Below, piece after piece: positions 1 through 50,116 of a DNA stretch of 50,116 nt. Within the stretch, counting starts at the first letter, position 1; every line of letters begins with the position of its first letter. The position numbers and the translations under genes were made by a program. The DNA lies in the NCBI GenBank assembly GCA_003554945.1, contig PWHN01000090.1:1-50116 (forward strand). Direction: 5' to 3'. This stretch comes from a bacterium. GTDB lineage: Bacteria; T1Sed10-126. The notes under the pieces were generated by a model. That model was not told the origin of the DNA and did not search any database. It saw nothing but the letters and a program-made list of their open reading frames with translations.

Positions 1-663
1 CAATATATTTCGACAGGCGTGGTCCTTCAGGGAGGACTCGTGGACAATCGAATCAAGATAACCGGGCATTCCGCCATAAACAGTATAGGTTCGAATGTAT
101 TCTCTGTTAGAACGGTCCCCCATCATTTTGGAGGCATCATAATAATCAAATGGTTTTAGCCGGTGAAAAAAATCCCATCGGCCGTGCAGGGGAGCATCCG
201 CATCGTTCAGATGGGCCATGATCGAAATTTCCGACCCACAAAGAAACAACGTCAGGTTCTCATTTTCGACTTCTACATCCCAAATGGCATTGAGTTCGGA
301 CGTAAACTGCTCAGGATTCCACTGTTCCATGAGACGCTGAGCTTCATCTAGAACAACAACCAGAGGGCTCTGACCAGCAAGTTTTTTTATCAGCCGAAAT
401 ACGTCTCGCCAGCTTGGAAAATCCTCGGGATGGAGGGGCGCGGCCGAGAACTCATTTAACTGATTAATCAGTTCCCGGCGATTCCGATCGGCTGTTGCAT
501 TTCCGGCCAGGTAGTAAAATGTGCGCTCGTCTGACCAGAGATTGTTTAAAAGATATGATTTTCCCACCCTGCGCCTGCCGTACAAACAACCCAGAACCGG
601 TTTGTCGACATCGCACCACTCATTCAGTTTCTCTATTTCCTCTTCTCGGTTAATGATATTCAT
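1..663 (-). CDS. AAA ATPase of the archaeal-type (DUF234-associated) family, partial
   Basis: The frame is open from an ATG at 663 to the window edge, giving 221 residues with the C-terminus missing. It starts MNIINREEEIEKL, then a P-loop GRRRVGKSYL (residues 29-38) and a Walker B strand VVVLDEAQ (about 103-109). A sensor-like strand LFLCGS follows, and GGMPGYL near residue 207 is typical of this family. These single-domain ATPases with an RREEE(I/L)xxL start are common in archaea and clostridia, often as lone mobile-associated genes of unknown role; a C-terminal winged helix/DUF234 domain is expected outside the window. No partner gene is visible. The family is reasonably sure, the function unknown. 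Confidence 0.8.
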   Translation of the reverse strand, partial: MNIINREEEIEKLNEWCDVDKPVLGCLYGRRRVGKSYLLNNLWSDERTFYYLAGNATADRNRRELINQLNEFSAAPLHPEDFPSWRDVFRLIKKLAGQSPLVVVLDEAQRLMEQWNPEQFTSELNAIWDVEVENENLTLFLCGSEISIMAHLNDADAPLHGRWDFFHRLKPFDYYDASKMMGDRSNREYIRTYTVYGGMPGYLDSIVHESSLKDHACRNIL

Positions 664-1155
664 AGGATCACCACAGTAAGCATACTATTTTCATCCGATA
701 AAATAAAGTTATTTCTTCGGTTACAACTTTAAAGTTTAATCTGTGGATATAATTTTGAAGTTTTGCGTTTGGAAAATGCCTATTAGTAGGACGGGGTGTC
801 ATTTGGTGAGGGACGGAGGTAAAAAGTTGAAAGTTTGAAAGTTATAAAGTGGGAAAGTAGGAAAGTTGGAAAGTAAGAAACCGTAGACCGTAAAGATGGA
901 TTCCGGCTCGGGGGCCGGTATTTTCGAAAAGGCGAGCTTGCGAGCAGGCGAAAAAGCGGAAGGTCAAAGTCAAAAGCGGGGAAATCTTTTTGGGACGCCC
1001 CCCGAAGCAAATTAGTGTTTTGAATTATCTTTCTATCACGGTTTGACCAGCTCCTGCTCATTTGCAACGGGGCAGGGATTAACGCAGGTGAACGCAGATT
1101 TTTAACCCGGGAAAATCATGAAAAACTAAGCATTTGGACGAGATGAATATCTGAT
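664..1155. other. Intergenic spacer with dispersed repeat fragments
   Basis: No convincing gene. It holds a run of GAAAGT-type units (about 820-880), a decayed copy of the GGATTCCGGCTCGG palindromic unit at 898-920 whose second arm is changed, a GAGCTTGCGAGCAGGCG module (about 932-950), and an AACGCAGGTGAACGCAG repeat near 1080-1100. The same modules recur in the spacers at 5269-5813 and 7698-8219. Confidence 0.6.
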
Positions 1156-2472
1156 TTACCGGAGTTGTTTATAAATCTCTTCAAATTGGGACAAGACAGC
1201 TTCAATCGAATAATTTTCTTTTATTCTTTCCCGCGCTTTTTTACCTGATTCTCCCCTTTCCTCCGGAGGCATATTACAAAATTTCTGCCAGGCTTGAGCC
1301 AGGGCTTCGGGATCACCAATCGGGACAACTTCGCCCGTATCGGCGATAATTTTTGCGGCGTCGCCCACGTCGGTGACAACGCAGGGAGTGGCGCAGGCCA
1401 TTGCTTCGGCGACAACATTGGGAAAGCCTTCGCCGAAGGCTGACGTCATGGTTGCAAGGTCGAGGGCGTTGTTGACAGCGGGGATGTCGGCGCGTTCGCC
1501 GAGCAGTAAAAAATCATCTTTTAAACCAGCTTCGGCGATCCACTCTCGGAGCCGATGGTTTTTATCCGTACCTCGACCGCATAACAAAAATTTAACTCGT
1601 TTTTTATTGAGGTCTTTACTTCTTCCCCCCCACCCTAACCCTCCCCCTCCAGGGGGGAGGGAATTGGGAAAATATTCTAACCCTCGGACTTGTCCCTTCC
1701 CTGGGTCTTCGGTCTTTGACTTTCCCGCTGCGCGGGAAATCGAATTTTGCTCTCCTGCAAAATTCCGCCCTCCAGGGGGGAGGGAACTATTAGAAGATTT
1801 TTGGCTGAGAATCTTTGCGGCTTCGACAAAGTTCCGGTGGTCCTTCTGGGGATGGAAGCGGGCGACGTAACCAATTAAAAAATCTTCCTCAGCAAGCTCA
1901 AGCTCAGAGCGAACACGGTTGCGTTTTTGCGGATCAAGCGAAAATTCATCAAGGTCGTAGGCGTTGGGGACCACTTCTATCTTATCGATCGGATAACCTT
2001 TTTCGGCGTGAACTTTCTTACCGGCCTCGGAGCAGGATATAATTTTTTCAGGTATGTAATGAGAAAGAAAACTACAGATACGGATAACCAGCCGGGTGGA
2101 CCAGGAAGTATGCTCAGGATCAATATTGCTCTGGCGGAGACTCCAGATCACGGGGGCATCAGTAGCCAGCCGAGCGGCCAGCCCGCCAAGCAGGTCGGCA
2201 TGATACATCCAGGTCTGGACGAGGTGGGGATCAAACTCGCGGATAGAACGATAAAGTTGGTAGAGTTTGAGCGGCGACGGGAGCGAAGGATTTATGGCAA
2301 GGACCTCGAGGGGAACGTCCAGGTCACGGATGGCGGCGGCACGATCGGTGCGAGGGCTGAGAGAAATAACTTTTAATTCGTAGTCCTCCCGAAGTTCGGA
2401 GAGCAGACGGATAAGGACGGCTTCAGCGCCGCCGCATTTTAGACCGGTGATGATATGAAGAAGCCGGGGCAA
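1156..2472 (-). CDS. Glycosyltransferase family 4 with a repeat-derived insert
   Basis: A GT-B fold glycosyltransferase, 438 residues, starting at a TTG (2472) that sits 6 nt behind a good Shine-Dalgarno site (GAGGTG on the minus strand, about 2478-2485). The N-terminal domain shows LHIITGLKCGGAEAVL (GGAE motif). The C-terminal domain has GYVARFHPQKD and the E-x7-E donor-binding segment EGFPNVVAEAMA. Such enzymes add sugars to lipid-linked or surface glycans at the inner membrane; the sugar cannot be told. Residues about 226-288 are an insert rich in Ser/Pro/Gly (SLPPGGRN, SLPPGGGGLGWGG) encoded by palindromic repeat DNA. Removing it leaves about 375 residues, normal for the family. The insert lies between the two halves of the C-terminal Rossmann core, probably as a loop, so activity may survive. 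Confidence 0.88.
   Translation of the reverse strand: MPRLLHIITGLKCGGAEAVLIRLLSELREDYELKVISLSPRTDRAAAIRDLDVPLEVLAINPSLPSPLKLYQLYRSIREFDPHLVQTWMYHADLLGGLAARLATDAPVIWSLRQSNIDPEHTSWSTRLVIRICSFLSHYIPEKIISCSEAGKKVHAEKGYPIDKIEVVPNAYDLDEFSLDPQKRNRVRSELELAEEDFLIGYVARFHPQKDHRNFVEAAKILSQKSSNSSLPPGGRNFAGEQNSISRAAGKSKTEDPGKGQVRGLEYFPNSLPPGGGGLGWGGRSKDLNKKRVKFLLCGRGTDKNHRLREWIAEAGLKDDFLLLGERADIPAVNNALDLATMTSAFGEGFPNVVAEAMACATPCVVTDVGDAAKIIADTGEVVPIGDPEALAQAWQKFCNMPPEERGESGKKARERIKENYSIEAVLSQFEEIYKQLR
1609..1797 (-). repeat. In-frame palindromic repeat insert within the GT4 gene
   Basis: This roughly 190-bp stretch contains two copies of a CCCTCC-AGGGGGGAGGG palindrome (1640-1661 and 1768-1784), a perfect 8-bp stem TTTCCCGC/GCGGGAAA (1721-1739) and a perfect 9-bp stem GAATTTTGC/GCAAAATTC (1742-1765). 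A relative of the C-rich unit lies between genes at about 11231-11270. No stop occurs in the coding frame, so the gene stays open through it. Confidence 0.8.
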
Positions 2473-2700
2473 TTAGTTCACCTCGCGTCGATAATGGTGA
2501 ATTGTAATTCTTTGCTCAGGGTCAATTGTAATACAGAGTCTGTGGAAAAACAAACATGGGAGATCAAAATCTTTTTTGGGACACGGATTAAATCAGATAA
2601 ACACATATCCTGAAGAAAACAAACCCGAAGACCAGATAGAGGTTGGTTTTGGTGGGAAAAGACAGGCTATCAATGAGGAGGGCAGAGTGGAACGCTTTTG

Positions 2701-2729
2701 TTGAATAGATTTGCGGAAGGATGTAGTAT
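2701..2729 (+). promoter_or_regulatory. Candidate promoter for the deacetylase cassette
   Basis: TTGAAT (2701-2706) and TAGTAT (2724-2729) are spaced by 17 nt and lie 42 nt upstream of the first plus-strand gene. The rest of the 2473-2771 spacer holds an AATCCGTGT-type dispersed repeat near 2580-2610 and no gene. Confidence 0.4.
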
Positions 2730-2771
2730 TTTTCCAGGTAAAAATCATCCTGTGATTGTTGGTAGATATGT

Positions 2772-3758
2772 ATGAATCTTAATAACGGCCTGTTTATAAT
2801 TTCCCTGGACCTGGAGCTGCGCTGGGGTGTGTTGGATACAAAGTCGCTGGTTTCATACCGTGAACGACTGCTCCGCGGGCGCGAGATGATTCCGCGACTG
2901 CTCGAGTTGTTCGAACAGTATGGCATCCACGCGACCTGGGGAACCGTAGGCTATCTATTTTTTGACAGCTACGACGAGCTGGTCGAGCATCTTCCCGAAA
3001 GACGGCCGAAATACGATAACAGCGAATTGTCTACCTACAGGTTGATTGAGGAAACGGAAGAGCTGGACAGAAACGAAGTTGAAGATCGACTGCACTACGG
3101 AGCCGAGCTGATTGAAAAAATTGTTACGACGGAGGGGCAAAAAATTGGCTGCCACACCTTCTCGCACTACTACTGCGACGAGGCGGGTCAGACGGCCGAG
3201 GACTTCCGGGCTGATTTAAAAGCGGCGAAAGAAGCGGCGACAAGGAAAGATATTGAGCTGGAAAGCCTGATTTTGCCCCGCAACCAGGTGCGGCGGCCAC
3301 ACCTGCAGGTCGCCGAAGAGCTGGGGTTTAAATGTTACCGGGGCAGCAAGCCGGGCTGGATCTACCAGCCGGTCTCGGAACCGGCCAGCCCACCGCGGCG
3401 GCTGGCGCGGATGCTGGAGGACTGGCTGGGCTTGTTCAGCCCTTATACCTATGAGTGTCCGGAGAAAAAAGAGCAGGAGCCGGTTAACCTGCGAGCCAGC
3501 CAGTTCCTGCGACCGCCCCCTCGCCTGCCGGGAGCAACTTCGTCTGTTAGAAAAAAACTGGCGGAGCAACTGAAGCGGGCGGCGGAAAAGAGAGAAATTT
3601 TTCACCTTTGGTGGCATCCGCACAACTTCGGGAGACAGCCGGAGCGTTATCTTCAATTTTTAGAAAAAATTCTGGTAGAATATGAAAAATTGAACAAGAC
3701 TCACGGTTTGCGAAGTGTATCGATGGAAGAGGCGGTCTGTTTTTGTAATGGAAAATGA
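2772..3758 (+). CDS. Polysaccharide deacetylase family protein
   Basis: 328 residues. The NodB-type metal-dependent deacetylase fold is indicated by FIISLDLELRWG near the N-terminus (motif 1, acidic base/metal ligand), HATWGTVGYLF, then IGCHTFSHYYC (motif 2, H-T-F-S-H), LILPRNQV (motif 3) and FHLWWHPHNF near the C-terminus (motif 5 W-HP-NF). The family removes N-acyl groups from sugars or cuts related C-N bonds. No signal peptide is seen, so it acts in the cytoplasm, probably on a nucleotide- or lipid-linked sugar. The next gene is a formyltransferase overlapping it by 11 nt, so the two likely act on the same sugar amine. The ATG at 2772 has only a weak ribosome site. The substrate is unknown. 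Confidence 0.85.
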   Translation: MNLNNGLFIISLDLELRWGVLDTKSLVSYRERLLRGREMIPRLLELFEQYGIHATWGTVGYLFFDSYDELVEHLPERRPKYDNSELSTYRLIEETEELDRNEVEDRLHYGAELIEKIVTTEGQKIGCHTFSHYYCDEAGQTAEDFRADLKAAKEAATRKDIELESLILPRNQVRRPHLQVAEELGFKCYRGSKPGWIYQPVSEPASPPRRLARMLEDWLGLFSPYTYECPEKKEQEPVNLRASQFLRPPPRLPGATSSVRKKLAEQLKRAAEKREIFHLWWHPHNFGRQPERYLQFLEKILVEYEKLNKTHGLRSVSMEEAVCFCNGK

Positions 3759-4524
3759 TCTAAGAATAGTGTATTTGGCAGGCGAGGGAAATTTGAGCCG
3801 GATTATTTATCATGGCCTGCAGGAAAAATATGACATCTGCCGGGTAATTGAGGAACCGGCGGTGAATCCTTTAAAAATAGTCAAAGGCCGGCTGAAGCGG
3901 CTGAACTGGCTAACGGTGGCCGGGCAAGTGCTGCTGAAACTCTTCCTTGAGCCTTACCTGTGGCGAAAAGCACAGAAGCGAATTGAAGAGATTAAGAGCA
4001 GTGAGGGGCTCTGTGAGGAAGACTACCCGGCGGAGAAACTGTGGCGGGTTGAATCGGTCAACAGTCCCGGAGTGAAAGAAGAGCTGAGCAAGATAACGCC
4101 GGACCTGGTGATCGTCAACGGGACACAAATAATTAAGCCGGAAATTTTTAATGCGACCGAGGCGCCATTTGTGAACATGCACTGTGGAATTACGCCTCGT
4201 TACCGGGGCGTGCATGGGGGTTACTGGGCGCTGGCCGAGGGAGATCAAGAAAATTTTGGCGTCACTGTTCACCTGATTGACGAAGGAATTGACACGGGAC
4301 CTATTCTCTACCAGGAGACTGTCCAGCCGGCAGAAGAAGACAACTTCTGCAGTTACCCTTATCTACAGGTGACCGCGGCTCTGCCGCTATTACAACAGGC
4401 GGTTGAGGATATGATCAGCGGTAAATTGTCTCCCCAAAAAAGAGCAGAGATGGAGTCAAAATGCTGGTCGCACCCAACGTTATGGGGTTATCTTTACAGG
4501 AGGTTCAGACGGGGAGTCAAATAA
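3748..4524 (+). CDS. Formyltransferase-family protein (sugar N-formyltransferase-like)
   Basis: 258 residues from the ATG at 3748, which overlaps the previous gene by 11 nt; an upstream in-frame ATG at 3715 would overlap by 44 nt and adds residues with no homology look. The Formyl_trans_N core is clear: FVNMHCGITPRYRGVHGGYWAL carries the catalytic Asn and His, and GVTVHLIDEGIDTGPIL carries the catalytic Asp of the N-H-D triad. It should move a formyl group from 10-formyltetrahydrofolate to an amine. It is not a housekeeping methionyl-tRNA formyltransferase: it lacks the usual C-terminal domain and sits beside a deacetylase and a glycosyltransferase. A formylated sugar of the cell surface is the likely product (inference). 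Confidence 0.82.
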   Translation: MENDLRIVYLAGEGNLSRIIYHGLQEKYDICRVIEEPAVNPLKIVKGRLKRLNWLTVAGQVLLKLFLEPYLWRKAQKRIEEIKSSEGLCEEDYPAEKLWRVESVNSPGVKEELSKITPDLVIVNGTQIIKPEIFNATEAPFVNMHCGITPRYRGVHGGYWALAEGDQENFGVTVHLIDEGIDTGPILYQETVQPAEEDNFCSYPYLQVTAALPLLQQAVEDMISGKLSPQKRAEMESKCWSHPTLWGYLYRRFRRGVK

Positions 4525-4542
4525 TAATATGAGGTGGTTTCT

Positions 4543-5268
4543 ATGAAGAAAAAAAGTTTGCTCTGGTTGGGAGCATTTTTGATATTAATTGTAATAGTTA
4601 GCAGCACTTACCTATTAATGACCGGGGTAGATAATAGGGTTACGGATGAGGATGTTGAATACATTAAGAAGATCCTGGAAATAGATGAGATCGAGCCGGT
4701 GGGAGAGGAAGATTTTGAGGAGAAAGTGGCTTTTATAAGCACGGTGCAGGACAGCGTGCTGCAGACGGTGCCGCACGAAGGTGGCGTACCGTTCGGGCAG
4801 ACGCGGGAACCGAAGGATATCTACTATCACGAAAGCGGCTCCTGTTATGATCGAAGCCGGCTGTTGGAGAAAATTTTTCGAGCGCATGGACTGGAAGCCG
4901 TCCATATTTCAATTTATTACACACACGAACGGTCGTGGCCAATGGCGCTGATTACACCGGGAAGTTCTTCGCACGCAACATCAAAAATTAAGACAAGCCA
5001 GGGCTGGCTGGCGGTGGATTCCAACCGGCGCTGGCTCAATCTGACCGAAGATATGCAAACAGTGCCACTGAGTGAACTGGCGGCGCTCGAGGGGGAACAA
5101 GGACTGAAAATAGAGTGGCACCCAAAATATGCTGAGGTCTATGAACACGGAATAGTAAAACGGCCCTTTGTCTACTTTTACGGGCTTTACTCCCGACACG
5201 GGTTGTTTTATCCGCCGTTTGACCGGGTGCCTGACGTGCACTGGGGGGAAGTGTTGTATAACCTGTGA
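4543..5268 (+). CDS. Membrane-anchored transglutaminase-like cysteine protein
   Basis: 241 residues. The start at 4543 is set by GAGGTGG (4531-4537); a GTG at 4534 lies inside that site. An N-terminal hydrophobic segment (about residues 5-27) is a signal anchor, placing the domain outside the inner membrane. A transglutaminase-like Cys-His-Asp triad can be read: SGSCYDRSRLLEKIF (Cys101), SSHATSKIK (His144) and GWLAVDSNRRW (Asp159), in the right order and spacing. Such domains act as peptidases or amide-bond enzymes on peptidoglycan or proteins. It follows the deacetylase/formyltransferase pair by 18 nt and is probably co-transcribed. The exact role is unknown. Confidence 0.72.
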   Translation: MKKKSLLWLGAFLILIVIVSSTYLLMTGVDNRVTDEDVEYIKKILEIDEIEPVGEEDFEEKVAFISTVQDSVLQTVPHEGGVPFGQTREPKDIYYHESGSCYDRSRLLEKIFRAHGLEAVHISIYYTHERSWPMALITPGSSSHATSKIKTSQGWLAVDSNRRWLNLTEDMQTVPLSELAALEGEQGLKIEWHPKYAEVYEHGIVKRPFVYFYGLYSRHGLFYPPFDRVPDVHWGEVLYNL

Positions 5269-5813
5269 TGGGGCGGTGGGGCGCTGGGCGCGGGGAGCGG
5301 GGCGTAAACATCGAACAGTCGAGCTTGCGAACATGCGAGGAGGCGGAAGACCAAAAATCCAGCCCAAAGTCACTGGATTCCGGCTCGGGGGCCGGAATGA
5401 CGAGCTTTAGATCAAGGTCAAGATCAAGAACATGAACAAGATTATGAGAGCTTGACCAATTTGAATTAGCTTTGAGCTTTGGACTTTAAGCTTTAGGCTG
5501 AATTTTTGCGAGCAGGCGGAAGTTCTCGATGGGGGGATAGGGCGTTGGGGCGAGCGGGGGAAAGAGCGTAATTCGTAATGAGGAAATTAAGAGATGAGGA
5601 TATTAGGCGAGGTCAAGTACGGGAAGGTAGTTCCCGGACGGGCGAGCTTGCGAGAGGGCGAAGGGGCGTGAGATTAATAATCAAGAGCAAAAATCAGGGC
5701 AAAGGTGGAAGTTTAAAACGAGAAACGTAAAAACGCAATGGGATAGTAACGCTTAAAATAAGAGCAGCAACAGGATATCTCGAAGGGACAGATATTTGGG
5801 AAAATTATTCTTT
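5269..5813. repeat. Repeat-rich spacer between transglutaminase-like gene and asnB
   Basis: No gene. Modules seen: GAGCTTGCGAACATGCGAGGAGGCGG (about 5319-5344), a full palindromic unit GGATTCCGGCTCGG...CCGGAATGACG (5375-5405), an AAGAACATGAACAAGATTATGA module (about 5424-5445), a TTTGAGCTTTGGACTTTAAGC run (about 5470-5495) and a GGGGGATAGGGCGTTGGGGCG stretch (about 5530-5552). The same modules, in similar order, occur at 7760-8080. Confidence 0.75.
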
Positions 5814-7697
5814 TTAGCTCTGGAGTGGTAGTTCGGTGAGCCAGAGTTTGAAGATGACAAGAGACCAGAGGAAGGGTGAAATATCAAGCTCGCCGGTCTG
5901 TTGTTTTTTTAGATATTCTTCAAGCGCAGCACGGTCAATGTAATTGAAGAAAGCCCCGCTCTTCTCCATTAATACCTGTTCGAGGTAATCGGCTTCGGGA
6001 GACTCGCAAAACCAACGGGCCAGGGGGACACCAAAACCCATCTTCCCACGTTTTTCAATCCGGTCAGGCAAAAGGTCAGAAAAAGTCTCGCGCAGACAGA
6101 TTTTGCCGGTGGTGCGGGATATCTTCTGATCGAGAGGAATACGGAGAGCAAACTCGACAAGATCACGATCGAGGAAAGGACAGCGGCACTCGAGCGAGTT
6201 GAGCATGGTGGTAATATCGGTTTTAACAAGCAGGTCGCCGGGCAGATAGCTGAGCAGATCAAGCAGCATATAGCGTTCCGGCTCGCTCAATCCGGCAGGA
6301 ATTTTTTGCTCTAAATTAGTTAGATGGCCGTCAGAATCAGAGTTGATTTGGTCAAAAAATTCCGATGCGAGGATATTTTTAAGCAGCCGGCCGCCGCCAA
6401 TGCCAACCATCATTTGATACTGTTTTACTGGAGATTCACCGAGGTGCTGGGCAAGACGGAGTAGTTCGCCGGAAGCCGAACGACGGCGAGCTGGCAGGCC
6501 CCAGCGGCGGCTTATATTCTGTATTAGCCGGCGCATCAATCGAGGCGAAAAAAGGCGCAGTTGTTTTAGTAGATGCATGGCCCGGTAGCGGCGGTAGCCG
6601 CCGAAGAGCTCGTCGCCGCCGTCACCAGCGAGGGCGACTTTTACCACTCGACGGGTCTGCTGAGCAACGTAGTAGGTGGGAACAGCCGAGGAGTCGGCAA
6701 AGGGCTCGCCAAAGTGACGGACCAGCCGGGGAAGTAACTCAGAAAGGTCGGTCTCGACGGTAAACTCATGATGATCAGTCCCGTGATAGCCAGCCGTCTG
6801 ACGAGCATAATCGCGCTCATCGTAATTAGCGTCCCGGAAGCCGACGGTAACTGTTTGAACCGGCTGCTCGGTAAGCTGCTGCATAAGTGCAACAATAATT
6901 GAAGAGTCGATACCACCGCTGAGAAAAGCGCCAACAGGAACATCGCTAACCAGACGCCGACGCACCGCTTCGGTCAACTTAGAGCGCAGTTGCTGGGGAG
7001 AAAAATCACCCTCCTCTTCCCGCTCCAGCGCGCCAAGCGGGCTCCAGTAGGAGTGAACTTGAGGTTGAGCAGCAAGGGAACAGGTAAGATAAGAGCCGGG
7101 CGGTAATTTTTTGATGTTTTTAACCGCCGTCTCCGGGGCAGGAACGTAGCCCAGGTTGAAATAGTCGCGGAAGACACCGGGATTGACTGACGCCGAGAGA
7201 GCGGGCAGTTGCAGCAAGACCGGGAGCTCAGAAGCGGCGGCCAGGTAATTTCCGCCGACGCTATAAAAGAGCGGTTTTTGACCGAGGGGATCGCGAGCGA
7301 GGAGCATCTGATCGCGGTCGCCGTCCCAGAGAGCGAAAGCAAACATGCCGCGAATACGATCGAGGAGTTCAACTCCCCAGTGCTGGTAGCCGCGCAGCAG
7401 GACCTCCGTATCGGAGTCGGTGCTAAAACTAAAGCCAGCGTGCTGCAGCTTTTTTCGCAACTCACGGTAATTATAGGTCTCGCCGTTGTAAGCGATAGCA
7501 GTGTTGTCACGGACAATTGGTTGAGCGCCGCGGTCAAGGTCAATGATGGAAAGCCTTCGGTGCAGAAGCGCCACACGCCCCTCCCGAGCGCGCCAGCTAC
7601 CACTGTCGTCGGGACCGCGGTGACTGAGCTGAGCGGTCTGTTCGGCCAGAGAACCGGGAACGGGTCGCTCGCCCAGCCAGGCAATGAATCCACACAT
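5814..7697 (-). CDS. asnB: Asparagine synthetase (glutamine-hydrolysing)
   Basis: 627 residues, full length for class-B asparagine synthetases. After Met removal, Cys2 of MCGFIAW is the glutaminase nucleophile; RRLSIIDL, AYNGETYNYRELR and DSDTEVLL are standard glutaminase-domain motifs. The synthetase domain has the PP-loop LSGGIDSSIIVALM (about residue 260) and LAGDGGDELFGGYRRY. It makes asparagine from aspartate, ATP and glutamine; in glycan clusters relatives amidate sugars instead, and the genes just upstream leave that open. Start at 7697 is supported by AGGAGG 10 nt away. It stands alone on the minus strand between two repeat-rich spacers. Confidence 0.93.
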   Translation of the reverse strand: MCGFIAWLGERPVPGSLAEQTAQLSHRGPDDSGSWRAREGRVALLHRRLSIIDLDRGAQPIVRDNTAIAYNGETYNYRELRKKLQHAGFSFSTDSDTEVLLRGYQHWGVELLDRIRGMFAFALWDGDRDQMLLARDPLGQKPLFYSVGGNYLAAASELPVLLQLPALSASVNPGVFRDYFNLGYVPAPETAVKNIKKLPPGSYLTCSLAAQPQVHSYWSPLGALEREEEGDFSPQQLRSKLTEAVRRRLVSDVPVGAFLSGGIDSSIIVALMQQLTEQPVQTVTVGFRDANYDERDYARQTAGYHGTDHHEFTVETDLSELLPRLVRHFGEPFADSSAVPTYYVAQQTRRVVKVALAGDGGDELFGGYRRYRAMHLLKQLRLFSPRLMRRLIQNISRRWGLPARRRSASGELLRLAQHLGESPVKQYQMMVGIGGGRLLKNILASEFFDQINSDSDGHLTNLEQKIPAGLSEPERYMLLDLLSYLPGDLLVKTDITTMLNSLECRCPFLDRDLVEFALRIPLDQKISRTTGKICLRETFSDLLPDRIEKRGKMGFGVPLARWFCESPEADYLEQVLMEKSGAFFNYIDRAALEEYLKKQQTGELDISPFLWSLVIFKLWLTELPLQS

Positions 7698-8219
7698 GGA
7701 TGAATTTCCTCCTGAAGAATTTGAGTAATATTAGCATTAAATAGGTGATTTTGTTAGCAGAACGGAAGTTCGCGCCAGGGGGATAGGGCGATGGGGCGAA
7801 AGTTCGCGGGGCGCTGGGAGTTTGGTGCGGAGCGTAAACATCGAACCGGCGAACAGTCGAGCATGCGAGCAGGCGGAAGGGCGGTAATCGGTAACATCGG
7901 TAGTTCAAGGTCAATGGCAAAATCAAGGTCAAAGTCACTGGATTCCGGCTCGAAGGCCGGAATGACGTCAAGTTCAAGAACATGAACCAGATTATGAGCT
8001 CTTGATGAATTTGAATTAGCTTTCTGCTTTTGGCTTTGAGCTTTAAGCTGGTGTTTTCCGGCTCGGAGGCCGGAATGACATCAAGTTCAAGAACATGAAC
8101 CAGATTATGAACAATCCAGTTGACCAGTATGATTTTCCTGGCTAACCAGCCAACCAGCTAACCAGCCAACCAGCTAACCAGCCAACTAGCTAACTAACCA
8201 ACCAGCTAACTAACAACGC
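7698..8219. repeat. Repeat-rich spacer between asnB and uvrA
   Basis: Holds the asnB ribosome site, then modules shared with 5269-5813: GGGGGATAGGGCGATGGGGCG (about 7779-7799), GAGCATGCGAGCAGGCGG, two palindromic units (7940-7968 and 8055-8079), and AAGAACATGAACCAGATTATGA twice (about 7976-7997 and 8090-8111). It ends in the tandem array annotated separately. No gene is seen. Confidence 0.75.
8141..8214. repeat. Tandem array of 8-bp units just downstream of uvrA
   Basis: Alternating GCTAACCA and GCCAACCA units, about nine in all, give a 16-bp higher-order period. The array stops a few bases short of the uvrA stop codon (8220). Units at the uvrA end are more degenerate (GCTAACTA). Confidence 0.85.
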
Positions 8220-11045
8220 TTAGAGATATTCCGCCAGGTAGTCGGCGGTGTAGGATTGGGAGCAGTCGAGGATGCCTTCGGTGGGGCCGGAGTAGACAAC
8301 CTGACCGCCGTCGGCTCCGCCTTCGGGGCCGAGATCAACGATCCAGTCGGCGTTTTTAACGACGTCGAGGTTATGCTCGATAATAACGACGGTGTTGCCG
8401 CGGTCAACAAGCATGTGAAGAACACTGAGCAGTTTCCGGATATCCTCCTTGTGGAGACCGGTGGTTGGCTCGTCGAGCAGGTAGAGGGTATCGCCGGTCT
8501 GAACGCGAGAGAGCTCGGAGGCCAGTTTTATCCGCTGGGCCTCACCGCCGGAGAGAGTCGTCGCCGGCTGACCGAGGCGGATATAACCAAGCCCAACGTC
8601 ATTGAGAGTCTTCAAGCGACGCTTGACAGGAGGAATAGCGTCAAAAAATTCAAGTGCCTCAGAGACACTCATATCAAGAACATCGGCGATAGTTTTCCCC
8701 CGATAACGAACCTCAAGAGTCTCGTCATTATAACGCTTACCGTTACACTCATCGCAGGTAACATAAACGTCGGGTAGAAAATGCATCTCAATCTGTTCGC
8801 GGCCGGAACCACCACAGGCCTCACAGCGACCGCCCTTAACATTAAAGCTGAAGCGGCCCTTGTCGTAACCGCGCAGCTCGGCCTCGGGCAAGCTGGCAAA
8901 AAGTTCGCGGATGGGGGTAAATAGATTAGTATAAGTGGCCGGGTTGGAACGGGGGGTGCGGCCGATCGGATCCTGATCGACATTGACCACCTTCTCTATT
9001 TCCTCCAGACCTTCTATTTTATCGTAGTCGAGCGGCCGGTCGGTGCTGGTATAAAAATGACGTTTAAGGGCCCGATAAAGGGTCTCGTAAACGAGGGTTG
9101 ATTTGCCGGAGCCAGAGACCCCGGTCACGGCAGTGAAGGCACCAATCGGAAAATCAACCTCAACATCTTTAAGATTATGACCGCGGGCTCCTTTCAGAGT
9201 AAGAAGACTATCGAACTGACGACGGGAGTCGGGAGTTGAAATTTTCCACTCGCCGGAGAGATAGCGGGCGGTGTAGCTGTCAGTTTCATCAACAAGTCCT
9301 TCCTGGGGACCCTGATACATGAGTTCACCGCCGTTTTCACCAGCCTCGGGGCCGAGGTCAATCAAGTAGTCAGCGGCGCGTATGGTCTGCTCGTCGTGTT
9401 CAACGAGAACAATGGTGTTATCGAGATCGCGAAGATCAACCAGTGTCTCCAGCAGACGAGAATTGTCGCGGCTGTGAAGTCCAATGGTTGGCTCATCAAG
9501 GACATAGGTAACCCCGGCGAGACGAGAACCAATCTGGGTAGCAAGACGTATGCGCTGGGACTCGCCGCCGGAAAGAGAACCCGCTTCCCGGGAAAGAGTC
9601 AGGTAATCGAGACCGACGTTCTCAAGAAAACTGAGTCGCTCGACAATTTCCTTGAGGATCGGCCGAGCAATTTTCTTTTCAAAGCCTTCCAGCTCAAGCT
9701 GGTCCATGAAGCAGCGCAGATCGTTGATATGCATTTCACAGCACTGGGCTATGTTCTTCTCGCCAACGGTTATCGAGAGAGAAGAATCCTTGAGCCGGCG
9801 ACCGTCGCAGGCGGAACAGGGGACGCGAGACATGTATTTTTCCATGGCACGACGTACGCGGCGGCTGGAAGAGCGCTTGTGGCGCTTCCAGACGAGCGGC
9901 ACAGCGCCCTCAAAACGACCTTCAAAACTATAGCCGCCCTCGCGGGAGGAAAAGCTGAACTCGACCTCTTCGTCAGTGCCGTAGAGAAGAATATGACGCT
10001 GTTCCGGCGACAGGTCCTCAATCGGTGTTGCACTATCAATATCGTAATGACGGGCAAGACTGCGGATACGCTGCTGGAACCAGGTCGAGGAGGAACTGGA
10101 GAAGGGCTGGAGAGCGCCCTCGGCCAGCGAGAGACGCTCCTCGAAGATGAGGTCGGGGTCAACCCGGAGGTCGTGGCCAAGCCCGTCACAGACGGGACAG
10201 GCGCCGTAGGGACTGTTGAAAGAAAAGATACGAGGCTCGACTTCGGAATAGGAGCAGCCACAGTCGGGACAGGCGAACTGTTCGCTCATCGTGGTCGACT
10301 GCCCGGAGTCATAGTCCTCGACAGTAACCAGGCCGCCGGCCAGGTCAACGGCAAGTTTCATTGAATCAGCGATACGGCTGCGGTTCTCGTCAGAGCCCTT
10401 GATCTTAACGCGATCAACAATAACTTCAATCGTATGTTTCTCTTCCTTTTCAAGCACGGGCAGATCGGCCTCGTCAAGCCGATGCTGTTCGTCGTCGATC
10501 CGAACGCGCAGATAGCCTTCTTTTTTCAGTTCTTCAAGTTCATCCTTGTATTGACCTTTGCGCCCACGGACAAGAGGCGCAATTATTAGGAGACGGGTAC
10601 CAGAGTCAAAGGTCATGACTTCGTCAACCATGCGGTCGATAGTCGTGGCTTCGATTGGATGACCGCAGTCGGGACAGAAAACGTCACCGACGCGGGCAAA
10701 AAGCAGGCGCAGGTAGTCGTAAATTTCAGTTACAGTGCCGACGGTGGAGCGCGGGTTGTGGGAGCGATTCTTCTGTTCGATAGCAATTGTCGGGGTTAGA
10801 CCGTCGATACGTTCAACATCTGGTTTTTCGAGCTGACCGAGAAAACGACGCGCATAGGCGGAAAGCGACTCGACAAAGCGGCGCTGTCCCTCGGCGTAAA
10901 GTGTATCGAAGGCAAGCGAGGACTTGCCGGAACCGGATATACCGGTGACGACGGTAAGCTGTTCACGGGGAATTTTGACATCGAGACCGGCGAGGTTATG
11001 TTCGCGGGCGCCGTGTATTTTTATCCAGCTTCTGTTTTTTCGCAT
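8220..11045 (-). CDS. uvrA: UvrABC excinuclease subunit A
   Basis: 941 residues, the usual length. The damage-recognition ATPase of nucleotide excision repair, acting as a dimer with UvrB. Two ABC modules are visible. The first has [23 protein letters not shown], a zinc finger starting CPDCGHPIE, the signature [17 protein letters not shown] and [11 protein letters not shown]. The second has [19 protein letters not shown], the damage-binding zinc module [11 protein letters not shown]...[21 protein letters not shown] and [11 protein letters not shown]. The ATG at 11045 is preceded by GAGAAGGTG; a GTG at 11054 lies within that site and is not used. uvrB is not in the window and no operon partner is seen. 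Expected inducer is DNA damage, but no LexA box was identified. Confidence 0.97.
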
Positions 11046-11423
11046 AGGTAACACCTTCTCAACCTTTTCAGTTTCCAGTTTATAGTTTTTAGTTTCCAGT
11101 TTATAGTTTTAGTTCTTGACCCGCAACTCGTAACGCGTAACAAGTTCTTGGGTCTTGAAGGTCAAGTTCAAGATGGATTCCGGCTCGGAGTCCGGAATGA
11201 CGGACGATAAGTCAAAGTCAACCTCGAGTTCCCCCCTCACCTGTATCCTCTCCCTCGGAGGGGAGAGGAATTAAATCAAGGGCGGCTCGGAGGCCGGAAT
11301 GACGAGCTAAGCGGCATTTGTGAGAAAACGCCAAGCAAGTAAAAACGGATAATCCGTATTTATCCGTGTTCATTCGTGTCCTGTATAAGAATCATATATT
11401 TTAGATTAAATCTGGAAAAATTT
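11046..11423. repeat. Composite repeat spacer upstream of uvrA
   Basis: No gene. Order along the plus strand: AGTTTCCAGTTTATAGTTTT tandem-like run (about 11071-11113), GACCCGCAACTCGTAACGCG module (about 11118-11137), TTCTTGGGTCTTGAA, a palindromic unit (11175-11202), a C-rich palindrome CCTCTCCCTCGGAGGGGAGAGG (about 11246-11267), a second palindromic unit (11281-11307) running into AGCTAAGCGGCATTTG, and an ATCCGTGTTCATTCGTGTCC repeat (about 11363-11383). The same order occurs at 31990-32205 and, inverted, at 38296-38713. Confidence 0.75.
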
Positions 11424-12047
11424 CTATGTTTCAGTAAGGCGTTGAGGCAGAAAATGGAAGTAAAAGCGGATGAAGAGGAGAGCGAGGAAGAAAATAAGGG
11501 CGGCGATAAAGTTAAAGTCACGAAGCGCGAAGCCGGTTGGCGGAAGCGGATACAAATGATAGCTGAAAGCGGTGAGGACAAGCGGAAAATGGAGAGCAAT
11601 AAGCAGCCCGAAAATCGCCGCAAGATTTTGACTTGCTTTCTGCCGGGCAAGGTAACGGTGAAGAAGAAACCAGGTGGCAAGCATAGCCCAGAGAAGCGAA
11701 TAGGAGAGCCAGACAGTTTCATAATAAAAGGGCTGCGCAGTTTCCAACAAGCCTTGAATTACCCCGAGCAGAACAATGGAACCGGAGGCCAAAAAAAGCA
11801 CAGCAGCAAGCGAGCGCAGACGAGCAATCCGCTCACTACCATGGGAAAGCAGATAAAAATAAGTGGCAAAAGCAAAGACAAAGAGGAAGACAAAGCTAAC
11901 CACGGCCAGCGAGTAGTAAAAAACACTGAAGGCAACAGGTGAGAAAAGACGCCAGTCCCCCCGGGCAACATTGGCGAAACCATAAAGCCCGCCGACAAGC
12001 ACAAGTAAGAAGATGAGGAAATCAAGAAAACGAAGGAATACTTTCAT
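11424..12047 (-). CDS. CcmC-like six-TM membrane protein lacking haem motifs
   Basis: 207 residues with six predicted membrane segments (about 8-25, 37-62, 76-100, 110-130, 140-160, 180-200). The ATG at 12047 follows GGGAGGAG and overlaps the stop of the upstream gene by one base (TGATG); a TTG one codon earlier is unlikely. By position after CcmA- and CcmB-like genes, and by a partial match such as ALHFPLVLTAFSYHLYPLPPTG against the last conserved loop of CcmC, I read it as a distant CcmC homologue. The tryptophan-rich WWxWDxR haem-handling motif and the two conserved histidines are not there. Without the neighbours it would be called a hypothetical membrane protein. Haem handling is doubtful. 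Confidence 0.6.
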   Translation of the reverse strand: MKVFLRFLDFLIFLLVLVGGLYGFANVARGDWRLFSPVAFSVFYYSLAVVSFVFLFVFAFATYFYLLSHGSERIARLRSLAAVLFLASGSIVLLGVIQGLLETAQPFYYETVWLSYSLLWAMLATWFLLHRYLARQKASQNLAAIFGLLIALHFPLVLTAFSYHLYPLPPTGFALRDFNFIAALIFFLALLFIRFYFHFLPQRLTET

Positions 12048-12706
12048 CAAAACTCCTCCCAGAAAAACTCGCCAACAAGCCAGAGACCGGCAAATAAAAT
12101 TATCAAATAACTCAAAAGCCAGTAGAACCAGGCCCAGGGATAAGCTCCAGACGGCTCAAAAACCAATCGGAACAAGTAGCGAGCCGATAGTAAATGGGGA
12201 AGTAAAAAGGGTAGAAAAAGAAGGAAAAAAACGTGATTAGAAAATTCACCGGTTAGAGAACCGAGCCAAATAATAAGTTCAGAGAGGGCAAAAGCATGCA
12301 GGAGAGCGAGTATAAAAAGCAACCAGAACTGTCCGGCATCGATTTCCAGCAAGTAAAAGATCAAAAACGAATATACAGCAACAGGAAGCAGAAGACGCAA
12401 TAATGCAACAAAAAGTTTTTCCAGAAGATACTCAAAACAGTCGACGCCCGCAAGCGCATACTGTTGTACGAGACCATACTGACAATCTCGAGCAATTACC
12501 GGAAAAAGTGACAGCAGGGTGGTAAAAAGAATTGCCAGCCAGAGTCCCAGGCTCAATATATCAGCCGAAAGGGCGGGAACAATCCGGGAAAGAGAGACTG
12601 ATAACAAGAGGAACCCGACTCCAATCGCTGATAGCAAGACAACGGTGAAGAAGTTACGTACAAAGAGCTTCATCTCTAATACAAGGATATGAAAAATTTT
12701 AAACAT
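12047..12706 (-). CDS. CcmB-like ABC transporter membrane subunit
   Basis: 219 residues, almost exactly the length of E. coli CcmB (220). Six hydrophobic segments. The stretch SRIVPALSADILSLGLWLAI then LFTTLLSLFPVIARDCQYG matches the CcmB pattern (L-x-R-I-x-P-x-I...W-x-A-x-L-x-x-L-L-x-L-x-R-x-F-x-x-D-x-x-x-G), followed by a conserved leucine-rich membrane stretch and FLPFLLPHLL. In known systems CcmB is the membrane part of the CcmABCD complex that frees holo-CcmE during cytochrome c maturation. The ATG at 12706 is behind GTGAGGAAG and overlaps the upstream ATPase-like gene by 8 nt. Family assignment is fairly good; a working Ccm role is doubtful because its ATPase partner is motif-less. Confidence 0.72.
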   Translation of the reverse strand: MFKIFHILVLEMKLFVRNFFTVVLLSAIGVGFLLLSVSLSRIVPALSADILSLGLWLAILFTTLLSLFPVIARDCQYGLVQQYALAGVDCFEYLLEKLFVALLRLLLPVAVYSFLIFYLLEIDAGQFWLLFILALLHAFALSELIIWLGSLTGEFSNHVFFLLFLPFLLPHLLSARYLFRLVFEPSGAYPWAWFYWLLSYLIILFAGLWLVGEFFWEEF

Positions 12707-13298
12707 CTTCCTCACCCACAGGAATCTCCTCCGAGGATGAAGTGTCGGTTTTAATGAGAAGATTGTCAGAGGCCTGCTCATGCGGAACCGTATCTATCGT
12801 GATTACTATGCGAGAATCTTGGACAAAATTTTGAAGATCCTTACAGACCAGGTTGTATTGTCTGAAGTTTAATCTCTCGAGGGGATAAGAACATACAACC
12901 AGAGGGCGGGGGGCGGTAAGTACAGTTGCCATTTTAAGCATGAAGAGCCGATTGGCACTCAAGAAAGTAACCAGTTCGTCGGGATCAATATTTTTTAAAT
13001 AATCAGACCGAACTGAGCCGCGGAGAGAAAAAAGGGCGGTAAAAAAGTTTAAATTTTCAGCGGCAGTGAGTGAGAGAAAAAGCTCTGGAGAGGCAGTAAT
13101 GAAACGCAGGGAATCACGGAAGACAAAAATATTTCGCCAGGCATCACGACCATTCCAGTATAAAATACCCCCGCCGGGGCGACGGAGACCAGCCAGAACC
13201 AGGGCCAGCGTGTCGCGTAGTTCACGACTTGCCTCGTGAACAACAAGATTAAGCCACTCGCCGGAGCGTACTTTTAAATCAAGACCCTGCACGATCAA
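12699..13298 (-). CDS. Degenerate CcmA-like ABC ATPase (pseudo-ATPase)
   Basis: 199 residues from the TTG at 13298. It aligns along its whole length with CcmA: GLDLKVRSGEWLNLV, LAGLRRPGGGILYWNG, SLTAAENLNFF and a C-terminal TIDTVPHEQ region. Every nucleotide-site motif is changed: Walker A (GxNGAGKTT) reads HEASRELRDT (21-30), the signature LSAGQ reads LSANR (113-117), Walker B LDEP reads CSYP (136-139), and the H-loop histidine position reads D (TID). ATP hydrolysis is therefore not expected. The homologous N-terminus (INTLELHDAVVKAPPDL) lies upstream of the TTG in the same open frame, to about 13346, but has no ATG/GTG/TTG, so the true start may be a CTG/ATA/ATC codon. It ends with an acidic tail and overlaps the ccmB-like gene. 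Confidence 0.7.
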   Translation of the reverse strand: MIVQGLDLKVRSGEWLNLVVHEASRELRDTLALVLAGLRRPGGGILYWNGRDAWRNIFVFRDSLRFITASPELFLSLTAAENLNFFTALFSLRGSVRSDYLKNIDPDELVTFLSANRLFMLKMATVLTAPRPLVVCSYPLERLNFRQYNLVCKDLQNFVQDSRIVITIDTVPHEQASDNLLIKTDTSSSEEIPVGEEDV

Positions 13299-13358
13299 AT
13301 CGGGAGGTGCTTTTACTACCGCATCATGCAGCTCTAAAGTGTTGATTATATCCCCAAC

Positions 13359-14303
13359 TTAGTCGAGTAGCTCCCGGGCTTTATTGTAAATGTGTGGTGC
13401 GGTAAGCCCGTAAGCATCAAGCAGTTCACGCGCTTCTCCTGACTCTGCGTAAGTATCATCAATTGCCACAAAACGCATAGGAACCGGTTCGCGGGCACTA
13501 AGAGCACGAGCAACTGCACTCCCCAGTCCCCCCCAGATCTGATGTTCCTCGGCCACCACAACCCGACCTGTCTTACGAGCCGACTGAACAATCGTAGCCT
13601 CATCCAGCGGCTTCATGGTATGCGAGTCAATCACCTCTGCTTCCACACCTTCTTCGGCAAGATTTTCCGCCGCAACAAGCGCTTCAGCGACAAGTAATCC
13701 ACAGGCAACAATAGTTAAATCGTCCCCGGGGCGAATCACGTTTGCCTTGCCCAGCTCAATACCGCTTTCACTTTCGCTATCATAAATAACAGGAACCCGG
13801 GGTCGTCCGGTGCGCATGTAGCAAGAGGTCTCAGCGGTCAATAACTGAGGCATGAGGGCACGGGTGGCATATCCGTCCGCGGGCACACATACAATCATTC
13901 CGGGCAGGGAACTCATGAGAGCGAGGTCCTCCACGCTCTGCTGTGTGGCACCGTCTTCTCCCCCACTTATACCGCCATGGGAGGCAACAAATTTTACATT
14001 CAAACGAGGATAAGCAACCGAAACACGCATCTGGTCATAAGCGCGATTAGTCAGAAAACAGGCGAAGCTGCTAACAAAAGGGAGCAGCCCGCTGGCCGAC
14101 AGACCAGCGGCAAGACCAACCATGTTTGCTTCCTGGATTCCCACATTATAAAAGCGCTCCGGAAATTCTTGCTGAAACATATAAGTTCGAGTTGACTTGG
14201 CAAGATCACCGTCTAGAACGACAATTTCCTCGTGCTGACGTCCAAGTTCGACAAGCGCTTCACCATAGGCATTACGAGTCGGAGGGCCGTATTCTAAATT
14301 CAT
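13359..14303 (-). CDS. Transketolase, C-terminal subunit
   Basis: 314 residues: the pyrimidine-binding and C-terminal domains of a two-subunit transketolase. Visible motifs are VLDGDLAKSTRT, RFYNVGIQEANMVGLAAGLSASG (with the catalytic Glu of the TPP-binding GI-EAN/Q region), SHGGISGGEDGATQQSVEDLALM and YMRTGRPRVPVIY. With the N-terminal subunit it moves two-carbon ketol units in the non-oxidative pentose phosphate pathway. Its ATG overlaps the N-subunit stop (ATGA, 4 nt). Its own TAA at 13359 is followed in the same frame by the open frame of the CcmA-like gene, so the two are probably on one transcript. Confidence 0.93.
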   Translation of the reverse strand: MNLEYGPPTRNAYGEALVELGRQHEEIVVLDGDLAKSTRTYMFQQEFPERFYNVGIQEANMVGLAAGLSASGLLPFVSSFACFLTNRAYDQMRVSVAYPRLNVKFVASHGGISGGEDGATQQSVEDLALMSSLPGMIVCVPADGYATRALMPQLLTAETSCYMRTGRPRVPVIYDSESESGIELGKANVIRPGDDLTIVACGLLVAEALVAAENLAEEGVEAEVIDSHTMKPLDEATIVQSARKTGRVVVAEEHQIWGGLGSAVARALSAREPVPMRFVAIDDTYAESGEARELLDAYGLTAPHIYNKARELLD

Positions 14304-15133
14304 TTTTTTACCCCCTTGCGGGCCTGCTCCAGCTCTTGCAGGGCCTGCTTCGTCTCCTCATCATCAGGGGCAACACCGTGAAAATCGTTATTATGTTCCA
14401 TAAAAGAGACTCCTTTCCCTTTTACCGTATGAGCAACTATAGCGCGCGGTGTGTCGGGATCTTTTTGTGCCCAGCGGTAAGCACTGTCCACGGCTTTTAA
14501 ATCATGTCCGTCTATTTCCTTGACCTGCCAGCCAAAGGACTGCCATTTTTCAACCAGCGGTTCCAAACCAAGTATCTCGTCAACAGGTCCGTCCAGCTGG
14601 AATTTATTGTAATCGACAACCGCCGTTAAATTTCCGAGATTATGATGCGCCGAGAAAGCGACTGCCTCCCAAACCTGACCCTCATCAAGTTCACCGTCGC
14701 CAAGCAGACAAAAAGAGTGAAAATTTTCATCAAGCTGTTCGGCGGCCAGAGCAATACCAGCTGCTATAGACAACCCCTGGCCGAGGGAGCCTGTGGAAGC
14801 TTCCACAGCGGGCAGACGGGAAAAATCCGGGTGACCCTGCAGCGGACTGCCAAATTTACGAAGAGTAGAAAGTTCTTCCAGGGGAAAATATCCAGCCCGG
14901 GCGAGAACTGAGTAAAGAGTGGGAACGCCGTGACCTTTGCTGAGGACAAAACGATCCCGTTTGGGCCACAGTGAATTTTCCGGATCCAAATTCATTATTC
15001 GGAAAAAGGGCACAGCAGTCAGCTCAACCATGGATAGAGAGCTACCCGGATGACCGCTGCCGGCAGTATTAATCATGTCAACAACATCCGCACGGATGTC
15101 ATAAGTTAAGACTTCAAGTTCTGAAAGATCCAT
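14300..15133 (-). CDS. Transketolase, N-terminal subunit
   Basis: 277 residues, the TPP diphosphate-binding half of a split transketolase. Motifs: SGHPGSSLSMVEL, SKGHGVPTLYSVLA, STGSLGQGLSIAAG, and the TPP site GDGELDEGQVWEA...NLTAVVDYNKFQLDG. The start at ATG 15133 has GGTGAG seven nt upstream; two in-frame GTG codons further up (15148, 15145) lie in or before that site. It forms a tight pair with the C-terminal subunit. A weak CCCAGA/TCTGGG hairpin at 15198-15212 lies upstream without a T-run. Confidence 0.93.
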   Translation of the reverse strand: MDLSELEVLTYDIRADVVDMINTAGSGHPGSSLSMVELTAVPFFRIMNLDPENSLWPKRDRFVLSKGHGVPTLYSVLARAGYFPLEELSTLRKFGSPLQGHPDFSRLPAVEASTGSLGQGLSIAAGIALAAEQLDENFHSFCLLGDGELDEGQVWEAVAFSAHHNLGNLTAVVDYNKFQLDGPVDEILGLEPLVEKWQSFGWQVKEIDGHDLKAVDSAYRWAQKDPDTPRAIVAHTVKGKGVSFMEHNNDFHGVAPDDEETKQALQELEQARKGVKK

Positions 15134-15254
15134 TTTACTGCTCACCACTTAAAGAAGTATAGGACAACAATTTTACAACTGAGTGAATTTATTCGCACCC
15201 AGATTTTCTGGGACAAAGATTTTAACACAAACCTGAAAGAGGAAAAGGAAAATT

Positions 15255-16130
15255 TTAGTTCGTCGAGGTAAAAATACGTCTCCGAAGTGGAGATAGATCA
15301 AAAAGCTCACTTAAGTAGACAAATTCTATCCCCTTTTGTTTGTATTTGGGAACCATTTCGTATAGAACTCGGGCCGTGTTTGGGGTTTGAATGTGACCGA
15401 TAGCAATAGCCTCCCCCCGGGTTTTAGCCACCTCCATCAGCTCTTTAAACTGCCCCCGAATATGTTCTTTATCCGTTTGACCGTCCAGAAAAACATCACT
15501 TTCTTCAACCGGCACACCATGTTTTCGAGCTGTTTCAGCAGCAACTGAGGCATCATCGGTACGACTGTCCAGGTAAAACATGTCGTGTTTTGAAAGCGCC
15601 GCCATAACAGCTTCCATCCCCGGCTGATGACGAACAAAAGCGGAGCCCATGTGATTGTTCATCCCAACCATACTCGGATATAACTCTACTACTTTTTCTA
15701 TTTTATTTATAACCTCTGAACGGTTCATTCCAGTCATCAGAGCGTGTTCGCCCGGGTCGTCGTCAGGATACCCCAGCGGTTCCATCGGCATATGAATTAT
15801 AAACTCATATTTGTCGCGCCAGAGTTGATAGTGGTAATCACTATGTGGACGCTCCGGCATCAAGGCCATAGTCAAGGGAGCTGGAACCTGTTCGTAGAGC
15901 GGGATCGTACCCAGCTCCCAACCCAAATCATCAATAACTATGGCTACCCGCGGTCTGTTTGAATCGGGGGAGTGAGCCTCACCGTCATACTGGGAAAGCT
16001 GTTCAGAAACCGCCGGACTTGACTCTAATTTATTTTCCGGGGGTCTATTTGTCTGTGGAAAATAAGAAAATGTGAGGGCAACCAGAAATAAAATTAAAGC
16101 CGCTGCGACAAGCCAGTATTCACCCTTCAT
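15255..16130 (-). CDS. Divergent polysaccharide deacetylase (YibQ-like)
   Basis: 291 residues from ATG 16130. An N-terminal membrane anchor (WLVAAALILFLVALTFSYF) precedes a low-complexity linker and the domain. The family signature is clear: VAIVIDDLGW, PLTMALMPERPHSD, IIHMPMEPLGYP, MVGMNNHMGSAFVRH, FYLDSRTDDASVAAETARKHGVP and GEAIAIGHIQTPNTARVL. These extracytoplasmic proteins typically sit next to an S41 protease and EnvC-type activators of cell-wall hydrolases. Here the S41 gene is directly upstream and overlaps by 11 nt, but no envC or ftsEX is in view. The function is presumed to be in envelope maintenance; the catalytic activity is unproven for the family. Confidence 0.87.
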   Translation of the reverse strand: MKGEYWLVAAALILFLVALTFSYFPQTNRPPENKLESSPAVSEQLSQYDGEAHSPDSNRPRVAIVIDDLGWELGTIPLYEQVPAPLTMALMPERPHSDYHYQLWRDKYEFIIHMPMEPLGYPDDDPGEHALMTGMNRSEVINKIEKVVELYPSMVGMNNHMGSAFVRHQPGMEAVMAALSKHDMFYLDSRTDDASVAAETARKHGVPVEESDVFLDGQTDKEHIRGQFKELMEVAKTRGEAIAIGHIQTPNTARVLYEMVPKYKQKGIEFVYLSELFDLSPLRRRIFTSTN

Positions 16131-17889
16131 GAGCAGACAACAGGGCCAGAGCTTCTTCAATGTTCCATGGATCAACCCTGAGTGCATTAACCAGTTTGCT
16201 CAGAATATTATCCAGCTGAGGGTCGGTGGCCAGATCAACAACCAGTTCTTCACCACGTGTGGCATACTGCTGATTTTTAATCTGGTGGCGAATATACTTT
16301 TCCGGCAAAGTAAATCCCTGTTCTCTTAACTCCTCAACAAAAAGTTCTATATCTTCCTCGGACGGTTCCGGATAGTTACGAACGAAGTCGATTACCGTAT
16401 CTCCCATCTGTAATTTACGCATTTCTTTCTGTATGGGGGTGTCTATAGCGTCCTGCCGAACCGCCCGGTGTGGAGAAATTCCTCGTCCTTCTATTTTATA
16501 ACCCTCGGGAGTAAAGTAGCTGGCAGTGGTAATTTTCAGAGCGGAGCGATCGGGCAGCGGGAAGACTGACTGAACACTGGCCTTACCAAAGGTAGTATCT
16601 CCGGCGACAATAGCCCGACTGTGATCACGCAGAGCACCAGCGACAATTTCAGACCCACTGGCCGAACCTTCGTTAACAACGACAAACATGGGGTAATCCC
16701 CTTCAGTTTCATCTGCACGAGCCCAAACGTTCATATCGTGTTCACCAATACGTCCACTCGTATAAACAATTTTGCCGTCATCAATCCAGATATCGGCAAC
16801 ATCGTTAGCGGCCCGAAGTATTCCCCCGGGATTATTCCGGAGATCTAAGACAAGACCCTCCATCCCTTTTTCATGCAACTCAGCGAGTGCGTCTTTTACT
16901 TCCCCCGCTGTTTTCTCACCAAAATTATTAATTCGCAAAAAGCCCAGCTTGTGCCCATCGCGCTCAATTAGGGAATGGTAAACACTTTCCACCGAAATGA
17001 TTTCTCGAATTATTGTCACTTCAAAGGGTTCCATTCCCGAGCGACCGATCAAAAGAGTCACCTCACTGTCGGGTTCGCCCCGAAGGCGATCCACGGCAGC
17101 TTCAATGCCATCAAGTTTGGAAGCATCTTCTCCGTCAATTTTTTTAATCCGATCCCCCGGCATCAAGCCCTCCCTCATAGCGGGCGTGCCAGACATAGGA
17201 GCAATTACTATCAACTCATCGTCTTCCATGGAAATCTGAATTCCCAGCCCGCCAAATTGCTGTTCAGTGGAAGTTTGCATTTCCTGATAACTACGCTGAT
17301 CAAGATGTTGCGTGTGCGGGTCTTCAAGACTACCCAGCATACCACTAATAGCTGCTTGAAACTTTTTGGCGGGCTCAAGCTCACACCGTTCAGCAACTAC
17401 ATTAAAAATTTCCTTAAAGACCACCGCTGGTTCCCCACTAACCCCGCGATAATAATTACCGGTGAAATATCCTGTGTCAAAGGGAAAATAATCAGGATCA
17501 TAAATCTTTTTATTACTCTTAGGCGGGCCAATAATCAACGTGTCATTTTTAGTGGTAAGATAGAGACCAACCGCCTCTTCGGTCTCTTCTGACGCATCAC
17601 GGATACTGTCGTAAGCTCGCTCATCAAGGAGTTTTACAGGACAATCATCAAGCGCCTCAATGAAACCGGTGAAAGCGCCGTGAAGCATCTTCTCATCGTC
17701 AATGCCATCTTCGTCAAAATAAAAATTATTTACATAGCTGTAGACGTTACTAAACACCTGGTATTGCTGTTCAAGCTCGGAACGTTCTCCGGCCAGAAGC
17801 CCCCCAAGAAAAACATAGCCCAGAAACATCCCCACACAGAAGCTTGCGATGACAACGTATATCTTCCAGTCGAGCTTCACCAGAATCAC
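16120..17889 (-). CDS. S41 C-terminal processing protease, extended N-terminus
   Basis: 589 residues, longer than the usual 400-480. GTG start at 17889 behind AGGGGAAATG. One N-terminal membrane segment (about 10-33) anchors it outside the inner membrane. A PDZ domain (about 210-295) carries GGLGIQI and LMPGDRIKKIDG. The protease core has LGFLRINNFGEKT, LVLDLRNNPGG, then NEGSASGSEIVAGAL with Ser411 and FGKASVQSVFPL with Lys436, the expected 25 residues apart. The region before the PDZ looks duplicated: residues 43-122 (YSYVNNFYFD...ALDDCPVKLLDERAY...) echo 160-231 (IFNVVAERCE...SLEDPHTQHLDQRSY...). It overlaps the deacetylase gene downstream. Confidence 0.92.
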   Translation of the reverse strand: MILVKLDWKIYVVIASFCVGMFLGYVFLGGLLAGERSELEQQYQVFSNVYSYVNNFYFDEDGIDDEKMLHGAFTGFIEALDDCPVKLLDERAYDSIRDASEETEEAVGLYLTTKNDTLIIGPPKSNKKIYDPDYFPFDTGYFTGNYYRGVSGEPAVVFKEIFNVVAERCELEPAKKFQAAISGMLGSLEDPHTQHLDQRSYQEMQTSTEQQFGGLGIQISMEDDELIVIAPMSGTPAMREGLMPGDRIKKIDGEDASKLDGIEAAVDRLRGEPDSEVTLLIGRSGMEPFEVTIIREIISVESVYHSLIERDGHKLGFLRINNFGEKTAGEVKDALAELHEKGMEGLVLDLRNNPGGILRAANDVADIWIDDGKIVYTSGRIGEHDMNVWARADETEGDYPMFVVVNEGSASGSEIVAGALRDHSRAIVAGDTTFGKASVQSVFPLPDRSALKITTASYFTPEGYKIEGRGISPHRAVRQDAIDTPIQKEMRKLQMGDTVIDFVRNYPEPSEEDIELFVEELREQGFTLPEKYIRHQIKNQQYATRGEELVVDLATDPQLDNILSKLVNALRVDPWNIEEALALLSAHEG

Positions 17890-18134
17890 CCATTTCCCCT
17901 TAGGGGGACAAGAAAAATAAAACCGAAACTAAGCCGGTTAATTTTATATTAAACAAAAGGCTCTATAGACAATATAATTATAACAACTCAGGCAAATATT
18001 TTAAATTGTGTTCAACATCATACCAGAACCTACCTAACCCCCGTTATTACCGGGAACGTATGACGTCCCAGGGCTTGCCCCGGCAATCCGTTCTCTTGTC
18101 CCTTCATAAGGCAAAAGAGAATATTAATTTCAGC
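17890..18134. repeat. Spacer with a dispersed ACGTATGACGT repeat copy
   Basis: Between fapA-like gene and the S41 protease gene. A 26-bp repeat with the core GGGAACGTATGACGTCCC lies at 18052-18078; further copies are at 31997-32022 and, inverted, 38688-38713. The core is itself an imperfect palindrome. No gene or clear terminator is seen. Confidence 0.7.
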
Positions 18135-19991
18135 TCAGGTAATTTCCGGCGGCGAAATTTCATAGAAACTATGAATTTCCACCCGTCCGTCCCGAAGTCG
18201 AAAGGTGCAGTGTTGAACTCCGCCAGTTCGAATAAAACGATAATCACTACCAATACCTATTCGTGTTCCCGAATGAACTGCATTTTCAACTGAAATAAGC
18301 GCGTCTTCACGCAAGGTAGCCTGTTTAAAAAGGGAATCCTTTTCCTCTTCGAAATTTTCAATGTTTTGCTGAAGGCGCTCCCGATTAGCGAGTAACTTTT
18401 CTAATTTTTCTCGGTCCTTTTCCGGCAGAGGTCCGCGCCCCTCCAATGTATTGACTGCTCTTTCTATCTTATCCAGTTTTTCCCGCTGATCGACTAACTT
18501 TCCTTCTATACGGGCAGCACGACGAAAATACCCGGGATCAATACCAACCTCCATACGAGTTTCTGTGGTACCGATAGAGCCTACTTCACAGGCATAAATA
18601 AAAAGTCCTGCCCGGACCGATCCACCGGTTATCAGGCCACGACCGCCGGCAACATAAATACCTTTGCCTGCATCAATACGGCTGTGTAAGATCATTTCTC
18701 CACCAATCACATAGCCCTGGGCTATCACACCGGCCTGTTCGATAAAACTTGATATGACGTTTCCCCGAGCATTAAGCTGGGCGCCGCCTTTACCCCGAAT
18801 GCCTTCTTTGACAACAATATCCTGTTCGGACTGAATATAGGATTTGCCTACCCCTTGTTCGATTATTATGTCCCCACTGGCTTTTATCTTAAATCTATCG
18901 TGTACATTACCCTTAACTACAACAGTACCGTCGAAATCAATATTCCCGGTACTGTAATCAACGTCGCCTTCAACAATATAAATTTCCTGAACCCGGAGTT
19001 CGCCCTCGCTAATAGTAACGTTACCACTGGCCGTAGCGTAGAATTTGTTGTTCTGGCGGCGAACATTTTTTCCCGCCACAATATTCTTTTCATCGCCTCG
19101 CTCGGCTTTAATCTTTTTTCCCCGAACAGTGATCCCCGGTCTTCCCGGCGTAGCCGGTCTAATCTCGGCCAGTATTTCCCCTTCTTCCACGTTATTAATG
19201 AGATTTAATTCACGGAAATCAACCCGTCCTTCCGACTCCGCGGGGCGTGGTTTTTTATCCGTCTCAAAATAGGTGATTACCTCGGCAGGGTCCCCTTTCT
19301 CCGGCGGCCGACCCCGGGCCACTTCGACGGGTTCGTTATAATTCTCGTTTTCAATCATATTTTCAATTCGATCCCACTTAATCCCCTCGGTTATGCGCTC
19401 CGATTTTAATTTTCTTCGAGCTCCTTTCAGCGAAGCCGGCTCACCTCCCAGTCGAGGGGGTAAAATAGTCATTCGAGCCGACAGCCCCTCCTCGAGAACC
19501 TGGACTTCGTAACGAGCGTTAAAATTTTCATCCGGTGGGACGACCCCTATTTTAACCGGTTCGCCGTCTGGATTCAGAGCGGCCTTTCTCACTTCATCAA
19601 AATCGCAGTACTCCAGGCCAATATGCTGTAGATGGTCAATTATTTCATCAGCCTCCACAGCTTTACCGGTGCCAAGTGGAGGATGAATAGTAAGCAAAAT
19701 TTTACCTTCACTAACCTGGAGGTTGAAGGAACCATCAACCCCTTCTGCCGCCTCGAGTGCCTCTTCCAGAGTTGCTTCCAGCAAGGAATCGTCAGATACC
19801 CGGGGACGAATCCGAAGCCTCCAGGGCCGGGCAAAAAAACCAAGCAAGCCAGAAGTCCCTACCTGAATAACTGTGGCTTCAATTTCGCTCAGGGTAAGAC
19901 CGAGTTCCTCGGCTCCCTTTTTCATAGCTTCAGGCTTAGTCTCAGCCTCAACTATTACCTGGCGCCGGGCTTCAGCCTCCTCGCCGCTCAT
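18135..19991 (-). CDS. FapA-family protein (DUF342, flagellar assembly protein A)
   Basis: 618 residues. Residues about 8-62 form a Jag-N-like domain (VIVEAETKPEAMKKGAEELGLTLSEIEATVI...GLLGFFARP). The FapA/DUF342 body follows: a linker GEILAEIRPATPGRPGITVRGKKI, then a right-handed beta-helix of short repeats (GNVTISEGELRVQEIYIVEG, VVVKGNVHDRF, GDIIIEQGV, GNVISSFIEQAGVIAQGYVIGG) and a coiled coil (about 490-560) rich in E/K/R. Family members are polymer-forming-like proteins linked to flagella or envelope in diderms and clostridia; the biochemical role is unknown. Its ATG overlaps the HAD gene stop by 4 nt, tying it to the lpx operon and making an envelope role more likely than a flagellar one here (inference). 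Confidence 0.85.
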   Translation of the reverse strand: MSGEEAEARRQVIVEAETKPEAMKKGAEELGLTLSEIEATVIQVGTSGLLGFFARPWRLRIRPRVSDDSLLEATLEEALEAAEGVDGSFNLQVSEGKILLTIHPPLGTGKAVEADEIIDHLQHIGLEYCDFDEVRKAALNPDGEPVKIGVVPPDENFNARYEVQVLEEGLSARMTILPPRLGGEPASLKGARRKLKSERITEGIKWDRIENMIENENYNEPVEVARGRPPEKGDPAEVITYFETDKKPRPAESEGRVDFRELNLINNVEEGEILAEIRPATPGRPGITVRGKKIKAERGDEKNIVAGKNVRRQNNKFYATASGNVTISEGELRVQEIYIVEGDVDYSTGNIDFDGTVVVKGNVHDRFKIKASGDIIIEQGVGKSYIQSEQDIVVKEGIRGKGGAQLNARGNVISSFIEQAGVIAQGYVIGGEMILHSRIDAGKGIYVAGGRGLITGGSVRAGLFIYACEVGSIGTTETRMEVGIDPGYFRRAARIEGKLVDQREKLDKIERAVNTLEGRGPLPEKDREKLEKLLANRERLQQNIENFEEEKDSLFKQATLREDALISVENAVHSGTRIGIGSDYRFIRTGGVQHCTFRLRDGRVEIHSFYEISPPEIT

Positions 19992-20677
19992 GGTAAATAC
20001 TGCAGAAGCTCAGGCAAAGAGGAGATTGAAGGATAATCCGCGCTGACATCAACTTCGTGATAATTCCAGGGAAAGTCCGATTTGATATGAACCGGGCGCA
20101 GACCAAGCTCAATAGCAGGCTCGACCTCGCCGCGCAGGGAGTCACCGACAATTGAAACCATGTCAGGGGGATAGGGGGGGAGAACACAGGAGAGAGTTTT
20201 AACATCTTTATAGGGAAAAATATGAAATTCACCAAACCAGCGATCAAGCCTATGGTGCCGTATTTTATTCGTCTGTATCTCCACATCTCCCATCGTATAA
20301 AGCAGGAGATCAAAACGCTCTGACAGTTGCTCCAGCACTTCAAAAGCACCGGGAAGTGGTTCTGGAATTATTTCATAAACAGCCTCCCCAATTTGTCGGC
20401 ACCTGTCCAGATCTTCTTTACGTTCAGGGTAATCAAACCGATCACAGTAAAACTGCCAGGTCTTAACCATGGAGAGAGGAAAATGCTCACGAGCCAGGCC
20501 TACTTCTTCAATTACCTTTTGATCAATTAAATTATAACGTTTTAGCACATCTTTTTCAGAATCGAGTTCGGCAAAATTCGTGGTCACAAAATTAGCAAAC
20601 TCATCCAGTTGACGGTTATAATACTTTCCCGACTGAAGAAGAGTGTCATCCAGATCAAAAATTATCCGACGAACCAT
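19988..20677 (-). CDS. HAD-superfamily hydrolase
   Basis: 229 residues. HAD motif I IIFDLDDTLLQ at the N-terminus (nucleophile Asp and acid/base Asp), motif II LLLYTMGD, a lysine in FPYKDVKT as motif III, and motif IV VSIVGDSLRGEVEPAIELGL. It is a phosphatase-like enzyme of the C1-cap type; the substrate cannot be read. It lies between lpxI and the FapA-like gene, overlapping lpxI by 16 nt and FapA by 4 nt, so it belongs to the lipid A operon. A role on a phosphorylated envelope precursor is possible but untested. Confidence 0.85.
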   Translation of the reverse strand: MVRRIIFDLDDTLLQSGKYYNRQLDEFANFVTTNFAELDSEKDVLKRYNLIDQKVIEEVGLAREHFPLSMVKTWQFYCDRFDYPERKEDLDRCRQIGEAVYEIIPEPLPGAFEVLEQLSERFDLLLYTMGDVEIQTNKIRHHRLDRWFGEFHIFPYKDVKTLSCVLPPYPPDMVSIVGDSLRGEVEPAIELGLRPVHIKSDFPWNYHEVDVSADYPSISSLPELLQYLP

Positions 20678-21528
20678 TTTTTTAACCGCCCAAATACTGA
20701 AGTAGAGGGTCGCTGCCAGCCCATAATTGAAAGTTCATTTTCTTCAGCAAGCTGAAAACATTCATCCTGCTGCAAAAAGAGAGTAACATCGGCTTCAACG
20801 GCCAGCAAATCGGCTGAAGCCTGCGTAAGTAAGCGAACTGTCTCAAGCCCAACTACCGGTACGTCAAACCGGTAATCCTGGGAGGAACGGGCAATCTTCA
20901 GTAACACCAGGCCGTCGCCGGCCAGTCTAGAGCTTCGACGAATAAGCTGCGAGGTTCCCTCAACGCCTTCAACTGCGACGACGGTCTGTTCCTTCCCGGT
21001 AACCGCCTGTCCAACCTCTTCGTCGACAAGCTTAACCGCAAGCGACGAAAGCTTGGTCAGCGTTGCAAGACAGTATTCCGAGGGTTCAGGTCCAGCTATA
21101 TGGCCGGCCGGAGTTAGCTGATCGGCAAGAATTTCGTTAACTCCAAGGACACGCAACCCACGAAACTTAAGCATCCGAGCGGCCGCCCGAATGATCTCGT
21201 CATCCCCTTTATCTTTAAGCTTATCTAACTGCCGTTTGACGGCCGCGTCAGCATTTTCATGGACTTTCTGATCAAATATCTTTTTTTTGTCCACGTCGCC
21301 GACAAGCAAAACTTCCTTGACCCCATCCTCGCTCAACATACGCGGCACAGTCCCGAAGCGTTCTGGTTCAACCATGTTAAAGTGATCTACAACTTCATGA
21401 AGCTCGGGATGGGGGGTGGAAGTCAGGCTGTAGAGATTTACACGACGGTCACGTTGTTTAAACTTTTTAGCTGCCAGCAGCGGCAAAGACCCCGTGCCCG
21501 CGAGAATAGCAACGGGACTTTGACTCAT
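20662..21528 (-). CDS. lpxI: UDP-2,3-diacylglucosamine pyrophosphatase LpxI
   Basis: 288 residues, DUF1009/LpxI family. It cuts UDP-2,3-diacylglucosamine to lipid X plus UMP, replacing LpxH. The N-terminal GLxAGxGxLP motif reads AILAGTGSLPLLAA; EVLLVGDVDKK, KGDDEIIRAAA, VVAVEGVEGTSQLIRRSS, LLKIARSSQDYRFDVPVVGLETV follow. The usual EGTD is EGTS here (Ser193), while the RFD-x-P aspartate (Asp222) is kept. ATGA overlap with lpxA. Cytoplasmic. Confidence 0.9.
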   Translation of the reverse strand: MSQSPVAILAGTGSLPLLAAKKFKQRDRRVNLYSLTSTPHPELHEVVDHFNMVEPERFGTVPRMLSEDGVKEVLLVGDVDKKKIFDQKVHENADAAVKRQLDKLKDKGDDEIIRAAARMLKFRGLRVLGVNEILADQLTPAGHIAGPEPSEYCLATLTKLSSLAVKLVDEEVGQAVTGKEQTVVAVEGVEGTSQLIRRSSRLAGDGLVLLKIARSSQDYRFDVPVVGLETVRLLTQASADLLAVEADVTLFLQQDECFQLAEENELSIMGWQRPSTSVFGRLKKWFVG

Positions 21529-22298
21529 TTATGAATGCCTCGCTCGGAATTACGAATAAAATTTATAAGAATCTCCAGATGGGGATTAGTTTCCATCTCT
21601 GTTTCAATTTTATCAAGAGCCTGACTGGTGTTAAGATCGGAGTGAAAGATAATTCGCACAGCCCGTTTTAAGAGACGGCGATCGGCTCCGGAAATTCCGT
21701 GCCGGCGTAGACCAATACTGTTTAAATCATAGACTTTGGCTGGATTACCGGAAATACGAATATAGGGGGGGACATCTTTGTTCAGGCGGCTCAATCCGCC
21801 AACCATAGTATGGGAGCCAATTTTTACGAATTGATGTACCGGGGTCAGTCCTCCCATCATGACATGATCCTGCACTTCGACATGACCGGCCAGCGTTACG
21901 CCGTTGGCCAGCGCATTGTTGTTACCCACCGAACAATCGTGAGCTATGTGCGAGTAAGCCATTATCATGTTATCGTTGCCGACGGTGGTATAGCTACCTG
22001 ATTCCGTGGCCCGATTTATCGTGATAAACTCTCGCAAAATATTGTCATCACCGATTTTCACTCCAGTGTCGTTACCCTCATAGGACCAATCCTGTGGTGG
22101 GGTACCAAGCACCGCTCCATTTTGAATTTCGTTATTTTTGCCCACTATAACTTCACCTTCGAAAGTAACGCGAGCACCAATTTTAGTTCCAGCTCCAACC
22201 TTTGTCTCTGATGACACTATGGAAAACGGGCCAATTTCAACGTCTTTATCCAGTTCGGCCCCGTCATGAACTATAGCAGTCTCGTGAACAACCGTCAT
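21525..22298 (-). CDS. lpxA: UDP-N-acetylglucosamine O-acyltransferase LpxA
   Basis: 257 residues, a left-handed beta-helix acyltransferase. Hexapeptide repeats (VGAGTKIGARVTFEGEVIVGKNNEIQNG) lead into GTPPQDWSYEG, REFITINRATESG and MAYSHIAHDCSVGNNN with the catalytic His120. The C-terminal helices (about 190-257) are complete. It puts a 3-hydroxyacyl chain from ACP on UDP-GlcNAc, the first step of lipid A synthesis. AAGGAG lies 8 nt before the ATG. A 152-bp spacer separates it from the lpxC-fabZ gene upstream; no terminator was found there, so it probably stays in the operon. Confidence 0.95.
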   Translation of the reverse strand: MTVVHETAIVHDGAELDKDVEIGPFSIVSSETKVGAGTKIGARVTFEGEVIVGKNNEIQNGAVLGTPPQDWSYEGNDTGVKIGDDNILREFITINRATESGSYTTVGNDNMIMAYSHIAHDCSVGNNNALANGVTLAGHVEVQDHVMMGGLTPVHQFVKIGSHTMVGGLSRLNKDVPPYIRISGNPAKVYDLNSIGLRRHGISGADRRLLKRAVRIIFHSDLNTSQALDKIETEMETNPHLEILINFIRNSERGIHK

Positions 22299-22450
22299 AA
22301 TGAAAACTCCTTGTCTTTAATTTCACATTTTTAAAATCATAAGTTACTGATAAATTAGTTAAGAAAGGCGTAATATCTCCTATCTGAATCAGCTAATAAC
22401 TGCTTTTTATTTACTACCGGACGAATAAAGGGCTTAATCTACCAGTCCAA

Positions 22451-23773
22451 TCAATCGACCAGCGCAAATTTAAACAATCCCTCGGTGGCCACTTCACCGT
22501 CAGTATACGCCTTGCCTTCCATCATCCCCGAGCGACTGCGCAGCCGTTTGCCGGTGACCTCAAAGATAAGCTGATCACCAGGACGCACGGGTTTACGCCA
22601 TTTTACGTTATCGACACCCATAAAGTAAATATTTTTGCCCTCGTTTCCGGGACGCGACAGGATCCAGGCCGCGCCGAGCTGAGCTATTGCCTCAATAATT
22701 AAAACGCCGGGCATAATGGGATCGCCGGGGAAGTGTCCCTGAAAAAACTCTTCGTTGATGGTAACGTTCTTGAGCCCGATGGCCTTCTCTTTCTCGTGGT
22801 CCATAGAAAGAATACGATCAACTAACAAAAGTGGATAACGGTGCGGCAGAACGTCAAGAACGGCATCAATGTTCATCATTTCGTCACCACCGCGACGCGC
22901 CTGGTGAGCAATTTCAGCCGGCGATTTACTTATGCGACCGGCAAGTTTTTCCGCCAGAGCAACGTTGAGAAAGTGGCTGTTTTTGACAGCAACCACGTGG
23001 CCAACTATAAAAGTTTCAAGTAAAGCCAGATCGCCAATTATATCGAGCACCTTGTGACGCACAAATTCATCCGAAAATTGCGGCTCATCCCCAAGCAGGT
23101 TACCTTCTTTGTCCAGAACAATTGCATTATCCAGACTACCCCCCAGGGCAAGATTGTTTTCCAGCAGATCTTCTATTTCTTCTTTGAAACCAAAAGTTCG
23201 GGCCGGAGCTATCGACTCACCAAAACTTTCAGGGGATAACGAATAAGATAAGAATTGATCACCAATATATTCGTTATCAAAACTGATTGTGCAGCTAATT
23301 TTAAATTCAGTGTCGGGCAGCAGAACTATCGACTGGTCACCGTCCTCAACGTAAAGCGGCTTGTTAACGCGATAAACTTCACGCGTGCCGGAGAGCTCTT
23401 CCAGACCAGTCTCCTCGAAAATTTCAACAAAACCGGCCGCACTACCGTTAAGAGCAGGAATCTCGGGCGCTTCGACGTAAACGTTGGCGTCGGTAATTCC
23501 GAGGCCAAAAAAAGCTGCCATTATATGCTCAACGGTATAGAGTTCCTCGCCAGAACTGGAAAGTACGGTAGCACGGGGGATATCCTCAATTGCATCAACC
23601 GAAGGTTCAAAAACAACATCCTGATCAAGGTCCGTTCGAATGAACTTAATTCCCTCCCTCGATTCAGCGGGTTCAACCAGCACTCGGGTTTCACTGTTAG
23701 TGTGGATGCCAATGCCTTCTATTTCTACCCTATCGGCAAGAGTGCGTCTTTTACGGTAATAGTCAGTACTCAC
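22451..23773 (-). CDS. LpxC-FabZ bifunctional fusion protein
   Basis: 440 residues. Residues 1-285 are LpxC, the zinc deacetylase committing UDP-acyl-GlcNAc to lipid A: zinc ligands His83 (VEHIMAAF), His240 and Asp244 (VRHKVLDIIGD), and a catalytic-type His267 (KNSHFLN). Residues about 298-440 are FabZ, the 3-hydroxyacyl-ACP dehydratase: VLPHRYPLLLVDR, GHFPGDPIMPG with His347, and Glu361 fourteen residues on. The fusion is known from Bacteroidetes and some other diderms; it joins the enzyme that uses hydroxyacyl-ACP for membranes with the one drawing the same pool to lipid A. lpxD ends 12 nt upstream. Confidence 0.96.
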   Translation of the reverse strand: MSTDYYRKRRTLADRVEIEGIGIHTNSETRVLVEPAESREGIKFIRTDLDQDVVFEPSVDAIEDIPRATVLSSSGEELYTVEHIMAAFFGLGITDANVYVEAPEIPALNGSAAGFVEIFEETGLEELSGTREVYRVNKPLYVEDGDQSIVLLPDTEFKISCTISFDNEYIGDQFLSYSLSPESFGESIAPARTFGFKEEIEDLLENNLALGGSLDNAIVLDKEGNLLGDEPQFSDEFVRHKVLDIIGDLALLETFIVGHVVAVKNSHFLNVALAEKLAGRISKSPAEIAHQARRGGDEMMNIDAVLDVLPHRYPLLLVDRILSMDHEKEKAIGLKNVTINEEFFQGHFPGDPIMPGVLIIEAIAQLGAAWILSRPGNEGKNIYFMGVDNVKWRKPVRPGDQLIFEVTGKRLRSRSGMMEGKAYTDGEVATEGLFKFALVD

Positions 23774-23785
23774 AGCTCGATCTCC

Positions 23786-24808
23786 TCACTTGTTTTCTAA
23801 TTTCTTTTCCAGTTTCTTAATCCGGGAATAAATATCAGGGAGTTTACGAGACAGCGCCTGAGCCTTCAACTCACTGCGATGATCTCGGGCAGGAAAACCA
23901 CTGATAATCTTGCCCTCCTCCTCAACATCTTTAGTTACACCGCTGCGCCCGGCAATCATAACGTTGTCAGCAATTTCAACATGATCTTTAATTGATGTGC
24001 TCCCGCCAACCACAACCCCGTCACCGAGTGTAACGCTGCCGGCCAGTCCAGACTTACCAATTATAAGACACCCCTGCCCTATTTTGCAATTATGTGCAAC
24101 GTGAACCTGGTCATCAATTTTAGTTCCGACGCCAACAACTGTTGCTCCGAGGGTGGCCCGATCAATTGTTGAATTGGCCCCTATCTCAACATTTTCCTCC
24201 ACTATCACCCGACCGATCTGGGGGATTTTAACGTGCTTATCGTCGCGCTGAATATATCCATAGCCGTCGGCACCAATCACGGTATTGGAGTGAATAATAG
24301 CATTTTCGCCAATTTCAGCCGGGGACTGGATTTTCACTCCGGAGAAGAGATGGACGTTTGCCCCGAGGCTAACGTCTCCCCGAATATATACGTCGGATTC
24401 TATTGTCACTCCGTCGCCAGCCCTTACTCCCGGACCTACATAAGCACCGGGGCCAACGTAAACCGAATCCTCAAACGAAAAATCATCGGCAATATAAGCG
24501 CCGTCGAATATTCCCTCAAAACTGTGCTGTGGTTCAAAAAGCGAGAGGAGTTCGGGCAAGTAATCCTCCAGCTCCTCAACCACAACTTGCGGGCCAGAAT
24601 TTTCTATTTCAAGGCCGGCGTCAACCAGAACCGGATTAGAGGTTTGGACCACACCCTGGCGCCAGACTTCAGCCACAGTTTCGCTGCCCTCTCCCGGCGG
24701 CACCAGCCCCTCAATTTCCCGGTCCTCTCCTTTTAGCGCGGCCGTGGGAATTTCTGAAACGATCTCAGAAAGCTTTTTTGTTACCGCAGACGTAAGAGCG
24801 TCGCTCAT
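23786..24808 (-). CDS. lpxD: UDP-3-O-acylglucosamine N-acyltransferase LpxD
   Basis: 340 residues. An N-terminal uridine-binding domain with the FEPQHSFEGIFDGAYIADD region is followed by hexapeptide beta-helix repeats (VYVGPGAYVGPGVRAGDGVTI, VHLFSGVKIQSPAEIGENAII) and the catalytic HVAHNCKIGQGCLI. The motif HSNTVIGADGYGYI is diagnostic for LpxD. C-terminal residues 310-340 form a charged helix. It adds the second hydroxyacyl chain, on nitrogen. The gene lies 6 nt downstream of the second OmpH-like gene. Confidence 0.95.
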   Translation of the reverse strand: MSDALTSAVTKKLSEIVSEIPTAALKGEDREIEGLVPPGEGSETVAEVWRQGVVQTSNPVLVDAGLEIENSGPQVVVEELEDYLPELLSLFEPQHSFEGIFDGAYIADDFSFEDSVYVGPGAYVGPGVRAGDGVTIESDVYIRGDVSLGANVHLFSGVKIQSPAEIGENAIIHSNTVIGADGYGYIQRDDKHVKIPQIGRVIVEENVEIGANSTIDRATLGATVVGVGTKIDDQVHVAHNCKIGQGCLIIGKSGLAGSVTLGDGVVVGGSTSIKDHVEIADNVMIAGRSGVTKDVEEEGKIISGFPARDHRSELKAQALSRKLPDIYSRIKKLEKKLENK

Positions 24809-24814
24809 CTGAAT

Positions 24815-25387
24815 TCAGTTATCCTCCAGAGCCTGAAGCTCATCAATAAGTTTTTCGGTAAAATCAACCCGGGGAGCAACCCAGAGCACGTCGGTGCCAA
24901 CACCGTCAAACTGTTTTATTACGTCGAGGTCAAAATTTTCGCCAAGATTTCCTACGGCTACCTGCACCTGCTGGTGAACCGGCTCCAGCAGTTCTTCTTC
25001 GCGCTGGTCAAGACGCGCTTCACTCTCGTGAATTAACGTCTGATACTCCTGAAACAACCGCTGCATCTGCTCCTGTATCTCTCGCTGCCCCTCCGGCGAA
25101 CGAAACTGCAGACTCTGTTGAAGCTCCTCAAGCTGTTCCTCCATCTCATCTATTTGCGCCTGAAGCTCCTGCTGATAATCTGTCAGCTCCTGCTGTGCCT
25201 CCCGATAAGGACCAAACTCCCCCAGCGCCACCTCAAGGTCAACGTATCCTTCCCTCACGTCGGTCGCCGGCTCCGGGTCAACATCCTCCCTGCTGTATAA
25301 ATAGGAACCGGTAAAGGTCTCAATTGACAACATCAAGACAGGAACAAGAACAATCAGCATCAGCAAGTATAGCATTTTTTTAGACAT
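24815..25387 (-). CDS. OmpH/Skp-family periplasmic chaperone (second copy)
   Basis: 190 residues. A signal anchor (LYLLMLIVLVPVLMLSIETF) is followed by GYVDLEVALGEFGPYREAQQEL, the start of the OmpH fold, and then a long coiled coil (about 60-140) very rich in Gln and Glu (QQELQAQIDEMEEQLEELQQ). The C-terminal part DLDVIKQFDGVGTDVLWVAPRVDFTEKLIDEL closes the fold. Skp-type trimers hold unfolded outer-membrane proteins in the periplasm. TGGAGGA precedes the ATG. Two different OmpH-like proteins lie in tandem between bamA and lpxD. Confidence 0.85.
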   Translation of the reverse strand: MSKKMLYLLMLIVLVPVLMLSIETFTGSYLYSREDVDPEPATDVREGYVDLEVALGEFGPYREAQQELTDYQQELQAQIDEMEEQLEELQQSLQFRSPEGQREIQEQMQRLFQEYQTLIHESEARLDQREEELLEPVHQQVQVAVGNLGENFDLDVIKQFDGVGTDVLWVAPRVDFTEKLIDELQALEDN

Positions 25388-25423
25388 GAATATTCCTCCA
25401 GTAAAATATAAGCTTAATGTAAA

Positions 25424-25885
25424 CTACTGATTTAGTTGTTCAACCACGGAGGTGGTAAGATCAGTATAAACTTCTGAGGCATAAAGAACTTCGTTCTCCG
25501 AGAGGACAAGACTATAGCCGTTAGTGATTGCAACGTCCTCAATCACCGAGTAAATGCGGTTGTGAGCCGAACGGATGAGATTCTCACGGCGGCTGTCAAG
25601 CTGAGCCAGCGCTTCCACATAAACCTGCCGATCAGCGTCATCAGCCTCAGCAGGATCTTCACCCGCGGATTCTATCATTTCCAGCAACCGCTGACGTTGC
25701 GACTCCAGCTCAGTTATATCTTGCTGGAATTCCTCATAGTTGGCAACTACCTGTTCCCAGTTTACTACGCCAACACGAATCATCTGCGGCGCCCAGCCGG
25801 GGCTGGAAAGAAGAGCTACTCCAACCATAAGCAGAAGTCCCATGATTCCGCCGGCAAGATAAGGATTTAAATTATTTGTTTGCAT
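25424..25885 (-). CDS. OmpH/Skp-family periplasmic chaperone (first copy)
   Basis: 153 residues from ATG 25885; a TTG three codons earlier overlaps the bamA stop and is less likely. N-terminal membrane segment (LAGGIMGLLLMVGVALL), then IRVGVVNWEQVVANYEEFQQDI, which matches the OmpH start (IGVVDxxxVxxxxPExQ), a short coiled coil (about 55-110) and AITNGYSLVLSENEVLYASEVYTDLTTSVVEQLN, the classic OmpH C-terminal strand and helix. Shorter than its neighbour and without its Gln-rich coil. It follows bamA by 5 nt. Confidence 0.87.
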   Translation of the reverse strand: MQTNNLNPYLAGGIMGLLLMVGVALLSSPGWAPQMIRVGVVNWEQVVANYEEFQQDITELESQRQRLLEMIESAGEDPAEADDADRQVYVEALAQLDSRRENLIRSAHNRIYSVIEDVAITNGYSLVLSENEVLYASEVYTDLTTSVVEQLNQ

Positions 25886-25890
25886 ATCTA

Positions 25891-28296
25891 TCAAAACCCG
25901 GTCCCAATTGTGAAATCAACCCTGGACTCACCGGCATCGTCAGCCCCCGGATAAGTATCATCCAGTTTCCGTCCCCAGCTAAATATCATTGGCCCCATAG
26001 GCGATTGAATTCTAAACCCCGTGCCGTATGACCGTTTTAAATCAGACGCGGAGAATCCCCAGGAACTTTCGTATACATCTCCGGCGTCGGCAAAAATAAA
26101 GAGTTGCATTGTATTTTCTATCATTTCGGAACGAAGCTCCAGATTGGTAAAAAAGGCCGAATTACCACCACGATCCCTTTCTCCATTATCATAAATCATT
26201 ATGTCACGGAAACCATAAGCACGCACATCTCGAAAGCCACCCAGACGGTAACGTTCAAAGCTGGGAATGGGATTGTCCTCCTTGTCTTCCCAGGAATCGA
26301 GAGTCCGGTAGTTGGCCCGAACAGCCCAAAAGGTTGGACCAACGAAAGGAATATAGTGCCGGTAGTCAAGCTCGGGTTCGTAGTAGTTTGAATTACCGCC
26401 AATATAATCTGTGGCCAGCAGAGCGGAACCGCGCACGTAATAACCTTCAGTTGGAAAACGGCGTACATTACGACGGTCTCGCTGGAGTCCAACTTTTATC
26501 GAACTGATCTGTCTTTTAAACTCTGAATCGCCCGCGGCCTCTTCTTTAAAATCACGTGGTATATCATCGGCGTCCACTTCGTCAAGATCACGTACCTCGA
26601 CACTGCGAAAAGAATACTCGGCGTCAATCTGGTTAGAAAGAGCCGGCCCAAACTCACGACCCATGCGGACGGAGCCGCCTCGATCAAAACGATCGTAACC
26701 CTCGTCACGCCGGTAAATTTGCTGGAAACCGGTGAAACCAAAAGAAATTGGAACCATTGGCGGGGATTTGTCTGAATCAACACTGTCGTTTATCCACGGG
26801 TCCCGCCAGGAGAGACGGTAGCTGTCTTCTCGCTGCCCCATGTTCATTGAGGCTTCCAAACTTTCTCCGCGACCGGTAAAACCTTGATCCCAATCATAAA
26901 GACTGAAGTTATCCTTTTCCAGCCGCAATTGTCCCGTGAAACCGGTAGCACTGCTGTAGCCCCCTCCAAATTCCAGATGACCGGTCCGGCCTTCGGCGAC
27001 CTGCACCCGCAGGACCTTTTTGTCCTCCTGTGTCCCGGGCAACAGATCCATCTGTACGTCACGGAAAAAACCAAGATTAAAGAGCCGGCGACGCGAGTCC
27101 CTGATTCGCTCTCCTTTTAATAAATCCCCCTCACGCAACCGTATTTCTCGACGAATTACCCGCTCATAAGTCTGTTCATTCCCATGAATCTCTATCCGTT
27201 CAACATAAAATGGCCGGCCCTCATAGACACGGGCTCTTACGTTAACCACGCCGGCCTCACGGTCGCGCTCAATTTGAAATTGTCCTGGATCCAGCGCCCG
27301 CGCCTCAATATATCCCTGGGATTGATAATGATCCTCGATCGCCTGCAGACCTTCACGCAGACGGTCTTCGCGAAAAATATCTCCCGAGGAAAGTGGTACC
27401 TTTTGCAGCAGTTCTTCGTCATCAAAAACTTCATTGTCTAAAATTTCTATCTCACCAAACGAATAGACGGGACCCTCGCGCATGTAGAACATAACGTCAT
27501 ACCCCTGTTCCCGCCGGTTATAAAATATACGGGGCTCTATCTGAACATCCATGTAGCCGCGATTATGATACCAGTTCCGTATCGCTTCCATACCCATCTG
27601 TATATGCTGAGGAGAATAAGGCATGCCCTCACGCAGTGGATTTTCCCAGCCAATCCCCCAGACCCGGTGAATGCGCTGGAGTAAATTTATCTCTTCAAAA
27701 TCAAAATGAACGCTGGTAATCAGCCGCTGCGTCCCTTCATCAATGAGAAACTGAACGTTAACAATCCCTTCAGCCTCCTGAACAGAAACCTCGACCGCTG
27801 ACCGGTCAAAGCCCTGCATTCGTAGAAACTGGCTTAATTCCCGCCGTGCCGAAGAAATTTCGTGTTCACTGGCGGGTTCTCCCGGCTGCAGCAGTAAGAC
27901 ACCTTCAAGCTCTTCATCGGTGACCTCAACATTTCCCTCAAAATTAATTTCTCCCAGGCGGGGATTTTCGTAAAGCTCAAAAATTAATCGGCCGTTCTGA
28001 AGGCGGGTAATTACGTCGGCAAAGAGCCCCTCGACCACAAGAGCACTAACTGCTTCGTCGGCCCGGGCTTCAAGTTCCCGCACCGTGTAGGTGTCCCCCT
28101 CCACCAGGCCGCTGGCCTCAACAAGCACCTCAACGTCCTGGTCAGCCCAGAGATTAAGTCCCCGCAATTCTATTTCCTCAAGGTAGATCTCTTCATAAGG
28201 ATCGTAGGTGCCTGCCTCGACAGAGACTCCCCCGACCACCAGCAAAACAGTAATTAAAAGTATAATCCGAAAGAAACTGTTTATATTTATACTCAT
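25891..28296 (-). CDS. bamA: BamA / Omp85 outer-membrane assembly protein
   Basis: 801 residues. Signal peptide FFRIILLITVLLVVGGVSVEA, then several POTRA domains (about 35-420) with typical segments such as IYLEEIELRGLNLW, PRLGEINFEGNVEVTDEEL, VYSFGEIEILDNEVFDDEEL and FYVERIEIHGNEQTYERVIRREIRLREGD. The barrel (about 430-801) has GHLEFGGGYSSATGFTGQL, RLGGFRDVRAYGFRD and ends with an aromatic residue (SRVDFTIGTGF). It folds and inserts beta-barrel proteins into the outer membrane, firm evidence for a diderm cell. It heads the operon bamA-ompH-ompH-lpxD-lpxC/fabZ-lpxA-lpxI-HAD-fapA. The ATG at 28296 has no Shine-Dalgarno site; see the promoter just upstream. Confidence 0.95.
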   Translation of the reverse strand: MSININSFFRIILLITVLLVVGGVSVEAGTYDPYEEIYLEEIELRGLNLWADQDVEVLVEASGLVEGDTYTVRELEARADEAVSALVVEGLFADVITRLQNGRLIFELYENPRLGEINFEGNVEVTDEELEGVLLLQPGEPASEHEISSARRELSQFLRMQGFDRSAVEVSVQEAEGIVNVQFLIDEGTQRLITSVHFDFEEINLLQRIHRVWGIGWENPLREGMPYSPQHIQMGMEAIRNWYHNRGYMDVQIEPRIFYNRREQGYDVMFYMREGPVYSFGEIEILDNEVFDDEELLQKVPLSSGDIFREDRLREGLQAIEDHYQSQGYIEARALDPGQFQIERDREAGVVNVRARVYEGRPFYVERIEIHGNEQTYERVIRREIRLREGDLLKGERIRDSRRRLFNLGFFRDVQMDLLPGTQEDKKVLRVQVAEGRTGHLEFGGGYSSATGFTGQLRLEKDNFSLYDWDQGFTGRGESLEASMNMGQREDSYRLSWRDPWINDSVDSDKSPPMVPISFGFTGFQQIYRRDEGYDRFDRGGSVRMGREFGPALSNQIDAEYSFRSVEVRDLDEVDADDIPRDFKEEAAGDSEFKRQISSIKVGLQRDRRNVRRFPTEGYYVRGSALLATDYIGGNSNYYEPELDYRHYIPFVGPTFWAVRANYRTLDSWEDKEDNPIPSFERYRLGGFRDVRAYGFRDIMIYDNGERDRGGNSAFFTNLELRSEMIENTMQLFIFADAGDVYESSWGFSASDLKRSYGTGFRIQSPMGPMIFSWGRKLDDTYPGADDAGESRVDFTIGTGF

Positions 28297-28303
28297 AGCT
28301 TAA

Positions 28304-28332
28304 AGGATACCAAAATTTGCCCGTCTATTCAA
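28304..28332 (-). promoter_or_regulatory. Candidate promoter of the bam/lpx operon, near-leaderless
   Basis: On the minus strand TTGAAT (28332-28327) and TATCCT (28309-28304) are 17 nt apart. The -10 box ends only 7 nt before the bamA ATG, so transcription would start within a base or two of the start codon. This fits the lack of a ribosome site in front of bamA. Confidence 0.5.
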
Positions 28333-28440
28333 CTGATGGGAAAGTTCTCACTGGAGAGACATGACATATCATTCCACAAAGAGTTGTTGCTCTGCTATAC
28401 ATAAATGTTGGATGGTTACTCTAATCCCACCGGGGAATGA

Positions 28441-28674
28441 TTATGATCTGTTAACAAAACATGTCTGGAAAATATATATAAACCCCAAAATAAAAGGCAC
28501 CAATACATAATGAAAAAATACTATCGGGAAAAGGGAACTCCCTGTGATAAATAATATTCCGCTTACTTTTCCAAAAATATTTTTTGTTTTCAATCTCATC
28601 AGTTTATAGAAAAATTGAAAGAAGATTATGAAAACAAAAAAGTACAATATAAATAGTATGTTTCCTGATGTCAT
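28441..28674 (-). CDS. Small hydrophobic membrane protein, unknown
   Basis: 77 residues, with two or three hydrophobic segments (ILFILYFFVFIIFFQFFY, ISGILFITGSSLFPIVFFHYVL-type region, FILGFIYIFQTCF). The ATG at 28674 has an excellent site AGGAGGG seven nt upstream, which is the main reason to accept it as a gene. Base composition is AT-rich compared with neighbouring genes. No family is recognised. It lies alone between bamA and hipBA. Confidence 0.55.
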   Translation of the reverse strand: MTSGNILFILYFFVFIIFFQFFYKLMRLKTKNIFGKVSGILFITGSSLFPIVFFHYVLVPFILGFIYIFQTCFVNRS

Positions 28675-29126
28675 AAGTAGCCCTCCTAATAGTAATCCTG
28701 GCTCGGCTTTTCTCTAATCCAGTCCAACAAAAATTGCCGACGAACTGATGGTGAGAATATCAGAGAATTTATTTAGAGCAAATTACCGATGTTCCAAGTT
28801 TACGGTAGCACCTCAGTCCGGTTGTCTGCTCCGTAGGTACATCCAGTAGCATCGCCACTCACCGGGTCCTCCATCATCAACCAGTTATCCAACGGATTAT
28901 GTTGATATCCTGTCTCCCTTGGTAGTGTTCACCATCAGACCGCGACGGTTCCCACGCTCCAAATCTAACACATTAATATTAAACTTTTCAAGAATTATTT
29001 TCAATAAAGTGAATAATTTACAAAAAAGAGTTTTTTGGGTTGATATTACAACTTGATTTATTTGCCAATACAGCTTTGAGTGCTGTATCATAGATACACA
29101 TTATGAATGTGGTTCAAGTATTTCTT
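28675..29126. other. AT-rich spacer upstream of hipBA
   Basis: No gene is accepted here. It contains a perfect 7-bp inverted repeat ATACAGC/GCTGTAT (29068-29088) without a T-run. A 64-codon minus-strand frame (28897-29091) lacks a ribosome site. The stretch 28800-28970 is less AT-rich than its surroundings and may be a remnant of another element, but I do not recognise it. Confidence 0.5.
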
Positions 29127-29206
29127 GTTATATATGTGTCACATTGCAGTGATGTAATAAATATATCACTTTGACTTTTTGTAATATATGTGTCACACTA
29201 TAGTGA
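29127..29206 (+). promoter_or_regulatory. HipB operator pair and hipBA promoter region
   Basis: Two copies of TCAC-N6-GTGA (29139-29152 and 29193-29206), centres 54 bp apart, each inside a longer direct repeat GTWATATATGTGTCACA (29127-29143 and 29181-29197). A half site ATATATCAC lies between. TTGACT (29171-29176) could be the -35 box; the second operator then covers the -10 region and touches the ribosome site. This layout fits autorepression by the HipB-HipA complex. Confidence 0.6.
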
Positions 29207-29219
29207 CCGGAGGTGGTTT

Positions 29220-29456
29220 ATGGTGCAGATAAGAACAGCCGAACAGTTTGGACATGCTGTAAAACGAGCCCGCGAAGTATGCCAATTATCCCAGCAGGAT
29301 CTGGCTAATCGAACCGGGATTGCCCGGGAAACAATATCGAGAATTGAAAACGCCCGGCAGGGGGTTAGCTTACATGCAGTCCTGGATTTACTGGGAGCTC
29401 TTGATTATGAGCTCGCAGTTCGACCTCGAGGCGAACCGTCGGGAGAATCTAAATGA
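29220..29456 (+). CDS. hipB: HipB-type antitoxin, XRE-family repressor
   Basis: 78 residues from ATG 29220, preceded by GGAGGTGG; the frame is open to a GTG at 29190 inside the operator, which is not a likely start. The helix-turn-helix is clear: LSQQDLANRTGIARETISRIENARQGVSLHAVLDLLGALDYEL, with the family's typical ending VRPR. It neutralises HipA and represses the operon through the two upstream operators. ATGA overlap with hipA. Confidence 0.92.
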   Translation: MVQIRTAEQFGHAVKRAREVCQLSQQDLANRTGIARETISRIENARQGVSLHAVLDLLGALDYELAVRPRGEPSGESK

Positions 29457-30783
29457 CCACATTAAATGTGTTTCATGAAGCTAACCGGGTTGGAAGTTAT
29501 ATAAGAGATTCCTCCGGTCGAATTAAGTTTCAATATGACAGCTCCTGGCTTGATAACCAGCGTTTCCCAATTTCATTGACGATGCCGCTTCAAGAACAAC
29601 CATATTCCGGAACAATCGTGGATACATTTTTTAGTAATCTTCTACCGGACGATCCTGCCACCCGGAAAAATTAGCTGAAACACTACACAGTGCAGGCATT
29701 GACACCCATTCTCTGCTCCAGGAGCTAGGAAACGACTGCGTGGGAGCTTTTCAATTTTTGCCCGAAGGAAACCTGCCTGAAGACCCCGGCATAATTGAAG
29801 CCGAACCAATTACTGAAGAGGAAATTATTGCCACCCTCAATAACCTTGAATATATTCCGCTTGGCGTCGAACGGGAAAAACCTTTTCGAATCAGCCTGGC
29901 CGGCCAGCAGGCGAAAACAGCTTTTTTGCGCTGGAATGACGAGTGGTTAAAACCTCTGAAAAGTACTCCTACGTCTCATATCTTTAAACCACAAACAAAC
30001 GACCCCTACCTCCATCACACCGCGGAAAATGAATGGTTCTGCATGGAATTTGCCCGCCGCCTCAGCCTGCCTGTTCCTGATCTCACTCTTGAAAAGTTTG
30101 GTGATCAGACCGTCCTCATCGTCAAACGATTTGATCGAATTATCGATGAATCCAGGCAATCAATTCGCCGTATTCATCAGGACGATTTTTGCCAGATACT
30201 GGGCCGGCCCCATACTAAAAAATATGAACACACCGCAGAAGGCGAGCGTTTGGTTAAACAATGCCTTAATAAATTACGAACGAGCAACCGAATTCGTGAC
30301 GACCAGGCCCTGTTTATCAAAGGTCAAATTGTCCAGTGGCTACTGGGAGCAGGCGATGGACACCTTAAAAACTACAGTTTTTTCCTGAGTGGACCTGATC
30401 AATACCGCCTGACACCTTTTTACGACATTATGTCCAATGAACCGTATGATCAGGATAATCCAAAAGCCAATCTCCGTGTTCATGAGGGACTCCGGAAATC
30501 CTATCCAGCCGTGCTCGCTTTCGCCCTGGGACCAGAGGGACATACTAATCCTGATGACATCCATCCGGAGGATTTACGAGCCTTAGAAGCACACACTCTT
30601 CTAACCAAAGATGAAATTGATCGGATTCTCCGGGAAATCCACCAAACTCTTGATAAAACTGTCCATCGCCTCAAAAATGAGGTCAGCGATACTGTGCCGG
30701 ATAGCATTCTTGAACCCATACTGCATGGTATCACTCGACGGAGCAAAATTCTGGAGAAGGAATATGGCCCCACCGGGGGCTAA
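29453..30783 (+). pseudogene. hipA: HipA-type Ser/Thr kinase toxin, frameshifted
   Basis: Two frames together give a full HipA. The first (29453-29674) ends LLPDDPATRKN-stop; the second, readable from 29668, continues KLAETLHSAGIDTHSLLQELGNDCVGAFQFLPEG and runs to 30783. The break lies at five A's (29666-29670); one more A would restore a continuous protein (ATRKKLAETL). Downstream parts are intact: the N-subdomain end, SLAGQQAKTAFLRW, STPTSHIFKPQ (ATP loop region), GAGDGHLKNYSFFL (catalytic loop with Asp) and LTPFYDIMS (metal-binding Asp). HipA kinases phosphorylate glutamyl-tRNA synthetase or related targets and stop growth. The break may be real inactivation, phase-variable slippage, or a sequencing error. 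Confidence 0.85.
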
Positions 30784-31094
30784 AATCCTTGTAATAATAG
30801 TGCGAAAAGGGCCACTCAAATTCAGCAAAATCAAAAACATTTAGCTCACAGATAAACGCTGACGGTCGTAGATCATCCACACTTTAAACGACAAACTCTT
30901 TGGTTAGCATGTTCCCTCCGATGTCGTAGCTGAAGCTGATATCTCCTAACCTTAACAATAAGTCCTTGCATCCATCTCTGACCTTTTGGGGTGGCTTGCT
31001 CTCTTCTGAAATTATCTAAAAAGCACTTAATAGTTGAATTCAAAAAATAAGAAAGTTCAGCAAAATCATACCGGCTGAATTGGCAGCCGGAGTA
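30784..31094. other. Spacer between hipA and thiD
   Basis: No gene found. A 13-bp direct repeat TTCAGCAAAATCA occurs at 30821-30833 and 31056-31068, bracketing about 220 bp with no recognised content. No clear terminator is seen for either flanking gene, although they converge. Confidence 0.5.
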
Positions 31095-31895
31095 TTACTG
31101 TTCAAGAAGATTTAACGTGCCGGGTCCGGCTCCGTAGGAATAACTTTCCGCGATTGCGGTGGTCTGTTTCTGTTTTGCCTGCTGCAGGGCCTCTTCCATA
31201 TCCAGGCCGCGGGCGAGGAAAGCGGTAATAAAGGAGCTTAGCGTACAACCGGAGCCGTGCGTGTTATCTGTCTGGATTCGGGGGGCTGTAATTTTTTTTA
31301 CCTCGTCGGTCTGTTTGTCAAATAATAAATCAGTCGCCTGTTCACCGCTCCGATGCCCTCCTTTTATCAATATGGCCGGTCCTGATAGGGAGCGGGCCAT
31401 TTTTCGTCCCAGCGTCTCAACATCCAGCCCTAAAGAGAGCCCCAGGCGCCGGGCAATTACCTCGGCCTCCGGCCAGTTTGGAGTAACAAGAGAGGCCCGG
31501 GGCAGCAACTTCTCCACAAGCATCTCTTCGGCCTCTTTCTGCAGAAGCGAGTCTCCACTTTCAGCGACCATCACGGGGTCGACAACAAGATTAGGTAATT
31601 CACGGGCTCGCCGGGCCACCAGCTCTATTATTTCGGCGCCAAAGAGCATACCGGTTTTGACCGCCTTAAGCGAGACGTCCGACAACACAGAAGCAAGCTG
31701 TTTTTCTACAAACTCCACGCCGACAGGCTGTATCCCCTGCACACCACGGGTATTTTGAGCGGTTAAAGCTGTTATGACAGTGCAGGCGTGAACACCAATT
31801 CGAGCCATTGCCTTTAAATCTGCCTGTATCCCGGCGCCGGCTCCGCTGTCAGAACCGGCTATTGTAAGTGCTGATGGTGGTGATGTTTCTTTCAT
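31095..31895 (-). CDS. thiD: Hydroxymethylpyrimidine / phosphomethylpyrimidine kinase ThiD
   Basis: 266 residues, standard length. Ribokinase-fold motifs: ALTIAGSDSGAGAGIQADLKAMA, HACTVITALTAQNTRGV, AVKTGML, LVVDPVMVAESGDSLL, VTPNWPEAEVI, ILIKGGH and the catalytic/anion-hole segment DNTHGSGCTLSSFITAFLARG. It phosphorylates HMP and HMP-P for thiamine synthesis or salvage. ATG 31895 lies 11 nt after GGAG. No other thi gene is near, and no TPP riboswitch was found upstream, where a composite repeat lies instead. Confidence 0.95.
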   Translation of the reverse strand: MKETSPPSALTIAGSDSGAGAGIQADLKAMARIGVHACTVITALTAQNTRGVQGIQPVGVEFVEKQLASVLSDVSLKAVKTGMLFGAEIIELVARRARELPNLVVDPVMVAESGDSLLQKEAEEMLVEKLLPRASLVTPNWPEAEVIARRLGLSLGLDVETLGRKMARSLSGPAILIKGGHRSGEQATDLLFDKQTDEVKKITAPRIQTDNTHGSGCTLSSFITAFLARGLDMEEALQQAKQKQTTAIAESYSYGAGPGTLNLLEQ

Positions 31896-31907
31896 ATTTT
31901 TATACAC

Positions 31908-32205
31908 TCCTAAAGGGAAAATAAGTTGTTGAGCGTCCCCGGCGACATTACGGGTATGATCTATCGGTTGTCACTGCGGGAACGAATAACGTCCTAGGGA
32001 ACGTATGACGTCCCAGGGCTTGACCCGCAATCTACGTTTATAGTTTTCAGTTTTCAGTTTATAGTTTCCAGTTTCAATCAATAACCCGTAACCGCAACAC
32101 GTTTTTAAGTCTTAACCGATAACCGCTTAAAATTCAACATGGATTCCGGCTCGGTGGCCGGAATGACGAACTAAACGGCATTTGACAGTAGCCGCTAAAC
32201 AATTA
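31908..32205. repeat. Composite repeat, copy flanking the 3' side of polC
   Basis: Plus-strand order: GCGTCCCCGGCGACATTACG (about 31935-31954), the ACGTATGACGT repeat (31997-32022), an AGTTTTCAGTTT run (32043-32074), an AACCCGTAACCGCAAC module, TTTTTAAGTCTTAACCGATAACC, the palindromic unit (32141-32170) and a tail AACTAAACGGCATTTGACAG plus TAGCCGCTAAACA that ends in the polC stop codon. The same modules lie inverted at 38296-38730, so polC and proS sit between inverted copies. Confidence 0.8.
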
Positions 32206-35200
32206 TGCGAAAAGACTTATATTTTCTGTTTCGGGGAGCCCCTCGAAGAAGCCCAGGGAGCGAGCATTTTCAGCCACGGTTGTATTTATCTGTGTTCGGT
32301 TGGTCACATCTTCAACAGAACTGAAATTTTTGTTCTTTATCTCCCGAGCAATTCCTTCGGCCACAGTGCCACCAAGACCGGGAATACTCACGTAGGGGGC
32401 GCGAATCGTATTTTCCCCTTCAAGACTAAACCGGAGGCCCTCGGAAGCGGTCAGACGGGGCGGTTTTACTTGAACACCGCGCAGATAACCCTCGCGCAAA
32501 ACTTCCAGCGCCGACAGTTCGCCGGAATCCCGGCTGGTCGTCTGGTTTTGAGACTTTTTATGTTCAATAATTGCCTCAAGCTCGTCCAGCCTATCCTCCA
32601 CTTTGGCGAGGGAGGTAATGTGAGCAGCATCGACATAATCAGCTTTCAGGGAGAGAAAACTTGTATAAAATGCGGCCGGATGGTGAACTTTGTAATAGGC
32701 AATTCGAAAGGCCATGGTGACATAGGCAGCGGCGTGGGCCTTGGGGAACAGGTATTTAATTTTATGACAGCTTTTTATATACCAGTCGGGAACCCCGCAA
32801 GCCTTCATTTTTCTTGTCTGATCCTCGGTAAGACCACGTCCTTTACGAACATCTTCCATTATTTGAAAGGCAATCGACTCCGGCAGGCCGTGGCGAATTA
32901 GCTCATTCATAATATCATCACGACAGGTAATGACAGAGGTTAAATCAACATTTCCTTTTCTAACCAGCCGGCGAGCATTATTCAGCCAGACATCTTCCCC
33001 GTGCGAAAGACCACTGATACGAATGAGATCGGCGAAAGTGGACGGTCTTGTTTCCTCAACCATGTCCCGGACAAAGGTAGTTCCAAACTCAGGCACACCA
33101 AGCACCCCGACTTCCATGCCCAGCTCCTCCGGATCCAGTCCAAGTGAGTCAAGACTTGTAAAAAGCTCAAGTGTGGCAGAATCATCAAGCGGTATCTCAA
33201 CCGGATTAATACCGGTCAGTTCTTCCAGATGCCGGAGCTGAGTCGGATTATCATGGCCTAAGATATCAAGTTTAACCAATTGATCCTCCATTGCATGATA
33301 GTCAAAATGGGTTGTCAGAAAATCGGCCTCACGGTCATTGGCGGGATAATTTATCGGAGTAAACTCATAAATGGAGTGATCTTCAGGAACAATGATCATT
33401 CCCCCGGGATGCTGAGAGGTGTTTTGTTTAATCCCGCGGACTCCCTTCATAAGCCGTTTTTTTTCGGCCATTTTACCCCAGAGGTTCCTTTCTTCCATAT
33501 ATTTTCCAACAAATCCGGCGGCTGTTCTGTCGCTAACCGTAGTTATTGTGCCGGCGCGGAAAATATTTTCTTTGCCGAAAATCTCTTCAACGTATTTAAA
33601 CATTTCCTCCTGGTAGTTACCGGAGAAATTAAGATCGATATCCGGCACCTTGTCTCCCTCAAAACCACAAAAAACCTCAAAAGGTATGTTATAGCCGTCA
33701 CGTTCCATCACCTCGCCGCACTCGGGACAGTCCTGGGGCGGTAGATCAACACCGACAATATCACCACAATCTTCAGGAAACTCGGCATGATTACAACCGG
33801 CACAGCGATAATGTGGAGGGAGAGGATTAACCTCAGTAATGTCCATCAGGTAGGCGGCAAAGCTGGAACCAACTGAGCCGCGTGATCCGACCAAATATCC
33901 GTCGCGATGACTTTTTTTAACCAGCCAGGAGGAGACCACGTAGAGGTTTTCAAACTTGTTTTCCAGAATAGCCTGACGCTCTTTTTCCAGCCGTTTCTCG
34001 ACAATCTCCGGAAGTTGTTCTCCATAGATATCGCGGGCACGGCTGGCGGTAGTCTGCAAAAATTCTTCGCGCGCCCCGTCAACTTTAGGCGGGTAAAAAT
34101 CATCGGGCACCGGCTGTAGTTCCTCACACCAACCGGCAACCAGCCGGGGATTATCGACCGCCACTTCAATTGCCTCTTCTTCGCCCAGATAGTCGAATTC
34201 CTCAATCATCTCCCCTGTAGTGCGCAGATAGACCGGAGGCTGATTATCAGCGTCAGAAAATTCCTGCCCGGCCTGCAGCACACAGCGAAACTTCTCGTCC
34301 TCGGGGTCGAGGAAGTGGGCGTCGCTGGTTCCCACCACCGGCTTTCCTATCTCGTTGCCGAGACGATAAAGCCGTCGATTAAGATTTCGTATGTCCTCCC
34401 GACTGGTTATTGACTCATAATCGTCACCAACTTCCAGCATAAAACGATTATTCCCCACGGGTTGTAATTCAATAAAATCATAAAATTTAATCCGCTCTTT
34501 AATCTGCTCGTCGGGCTCGCCCTGAATCAGGCACTGATAAATTTCACCCTTTTCACAGGCCGATCCGATCAGCAATCCCTCACGCATCTCCTCCAGCTCA
34601 CTGCGCAGAATGCGGGGCTGCTTATAGAAGTGCTTCACATGACTGCGAGATACCAGGCGGTAGAGGTTTTCAAGCCCTTTCTGGGTGCGAGCGAGAATTA
34701 GAACGTGATAGAAAGGGTCGCGGTGGTCGGAATCTTTTTCCATAGATTTAATTGAGGCCGGCGTGGCGGGCGAGGGCAATTTAGGACGTAATTCTTCCAG
34801 AATCTGGAGAGTGCGCTCAACGTCCGCAACAGCATCAAACTCATGTTCAACATCATCTCGAAAACGACTTGCAAAGACTTTATTAAGGCCGGATTCGCCG
34901 GGCGACCAGATCCGTTCAACAAGCCGGCGCAGGTGAACTATTGGTCCCGGGGGACAATAACCCATTCTGTCGAGAAAGTTGCGCACAAAACTAGCCTCAT
35001 AAACAACCAGAGGCAGGTCACCGATGAAATTTTTTAACTCTTCTGCCACTTCAGACGGTTCGGGTGCCTCAAGCAGTTCCTCTCGTGTCAGACTGGATTT
35101 TTTTAATAATTTTTCAGGTACCTGTTCGACGGCAACCGGAGTTTCGTAACGTTCTTCCACTTTACCGTCTTTTACCCGAACTGCCGCTATCTGAAAGACT

Positions 35201-36516
35201 TCGGCTATCAGGGGACTGGGTCCCGTAGTCTCACAATCAAGGGCAATAAATTCATCATCAAACGATACCTCACAACCGGCGCTGCCGTTACCGTTCAAAA
35301 CCAGCGGCCGCTTGTCGTTAACCAGATAGCCCTCCATGCCGTAGATTATTTTGACTCCATATTTTTCAGCAGCCGAAGCTGCATCGGGAAACGAATGAAC
35401 CACTCCATGATCGGATATGGCTACGGCCGGTTGATCCCAGAAAGCGACCCGTTCAATAAGCTCCTCAACGTCTGTCAGGGCGTCGAGCTGACTCATATTG
35501 GTGTGACAGTGCAATTCCGCCCGTTTCTCCGGCATTCTATCCTCGCGGATCATCGGAGCTATTTTATTAACGTCATTTACAAACATCAGGAAATCCTGGT
35601 TGTTGCGGTAGTTATCCTTCTGCACCCGGCCCCTAATTTTCAGCCAGCTATCTTCAAGGCCAAGAAGACTTTCCTTTTTATCATCCATGAAAATCATGAA
35701 AGTTAGCGAATCGGTGCCGTCGGAGATAATTCCTTTAACAAAATTTTTCTTTTCTTTAGCAGTGCGCACAAACTCCGCTTCGACGACCTGCCCCTGCACA
35801 GTGACCGAGTTCATTTCGCCATCAATTTCTTGAACTTCAATTTCTTCCGTTTTTATTTTACGGCCGCTAAGCACTGTCTCTTTTTCCTTTTGAGCGCGCA
35901 CCTGGCTGCGCTGGCGCTGCCTTTTTATTCGTTCCTTTTCCTGGTCCTCAATCCGCCGGGCGTCAGCCTCAATTTCGCCTTTAAAATCTCCCAGCACAAA
36001 ATCAACCGGCGGACAGTCACCCCAGCGTTCGCTTACCCATTTTTTTACATACTCGTCCACCTGCCGGTCCTGGCACACCTGTATCCAATTGGGATAGGCG
36101 AGCTCTATTTTCAGGTTATCGTCGTCCAAAGAGGGACGAGCATATTCCAGAGCCGAACGCAAAACCGGTGAAACTTCCAGTATGTTGCGCTTTAAGGCCT
36201 CCCAGTTTTCTGCCAGCCAACTGTCCAGAGCAGCCTCGTTTTCACCAGAGGGCAGTGTTAACACCCTCACTTCACGTAAACCGTCGACCTGGGCGTTGAA
36301 AATTTCTTTAAGGCAGTTATCCAGATCAGGCGGGGATGTAACACCATTAACAAAAAATCGGAACTCCCAGCAGTCGCTGGCAGCATCGATATATAAATTT
36401 ACTTCTGTGACCGCCTCGATAAACTTTTTGACCTCGGAAGAACAGTTGACTGATTCCTCCAGGTAGCGGTTTAATTTTTGTTTTTCCAGTTTCAACTCAT
36501 ACAATTGACTATTCAC
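32203..36516 (-). CDS. polC: DNA polymerase III alpha subunit, PolC type, altered exonuclease
   Basis: 1437 residues, full PolC architecture. N-terminal domains (1-225), OB fold (about 236-320), PHP start RAELHCHTNMSQLDAL (332-347), exonuclease insert (about 423-580), PHP remainder, then the polymerase with zinc finger CAGCNHAEFPEDCGD...CPECG, catalytic KVPDIDLNFSG and VKLDILGHDNPTQL, and HHPAAFYTSFLS. It is the main replicative polymerase of low-GC Firmicutes. In the exonuclease, Exo I DCETTG (Asp427, Glu429) is kept, but the Exo II Asp is Val511 (YEASFVRNF for HNASFDxxF) and the Exo III His is Phe560 (FDAVADVERT for HRAxxDxExT). Proofreading is therefore likely lost. GTG start overlaps proS by 8 nt. 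Confidence 0.95.
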   Translation of the reverse strand: MNSQLYELKLEKQKLNRYLEESVNCSSEVKKFIEAVTEVNLYIDAASDCWEFRFFVNGVTSPPDLDNCLKEIFNAQVDGLREVRVLTLPSGENEAALDSWLAENWEALKRNILEVSPVLRSALEYARPSLDDDNLKIELAYPNWIQVCQDRQVDEYVKKWVSERWGDCPPVDFVLGDFKGEIEADARRIEDQEKERIKRQRQRSQVRAQKEKETVLSGRKIKTEEIEVQEIDGEMNSVTVQGQVVEAEFVRTAKEKKNFVKGIISDGTDSLTFMIFMDDKKESLLGLEDSWLKIRGRVQKDNYRNNQDFLMFVNDVNKIAPMIREDRMPEKRAELHCHTNMSQLDALTDVEELIERVAFWDQPAVAISDHGVVHSFPDAASAAEKYGVKIIYGMEGYLVNDKRPLVLNGNGSAGCEVSFDDEFIALDCETTGPSPLIAEVFQIAAVRVKDGKVEERYETPVAVEQVPEKLLKKSSLTREELLEAPEPSEVAEELKNFIGDLPLVVYEASFVRNFLDRMGYCPPGPIVHLRRLVERIWSPGESGLNKVFASRFRDDVEHEFDAVADVERTLQILEELRPKLPSPATPASIKSMEKDSDHRDPFYHVLILARTQKGLENLYRLVSRSHVKHFYKQPRILRSELEEMREGLLIGSACEKGEIYQCLIQGEPDEQIKERIKFYDFIELQPVGNNRFMLEVGDDYESITSREDIRNLNRRLYRLGNEIGKPVVGTSDAHFLDPEDEKFRCVLQAGQEFSDADNQPPVYLRTTGEMIEEFDYLGEEEAIEVAVDNPRLVAGWCEELQPVPDDFYPPKVDGAREEFLQTTASRARDIYGEQLPEIVEKRLEKERQAILENKFENLYVVSSWLVKKSHRDGYLVGSRGSVGSSFAAYLMDITEVNPLPPHYRCAGCNHAEFPEDCGDIVGVDLPPQDCPECGEVMERDGYNIPFEVFCGFEGDKVPDIDLNFSGNYQEEMFKYVEEIFGKENIFRAGTITTVSDRTAAGFVGKYMEERNLWGKMAEKKRLMKGVRGIKQNTSQHPGGMIIVPEDHSIYEFTPINYPANDREADFLTTHFDYHAMEDQLVKLDILGHDNPTQLRHLEELTGINPVEIPLDDSATLELFTSLDSLGLDPEELGMEVGVLGVPEFGTTFVRDMVEETRPSTFADLIRISGLSHGEDVWLNNARRLVRKGNVDLTSVITCRDDIMNELIRHGLPESIAFQIMEDVRKGRGLTEDQTRKMKACGVPDWYIKSCHKIKYLFPKAHAAAYVTMAFRIAYYKVHHPAAFYTSFLSLKADYVDAAHITSLAKVEDRLDELEAIIEHKKSQNQTTSRDSGELSALEVLREGYLRGVQVKPPRLTASEGLRFSLEGENTIRAPYVSIPGLGGTVAEGIAREIKNKNFSSVEDVTNRTQINTTVAENARSLGFFEGLPETENISLFA

Positions 36517-38245
36517 CTTGAGCTTTCAGCTCCTTCAAACGGTCAACAATATCTTCCAGGGGCACCTCTTCAGTCTCGCCGGTACTCCTTATCAGAAGCT
36601 CAACCTCGTCGTTTTCAAGCGAGCGCCCCAATGTCAGCCGGTAGGGAATACCTATCAATTCAGAGTCATTAAACTTGACTCCGGCGCTAACATCACGATC
36701 GTCAACGAGGACTTCGTAACCAAGATTTGAGAATTTTTCCGCAAGACGTTCGGATACTTCTCGCTGCCGCTCATCCTGCCAGCTTATTGGTAGGATATAA
36801 AGGTCAAAGGGAGCGATCGATTGGGGCCAGATTATTCCCTGCTCGTCGTGTGACTGTTCGATAGCAGCGGCTATTATGCGACTGGTTCCAATCCCGTAAC
36901 AGCCCATAATCATCGGCTGGCTGCTGCCAGTGGCCGTCGTGATTTCTGCTTTTAGCGCACTGCTATATTTGTCGCCCAGATAAAATATGTGACCGACTTC
37001 AATACCACGCTGCTCCTCTAACTGCCCTGATTCACAATGAGGGCAGCCTTCACCTGGCTTTGAAAGTCGAACCTGGCACCAACGGTCTATTTCCAGATCA
37101 CGCTCGACTTTTACCCCTCGGTAATGATAGCCGTCACGATTGGCGCCGGTATAAAGGTTATAGCGCTCCTTGAGCGCCAGGTCGGCCCATACTTGCACCT
37201 CGTTCGAGGCTTCCGACAGATTCACCGCGCCCAGACTGCCGGGATGAGCACCAAAAGCATCATAAATTTCACCGGGGCTCATCCCCTCAATTTCAACCCC
37301 GGACTCCTCAGCTATTTTAGTCTCGTTAAGGTCATAATCGCCGGGCAAAAGAAAAGCGGTCGGGCGGCCATCAATCATATAGACCATTGTCTTAACCTGA
37401 CGCTCCGGACTTGCTTCAGGGTCAATCTCCAGCAGGTCCTCAATTGTTTCAACGCCGGGAGTGGGAAATTCTTCCAGTTCTTTCACATCTTCCCCCGCCT
37501 CGGGATGCGACTCACTCACCAGACCGGAAGCTTTCTCACGGTTGGCGGCATAATCACAATCTGTGCAGCTCAAAACAGCATCTTCGCCGGTTTCAGCGAG
37601 GACCATAAACTCGTGTGACAAACTGCCGCCAATCGCCCCAGTGGCTGCTTCGACCTGTCTGTAGTTGAATCCTATGCGGTCAAATATACGCCGGTAGGCG
37701 GTCTCCATTTTTCGATAAGTTTCCCGAGCTTCGTCCTCGTCCGCGTGAAAACTATAGGCGTCTTTCATTTCAAACTCCCGGCTGCGCATCACACCAAAGC
37801 GGGGACGAATTTCGTCTCTAAATTTAGTTGCAATCTGATAAAAAATCAGTGGACAGTCGCGGTAGGAGTCAACCTCGTCGGCTATCAGATCTGTAATTAC
37901 CTCTTCGTGTGTGGGACCAAGGCCATATTCGGCATCCTTGCGGTCCTTGAAACGCATCATTTCCGGACCGTAGACCGACCAGCGGCCTGTTTGTTCCCAG
38001 AGTGAGCGGGGCTGCATAATCGGAAGCCGAACTTCCATACCACCGGCTCTATTCATCTCCTCGCGGACGATGTTGTTGACCCTGGCCTGAACTCGAAGCC
38101 CCAGGGGCAACATGCTATAAACTCCACTGCTCAACTTTCTTATCATGCCGGCTCGGACCATTAAACGATGGCTGCTAACCTCAGCGTCAGCGGGATCTTC
38201 TTTTCGGGTCGGCAGGTAGTAGTTGGAAAGATAAACTTCAGACAT
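36509..38245 (-). CDS. proS: Prolyl-tRNA synthetase, bacterial type with editing insertion
   Basis: 578 residues. Class II motifs: motif 1 region REEMNRAGGMEVRLPIMQPRSLWEQTGRW, motif 2 FYQIATKFRDEIRPRFGVMRSREFEMKDAYSFH, motif 3 GCYGIGTSRIIAAAIEQ. Between motifs 2 and 3 the INS editing domain is present (about 225-400, with AVNLSEASNEVQVWAD), marking the bacterial-type enzyme that also clears misacylated Ala-tRNA. The anticodon-binding domain is at the C-terminus. AAGGAG lies 9 nt before ATG 38245; an upstream TTG at 38254 lies by that site. No T-box leader is seen upstream; the region is repeat DNA. Confidence 0.96.
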   Translation of the reverse strand: MSEVYLSNYYLPTRKEDPADAEVSSHRLMVRAGMIRKLSSGVYSMLPLGLRVQARVNNIVREEMNRAGGMEVRLPIMQPRSLWEQTGRWSVYGPEMMRFKDRKDAEYGLGPTHEEVITDLIADEVDSYRDCPLIFYQIATKFRDEIRPRFGVMRSREFEMKDAYSFHADEDEARETYRKMETAYRRIFDRIGFNYRQVEAATGAIGGSLSHEFMVLAETGEDAVLSCTDCDYAANREKASGLVSESHPEAGEDVKELEEFPTPGVETIEDLLEIDPEASPERQVKTMVYMIDGRPTAFLLPGDYDLNETKIAEESGVEIEGMSPGEIYDAFGAHPGSLGAVNLSEASNEVQVWADLALKERYNLYTGANRDGYHYRGVKVERDLEIDRWCQVRLSKPGEGCPHCESGQLEEQRGIEVGHIFYLGDKYSSALKAEITTATGSSQPMIMGCYGIGTSRIIAAAIEQSHDEQGIIWPQSIAPFDLYILPISWQDERQREVSERLAEKFSNLGYEVLVDDRDVSAGVKFNDSELIGIPYRLTLGRSLENDEVELLIRSTGETEEVPLEDIVDRLKELKAQGE

Positions 38246-38905
38246 AAGCTGCAACTCCTTCTAAAAATCAATAAAGCTCGGTTTACAAATAAAAGTAACT
38301 GTTTAGCGGCTACTATCAAATGCCGTTTAGTTCGTCATTTCGGACAAGCGACCGGCGGGGAGCGTGACCCGGAATAAACTAGCTTAAAGCTCAAAGCCAA
38401 AAGCTGAAAGCTAATTCAAATTAATTAAGTTCGCATAATCTTATTCATGTTCTTTAACTTACTTTTGGTTTTGATATTGATCTTGATTGTCCGCTCGTCA
38501 TTCCGGCCTCCGAGCCGGAATCCATCTTGAATTTCAGGGGTTATCGTTCAAGACTTAAAAACCTGTTGCGCGTTGCGAGTTACGAGTTACGGGTCAGAAC
38601 CTATAACTGGAAACTTTAAACTACAAACTGGAAACTAGGAACTTAAAATGGATTGCGGATCGTAGTCCGCAATGACGACCGTTGAGTCAAACCCTGGGAC
38701 GTCATACGTTCCCACAATATCGCCGGGACGCTAAGCAGTTATCAGATTTTGAAAAATAATTGGGGACAACCCCCGCGGGACAGACTATAAAATCGTTTGT
38801 CCACCGAGTAAATTATACGCTTTTGCTGACTGGGGGAAAGATATTTTTTTTTGCCCACATACATGGGCTTTTTTTAATGCTATTAAATTTGTTAGAAAAA
38901 GGGGT
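38246..38905. repeat. Composite repeat spacer between ispG and proS, inverted copy
   Basis: Reading the plus strand: inverse of the AAACGGCATTTGACAG tail (38296-38340, 43 of 45 bases matching the inverted copy at 32161-32205), a decayed palindrome, AGCTCAAAGCCAAAAGCTGA and ATAATCTTATTCATGTTC modules (38390-38455), palindromic unit (38496-38524), GACTTAAAAACCTGTTG and AGTTACGAGTTACGGGTC modules, AACTGGAAACTTTAAACTAC runs, a variant palindrome (38650-38677), the ACGTATGACGT repeat (38688-38713) and ATATCGCCGGGACGCT. No protein gene is supported. Confidence 0.8.
38853..38875 (+). terminator. Plus-strand intrinsic terminator without an obvious gene
   Basis: GCCCA-CATACA-TGGGC (38853-38868) is followed by seven T's (38869-38875) and preceded by a T-run. 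It works only on the plus strand, since on the minus strand A's follow the hairpin. No plus-strand gene lies upstream. Confidence 0.55.
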
Positions 38906-39982
38906 TCAAAAATCCATTTTTTCAATTTCCTGCAACAAAGCTTCGACCATCCGAGACTCGTCAATTCGTTTTAAAACTTTCCCGTCCCGAAACAACAACC
39001 CCTCACCGTCACCACCGGCTATCCCCACGTCGGCTTCTCTGGCCTCGCCGGGGCCGTTAACCACACAGCCCATTATTGCGACCCGAATTGGCCGCTCAGA
39101 CCCGGCGAGCCGCTCCTTTACTTCGGCAACCACGGCTTCAAGGTCATAACTGAGACGACCACAGGTCGGGCAGGTAATAATTTCCGGCCGGGTTCGGCGG
39201 CGGCCGCTCGCCTGTAATATCTCATAAGCAACCTCAATTTCCCGGACCGGATCGCCGGTTAAGGAGACCCGAATGGTATCTCCTATTCCATCGACAAGAA
39301 GTCCTCCCAGTCCAACCGCGGTTTTGATCGCCCCTTCAGGGAAGCTTCCCGCTTCCGTAACCCCCAGGTGCAGCGGACAGTCGCTCTGCTGAGAAAATAG
39401 TCGATTGGCGGCGACAACGGTGGAAACCTGACTTGACTTCAAAGAGACAACCGTGTCGTGGTAATCCAGCCGGCGGCAAAAATCAACATAGTTTAAAGCA
39501 CTTTCTACCAGAGCCCGGGCCGAGGGACCTCCATATTTTTCTCTTATTTTAGGCGACAGTGAACCAGCGTTAACGCCAATTCTCATCGCCACTCCTTCCC
39601 GAATGCAGGCCTCCACCACTTTTCTGACCGCCTCCTCGCCACCAATATTACCGGGATTTATGCGAATCTTATCAACACCGGCATCCACGGCCAGCAGCGC
39701 CAAATCGGACTGAAAATGAACGTCCGCCACAAGTGGTATCTCTATTTCGGCTTTTATTTCCTCCAGACAATTCGCTGCTTCCCGGTCCGGAACAGCGACA
39801 CGAACGAGCTCACAGCCGCTCTCCTGAAGCTCTTTAATTTGAGCTACGGTTGCCGAAACATTTTGAGTGGGAGTGTTGGTCATTGATTGCACAACGACGG
39901 GATTTTCAGCCCCAATAGTCAGGTTCCCGACCTGGACTGGCCGGGTCGGTTTTCGGGGCGCTAAGTCTGACAATTTTTTCAC
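38906..39982 (-). CDS. ispG: 4-hydroxy-3-methylbut-2-enyl diphosphate synthase (flavodoxin/ferredoxin)
   Basis: 358 residues, the short bacterial form. Motifs: PVVVQSMTNTPTQNVSATVAQI, LVADVHFQSDLALLAVDAGVDKIRINPGNIG, MRIGVNAGSL, LHLGVTEAG. The 4Fe-4S ligands are in CPTCGR and MGCVVNGPGE with the following acidic residue. It converts MEcPP to HMBPP in the MEP pathway; dxr lies two genes upstream. Its ATG overlaps the rseP stop by 4 nt. Confidence 0.96.
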   Translation of the reverse strand: MKKLSDLAPRKPTRPVQVGNLTIGAENPVVVQSMTNTPTQNVSATVAQIKELQESGCELVRVAVPDREAANCLEEIKAEIEIPLVADVHFQSDLALLAVDAGVDKIRINPGNIGGEEAVRKVVEACIREGVAMRIGVNAGSLSPKIREKYGGPSARALVESALNYVDFCRRLDYHDTVVSLKSSQVSTVVAANRLFSQQSDCPLHLGVTEAGSFPEGAIKTAVGLGGLLVDGIGDTIRVSLTGDPVREIEVAYEILQASGRRRTRPEIITCPTCGRLSYDLEAVVAEVKERLAGSERPIRVAIMGCVVNGPGEAREADVGIAGGDGEGLLFRDGKVLKRIDESRMVEALLQEIEKMDF

Positions 39983-41322
39983 CCGAAGATAAGCGCTGAA
40001 AGATAAGAGAAGAAACGAGTTATAAATTCGATACGTGCGATGTCAAAAAAGGTTACAACTATCAATAAAGTAAGCAATAACGCCAGACCAATTTGATTGG
40101 CCAGATCAAACGCCCAGGCCGGCAATTTATAGCCAACCAGCTCCGGCAGTGACAGGAAGATATGACCGCCGTCAAGAACAGGCACAGGCAATATATTAAT
40201 TACACCGAGGTTTATGGAAAGAAAGGCGGTAAAATTTATCAAGGGCCAGAAGCCAATCGTGGCAATATGACCGGTGACACCAATTATGCCCACCGGACCG
40301 GCCAGACCGTCGGGTGAGACTCGCCGCGTGATTAGTCCCCAGATCCCACGAAACAACAGTTGAACAGCATTTTTAGTCTCACTGGCGGCAAAACTTAGCG
40401 ATTCAAAAAAACCATAAGTAACATGGGGAACAGGCGGTTCCCACTGAAGCTTGCGGGCCCAGGCTGAAAAATCTTCGTCCGCCTCAGGCACCGTCAACTC
40501 CCTGGTCAGGCGTTCTCCATCACGCTCAATTACTACCTCCAATTGCCCGCGGTTTTGAGTTAACAGGTGGGAGAGCTGCTGGAATGACTTCACTTCCGCT
40601 CCGGCTATTTTTACAAACCGGTCCCCCTCCTCAAAATTTTTATCCCGCAGAATGCTTCCCTTGCCAAGCTTCTCTATTTCCGGCGCCAGATAAGGCGAAA
40701 TACCTACCACGTGAGTGGGCTCAAATATACTTCTATCTTCGAGCCGGTGCGGTTCCATCACAATCACTTTTTCTTCACCGTCTCGCCTTATTAAAAAACG
40801 CCGTTCCTCGTCGCCCAACAGACTATTGTGAACATTTATATCCTGGAACCGTTTGATCGGTCTTTCGTTAAGACTCAACACTTCGTCACCAATCTGCAGT
40901 TTCCCGTAAGCAGGCATTTCCTCGTTTATATAACCTATCTGTGGCGGCAAAATCTCCTCGCCCTGGATCATACCGTAAGGAACATAGAGCAGAAAACCAA
41001 GTAATATGTTACAGAGTACACCGGCAACCAGCACGGACATACGCCGCAGCACCGGCTGATTGGAAAAAGCGCGGGGGTTGTCCGTATCCGCAGTTATATC
41101 CTCGCCGGCGAGTTTTACATAGCCTCCCAAGGGAATTATACAAATTCGGTATTCAGTCTCACCGGGAGCATAAGAAAACAAGGCCGGGCCCATGCCCAGA
41201 GCAAACGCCTCCACCTCAACTCCGTTAAGCCGGGCAAGCAGAAAATGCCCACCCTCGTGAACAAAAACGACAAGTCCAAATACAAATATAAAACCAAGCG
41301 CTGCGATTAAATAATAAAGCAT
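39979..41322 (-). CDS. rseP: RseP-family site-2 intramembrane zinc protease
   Basis: 447 residues. FVHEGGHFLLARLNGV near the N-terminus is the HExxH zinc motif in the first membrane segment; NILPVPVLDGGHIFL near the C-terminus carries the third ligand Asp. Between them two PDZ domains can be read (about 120-200 and 205-290), as in proteobacterial RseP rather than the one-PDZ form of many Firmicutes, which fits a periplasm-facing role. It cuts membrane-bound anti-sigma factors or remnant signal peptides. It lies between dxr and ispG, the usual Firmicute position. Confidence 0.95.
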   Translation of the reverse strand: MLYYLIAALGFIFVFGLVVFVHEGGHFLLARLNGVEVEAFALGMGPALFSYAPGETEYRICIIPLGGYVKLAGEDITADTDNPRAFSNQPVLRRMSVLVAGVLCNILLGFLLYVPYGMIQGEEILPPQIGYINEEMPAYGKLQIGDEVLSLNERPIKRFQDINVHNSLLGDEERRFLIRRDGEEKVIVMEPHRLEDRSIFEPTHVVGISPYLAPEIEKLGKGSILRDKNFEEGDRFVKIAGAEVKSFQQLSHLLTQNRGQLEVVIERDGERLTRELTVPEADEDFSAWARKLQWEPPVPHVTYGFFESLSFAASETKNAVQLLFRGIWGLITRRVSPDGLAGPVGIIGVTGHIATIGFWPLINFTAFLSINLGVINILPVPVLDGGHIFLSLPELVGYKLPAWAFDLANQIGLALLLTLLIVVTFFDIARIEFITRFFSYLSALIFG

Positions 41323-41351
41323 GTTTGAATCTTCCTTAGATTGTTTTAAGG

Positions 41352-41417
41352 GGCTCTATTGAAATCCTTGCTGAAGCCGGGCTACTCTAAGATATTACAA
41401 AGGATTTCAATAGAGCC
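41352..41417. mobile_element. 66-bp MITE-like element with perfect 18-bp terminal inverted repeats
   Basis: GGCTCTATTGAAATCCTT (41352-41369) and its exact inverse (41400-41417) enclose 30 bp containing GCCGGGCTACTCTAAGAT. It sits between dxr and rseP. The same 18-bp terminus and a related GCCTGGGCTACTCAAAGGT occur at the window end (49996 onward). It could also fold as a strong RNA hairpin between the two genes. Confidence 0.8.
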
Positions 41418-41450
41418 GCCGGGATTGAAAATTTTTACGATTTATTAATG

Positions 41451-42584
41451 TCAGATATTTTTTAACATTCCATTGGCCTGCTCACGGGCCTCCCGATCAA
41501 CGGCCAGGACAGTCTCCAGGTCCGTCAGCGAAACAGGCTCGTGCGCTTCCATACATCGCTCGACAACTCGCGGAATATCCAGAAATGATATTGCCCCGTT
41601 TATAAAACCATCAACCGTCACTTCGTTGGCGGCGTTTAAAACGGCCGGATAACTATCTCCCGCTTCTAACGCATCGCAGGCGAGCCTGTAAGCAGAAAAT
41701 TTCTCGCTATCAATTGGTTCAAACTCCCAGGAAAATCCTTCCGTAAAATCTATCGGTTCGATAACGGCCGCGCGACGGCGCGGATAAAAGAGAGCGTATT
41801 GTATGGGGAGTTTCATGTCGGGCACCGAGCATTGCGCTAAAATAGAATTGTCCACAAATTCGACCAGCCCGTGCACTGTCGACTGCGGATGAACAAAAGC
41901 GTCTACCTGCTCCGGTAATAGGTTAAAAAGGTGACAGGCTTCGATCACTTCCAGGCCTTTATTCATCATTGTCGCCGAGTCAATTGTAATCTTACTTCCC
42001 ATCTCCCAGTTAGGGTGATCAAAAGCAGCTTCCGGTTTCACCTGCTGCAGCTCCGACAGCGGCGTGCGAAGAAAAGGACCACCGGAGGCAGTGATTATCA
42101 ATCTTGATATTTCTTCATAGTTTTCACCCTGCAGGGCCTGAAACAGGGCGCTGTGCTCGCTATCCACGGGGAGCAGACGGGCGGCGGAGTCTTGTTCAAT
42201 ATTTTTTATCAAAGAGCCCGCGGCCGCCAGCACCTCTTTGTTAGCCAGCGCCACATTAACGTCCTCTTTCAATGCCGAGATACAGGGCTGCAGACCGGCC
42301 GTTCCCACAACAGCTAGCACCAGCATATCCAGGTCAAGCTCCAGAACGTCAGTTAGCACCCGGGGACCATACTGCCAGTCAGAATCTCCTTGTCCTCGCA
42401 GTTTTTCCGAAGTTACACCGACCAGTTCCGGCGAAAACTCATCCGCCTGCGCCTTAACCTGTTCAAGTGAAGAGTGGGTGGTCAGGGCTACAACGTCAAA
42501 CTCGTCGGGGAAATTCCGCAAAACCTCCAGCGTCTGAGTTCCAATTGAGCCGGTTGACCCCAGCACAGCCAGGCGACGACTCAT
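41451..42584 (-). CDS. dxr: 1-deoxy-D-xylulose 5-phosphate reductoisomerase
   Basis: 377 residues. NADPH-binding LAVLGSTGSIGTQTLEVL at the N-terminus, LANKEVLAAAGSLI, VDSEHSALFQALQG (metal-binding Asp and Glu), ITASGGPFLRTPLSEL with the substrate loop, HPNWEMGSKITIDSATMMNKGLEVIEA (metal and substrate binding) and VHPQSTVHGLVEF. First committed step of the MEP isoprenoid pathway, making MEP from DXP. ATGA overlap with cdsA upstream. Confidence 0.96.
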   Translation of the reverse strand: MSRRLAVLGSTGSIGTQTLEVLRNFPDEFDVVALTTHSSLEQVKAQADEFSPELVGVTSEKLRGQGDSDWQYGPRVLTDVLELDLDMLVLAVVGTAGLQPCISALKEDVNVALANKEVLAAAGSLIKNIEQDSAARLLPVDSEHSALFQALQGENYEEISRLIITASGGPFLRTPLSELQQVKPEAAFDHPNWEMGSKITIDSATMMNKGLEVIEACHLFNLLPEQVDAFVHPQSTVHGLVEFVDNSILAQCSVPDMKLPIQYALFYPRRRAAVIEPIDFTEGFSWEFEPIDSEKFSAYRLACDALEAGDSYPAVLNAANEVTVDGFINGAISFLDIPRVVERCMEAHEPVSLTDLETVLAVDREAREQANGMLKNI

Positions 42585-43351
42585 AGCGAAAGAGCCTCAA
42601 GCAGTTGAATTACAACGTAGAAACAGACGGTGTTCATTAGCAGGGCATCGACTCGATCTAACACTCCGCCGTGACCAGGCAGATAATTGGCCAGATCGTC
42701 AAGTCCGCGCTGGCGTTTCAAACCTGAGATCATAAGATCTCCGACGGGTCCGACAACGCCAAGCAAAAATCCAACTCCAACGCCCCAGTATAAATCGAGC
42801 GGCCAGAGCCTGTAGTAGGAAAAGAGGAAAGATACAGCAACAGTAGCCAGAAGACCGCCAAAAAAGCCCGCCCAGGATTTGTTTGGGCTTATTGGGCCGG
42901 AAAAATTTTTACCCATACGCAGGGTCAGACCACAATAATAGGCACAACTATCCTGGAAAATTGTTGCCAGTAAAAGACCGAACACGGTAACAAACTCGTA
43001 TTCAAGCCGTAACCGGAAAAGAAAAGCTACGGGTAGAGCCAGCCAGATAATTCCGGCCGCTACCGCCAGGGGATTGCCGGCCAGCTTCACGTCTGCTTTA
43101 ACAAGCATTGGAACGGCAGCAAGCAGGGGCATGAGAGGCAGCAAGAAATAAAATTCTAGCGCCGCAAAAAGGGCTGCAGGTAGTAACAAAAGTGCCAGGA
43201 CAAGTGGGGTGCTGCCGGTCAATCTCCCCCAGTCTACCACCGCAAGGGCGAGCGCGACAATTAAAAATAACAACCAGGACAAAGAATGATACCAGAGTGA
43301 CAGAAAGGCGATCGCTCCCACAGCCAGCCCGCTAAACAGACGCTTAATCAC
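42581..43351 (-). CDS. cdsA: Phosphatidate cytidylyltransferase
   Basis: 256 residues from a GTG at 43351, which overlaps uppS by 8 nt; upstream codons in the same frame would run deep into uppS. Seven to eight membrane segments. The family signature is at the C-terminus: SPNKSWAGFFGG and the long KRQRGLDDLANYLPGHGG followed by VLDRVDALL (S-x-x-K...D-x-LPGHGG-DRxD). It makes CDP-diacylglycerol, the branch point of phospholipid synthesis. Start choice is moderately sure. Confidence 0.93.
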   Translation of the reverse strand: MIKRLFSGLAVGAIAFLSLWYHSLSWLLFLIVALALAVVDWGRLTGSTPLVLALLLLPAALFAALEFYFLLPLMPLLAAVPMLVKADVKLAGNPLAVAAGIIWLALPVAFLFRLRLEYEFVTVFGLLLATIFQDSCAYYCGLTLRMGKNFSGPISPNKSWAGFFGGLLATVAVSFLFSYYRLWPLDLYWGVGVGFLLGVVGPVGDLMISGLKRQRGLDDLANYLPGHGGVLDRVDALLMNTVCFYVVIQLLEALSL

Positions 43352-44129
43352 GAGTCTTTTCACCCTCAACGCCGGGGCGAGAACCAAACCTTCTCTCCCG
43401 GCCTGTAAATTCTTCGATTGCCTTAAGATAGTCCAGCTTGCTAAAATCCGGCCAGAGTTTCTCAGAAAAATATAGTTCCGTATAGGCAAGCTGCCAGAGG
43501 AGAAAGTTAGAAATTCTTTTCTCCCCGCTCGTTCTGATCAAAAGATCAGGGTCGGGCAGACCGACCGTATCCAGATGTTTTTCCACCGTCTGTTCATCAA
43601 TTTCATCCGGAGAGATTTCGCCCGCTTCCGCGGCCGCTGCTATTTTTTGAGTCATTCGAACAATCTCATCACGGCCGCCGTAATTAAGAGCTACGTTAAG
43701 AGTGTAAGATTTTCCGGCAGCTGTGCGGCTTCGAGCCGTCTCCAGACTTTTTTGAACCCGTTCGGGAAAATCTTCAATCTTGCCTATAGTTTGAAACCTA
43801 ATTTCGTTTTCAACCAGTCGTTCAATTTCGCGATCAATAAATTCAACCAGCAGACTGAAGAGGGTATTAATTTCACGATTCGACCGGTTCCAATTTTCAG
43901 TGCTGAAAGCAAACAAGGTAAGTGTGTTTAAATTATTCACAGCGGAGCTAACTTCTACTATATCCCGAACGCGCTCGACCCCTTCACGATGCCCCCGGGT
44001 AAAATTTAAACCCTTTTTTTTAGCCCAGCGACCGTTGCCGTCCATAATAATCGCGACATGCCGCGGCAACTGATTTTTTTTGTTGAGACGTTCAATTGTC
44101 TTACCGAGGGACCCGGCGGCCGAAACCAT
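43344..44129 (-). CDS. uppS: Undecaprenyl diphosphate synthase
   Basis: 261 residues, cis-prenyltransferase. HVAIIMDGNGRWAKKKG with the catalytic Asp in the first P-loop, RGHREGVERVRDIVE, TLFAFSTENWNRS, ALNYGGRDEI, and the C-terminal PDLLIRTSGEKRISNFLLWQLAYTEL. It builds the C55 lipid carrier for peptidoglycan and surface glycans, using products of the MEP pathway encoded next door. It starts 2 nt after the frr stop. Confidence 0.96.
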   Translation of the reverse strand: MVSAAGSLGKTIERLNKKNQLPRHVAIIMDGNGRWAKKKGLNFTRGHREGVERVRDIVEVSSAVNNLNTLTLFAFSTENWNRSNREINTLFSLLVEFIDREIERLVENEIRFQTIGKIEDFPERVQKSLETARSRTAAGKSYTLNVALNYGGRDEIVRMTQKIAAAAEAGEISPDEIDEQTVEKHLDTVGLPDPDLLIRTSGEKRISNFLLWQLAYTELYFSEKLWPDFSKLDYLKAIEEFTGRERRFGSRPGVEGEKTRD

Positions 44130-44131
44130 TC

Positions 44132-44689
44132 TTAAAAGGACATGATCTCTTCTGTCTTTTTATCGAGCATGTCCTCAAGAAGGTCTTCGTATTTGCTAAT
44201 AATATCCTGGATATTTTCCCGGGCACGGTGGGCGTCATCTTCTGAGATTTCCCCTTCGGATTCCAATAAATCAATCTCGTCGCGGGCTTCACGCCGTATT
44301 TTACGCAGCGCTATTTTTCCTTCCTCAACATACCCCTTAACTACGTCACGCAGCTCTTCGCGTCTCTCCCCAGTTAAATCAGGCATGTTGATGCGAATTA
44401 TATTTCCGTCGTTATTCGGAGTTAACCCTAGATCTGAGTCGAGTATACCCTTCTCGATGTCCTCCAGCGAGCCTTTGTCGTACGGCTTAATAACAACCTG
44501 TTTGGCGTCAAGAATCTGAATCTTCGCCAGTTGATTTAAAGGGGTGGGGCTACCGTAATAGTCAACGGTTATTCCCTCAAACATATCCGGCGTTGCTCTG
44601 CCCGTTCGAACAGTTTTGAAGTCATTTTTTACCGCTCGCACCGCCTTTTTCATCTTCTCCTCGGTCTCTCTATAAACTGAGTCAAGCAT
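44132..44689 (-). CDS. frr: Ribosome recycling factor
   Basis: 185 residues from ATG 44689, the standard length; GGGAGAGG lies just upstream and a TTG six codons earlier is part of that site. Motifs VRTGRATPDMFEGITVDYYGSPTPLNQLA, PYDKGSLEDIEKGI, IIRINMPDLTGERREEL and the C-terminal three-helix bundle are complete. It splits post-termination ribosomes together with EF-G. The pyrH stop lies 3 nt inside the start of this gene's coding region. Confidence 0.96.
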   Translation of the reverse strand: MLDSVYRETEEKMKKAVRAVKNDFKTVRTGRATPDMFEGITVDYYGSPTPLNQLAKIQILDAKQVVIKPYDKGSLEDIEKGILDSDLGLTPNNDGNIIRINMPDLTGERREELRDVVKGYVEEGKIALRKIRREARDEIDLLESEGEISEDDAHRARENIQDIISKYEDLLEDMLDKKTEEIMSF

Positions 44690-45428
44690 CTTTATCCTCT
44701 CCCTCAATAAGTGTGCCTACCTTTTCACCCTTGACGACCGCCTTGAGATTACCGCTTTTTTTCAAGTTAAAGACGATAACGGGCAGGTTATTGTCCCGAC
44801 AGAGCGAGGTCGCCGTTAAATCCATTACGCGTAGATTTTTATTAACCGCTTCCATATAAGTCAACCGGTGGTAAAACTTGGCGTCGGAATATTTTTCAGG
44901 ATCTCGATCGTAAACACCATCAACCCGGGTTGCCTTCAGAAGAACCTCTGAATTTGTCTCCAGCGCCCGCAAGACCCCGGCAGTATCGGTTGTAAAGTAG
45001 GGATGTCCGGTACCGGCGACGACAATATTGATCCCCCCGGTTTCAAGGTTGCCAATTGCACGCTCACTGGAAAAAGACTCTCCAATTGCCTCGATTTCAA
45101 GGGCGCTGAAAAGCTTGACCTGACAACCTCTCGTCTGCAGAGCTTCGCTAAGTGCAAGTCCGTTTAAGACAGTAGCCATCATACCCATGTGATCGCCACA
45201 AATTCGGTCAACACCCTGTTCCACGCCGGAGAGTCCACGGAATATGTTCCCACCGCCGGGCACAATGGTCAACTCCACACCAGCTTTGCTCAGCTCGGAG
45301 ATCTGATCGGCTATCGCACCCAGCACCGCGTGGTCTATACCATGCCCCTTATCTCCCTGCAGTATCTCACCGCTGAGCTTTAGCGCCGCCCGTTTAAAAC
45401 GGTAAGCAGGAGATTCGGAGTTAGCCAA
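44682..45428 (-). CDS. pyrH: UMP kinase
   Basis: About 248 residues. Amino acid kinase fold: AALKLSGEILQGDKGHGID, IVPGGGNIFRG, DHMGMMATVLNGLAL, ETGGINIVVAGTGHPYFTTDTAGVLRALE, LLKATRVDGVYDRDP and VMDLTATSLCRDNNLPVIVFNL. It makes UDP from UMP. There is no ATG; I chose a TTG at 45428 that overlaps tsf by 8 nt, because homology begins at about residue 10 from there. Its ribosome site is weak, so translation may be coupled to tsf. Confidence 0.93.
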   Translation of the reverse strand: MANSESPAYRFKRAALKLSGEILQGDKGHGIDHAVLGAIADQISELSKAGVELTIVPGGGNIFRGLSGVEQGVDRICGDHMGMMATVLNGLALSEALQTRGCQVKLFSALEIEAIGESFSSERAIGNLETGGINIVVAGTGHPYFTTDTAGVLRALETNSEVLLKATRVDGVYDRDPEKYSDAKFYHRLTYMEAVNKNLRVMDLTATSLCRDNNLPVIVFNLKKSGNLKAVVKGEKVGTLIEGEDKDA

Positions 45429-46074
45429 TCTCTTCAACAACCTCAGCAGCAAAATCTTCCTCTTCAACGTCAATACCTTCGCCGACTTCATAACGCTCGA
45501 ATCGTCGGATCTCTATGTTCTCATCAAACTCAGCGATCGTTTCGTCCAGCAAGTCAGCGATTGTCTTGTCTGCGTCATCAATGTAAGGCTGGTCGAGCAA
45601 AACCTGTTTCTGGAAGAACTGTTTTTCCAGTTTTCCTTCCATAATTTGTTCCTGCACGTGCTCCGGTTTTCCTTCGAGTTCCCCACTCATCTGCTCGGCA
45701 ATAATCTCTTTTTCAGCAGCAAGTTTTTCCTCGGGAACTTCCTCACGGGAGACGTAACTAGGCGCCTGGGCGGCAATCTGCATCGCCACCTCAGTGGCAA
45801 AGTCTTGAAACGCCTCGTTTTTAGCAACAAAATCTGTCTCCGAGTTGACTTCAACGATTACTCCAATGTTATTGTTAAAATGGACGTAGGAGCCGATAGT
45901 CCCCTCGGCGGCTACTCTCCCTTTCGCCTGCGCTTCTTCAAGACCACGCTTGCGCAGCAAATCCATCGCTTCCTCAATATCACCGTCAGTATCCTTCAGC
46001 GCCTGTTTGCAGTCCATAATACCGGCGCCGGTCTGATCTCTTAATTCCTTAACTTCAGTTGCTGATATGCTCAA
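45421..46074 (-). CDS. tsf: Elongation factor Ts (short form)
   Basis: 217 residues from a TTG at 46074 with AAGGAG 9 nt upstream. N-terminal UBA-like domain VKELRDQTGAGIMDCKQALKDTDGDIEEAMDLLRKRG with the EF-Tu contact TDFVAKNEAFQDFA following in the core. It has a single core subdomain like other short EF-Ts, ending in a strongly acidic tail. Guanine nucleotide exchange factor for EF-Tu. Part of the rpsB-tsf-pyrH-frr transcript. Confidence 0.96.
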   Translation of the reverse strand: MSISATEVKELRDQTGAGIMDCKQALKDTDGDIEEAMDLLRKRGLEEAQAKGRVAAEGTIGSYVHFNNNIGVIVEVNSETDFVAKNEAFQDFATEVAMQIAAQAPSYVSREEVPEEKLAAEKEIIAEQMSGELEGKPEHVQEQIMEGKLEKQFFQKQVLLDQPYIDDADKTIADLLDETIAEFDENIEIRRFERYEVGEGIDVEEEDFAAEVVEEIG

Positions 46075-46108
46075 TGTACGTCACTCCTTATCTGTGATTC
46101 TGGGTGTT

Positions 46109-47095
46109 TTACTCTGATGCAGTCGCCTCGGCGGCCACCTTTTCTTCTGCTGCTTCAGCCTCTTCTTCCTCAGCGGATTCTTCTTCGGATTCTACTTCTG
46201 CGTCCTCGTCTTCGTCAGCCGCGGTCTCTTCCGCGGACTCTGTGTCCTCGCTGGCCGTTTCGCTTTCAGCATCCGGGTCAGTTATCGCATCGGCGGCTGT
46301 CTCGAGTTCGGGTTCGTCGCCCGGCTCAATTATTTCAGCTCCTTTGGCAATTTCTTCTTCATCAAGCTCTTCAGCCTGGAGAGCTGCTTTTTCTTCAGCC
46401 AGCCGCTTATCTCGTATTTCGCGGCCTTCGATGACTGCGTCGGCCATCAATTCACTATACAACCCAAGGGCACGAATTGCGTCATCATTACCGGGAATAC
46501 CGTAATCTGCAAGGTCTGGATCACAATTAGTGTCCAGAATTCCGATCACCGGTATATCCAGCTTACGCGCCTCACGCACAGCTATTTCTTCACGTGTTAT
46601 ATCGAGAACATAGAGCATGTCGGGCAGGCGATCCATATCTCGAATCCCTTCAAGGTTACGATTCAATCGCTCCTTCTCACGCTGTTTTCGGCGCGCTTCC
46701 CGGTTGGATAGACGATCCATAATGTTTTCTTCTTCCATCCGCTCCAGCTCTTTTAATTTATCCACACTTTTACGAATCGTCTTGAAGTTGGTAAGTGTGC
46801 CTCCCAGCCAGCGGCGGTTGACATAAGGCATGCCACAGCGGCGAGCGTGCTCTTCTACCGAGTCGGCCGCCTGCCGCTTTGTCCCAACAAACAATAGCGT
46901 CTCACCGTCGGCAATACGCTGAGTGACCATTTCAGTTACGGTCCTGACCGCCTCAATAGTCTGTTCCAGGTCGATTATATGAACCCCTTTGCGTTGGGTG
47001 AAGATGTAGGGATCCATCTTGGGGTTCCACCGGCGGGGCTGGTGTCCAAAGTGAACACCGGTTTCAAGCAAACGTTTCATGGGTACTTCAATCAT
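46109..47095 (-). CDS. rpsB: Ribosomal protein S2 with acidic C-terminal extension
   Basis: 328 residues from ATG 47095 (GGAGGT 7 nt upstream; a TTG at 47110 lies in that site). The first ~230 residues are normal S2: LLETGVHFGHQPRRWNPKMDPYIFTQRKGVHIIDLEQT, LFVGTKRQAADSVEEHA, RWLGGTLTNFKTI, PDMLYVLDITREEIAVREARKLDIPVIGILDTNCDPD. About 95 residues of almost pure Glu/Asp/Ala/Ser follow, with runs such as EESAEEEEAEAAEEK. Such acidic tails occur on S2 in halophiles and some other bacteria. It heads the translation operon and its leader may bind S2 itself. Confidence 0.96.
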   Translation of the reverse strand: MIEVPMKRLLETGVHFGHQPRRWNPKMDPYIFTQRKGVHIIDLEQTIEAVRTVTEMVTQRIADGETLLFVGTKRQAADSVEEHARRCGMPYVNRRWLGGTLTNFKTIRKSVDKLKELERMEEENIMDRLSNREARRKQREKERLNRNLEGIRDMDRLPDMLYVLDITREEIAVREARKLDIPVIGILDTNCDPDLADYGIPGNDDAIRALGLYSELMADAVIEGREIRDKRLAEEKAALQAEELDEEEIAKGAEIIEPGDEPELETAADAITDPDAESETASEDTESAEETAADEDEDAEVESEEESAEEEEAEAAEEKVAAEATASE

Positions 47096-47143
47096 CTTAA
47101 CTACCTCCAAATGGTTATGCTTCCGCTTCCTTCTTGAAACGAA

Positions 47144-47193
47144 CCCGGCACTCTATCAAGTGGCGGGCACCACGTTCCAAATCCAGAAACGTG
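47144..47193 (-). promoter_or_regulatory. Structured 5' leader of rpsB (possible S2 autoregulatory RNA)
   Basis: Two hairpins follow each other on the minus strand before the rpsB ribosome site: CACGTTTC/GGAACGTG (47193-47171, seven of eight pairs) and CCCGCCACT/AGTGCCGGG (47167-47144, one internal mismatch). A TTGACA that could be a -35 box lies at 47272-47267, but I see no good -10 at the right distance. Feedback by S2 on its own leader is known in other bacteria; here it is inference. Confidence 0.45.
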
Positions 47194-47279
47194 CAATTTT
47201 AATTTATGTTAAAGGTTAATTCGAGCTAATTATTTTAACAGAAAGTCAGAAAAGAAAAAATATACTTGTCAAAAAGTAC

Positions 47280-47318
47280 AAAAAAAAGCCCCAAAGGGAT
47301 TAACTAACCTTTGGGGCT
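47280..47318 (-). terminator. Intrinsic terminator downstream of tRNA-Gly
   Basis: A perfect 11-bp stem AGCCCCAAAGG/CCTTTGGGGCT (47287-47297 with 47308-47318), 10-nt loop, followed on the minus strand by seven to eight T's. It closes the tRNA-Gly transcript and insulates the rpsB operon just downstream. About 150 nt between tRNA and terminator hold no gene. Confidence 0.9.
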
Positions 47319-47468
47319 CATGAGATGAAGATATAATAAATAAATGAGACACACGAGTAAACAACCGCACTGTAAACTTGCGGCTTCAATCTCTATTATC
47401 GAACTTTTCACAGATGACATTAGAAACTTTTTTAGGGGAGCTTGTATGTCTCTTTAAAAACAAGCAAG

Positions 47469-47539
47469 AGCGGGCGACGGGAATCGAACCCGCATTACCA
47501 GCTTGGGAAGCTGGGGTTCTACCATTGAACTACGCCCGC
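47469..47539 (-). tRNA. tRNA-Gly, anticodon CCC
   Basis: Full cloverleaf on the minus strand: acceptor GCGGGCG/CGCCCGC, D-arm GTTC...GAAC, anticodon arm CCAGC-TTCCCAA-GCTGG giving anticodon CCC (codon GGG), T-arm GCGGG-TTCGATT-CCCGT with one G-T pair. Discriminator base T; the CCA end is not encoded. Confidence 0.95.
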
Positions 47540-47695
47540 AAAAGTTCAGCTTAAAGACAACCACAATATATTTTTAGTGATTTCTGGCGGATTTGCAAGG
47601 TAGTATTTCCCTTCACATAAATTTAGCCATGATTTAAAATTGTTGCAAACTACTTCTCAAGGTTTTGAAATGACCCTGATTGTGAGAGTTTATCA

Positions 47696-48796
47696 ATGAA
47701 TTGGTTCCCTAAAACCGGTTTCGCTCTGTTTTTAGTCCTGCTTTTTATGTTTTCGCCGGTCAGCGGATTCGCCGGCGAGATGCAGACAGTAATCTTTGAA
47801 GTTCAAGAAGTATTGGAACAACCGGCAACCGCAACCGATACGGGAACTGTTCGCGCTGTACTCGAATTCAAAAGTGGCCGGGACCGGGGAGACACCCACC
47901 TTTCCCAGAGACACCAGTGGGGGGAGCCAAACTACGACAAAAATATCTTTGAAGGGGCGCAGTTTGTAGGACAGGTCGAATACAGAAACGATGAGCGGCG
48001 GCGTGTCAGGGTGGGTGAACGGCGGCGCGAAGACGGGCTACTTATTCTTTTCCTGGTGCTTTCGCTTTTATTATTCATAATCGGTCGCTGGCAGGGACTC
48101 ATAGGACTGCTTTCGGCCGTATTAACCGCTGTCTTGCTCTTTTACATACTCTTCCCAATAATTAGTACCCCGACCCTCATACTACCACTGGCCGTATTAA
48201 TCTGTCTGCTTACCGCTGGCTTTACTTTTGCGTTTGTCACTGATTTTCAGCGCCCGGCCGGACCGGCAATTATTTCTATCGTCCTGACCTTAATAATTAT
48301 TTTCCCCCTTACTATCTGGGGGCTCGGTTTCCTCCACCTTGACTCTTCTCTTGCCCGACACAGCCGCATGATTTTGACCTGGGTTCACAGAACCCCCGGG
48401 CTGCAACCGGGCGACCTCTGGCGCTTGATAGCCACCGGTATTGTTCTTAGCGCTCTTGGCGCCATCATGGATGTCATAATTGTTATAAGCTCAACAATTG
48501 ACGAGATAGTGCGCGACAACCTATCCATTACTTTTACCGAAGCTTTTGCCAGCGGCCAGCGGGTTGGACGGCAGATTCTTTCTACCATGGTCAACACGCT
48601 TGTCTTCGCTTATTTAGGTGCTCTTCTCCCTTTGATGCTTGCCATACGTGTATTTGACCTCGACTGGCTTCGATTTTTAAATTACAACTTTATCGGGATT
48701 GAAATTCTGCGGCTTACAGTTGGTCTTTTCGGACTCGCCATCGTAATCCCCATAACTTCGTCGGTCTCCGCCTGGTGGTGTTCCAGCTTTGAATAA
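47696..48796 (+). CDS. YibE/F-family membrane protein, first of a tandem pair
   Basis: 366 residues. A signal peptide (FALFLVLLFMFSPVSGFAG) leads a periplasmic domain of about 80 residues, then seven or so membrane segments from about residue 115. The family signature is VLSALGAIMDVIIVISSTIDEIV then SGQRVGRQILSTMVNTLVFAYLGALLPLML. YibE/F proteins are common in Firmicutes but have no proven function; a transport role is assumed. ATG 47696 has only a weak ribosome site; TTGCAA (47644) and TGAAAT (47667) spaced by 17 nt may be the promoter. The next gene overlaps by 8 nt. Confidence 0.82.
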   Translation: MNWFPKTGFALFLVLLFMFSPVSGFAGEMQTVIFEVQEVLEQPATATDTGTVRAVLEFKSGRDRGDTHLSQRHQWGEPNYDKNIFEGAQFVGQVEYRNDERRRVRVGERRREDGLLILFLVLSLLLFIIGRWQGLIGLLSAVLTAVLLFYILFPIISTPTLILPLAVLICLLTAGFTFAFVTDFQRPAGPAIISIVLTLIIIFPLTIWGLGFLHLDSSLARHSRMILTWVHRTPGLQPGDLWRLIATGIVLSALGAIMDVIIVISSTIDEIVRDNLSITFTEAFASGQRVGRQILSTMVNTLVFAYLGALLPLMLAIRVFDLDWLRFLNYNFIGIEILRLTVGLFGLAIVIPITSSVSAWWCSSFE

Positions 48797-49937
48797 AAAA
48801 ATAGTTGTTCTCTCGCTACTTTTTGTAGTGCTTTTAGGTTTACCTCTATCAGCTGAGGCCAGTTCCCCAAAACGGGGCAACTATGTTCCGGCTGATCTCG
48901 ACGTCAGGGGCCATCCTTTCGTTGCCGAATTAGAGACAGACCGCCAGTATTTTGAAGGTCGTTTACTGCAAGAAGAGGAGGATCACTGGCTGGTAGAGGT
49001 CCAGACACCCGAAGAAACTATCACAACTTCTATCCCTACCGATCGTATCGACCTGCCGGAGGAGCTGCTTGTTTCAGGAACATCGCTTATCCTACAGCGG
49101 TCCCCAGACGACCCTCAACGATTTCTCTTCATTGATTTTAACCGTAATTACCGCTACCTCCTGCTCATACTTTTAGGTCTACTCACCTCTATAGTCGTCG
49201 GAGGCTGGCGAACAACCCGCTCTTTGATAGGTCTTGCTGTTGGGCTGATCTACTTTTTCCTTTTCTTGATCCCCCGAATTCAGACCGGCAGTCCAATCAT
49301 ACTGGAAATGACGTTTTTTTATTTTATCGTTGCTTTGCTCGTATTACCGGCAGCGCTTGGTTTCAACAAGAAGGCGATCTCCGCCGTTCTGACAACTGTC
49401 TGCACGGGCGGTATAGCCTTACTGGTCTTTTATGTTGCAGTTTACTGGCTTTCCATATCCGGGCTCAGCGAGGAAGTCACACACGTCCTGGATTACGCAC
49501 GCCGCTACTTTCCCCACCGGCTCGCCGACATTAATCTCTTCACCCTTGTCATTGGTGGTGGGCTCGTTGGAATTCTCGGCGTTGTTCTCGATGTTAGTGT
49601 TGACGTCACCTCCTCGGCCGCCGAGATAGCTGAGCGGCGCCCCGACCTCTCTTTCACTGAACTGTTAACAAGGGTCACCACCGTCAGCCGACGTCTGCTG
49701 GGCACTATGTGCAACACTCTGCTACTGGCCTATCTCGGTACCGACCTGCTGTTGCTCTTCAGTCTTTATCTGCTCCCCGAAACCTTTCGCTACCAGCTCA
49801 ACCGGGAACTTATGGCCGTCGCCGTTGTTCGCGGCCTTGGTGGCGCACTTGGTTTTATCTTCGCCGTTCCACTGGCCATTAGCTTCTACTCCCTTTTCTT
49901 CCGTCCCACCGCCGATAAACCACCCCCACCCGAATAA
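48789..49937 (+). CDS. YibE/F-family membrane protein, second of a tandem pair
   Basis: 382 residues from a TTG at 48789 that overlaps the first gene by 8 nt. Signal peptide ending in SAEASS, a periplasmic beta-rich domain (about 30-115) and seven or eight membrane segments. Signature GGGLVGILGVVLDVSVDVTSSAAEIAE then VSRRLLGTMCNTLLLAYLGTDLLLLF parallels the first gene, so the pair are diverged duplicates. The proline-rich end (KPPPPE) is soluble. A two-subunit complex is likely from the overlap and pairing; the cargo is unknown. Confidence 0.82.
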   Translation: MNKKIVVLSLLFVVLLGLPLSAEASSPKRGNYVPADLDVRGHPFVAELETDRQYFEGRLLQEEEDHWLVEVQTPEETITTSIPTDRIDLPEELLVSGTSLILQRSPDDPQRFLFIDFNRNYRYLLLILLGLLTSIVVGGWRTTRSLIGLAVGLIYFFLFLIPRIQTGSPIILEMTFFYFIVALLVLPAALGFNKKAISAVLTTVCTGGIALLVFYVAVYWLSISGLSEEVTHVLDYARRYFPHRLADINLFTLVIGGGLVGILGVVLDVSVDVTSSAAEIAERRPDLSFTELLTRVTTVSRRLLGTMCNTLLLAYLGTDLLLLFSLYLLPETFRYQLNRELMAVAVVRGLGGALGFIFAVPLAISFYSLFFRPTADKPPPPE

Positions 49938-49995
49938 TTCCCAAATTTCGGCAGTTTAAGACAGAAAATATATAATCCTGCGGTAAAGTCTCCTC

Positions 49996-50116
49996 GGCTC
50001 TATTGAAATCCTTTTTGCTATCTTAGAGCAATTGATTAGTGCTACCTTTTAAAAATATCCATACGCTTTGCCTGGGCTACTCAAAGGTGTTTGACGGATT
50101 TATAGCTGGCAATAGA
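49996..50116 (+). mobile_element. Left end of an element sharing the MITE terminus, cut by the window edge
   Basis: GGCTCTATTGAAATCCTT at 49996-50013 is identical to the terminal repeat of the 66-bp element at 41352. About 60 bp further on, GCCTGGGCTACTCAAAGG (about 50070-50087) matches the inner part of that element. No transposase reading frame is visible before the window ends. Confidence 0.6.

Follow-up and report, generated by a model that had tools for sequence, protein, structure and literature searches.

A CcmABC-like locus with a motif-less ATPase gene, possibly retained for an ATP-independent role in a probably haem-poor bacterial lineage

Can the membrane complex of cytochrome c maturation be kept once its ATPase and its haem site have been lost? 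The question is raised by three contiguous genes in the window (the whole stretch of 50,116 nucleotides analysed here), which lie head to tail on the minus strand behind a split transketolase. They encode a CcmA-like pseudo-ATPase of 216 aa (12699–13349), a CcmB-like six-helix permease of 219 aa (12047–12706) and a CcmC-like six-helix protein of 207 aa (11424–12047). The first two genes overlap by 8 nt (12699–12706) and the last two by 1 nt (12047), and the lengths, overlaps and open frames described in the original prediction were all verified on this strand. Upstream, the stop codon of tktC (transketolase C-terminal subunit; 13359–14303, minus strand) lies ~10 nt ahead of the point at which homology to CcmA starts, and tktC is preceded by tktN (transketolase N-terminal subunit; 14300–15148, minus strand). 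Downstream, uvrA (8220–11054, minus strand) is a separate gene beyond a gap of ~370 bp. The reading favoured here, with a probability of about 0.5, is that the trio encodes a complex descended from CcmABC whose ATPase subunits are dead, and that a lineage which is probably haem-poor has kept it for some purpose that needs no ATP.

The trio also occurs, at the identical place, in G001 (MAG CSSed10_354m), the only other genome of the phylum among those examined. Soda-lake sediment is the source of the CSSed10 dataset (PMC6146748), and both genomes belong to uncultured bacteria of soda-lake type. Gene order in G001 matches that of the window throughout (lpxA-lpxI-HAD-ctpA-deacetylase-tktN-tktC-A-B-C-uvrA). 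Between the two genomes, the CcmA-like proteins are 33% identical, the CcmB-like proteins about 38–39% and the CcmC-like proteins 35%; identity among the neighbours is 53–74%. A contig-wide genome scan for the family found G001 alone; two sequences per protein are known for the family. The placement in Halanaerobiales that had been suggested at first was unsupported, only these two of the examined genomes sharing the phylum, and UvrA gave similarities too uniform for the lineage to be assigned.

Homology was assessed by aligning each window protein with its G001 orthologue and comparing the resulting pair profiles with those made from the proteins of 33 ordinary ccm loci. In full-length profile–profile comparisons (hhalign), the CcmA-like, CcmB-like and CcmC-like pairs matched CcmA, CcmB and CcmC at 99.4, 98.2 and 97.2%, respectively, and all cross pairs were close to zero (0.1% for the CcmC-like pair against CcmA and against CcmB). 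Rather than falling into unrelated families, the three overlapping genes therefore match CcmA, CcmB and CcmC one to one and in operon order, as the original prediction had proposed. Searches against family models gave matches of graded strength: the CcmA-like protein matched TIGR01189 (E = 5e-12) with a score of 45.8, far under the cut-off of 131.6; the CcmB-like protein matched PF03379, the Pfam model of CcmB (E = 0.0018), with a score of 18.2, under the cut-off of 24.9; and the CcmC-like protein had no family match in the Pfam and TIGR searches. Against PDB sequences, the best match of the CcmA-like pair profile was E. coli CcmA (2.1e-9; positions 8–202, nearly the whole length), and the CcmB-like and CcmC-like pair profiles had no match. 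The CcmC-like pair scored 64 against the CcmC profile, compared with at most about 21 for reversed or shuffled pairs and at most about 22 for unrelated membrane proteins; the rows that ranked highest in the decoy set were ordinary CcmB or CcmC genes that had not been filtered out. An AlphaFold prediction of the CcmC-like protein (single chain, from two sequences) gave six helices at a pLDDT of 59, consistent with CcmC; that of the CcmA-like protein, made in the same way, was too poor to use (pLDDT 34). Searches of the predicted models with Foldseek and VIA-align returned unspecific helical-bundle matches only, the models being too poor to decide either way.

The CcmB-like protein also matches ABC-2-like permeases encoded beside other ATPase genes, in keeping with the superfamily to which CcmB belongs. 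Its best match is nevertheless CcmB (73, against up to 61 for those permeases), and it comes with a partner that other ABC-2 systems lack, a CcmC homologue. Run over 386 diverse genomes, the CcmB-like and CcmC-like pair profiles recovered CcmB and CcmC of the ordinary kind, almost all of them from ordinary ccm loci, and, among the loci inspected, no motif-less relative; the CcmB-like profile likewise retrieved none across the 40 examined genomes of the phylum of genome G215. Every non-family match whose locus was inspected proved to be an ordinary CcmB or CcmC, with one exception, L074, which is a frame of 1489 aa unrelated to CcmC; four weaker matches of the CcmC-like profile lie outside this set. 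One of the loci found by the CcmC-like profile (L075 in genome G296) is a ccmABC locus with intact motifs, in a genome for which the Pfam model of CcmB listed no match.

The loss of the nucleotide-site motifs from the CcmA-like protein, first noticed in the window, is seen in G001 as well. All 27 ordinary CcmA proteins compared retain Walker A and Walker B, and nucleotide-site residues that are invariant among them have been lost from both CcmA-like proteins. In E. coli, CcmA residues N36, K40, T41, D151 and H184 contact ATP, and mutating them abolishes cytochrome c synthesis (PMC9616876). In both CcmA-like proteins, each of these positions either carries a different residue or lies in a segment where the match has been lost. 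The signature glycine has become Asn133, the Walker B glutamate Tyr155 and the D-loop aspartate Asn161, and Asp-Thr stands in place of the H-loop Thr-His. Since the derived states N133, Y155, N161 and T187 are shared, the motif loss probably predates the split of the two genera and is ancestral to both. From these sequences, we infer that the CcmA-like protein is unable to bind ATP. That it has rebuilt a non-canonical site and continues to bind a nucleotide there is very unlikely: the segment that once held Walker B and the D-loop (RPLxVxxYPLxxLN) shows unusual conservation (56% identical against 33%; 0.028 of circular shifts), a test that is suggestive only because the segment was picked after the alignment had been seen, but the pair alignment keeps no conserved P-loop lysine, Walker B aspartate or glutamate, or H-loop histidine.

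The haem site of the CcmC-like protein has lost residues as well. In both CcmC-like proteins, P-His1 is replaced by Ser46, the position of R128 is occupied by Val112, and the tryptophan-rich WWxWDxR motif is absent. The position of P-His2 aligns with Y166 or with a gap, and a conserved histidine, H164, lies about two residues off. The initial claim that both the motif and the conserved histidines had gone thus held for the motif and P-His1, whereas two histidines are in fact conserved in the pair, H153 (intramembrane, LHxP) and H164 (FSYH), neither of which is present at that position in ordinary CcmC. The stretches VWLSYSLLWAM and LTAFSYH are also conserved in the pair. TM4 and TM5 are the CcmC helices that meet CcmB in the solved structure (PMC9616876), and their counterparts in the CcmC-like pair are 51% identical, compared with 30% in the rest of the protein (Fisher p = 0.008; 0.029 of circular shifts), although here too the segment was chosen after the alignment had been seen and the test is only suggestive. 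In the CcmB-like protein, P166 and P170, four residues apart, align by column and spacing with P175 and P179, the TM5 prolines without which Shewanella CcmB fails (PMC11868835).

The surroundings of such a complex were searched for in both genomes, which are 91–93.5% complete. Neither yielded a second intact ccmABC, a second CcmB or any CcmB over the Pfam cut-off; nothing matched PF01578 (CcmC, CcmF and CcsA) above its cut-off, and neither CcmE (PF03100) nor ferrochelatase was detected. Control genomes gave the expected matches in these searches. As far as the assemblies show, the locus is therefore not strain-specific debris beside an intact copy, a concern that had been raised at the outset, and cytochrome c maturation is unlikely given that CcmE, CcmF/CcsA, a second CcmB and ferrochelatase all went undetected. 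Judged by the genes tested, the lineage is probably haem-poor, seemingly without the tested haem pathways. It is highly doubtful that the trio goes on handling, without ATP, haem or a different tetrapyrrole acquired from the environment. CcmB in excess has been reported to export haem alone (PMC11868835), and H164 lies close to the P-His2 position; against this, the residues of P-His1 and WWxWDxR, including the R128 position, are gone, and with CcmE, CcmF and CcsA absent there would be no haem recipient, nor is there a ferrochelatase.

Whether the three genes are under selection was judged from the differences between the two genomes by codon position. Second-position changes are well below third-position changes in all three genes: 95 against 150 among 215 in the CcmA-like gene (p = 1.7e-8), 71 against 139 in the CcmB-like gene (p = 2.3e-11) and 72 against 132 in the CcmC-like gene (p = 2.1e-8). 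The corresponding dN/dS values are about 0.3, 0.25 and 0.24, which are indicative only, as synonymous sites are saturated. These results support purifying selection on all three genes rather than neutral decay, as had originally been argued. It is quite improbable that the trio is a slowly decaying relic of cytochrome c maturation with no present function. Such a relic would fit the loss of catalytic and haem residues, the absence of the partner genes and the rate of change, the dN of the trio (0.64–0.80) being about two to three times that of the neighbours (0.18–0.42), with the CcmA-like gene fastest. However, when one lineage was simulated under a crude neutral model, each gene acquired a mean of ~5–7 stops, whereas the real frames are intact in two genera, and the codon-position asymmetry, the conserved gene order and the shared derived residues likewise speak against decay.

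The main warning comes from the start of the CcmA-like frame. Good ribosome sites had been claimed for all three genes, and this proved correct for the CcmB-like and CcmC-like genes, which have ordinary starts and purine-rich ribosome sites, but not for the CcmA-like gene. There, no ATG, GTG or TTG was found within or upstream of the N-terminus in either genome (window 13298–13349; G001 L026 7201–7375). Homology opens with ATA-ATC-AAC in the window and CTA-ATA-AAT in G001; the earliest ordinary in-frame start is a TTG at 13298 in the window, 17 codons into the homology, and in G001 it is reached only beyond the former P-loop. Translation would need initiation at ATA, ATC or CTA, or would proceed from an internal start only. 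Readthrough from tktC was considered and rejected: the two frames coincide in the window but not in G001. Without an ordinary start codon, the CcmA-like protein may be the most weakly held part of the trio. It is conceivable, if unlikely, that present function rests with the CcmB-like and CcmC-like proteins alone, the CcmA-like gene being carried along, weakly translated, until it is lost. It is the least conserved of the three as well as the one lacking an ordinary start; moreover, E. coli CcmAB are dispensable for loading CcmE with haem (PMC9616876), and CcmB alone can translocate haem (PMC11868835). The CcmA-like frame, however, stays open in both genomes even though synonymous sites are saturated, and it shows the asymmetry of second- and third-position changes given above.

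Under the favoured reading, the motor and the cargo site would have been lost in the common ancestor of the two genera, and the remaining inner-membrane scaffold would have been retained by selection. The most likely assembly would combine a CcmB-like dimer with two CcmA-like subunits underneath and a single CcmC-like subunit at its side. In E. coli, CcmAB have been proposed to work on CcmC as a lever powered by ATP (PMC9616876); the CcmA-like subunits may instead form a rigid, non-hydrolysing clamp, and the pocket of the CcmC-like subunit, with its newly conserved residues (H153, H164 and VWLSYSLLWAM), may serve a non-haem ligand or partner. Because haem reaches CcmE in E. coli without CcmAB, one can imagine a derivative that assembles even though it no longer uses ATP. 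Some points tell against this explanation: the conservation of TM4 and TM5 may simply mirror what any CcmC conserves, the trio evolves fast relative to its neighbours, and the CcmA-like gene has no ordinary start in either genome.

The closest known system is CcmABCD of E. coli (System I; PDB 7F02, 8CE5), with which the trio shares the A-B-C order, the protein lengths, full-length homology of each subunit, six predicted helices in CcmC and the essential TM5 prolines of CcmB. Unlike CcmABCD, the trio has lost the residues of Walker A, the signature, Walker B, the D-loop and the H-loop, as well as P-His1 and WWxWDxR; no obvious CcmD-like small ORF follows the CcmC-like gene, and the CcmE and CcmF partners and ferrochelatase are absent. 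Degenerate ATP sites in ABC transporters are known as half of a pair, and heterodimeric ABC exporters with such a site keep one working site. The CcmA-like protein resembles these exporters (reviewed in PMC7756269) in the loss of catalytic residues inside an ABC ATPase domain, but the trio includes just one ATPase gene and every motif has gone from it, so that a homodimer would have no working site. Searches of the open-access literature for a motif-less CcmA found nothing relevant. At somewhat less than an even chance, the trio may represent a wholly dead-ATPase descendant of CcmABC that has taken on a new ATP-independent job, such as that of a passive flippase, a sensor or an envelope scaffold, in at least two genera apparently without haem synthesis. 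If so, an ABC scaffold can outlive its motor, with a sole motif-less ATPase selected alongside a permease and a CcmC homologue, and the locus would bear on the mechanism of CcmABC by indicating which abilities the complex retains in the absence of both ATP and haem.

Three further genes of the window were noted. One protein (22451–23773), encoded within an lpx/bamA cluster, fuses LpxC and FabA/FabZ-like domains, which indicates that the organism is probably diderm. A FapA protein carrying a Jag N-terminal domain (18135–19991) adjoins lpx genes, and a gene with a HipA_C kinase-like domain (29740–30783, plus strand) lies close to envelope genes.
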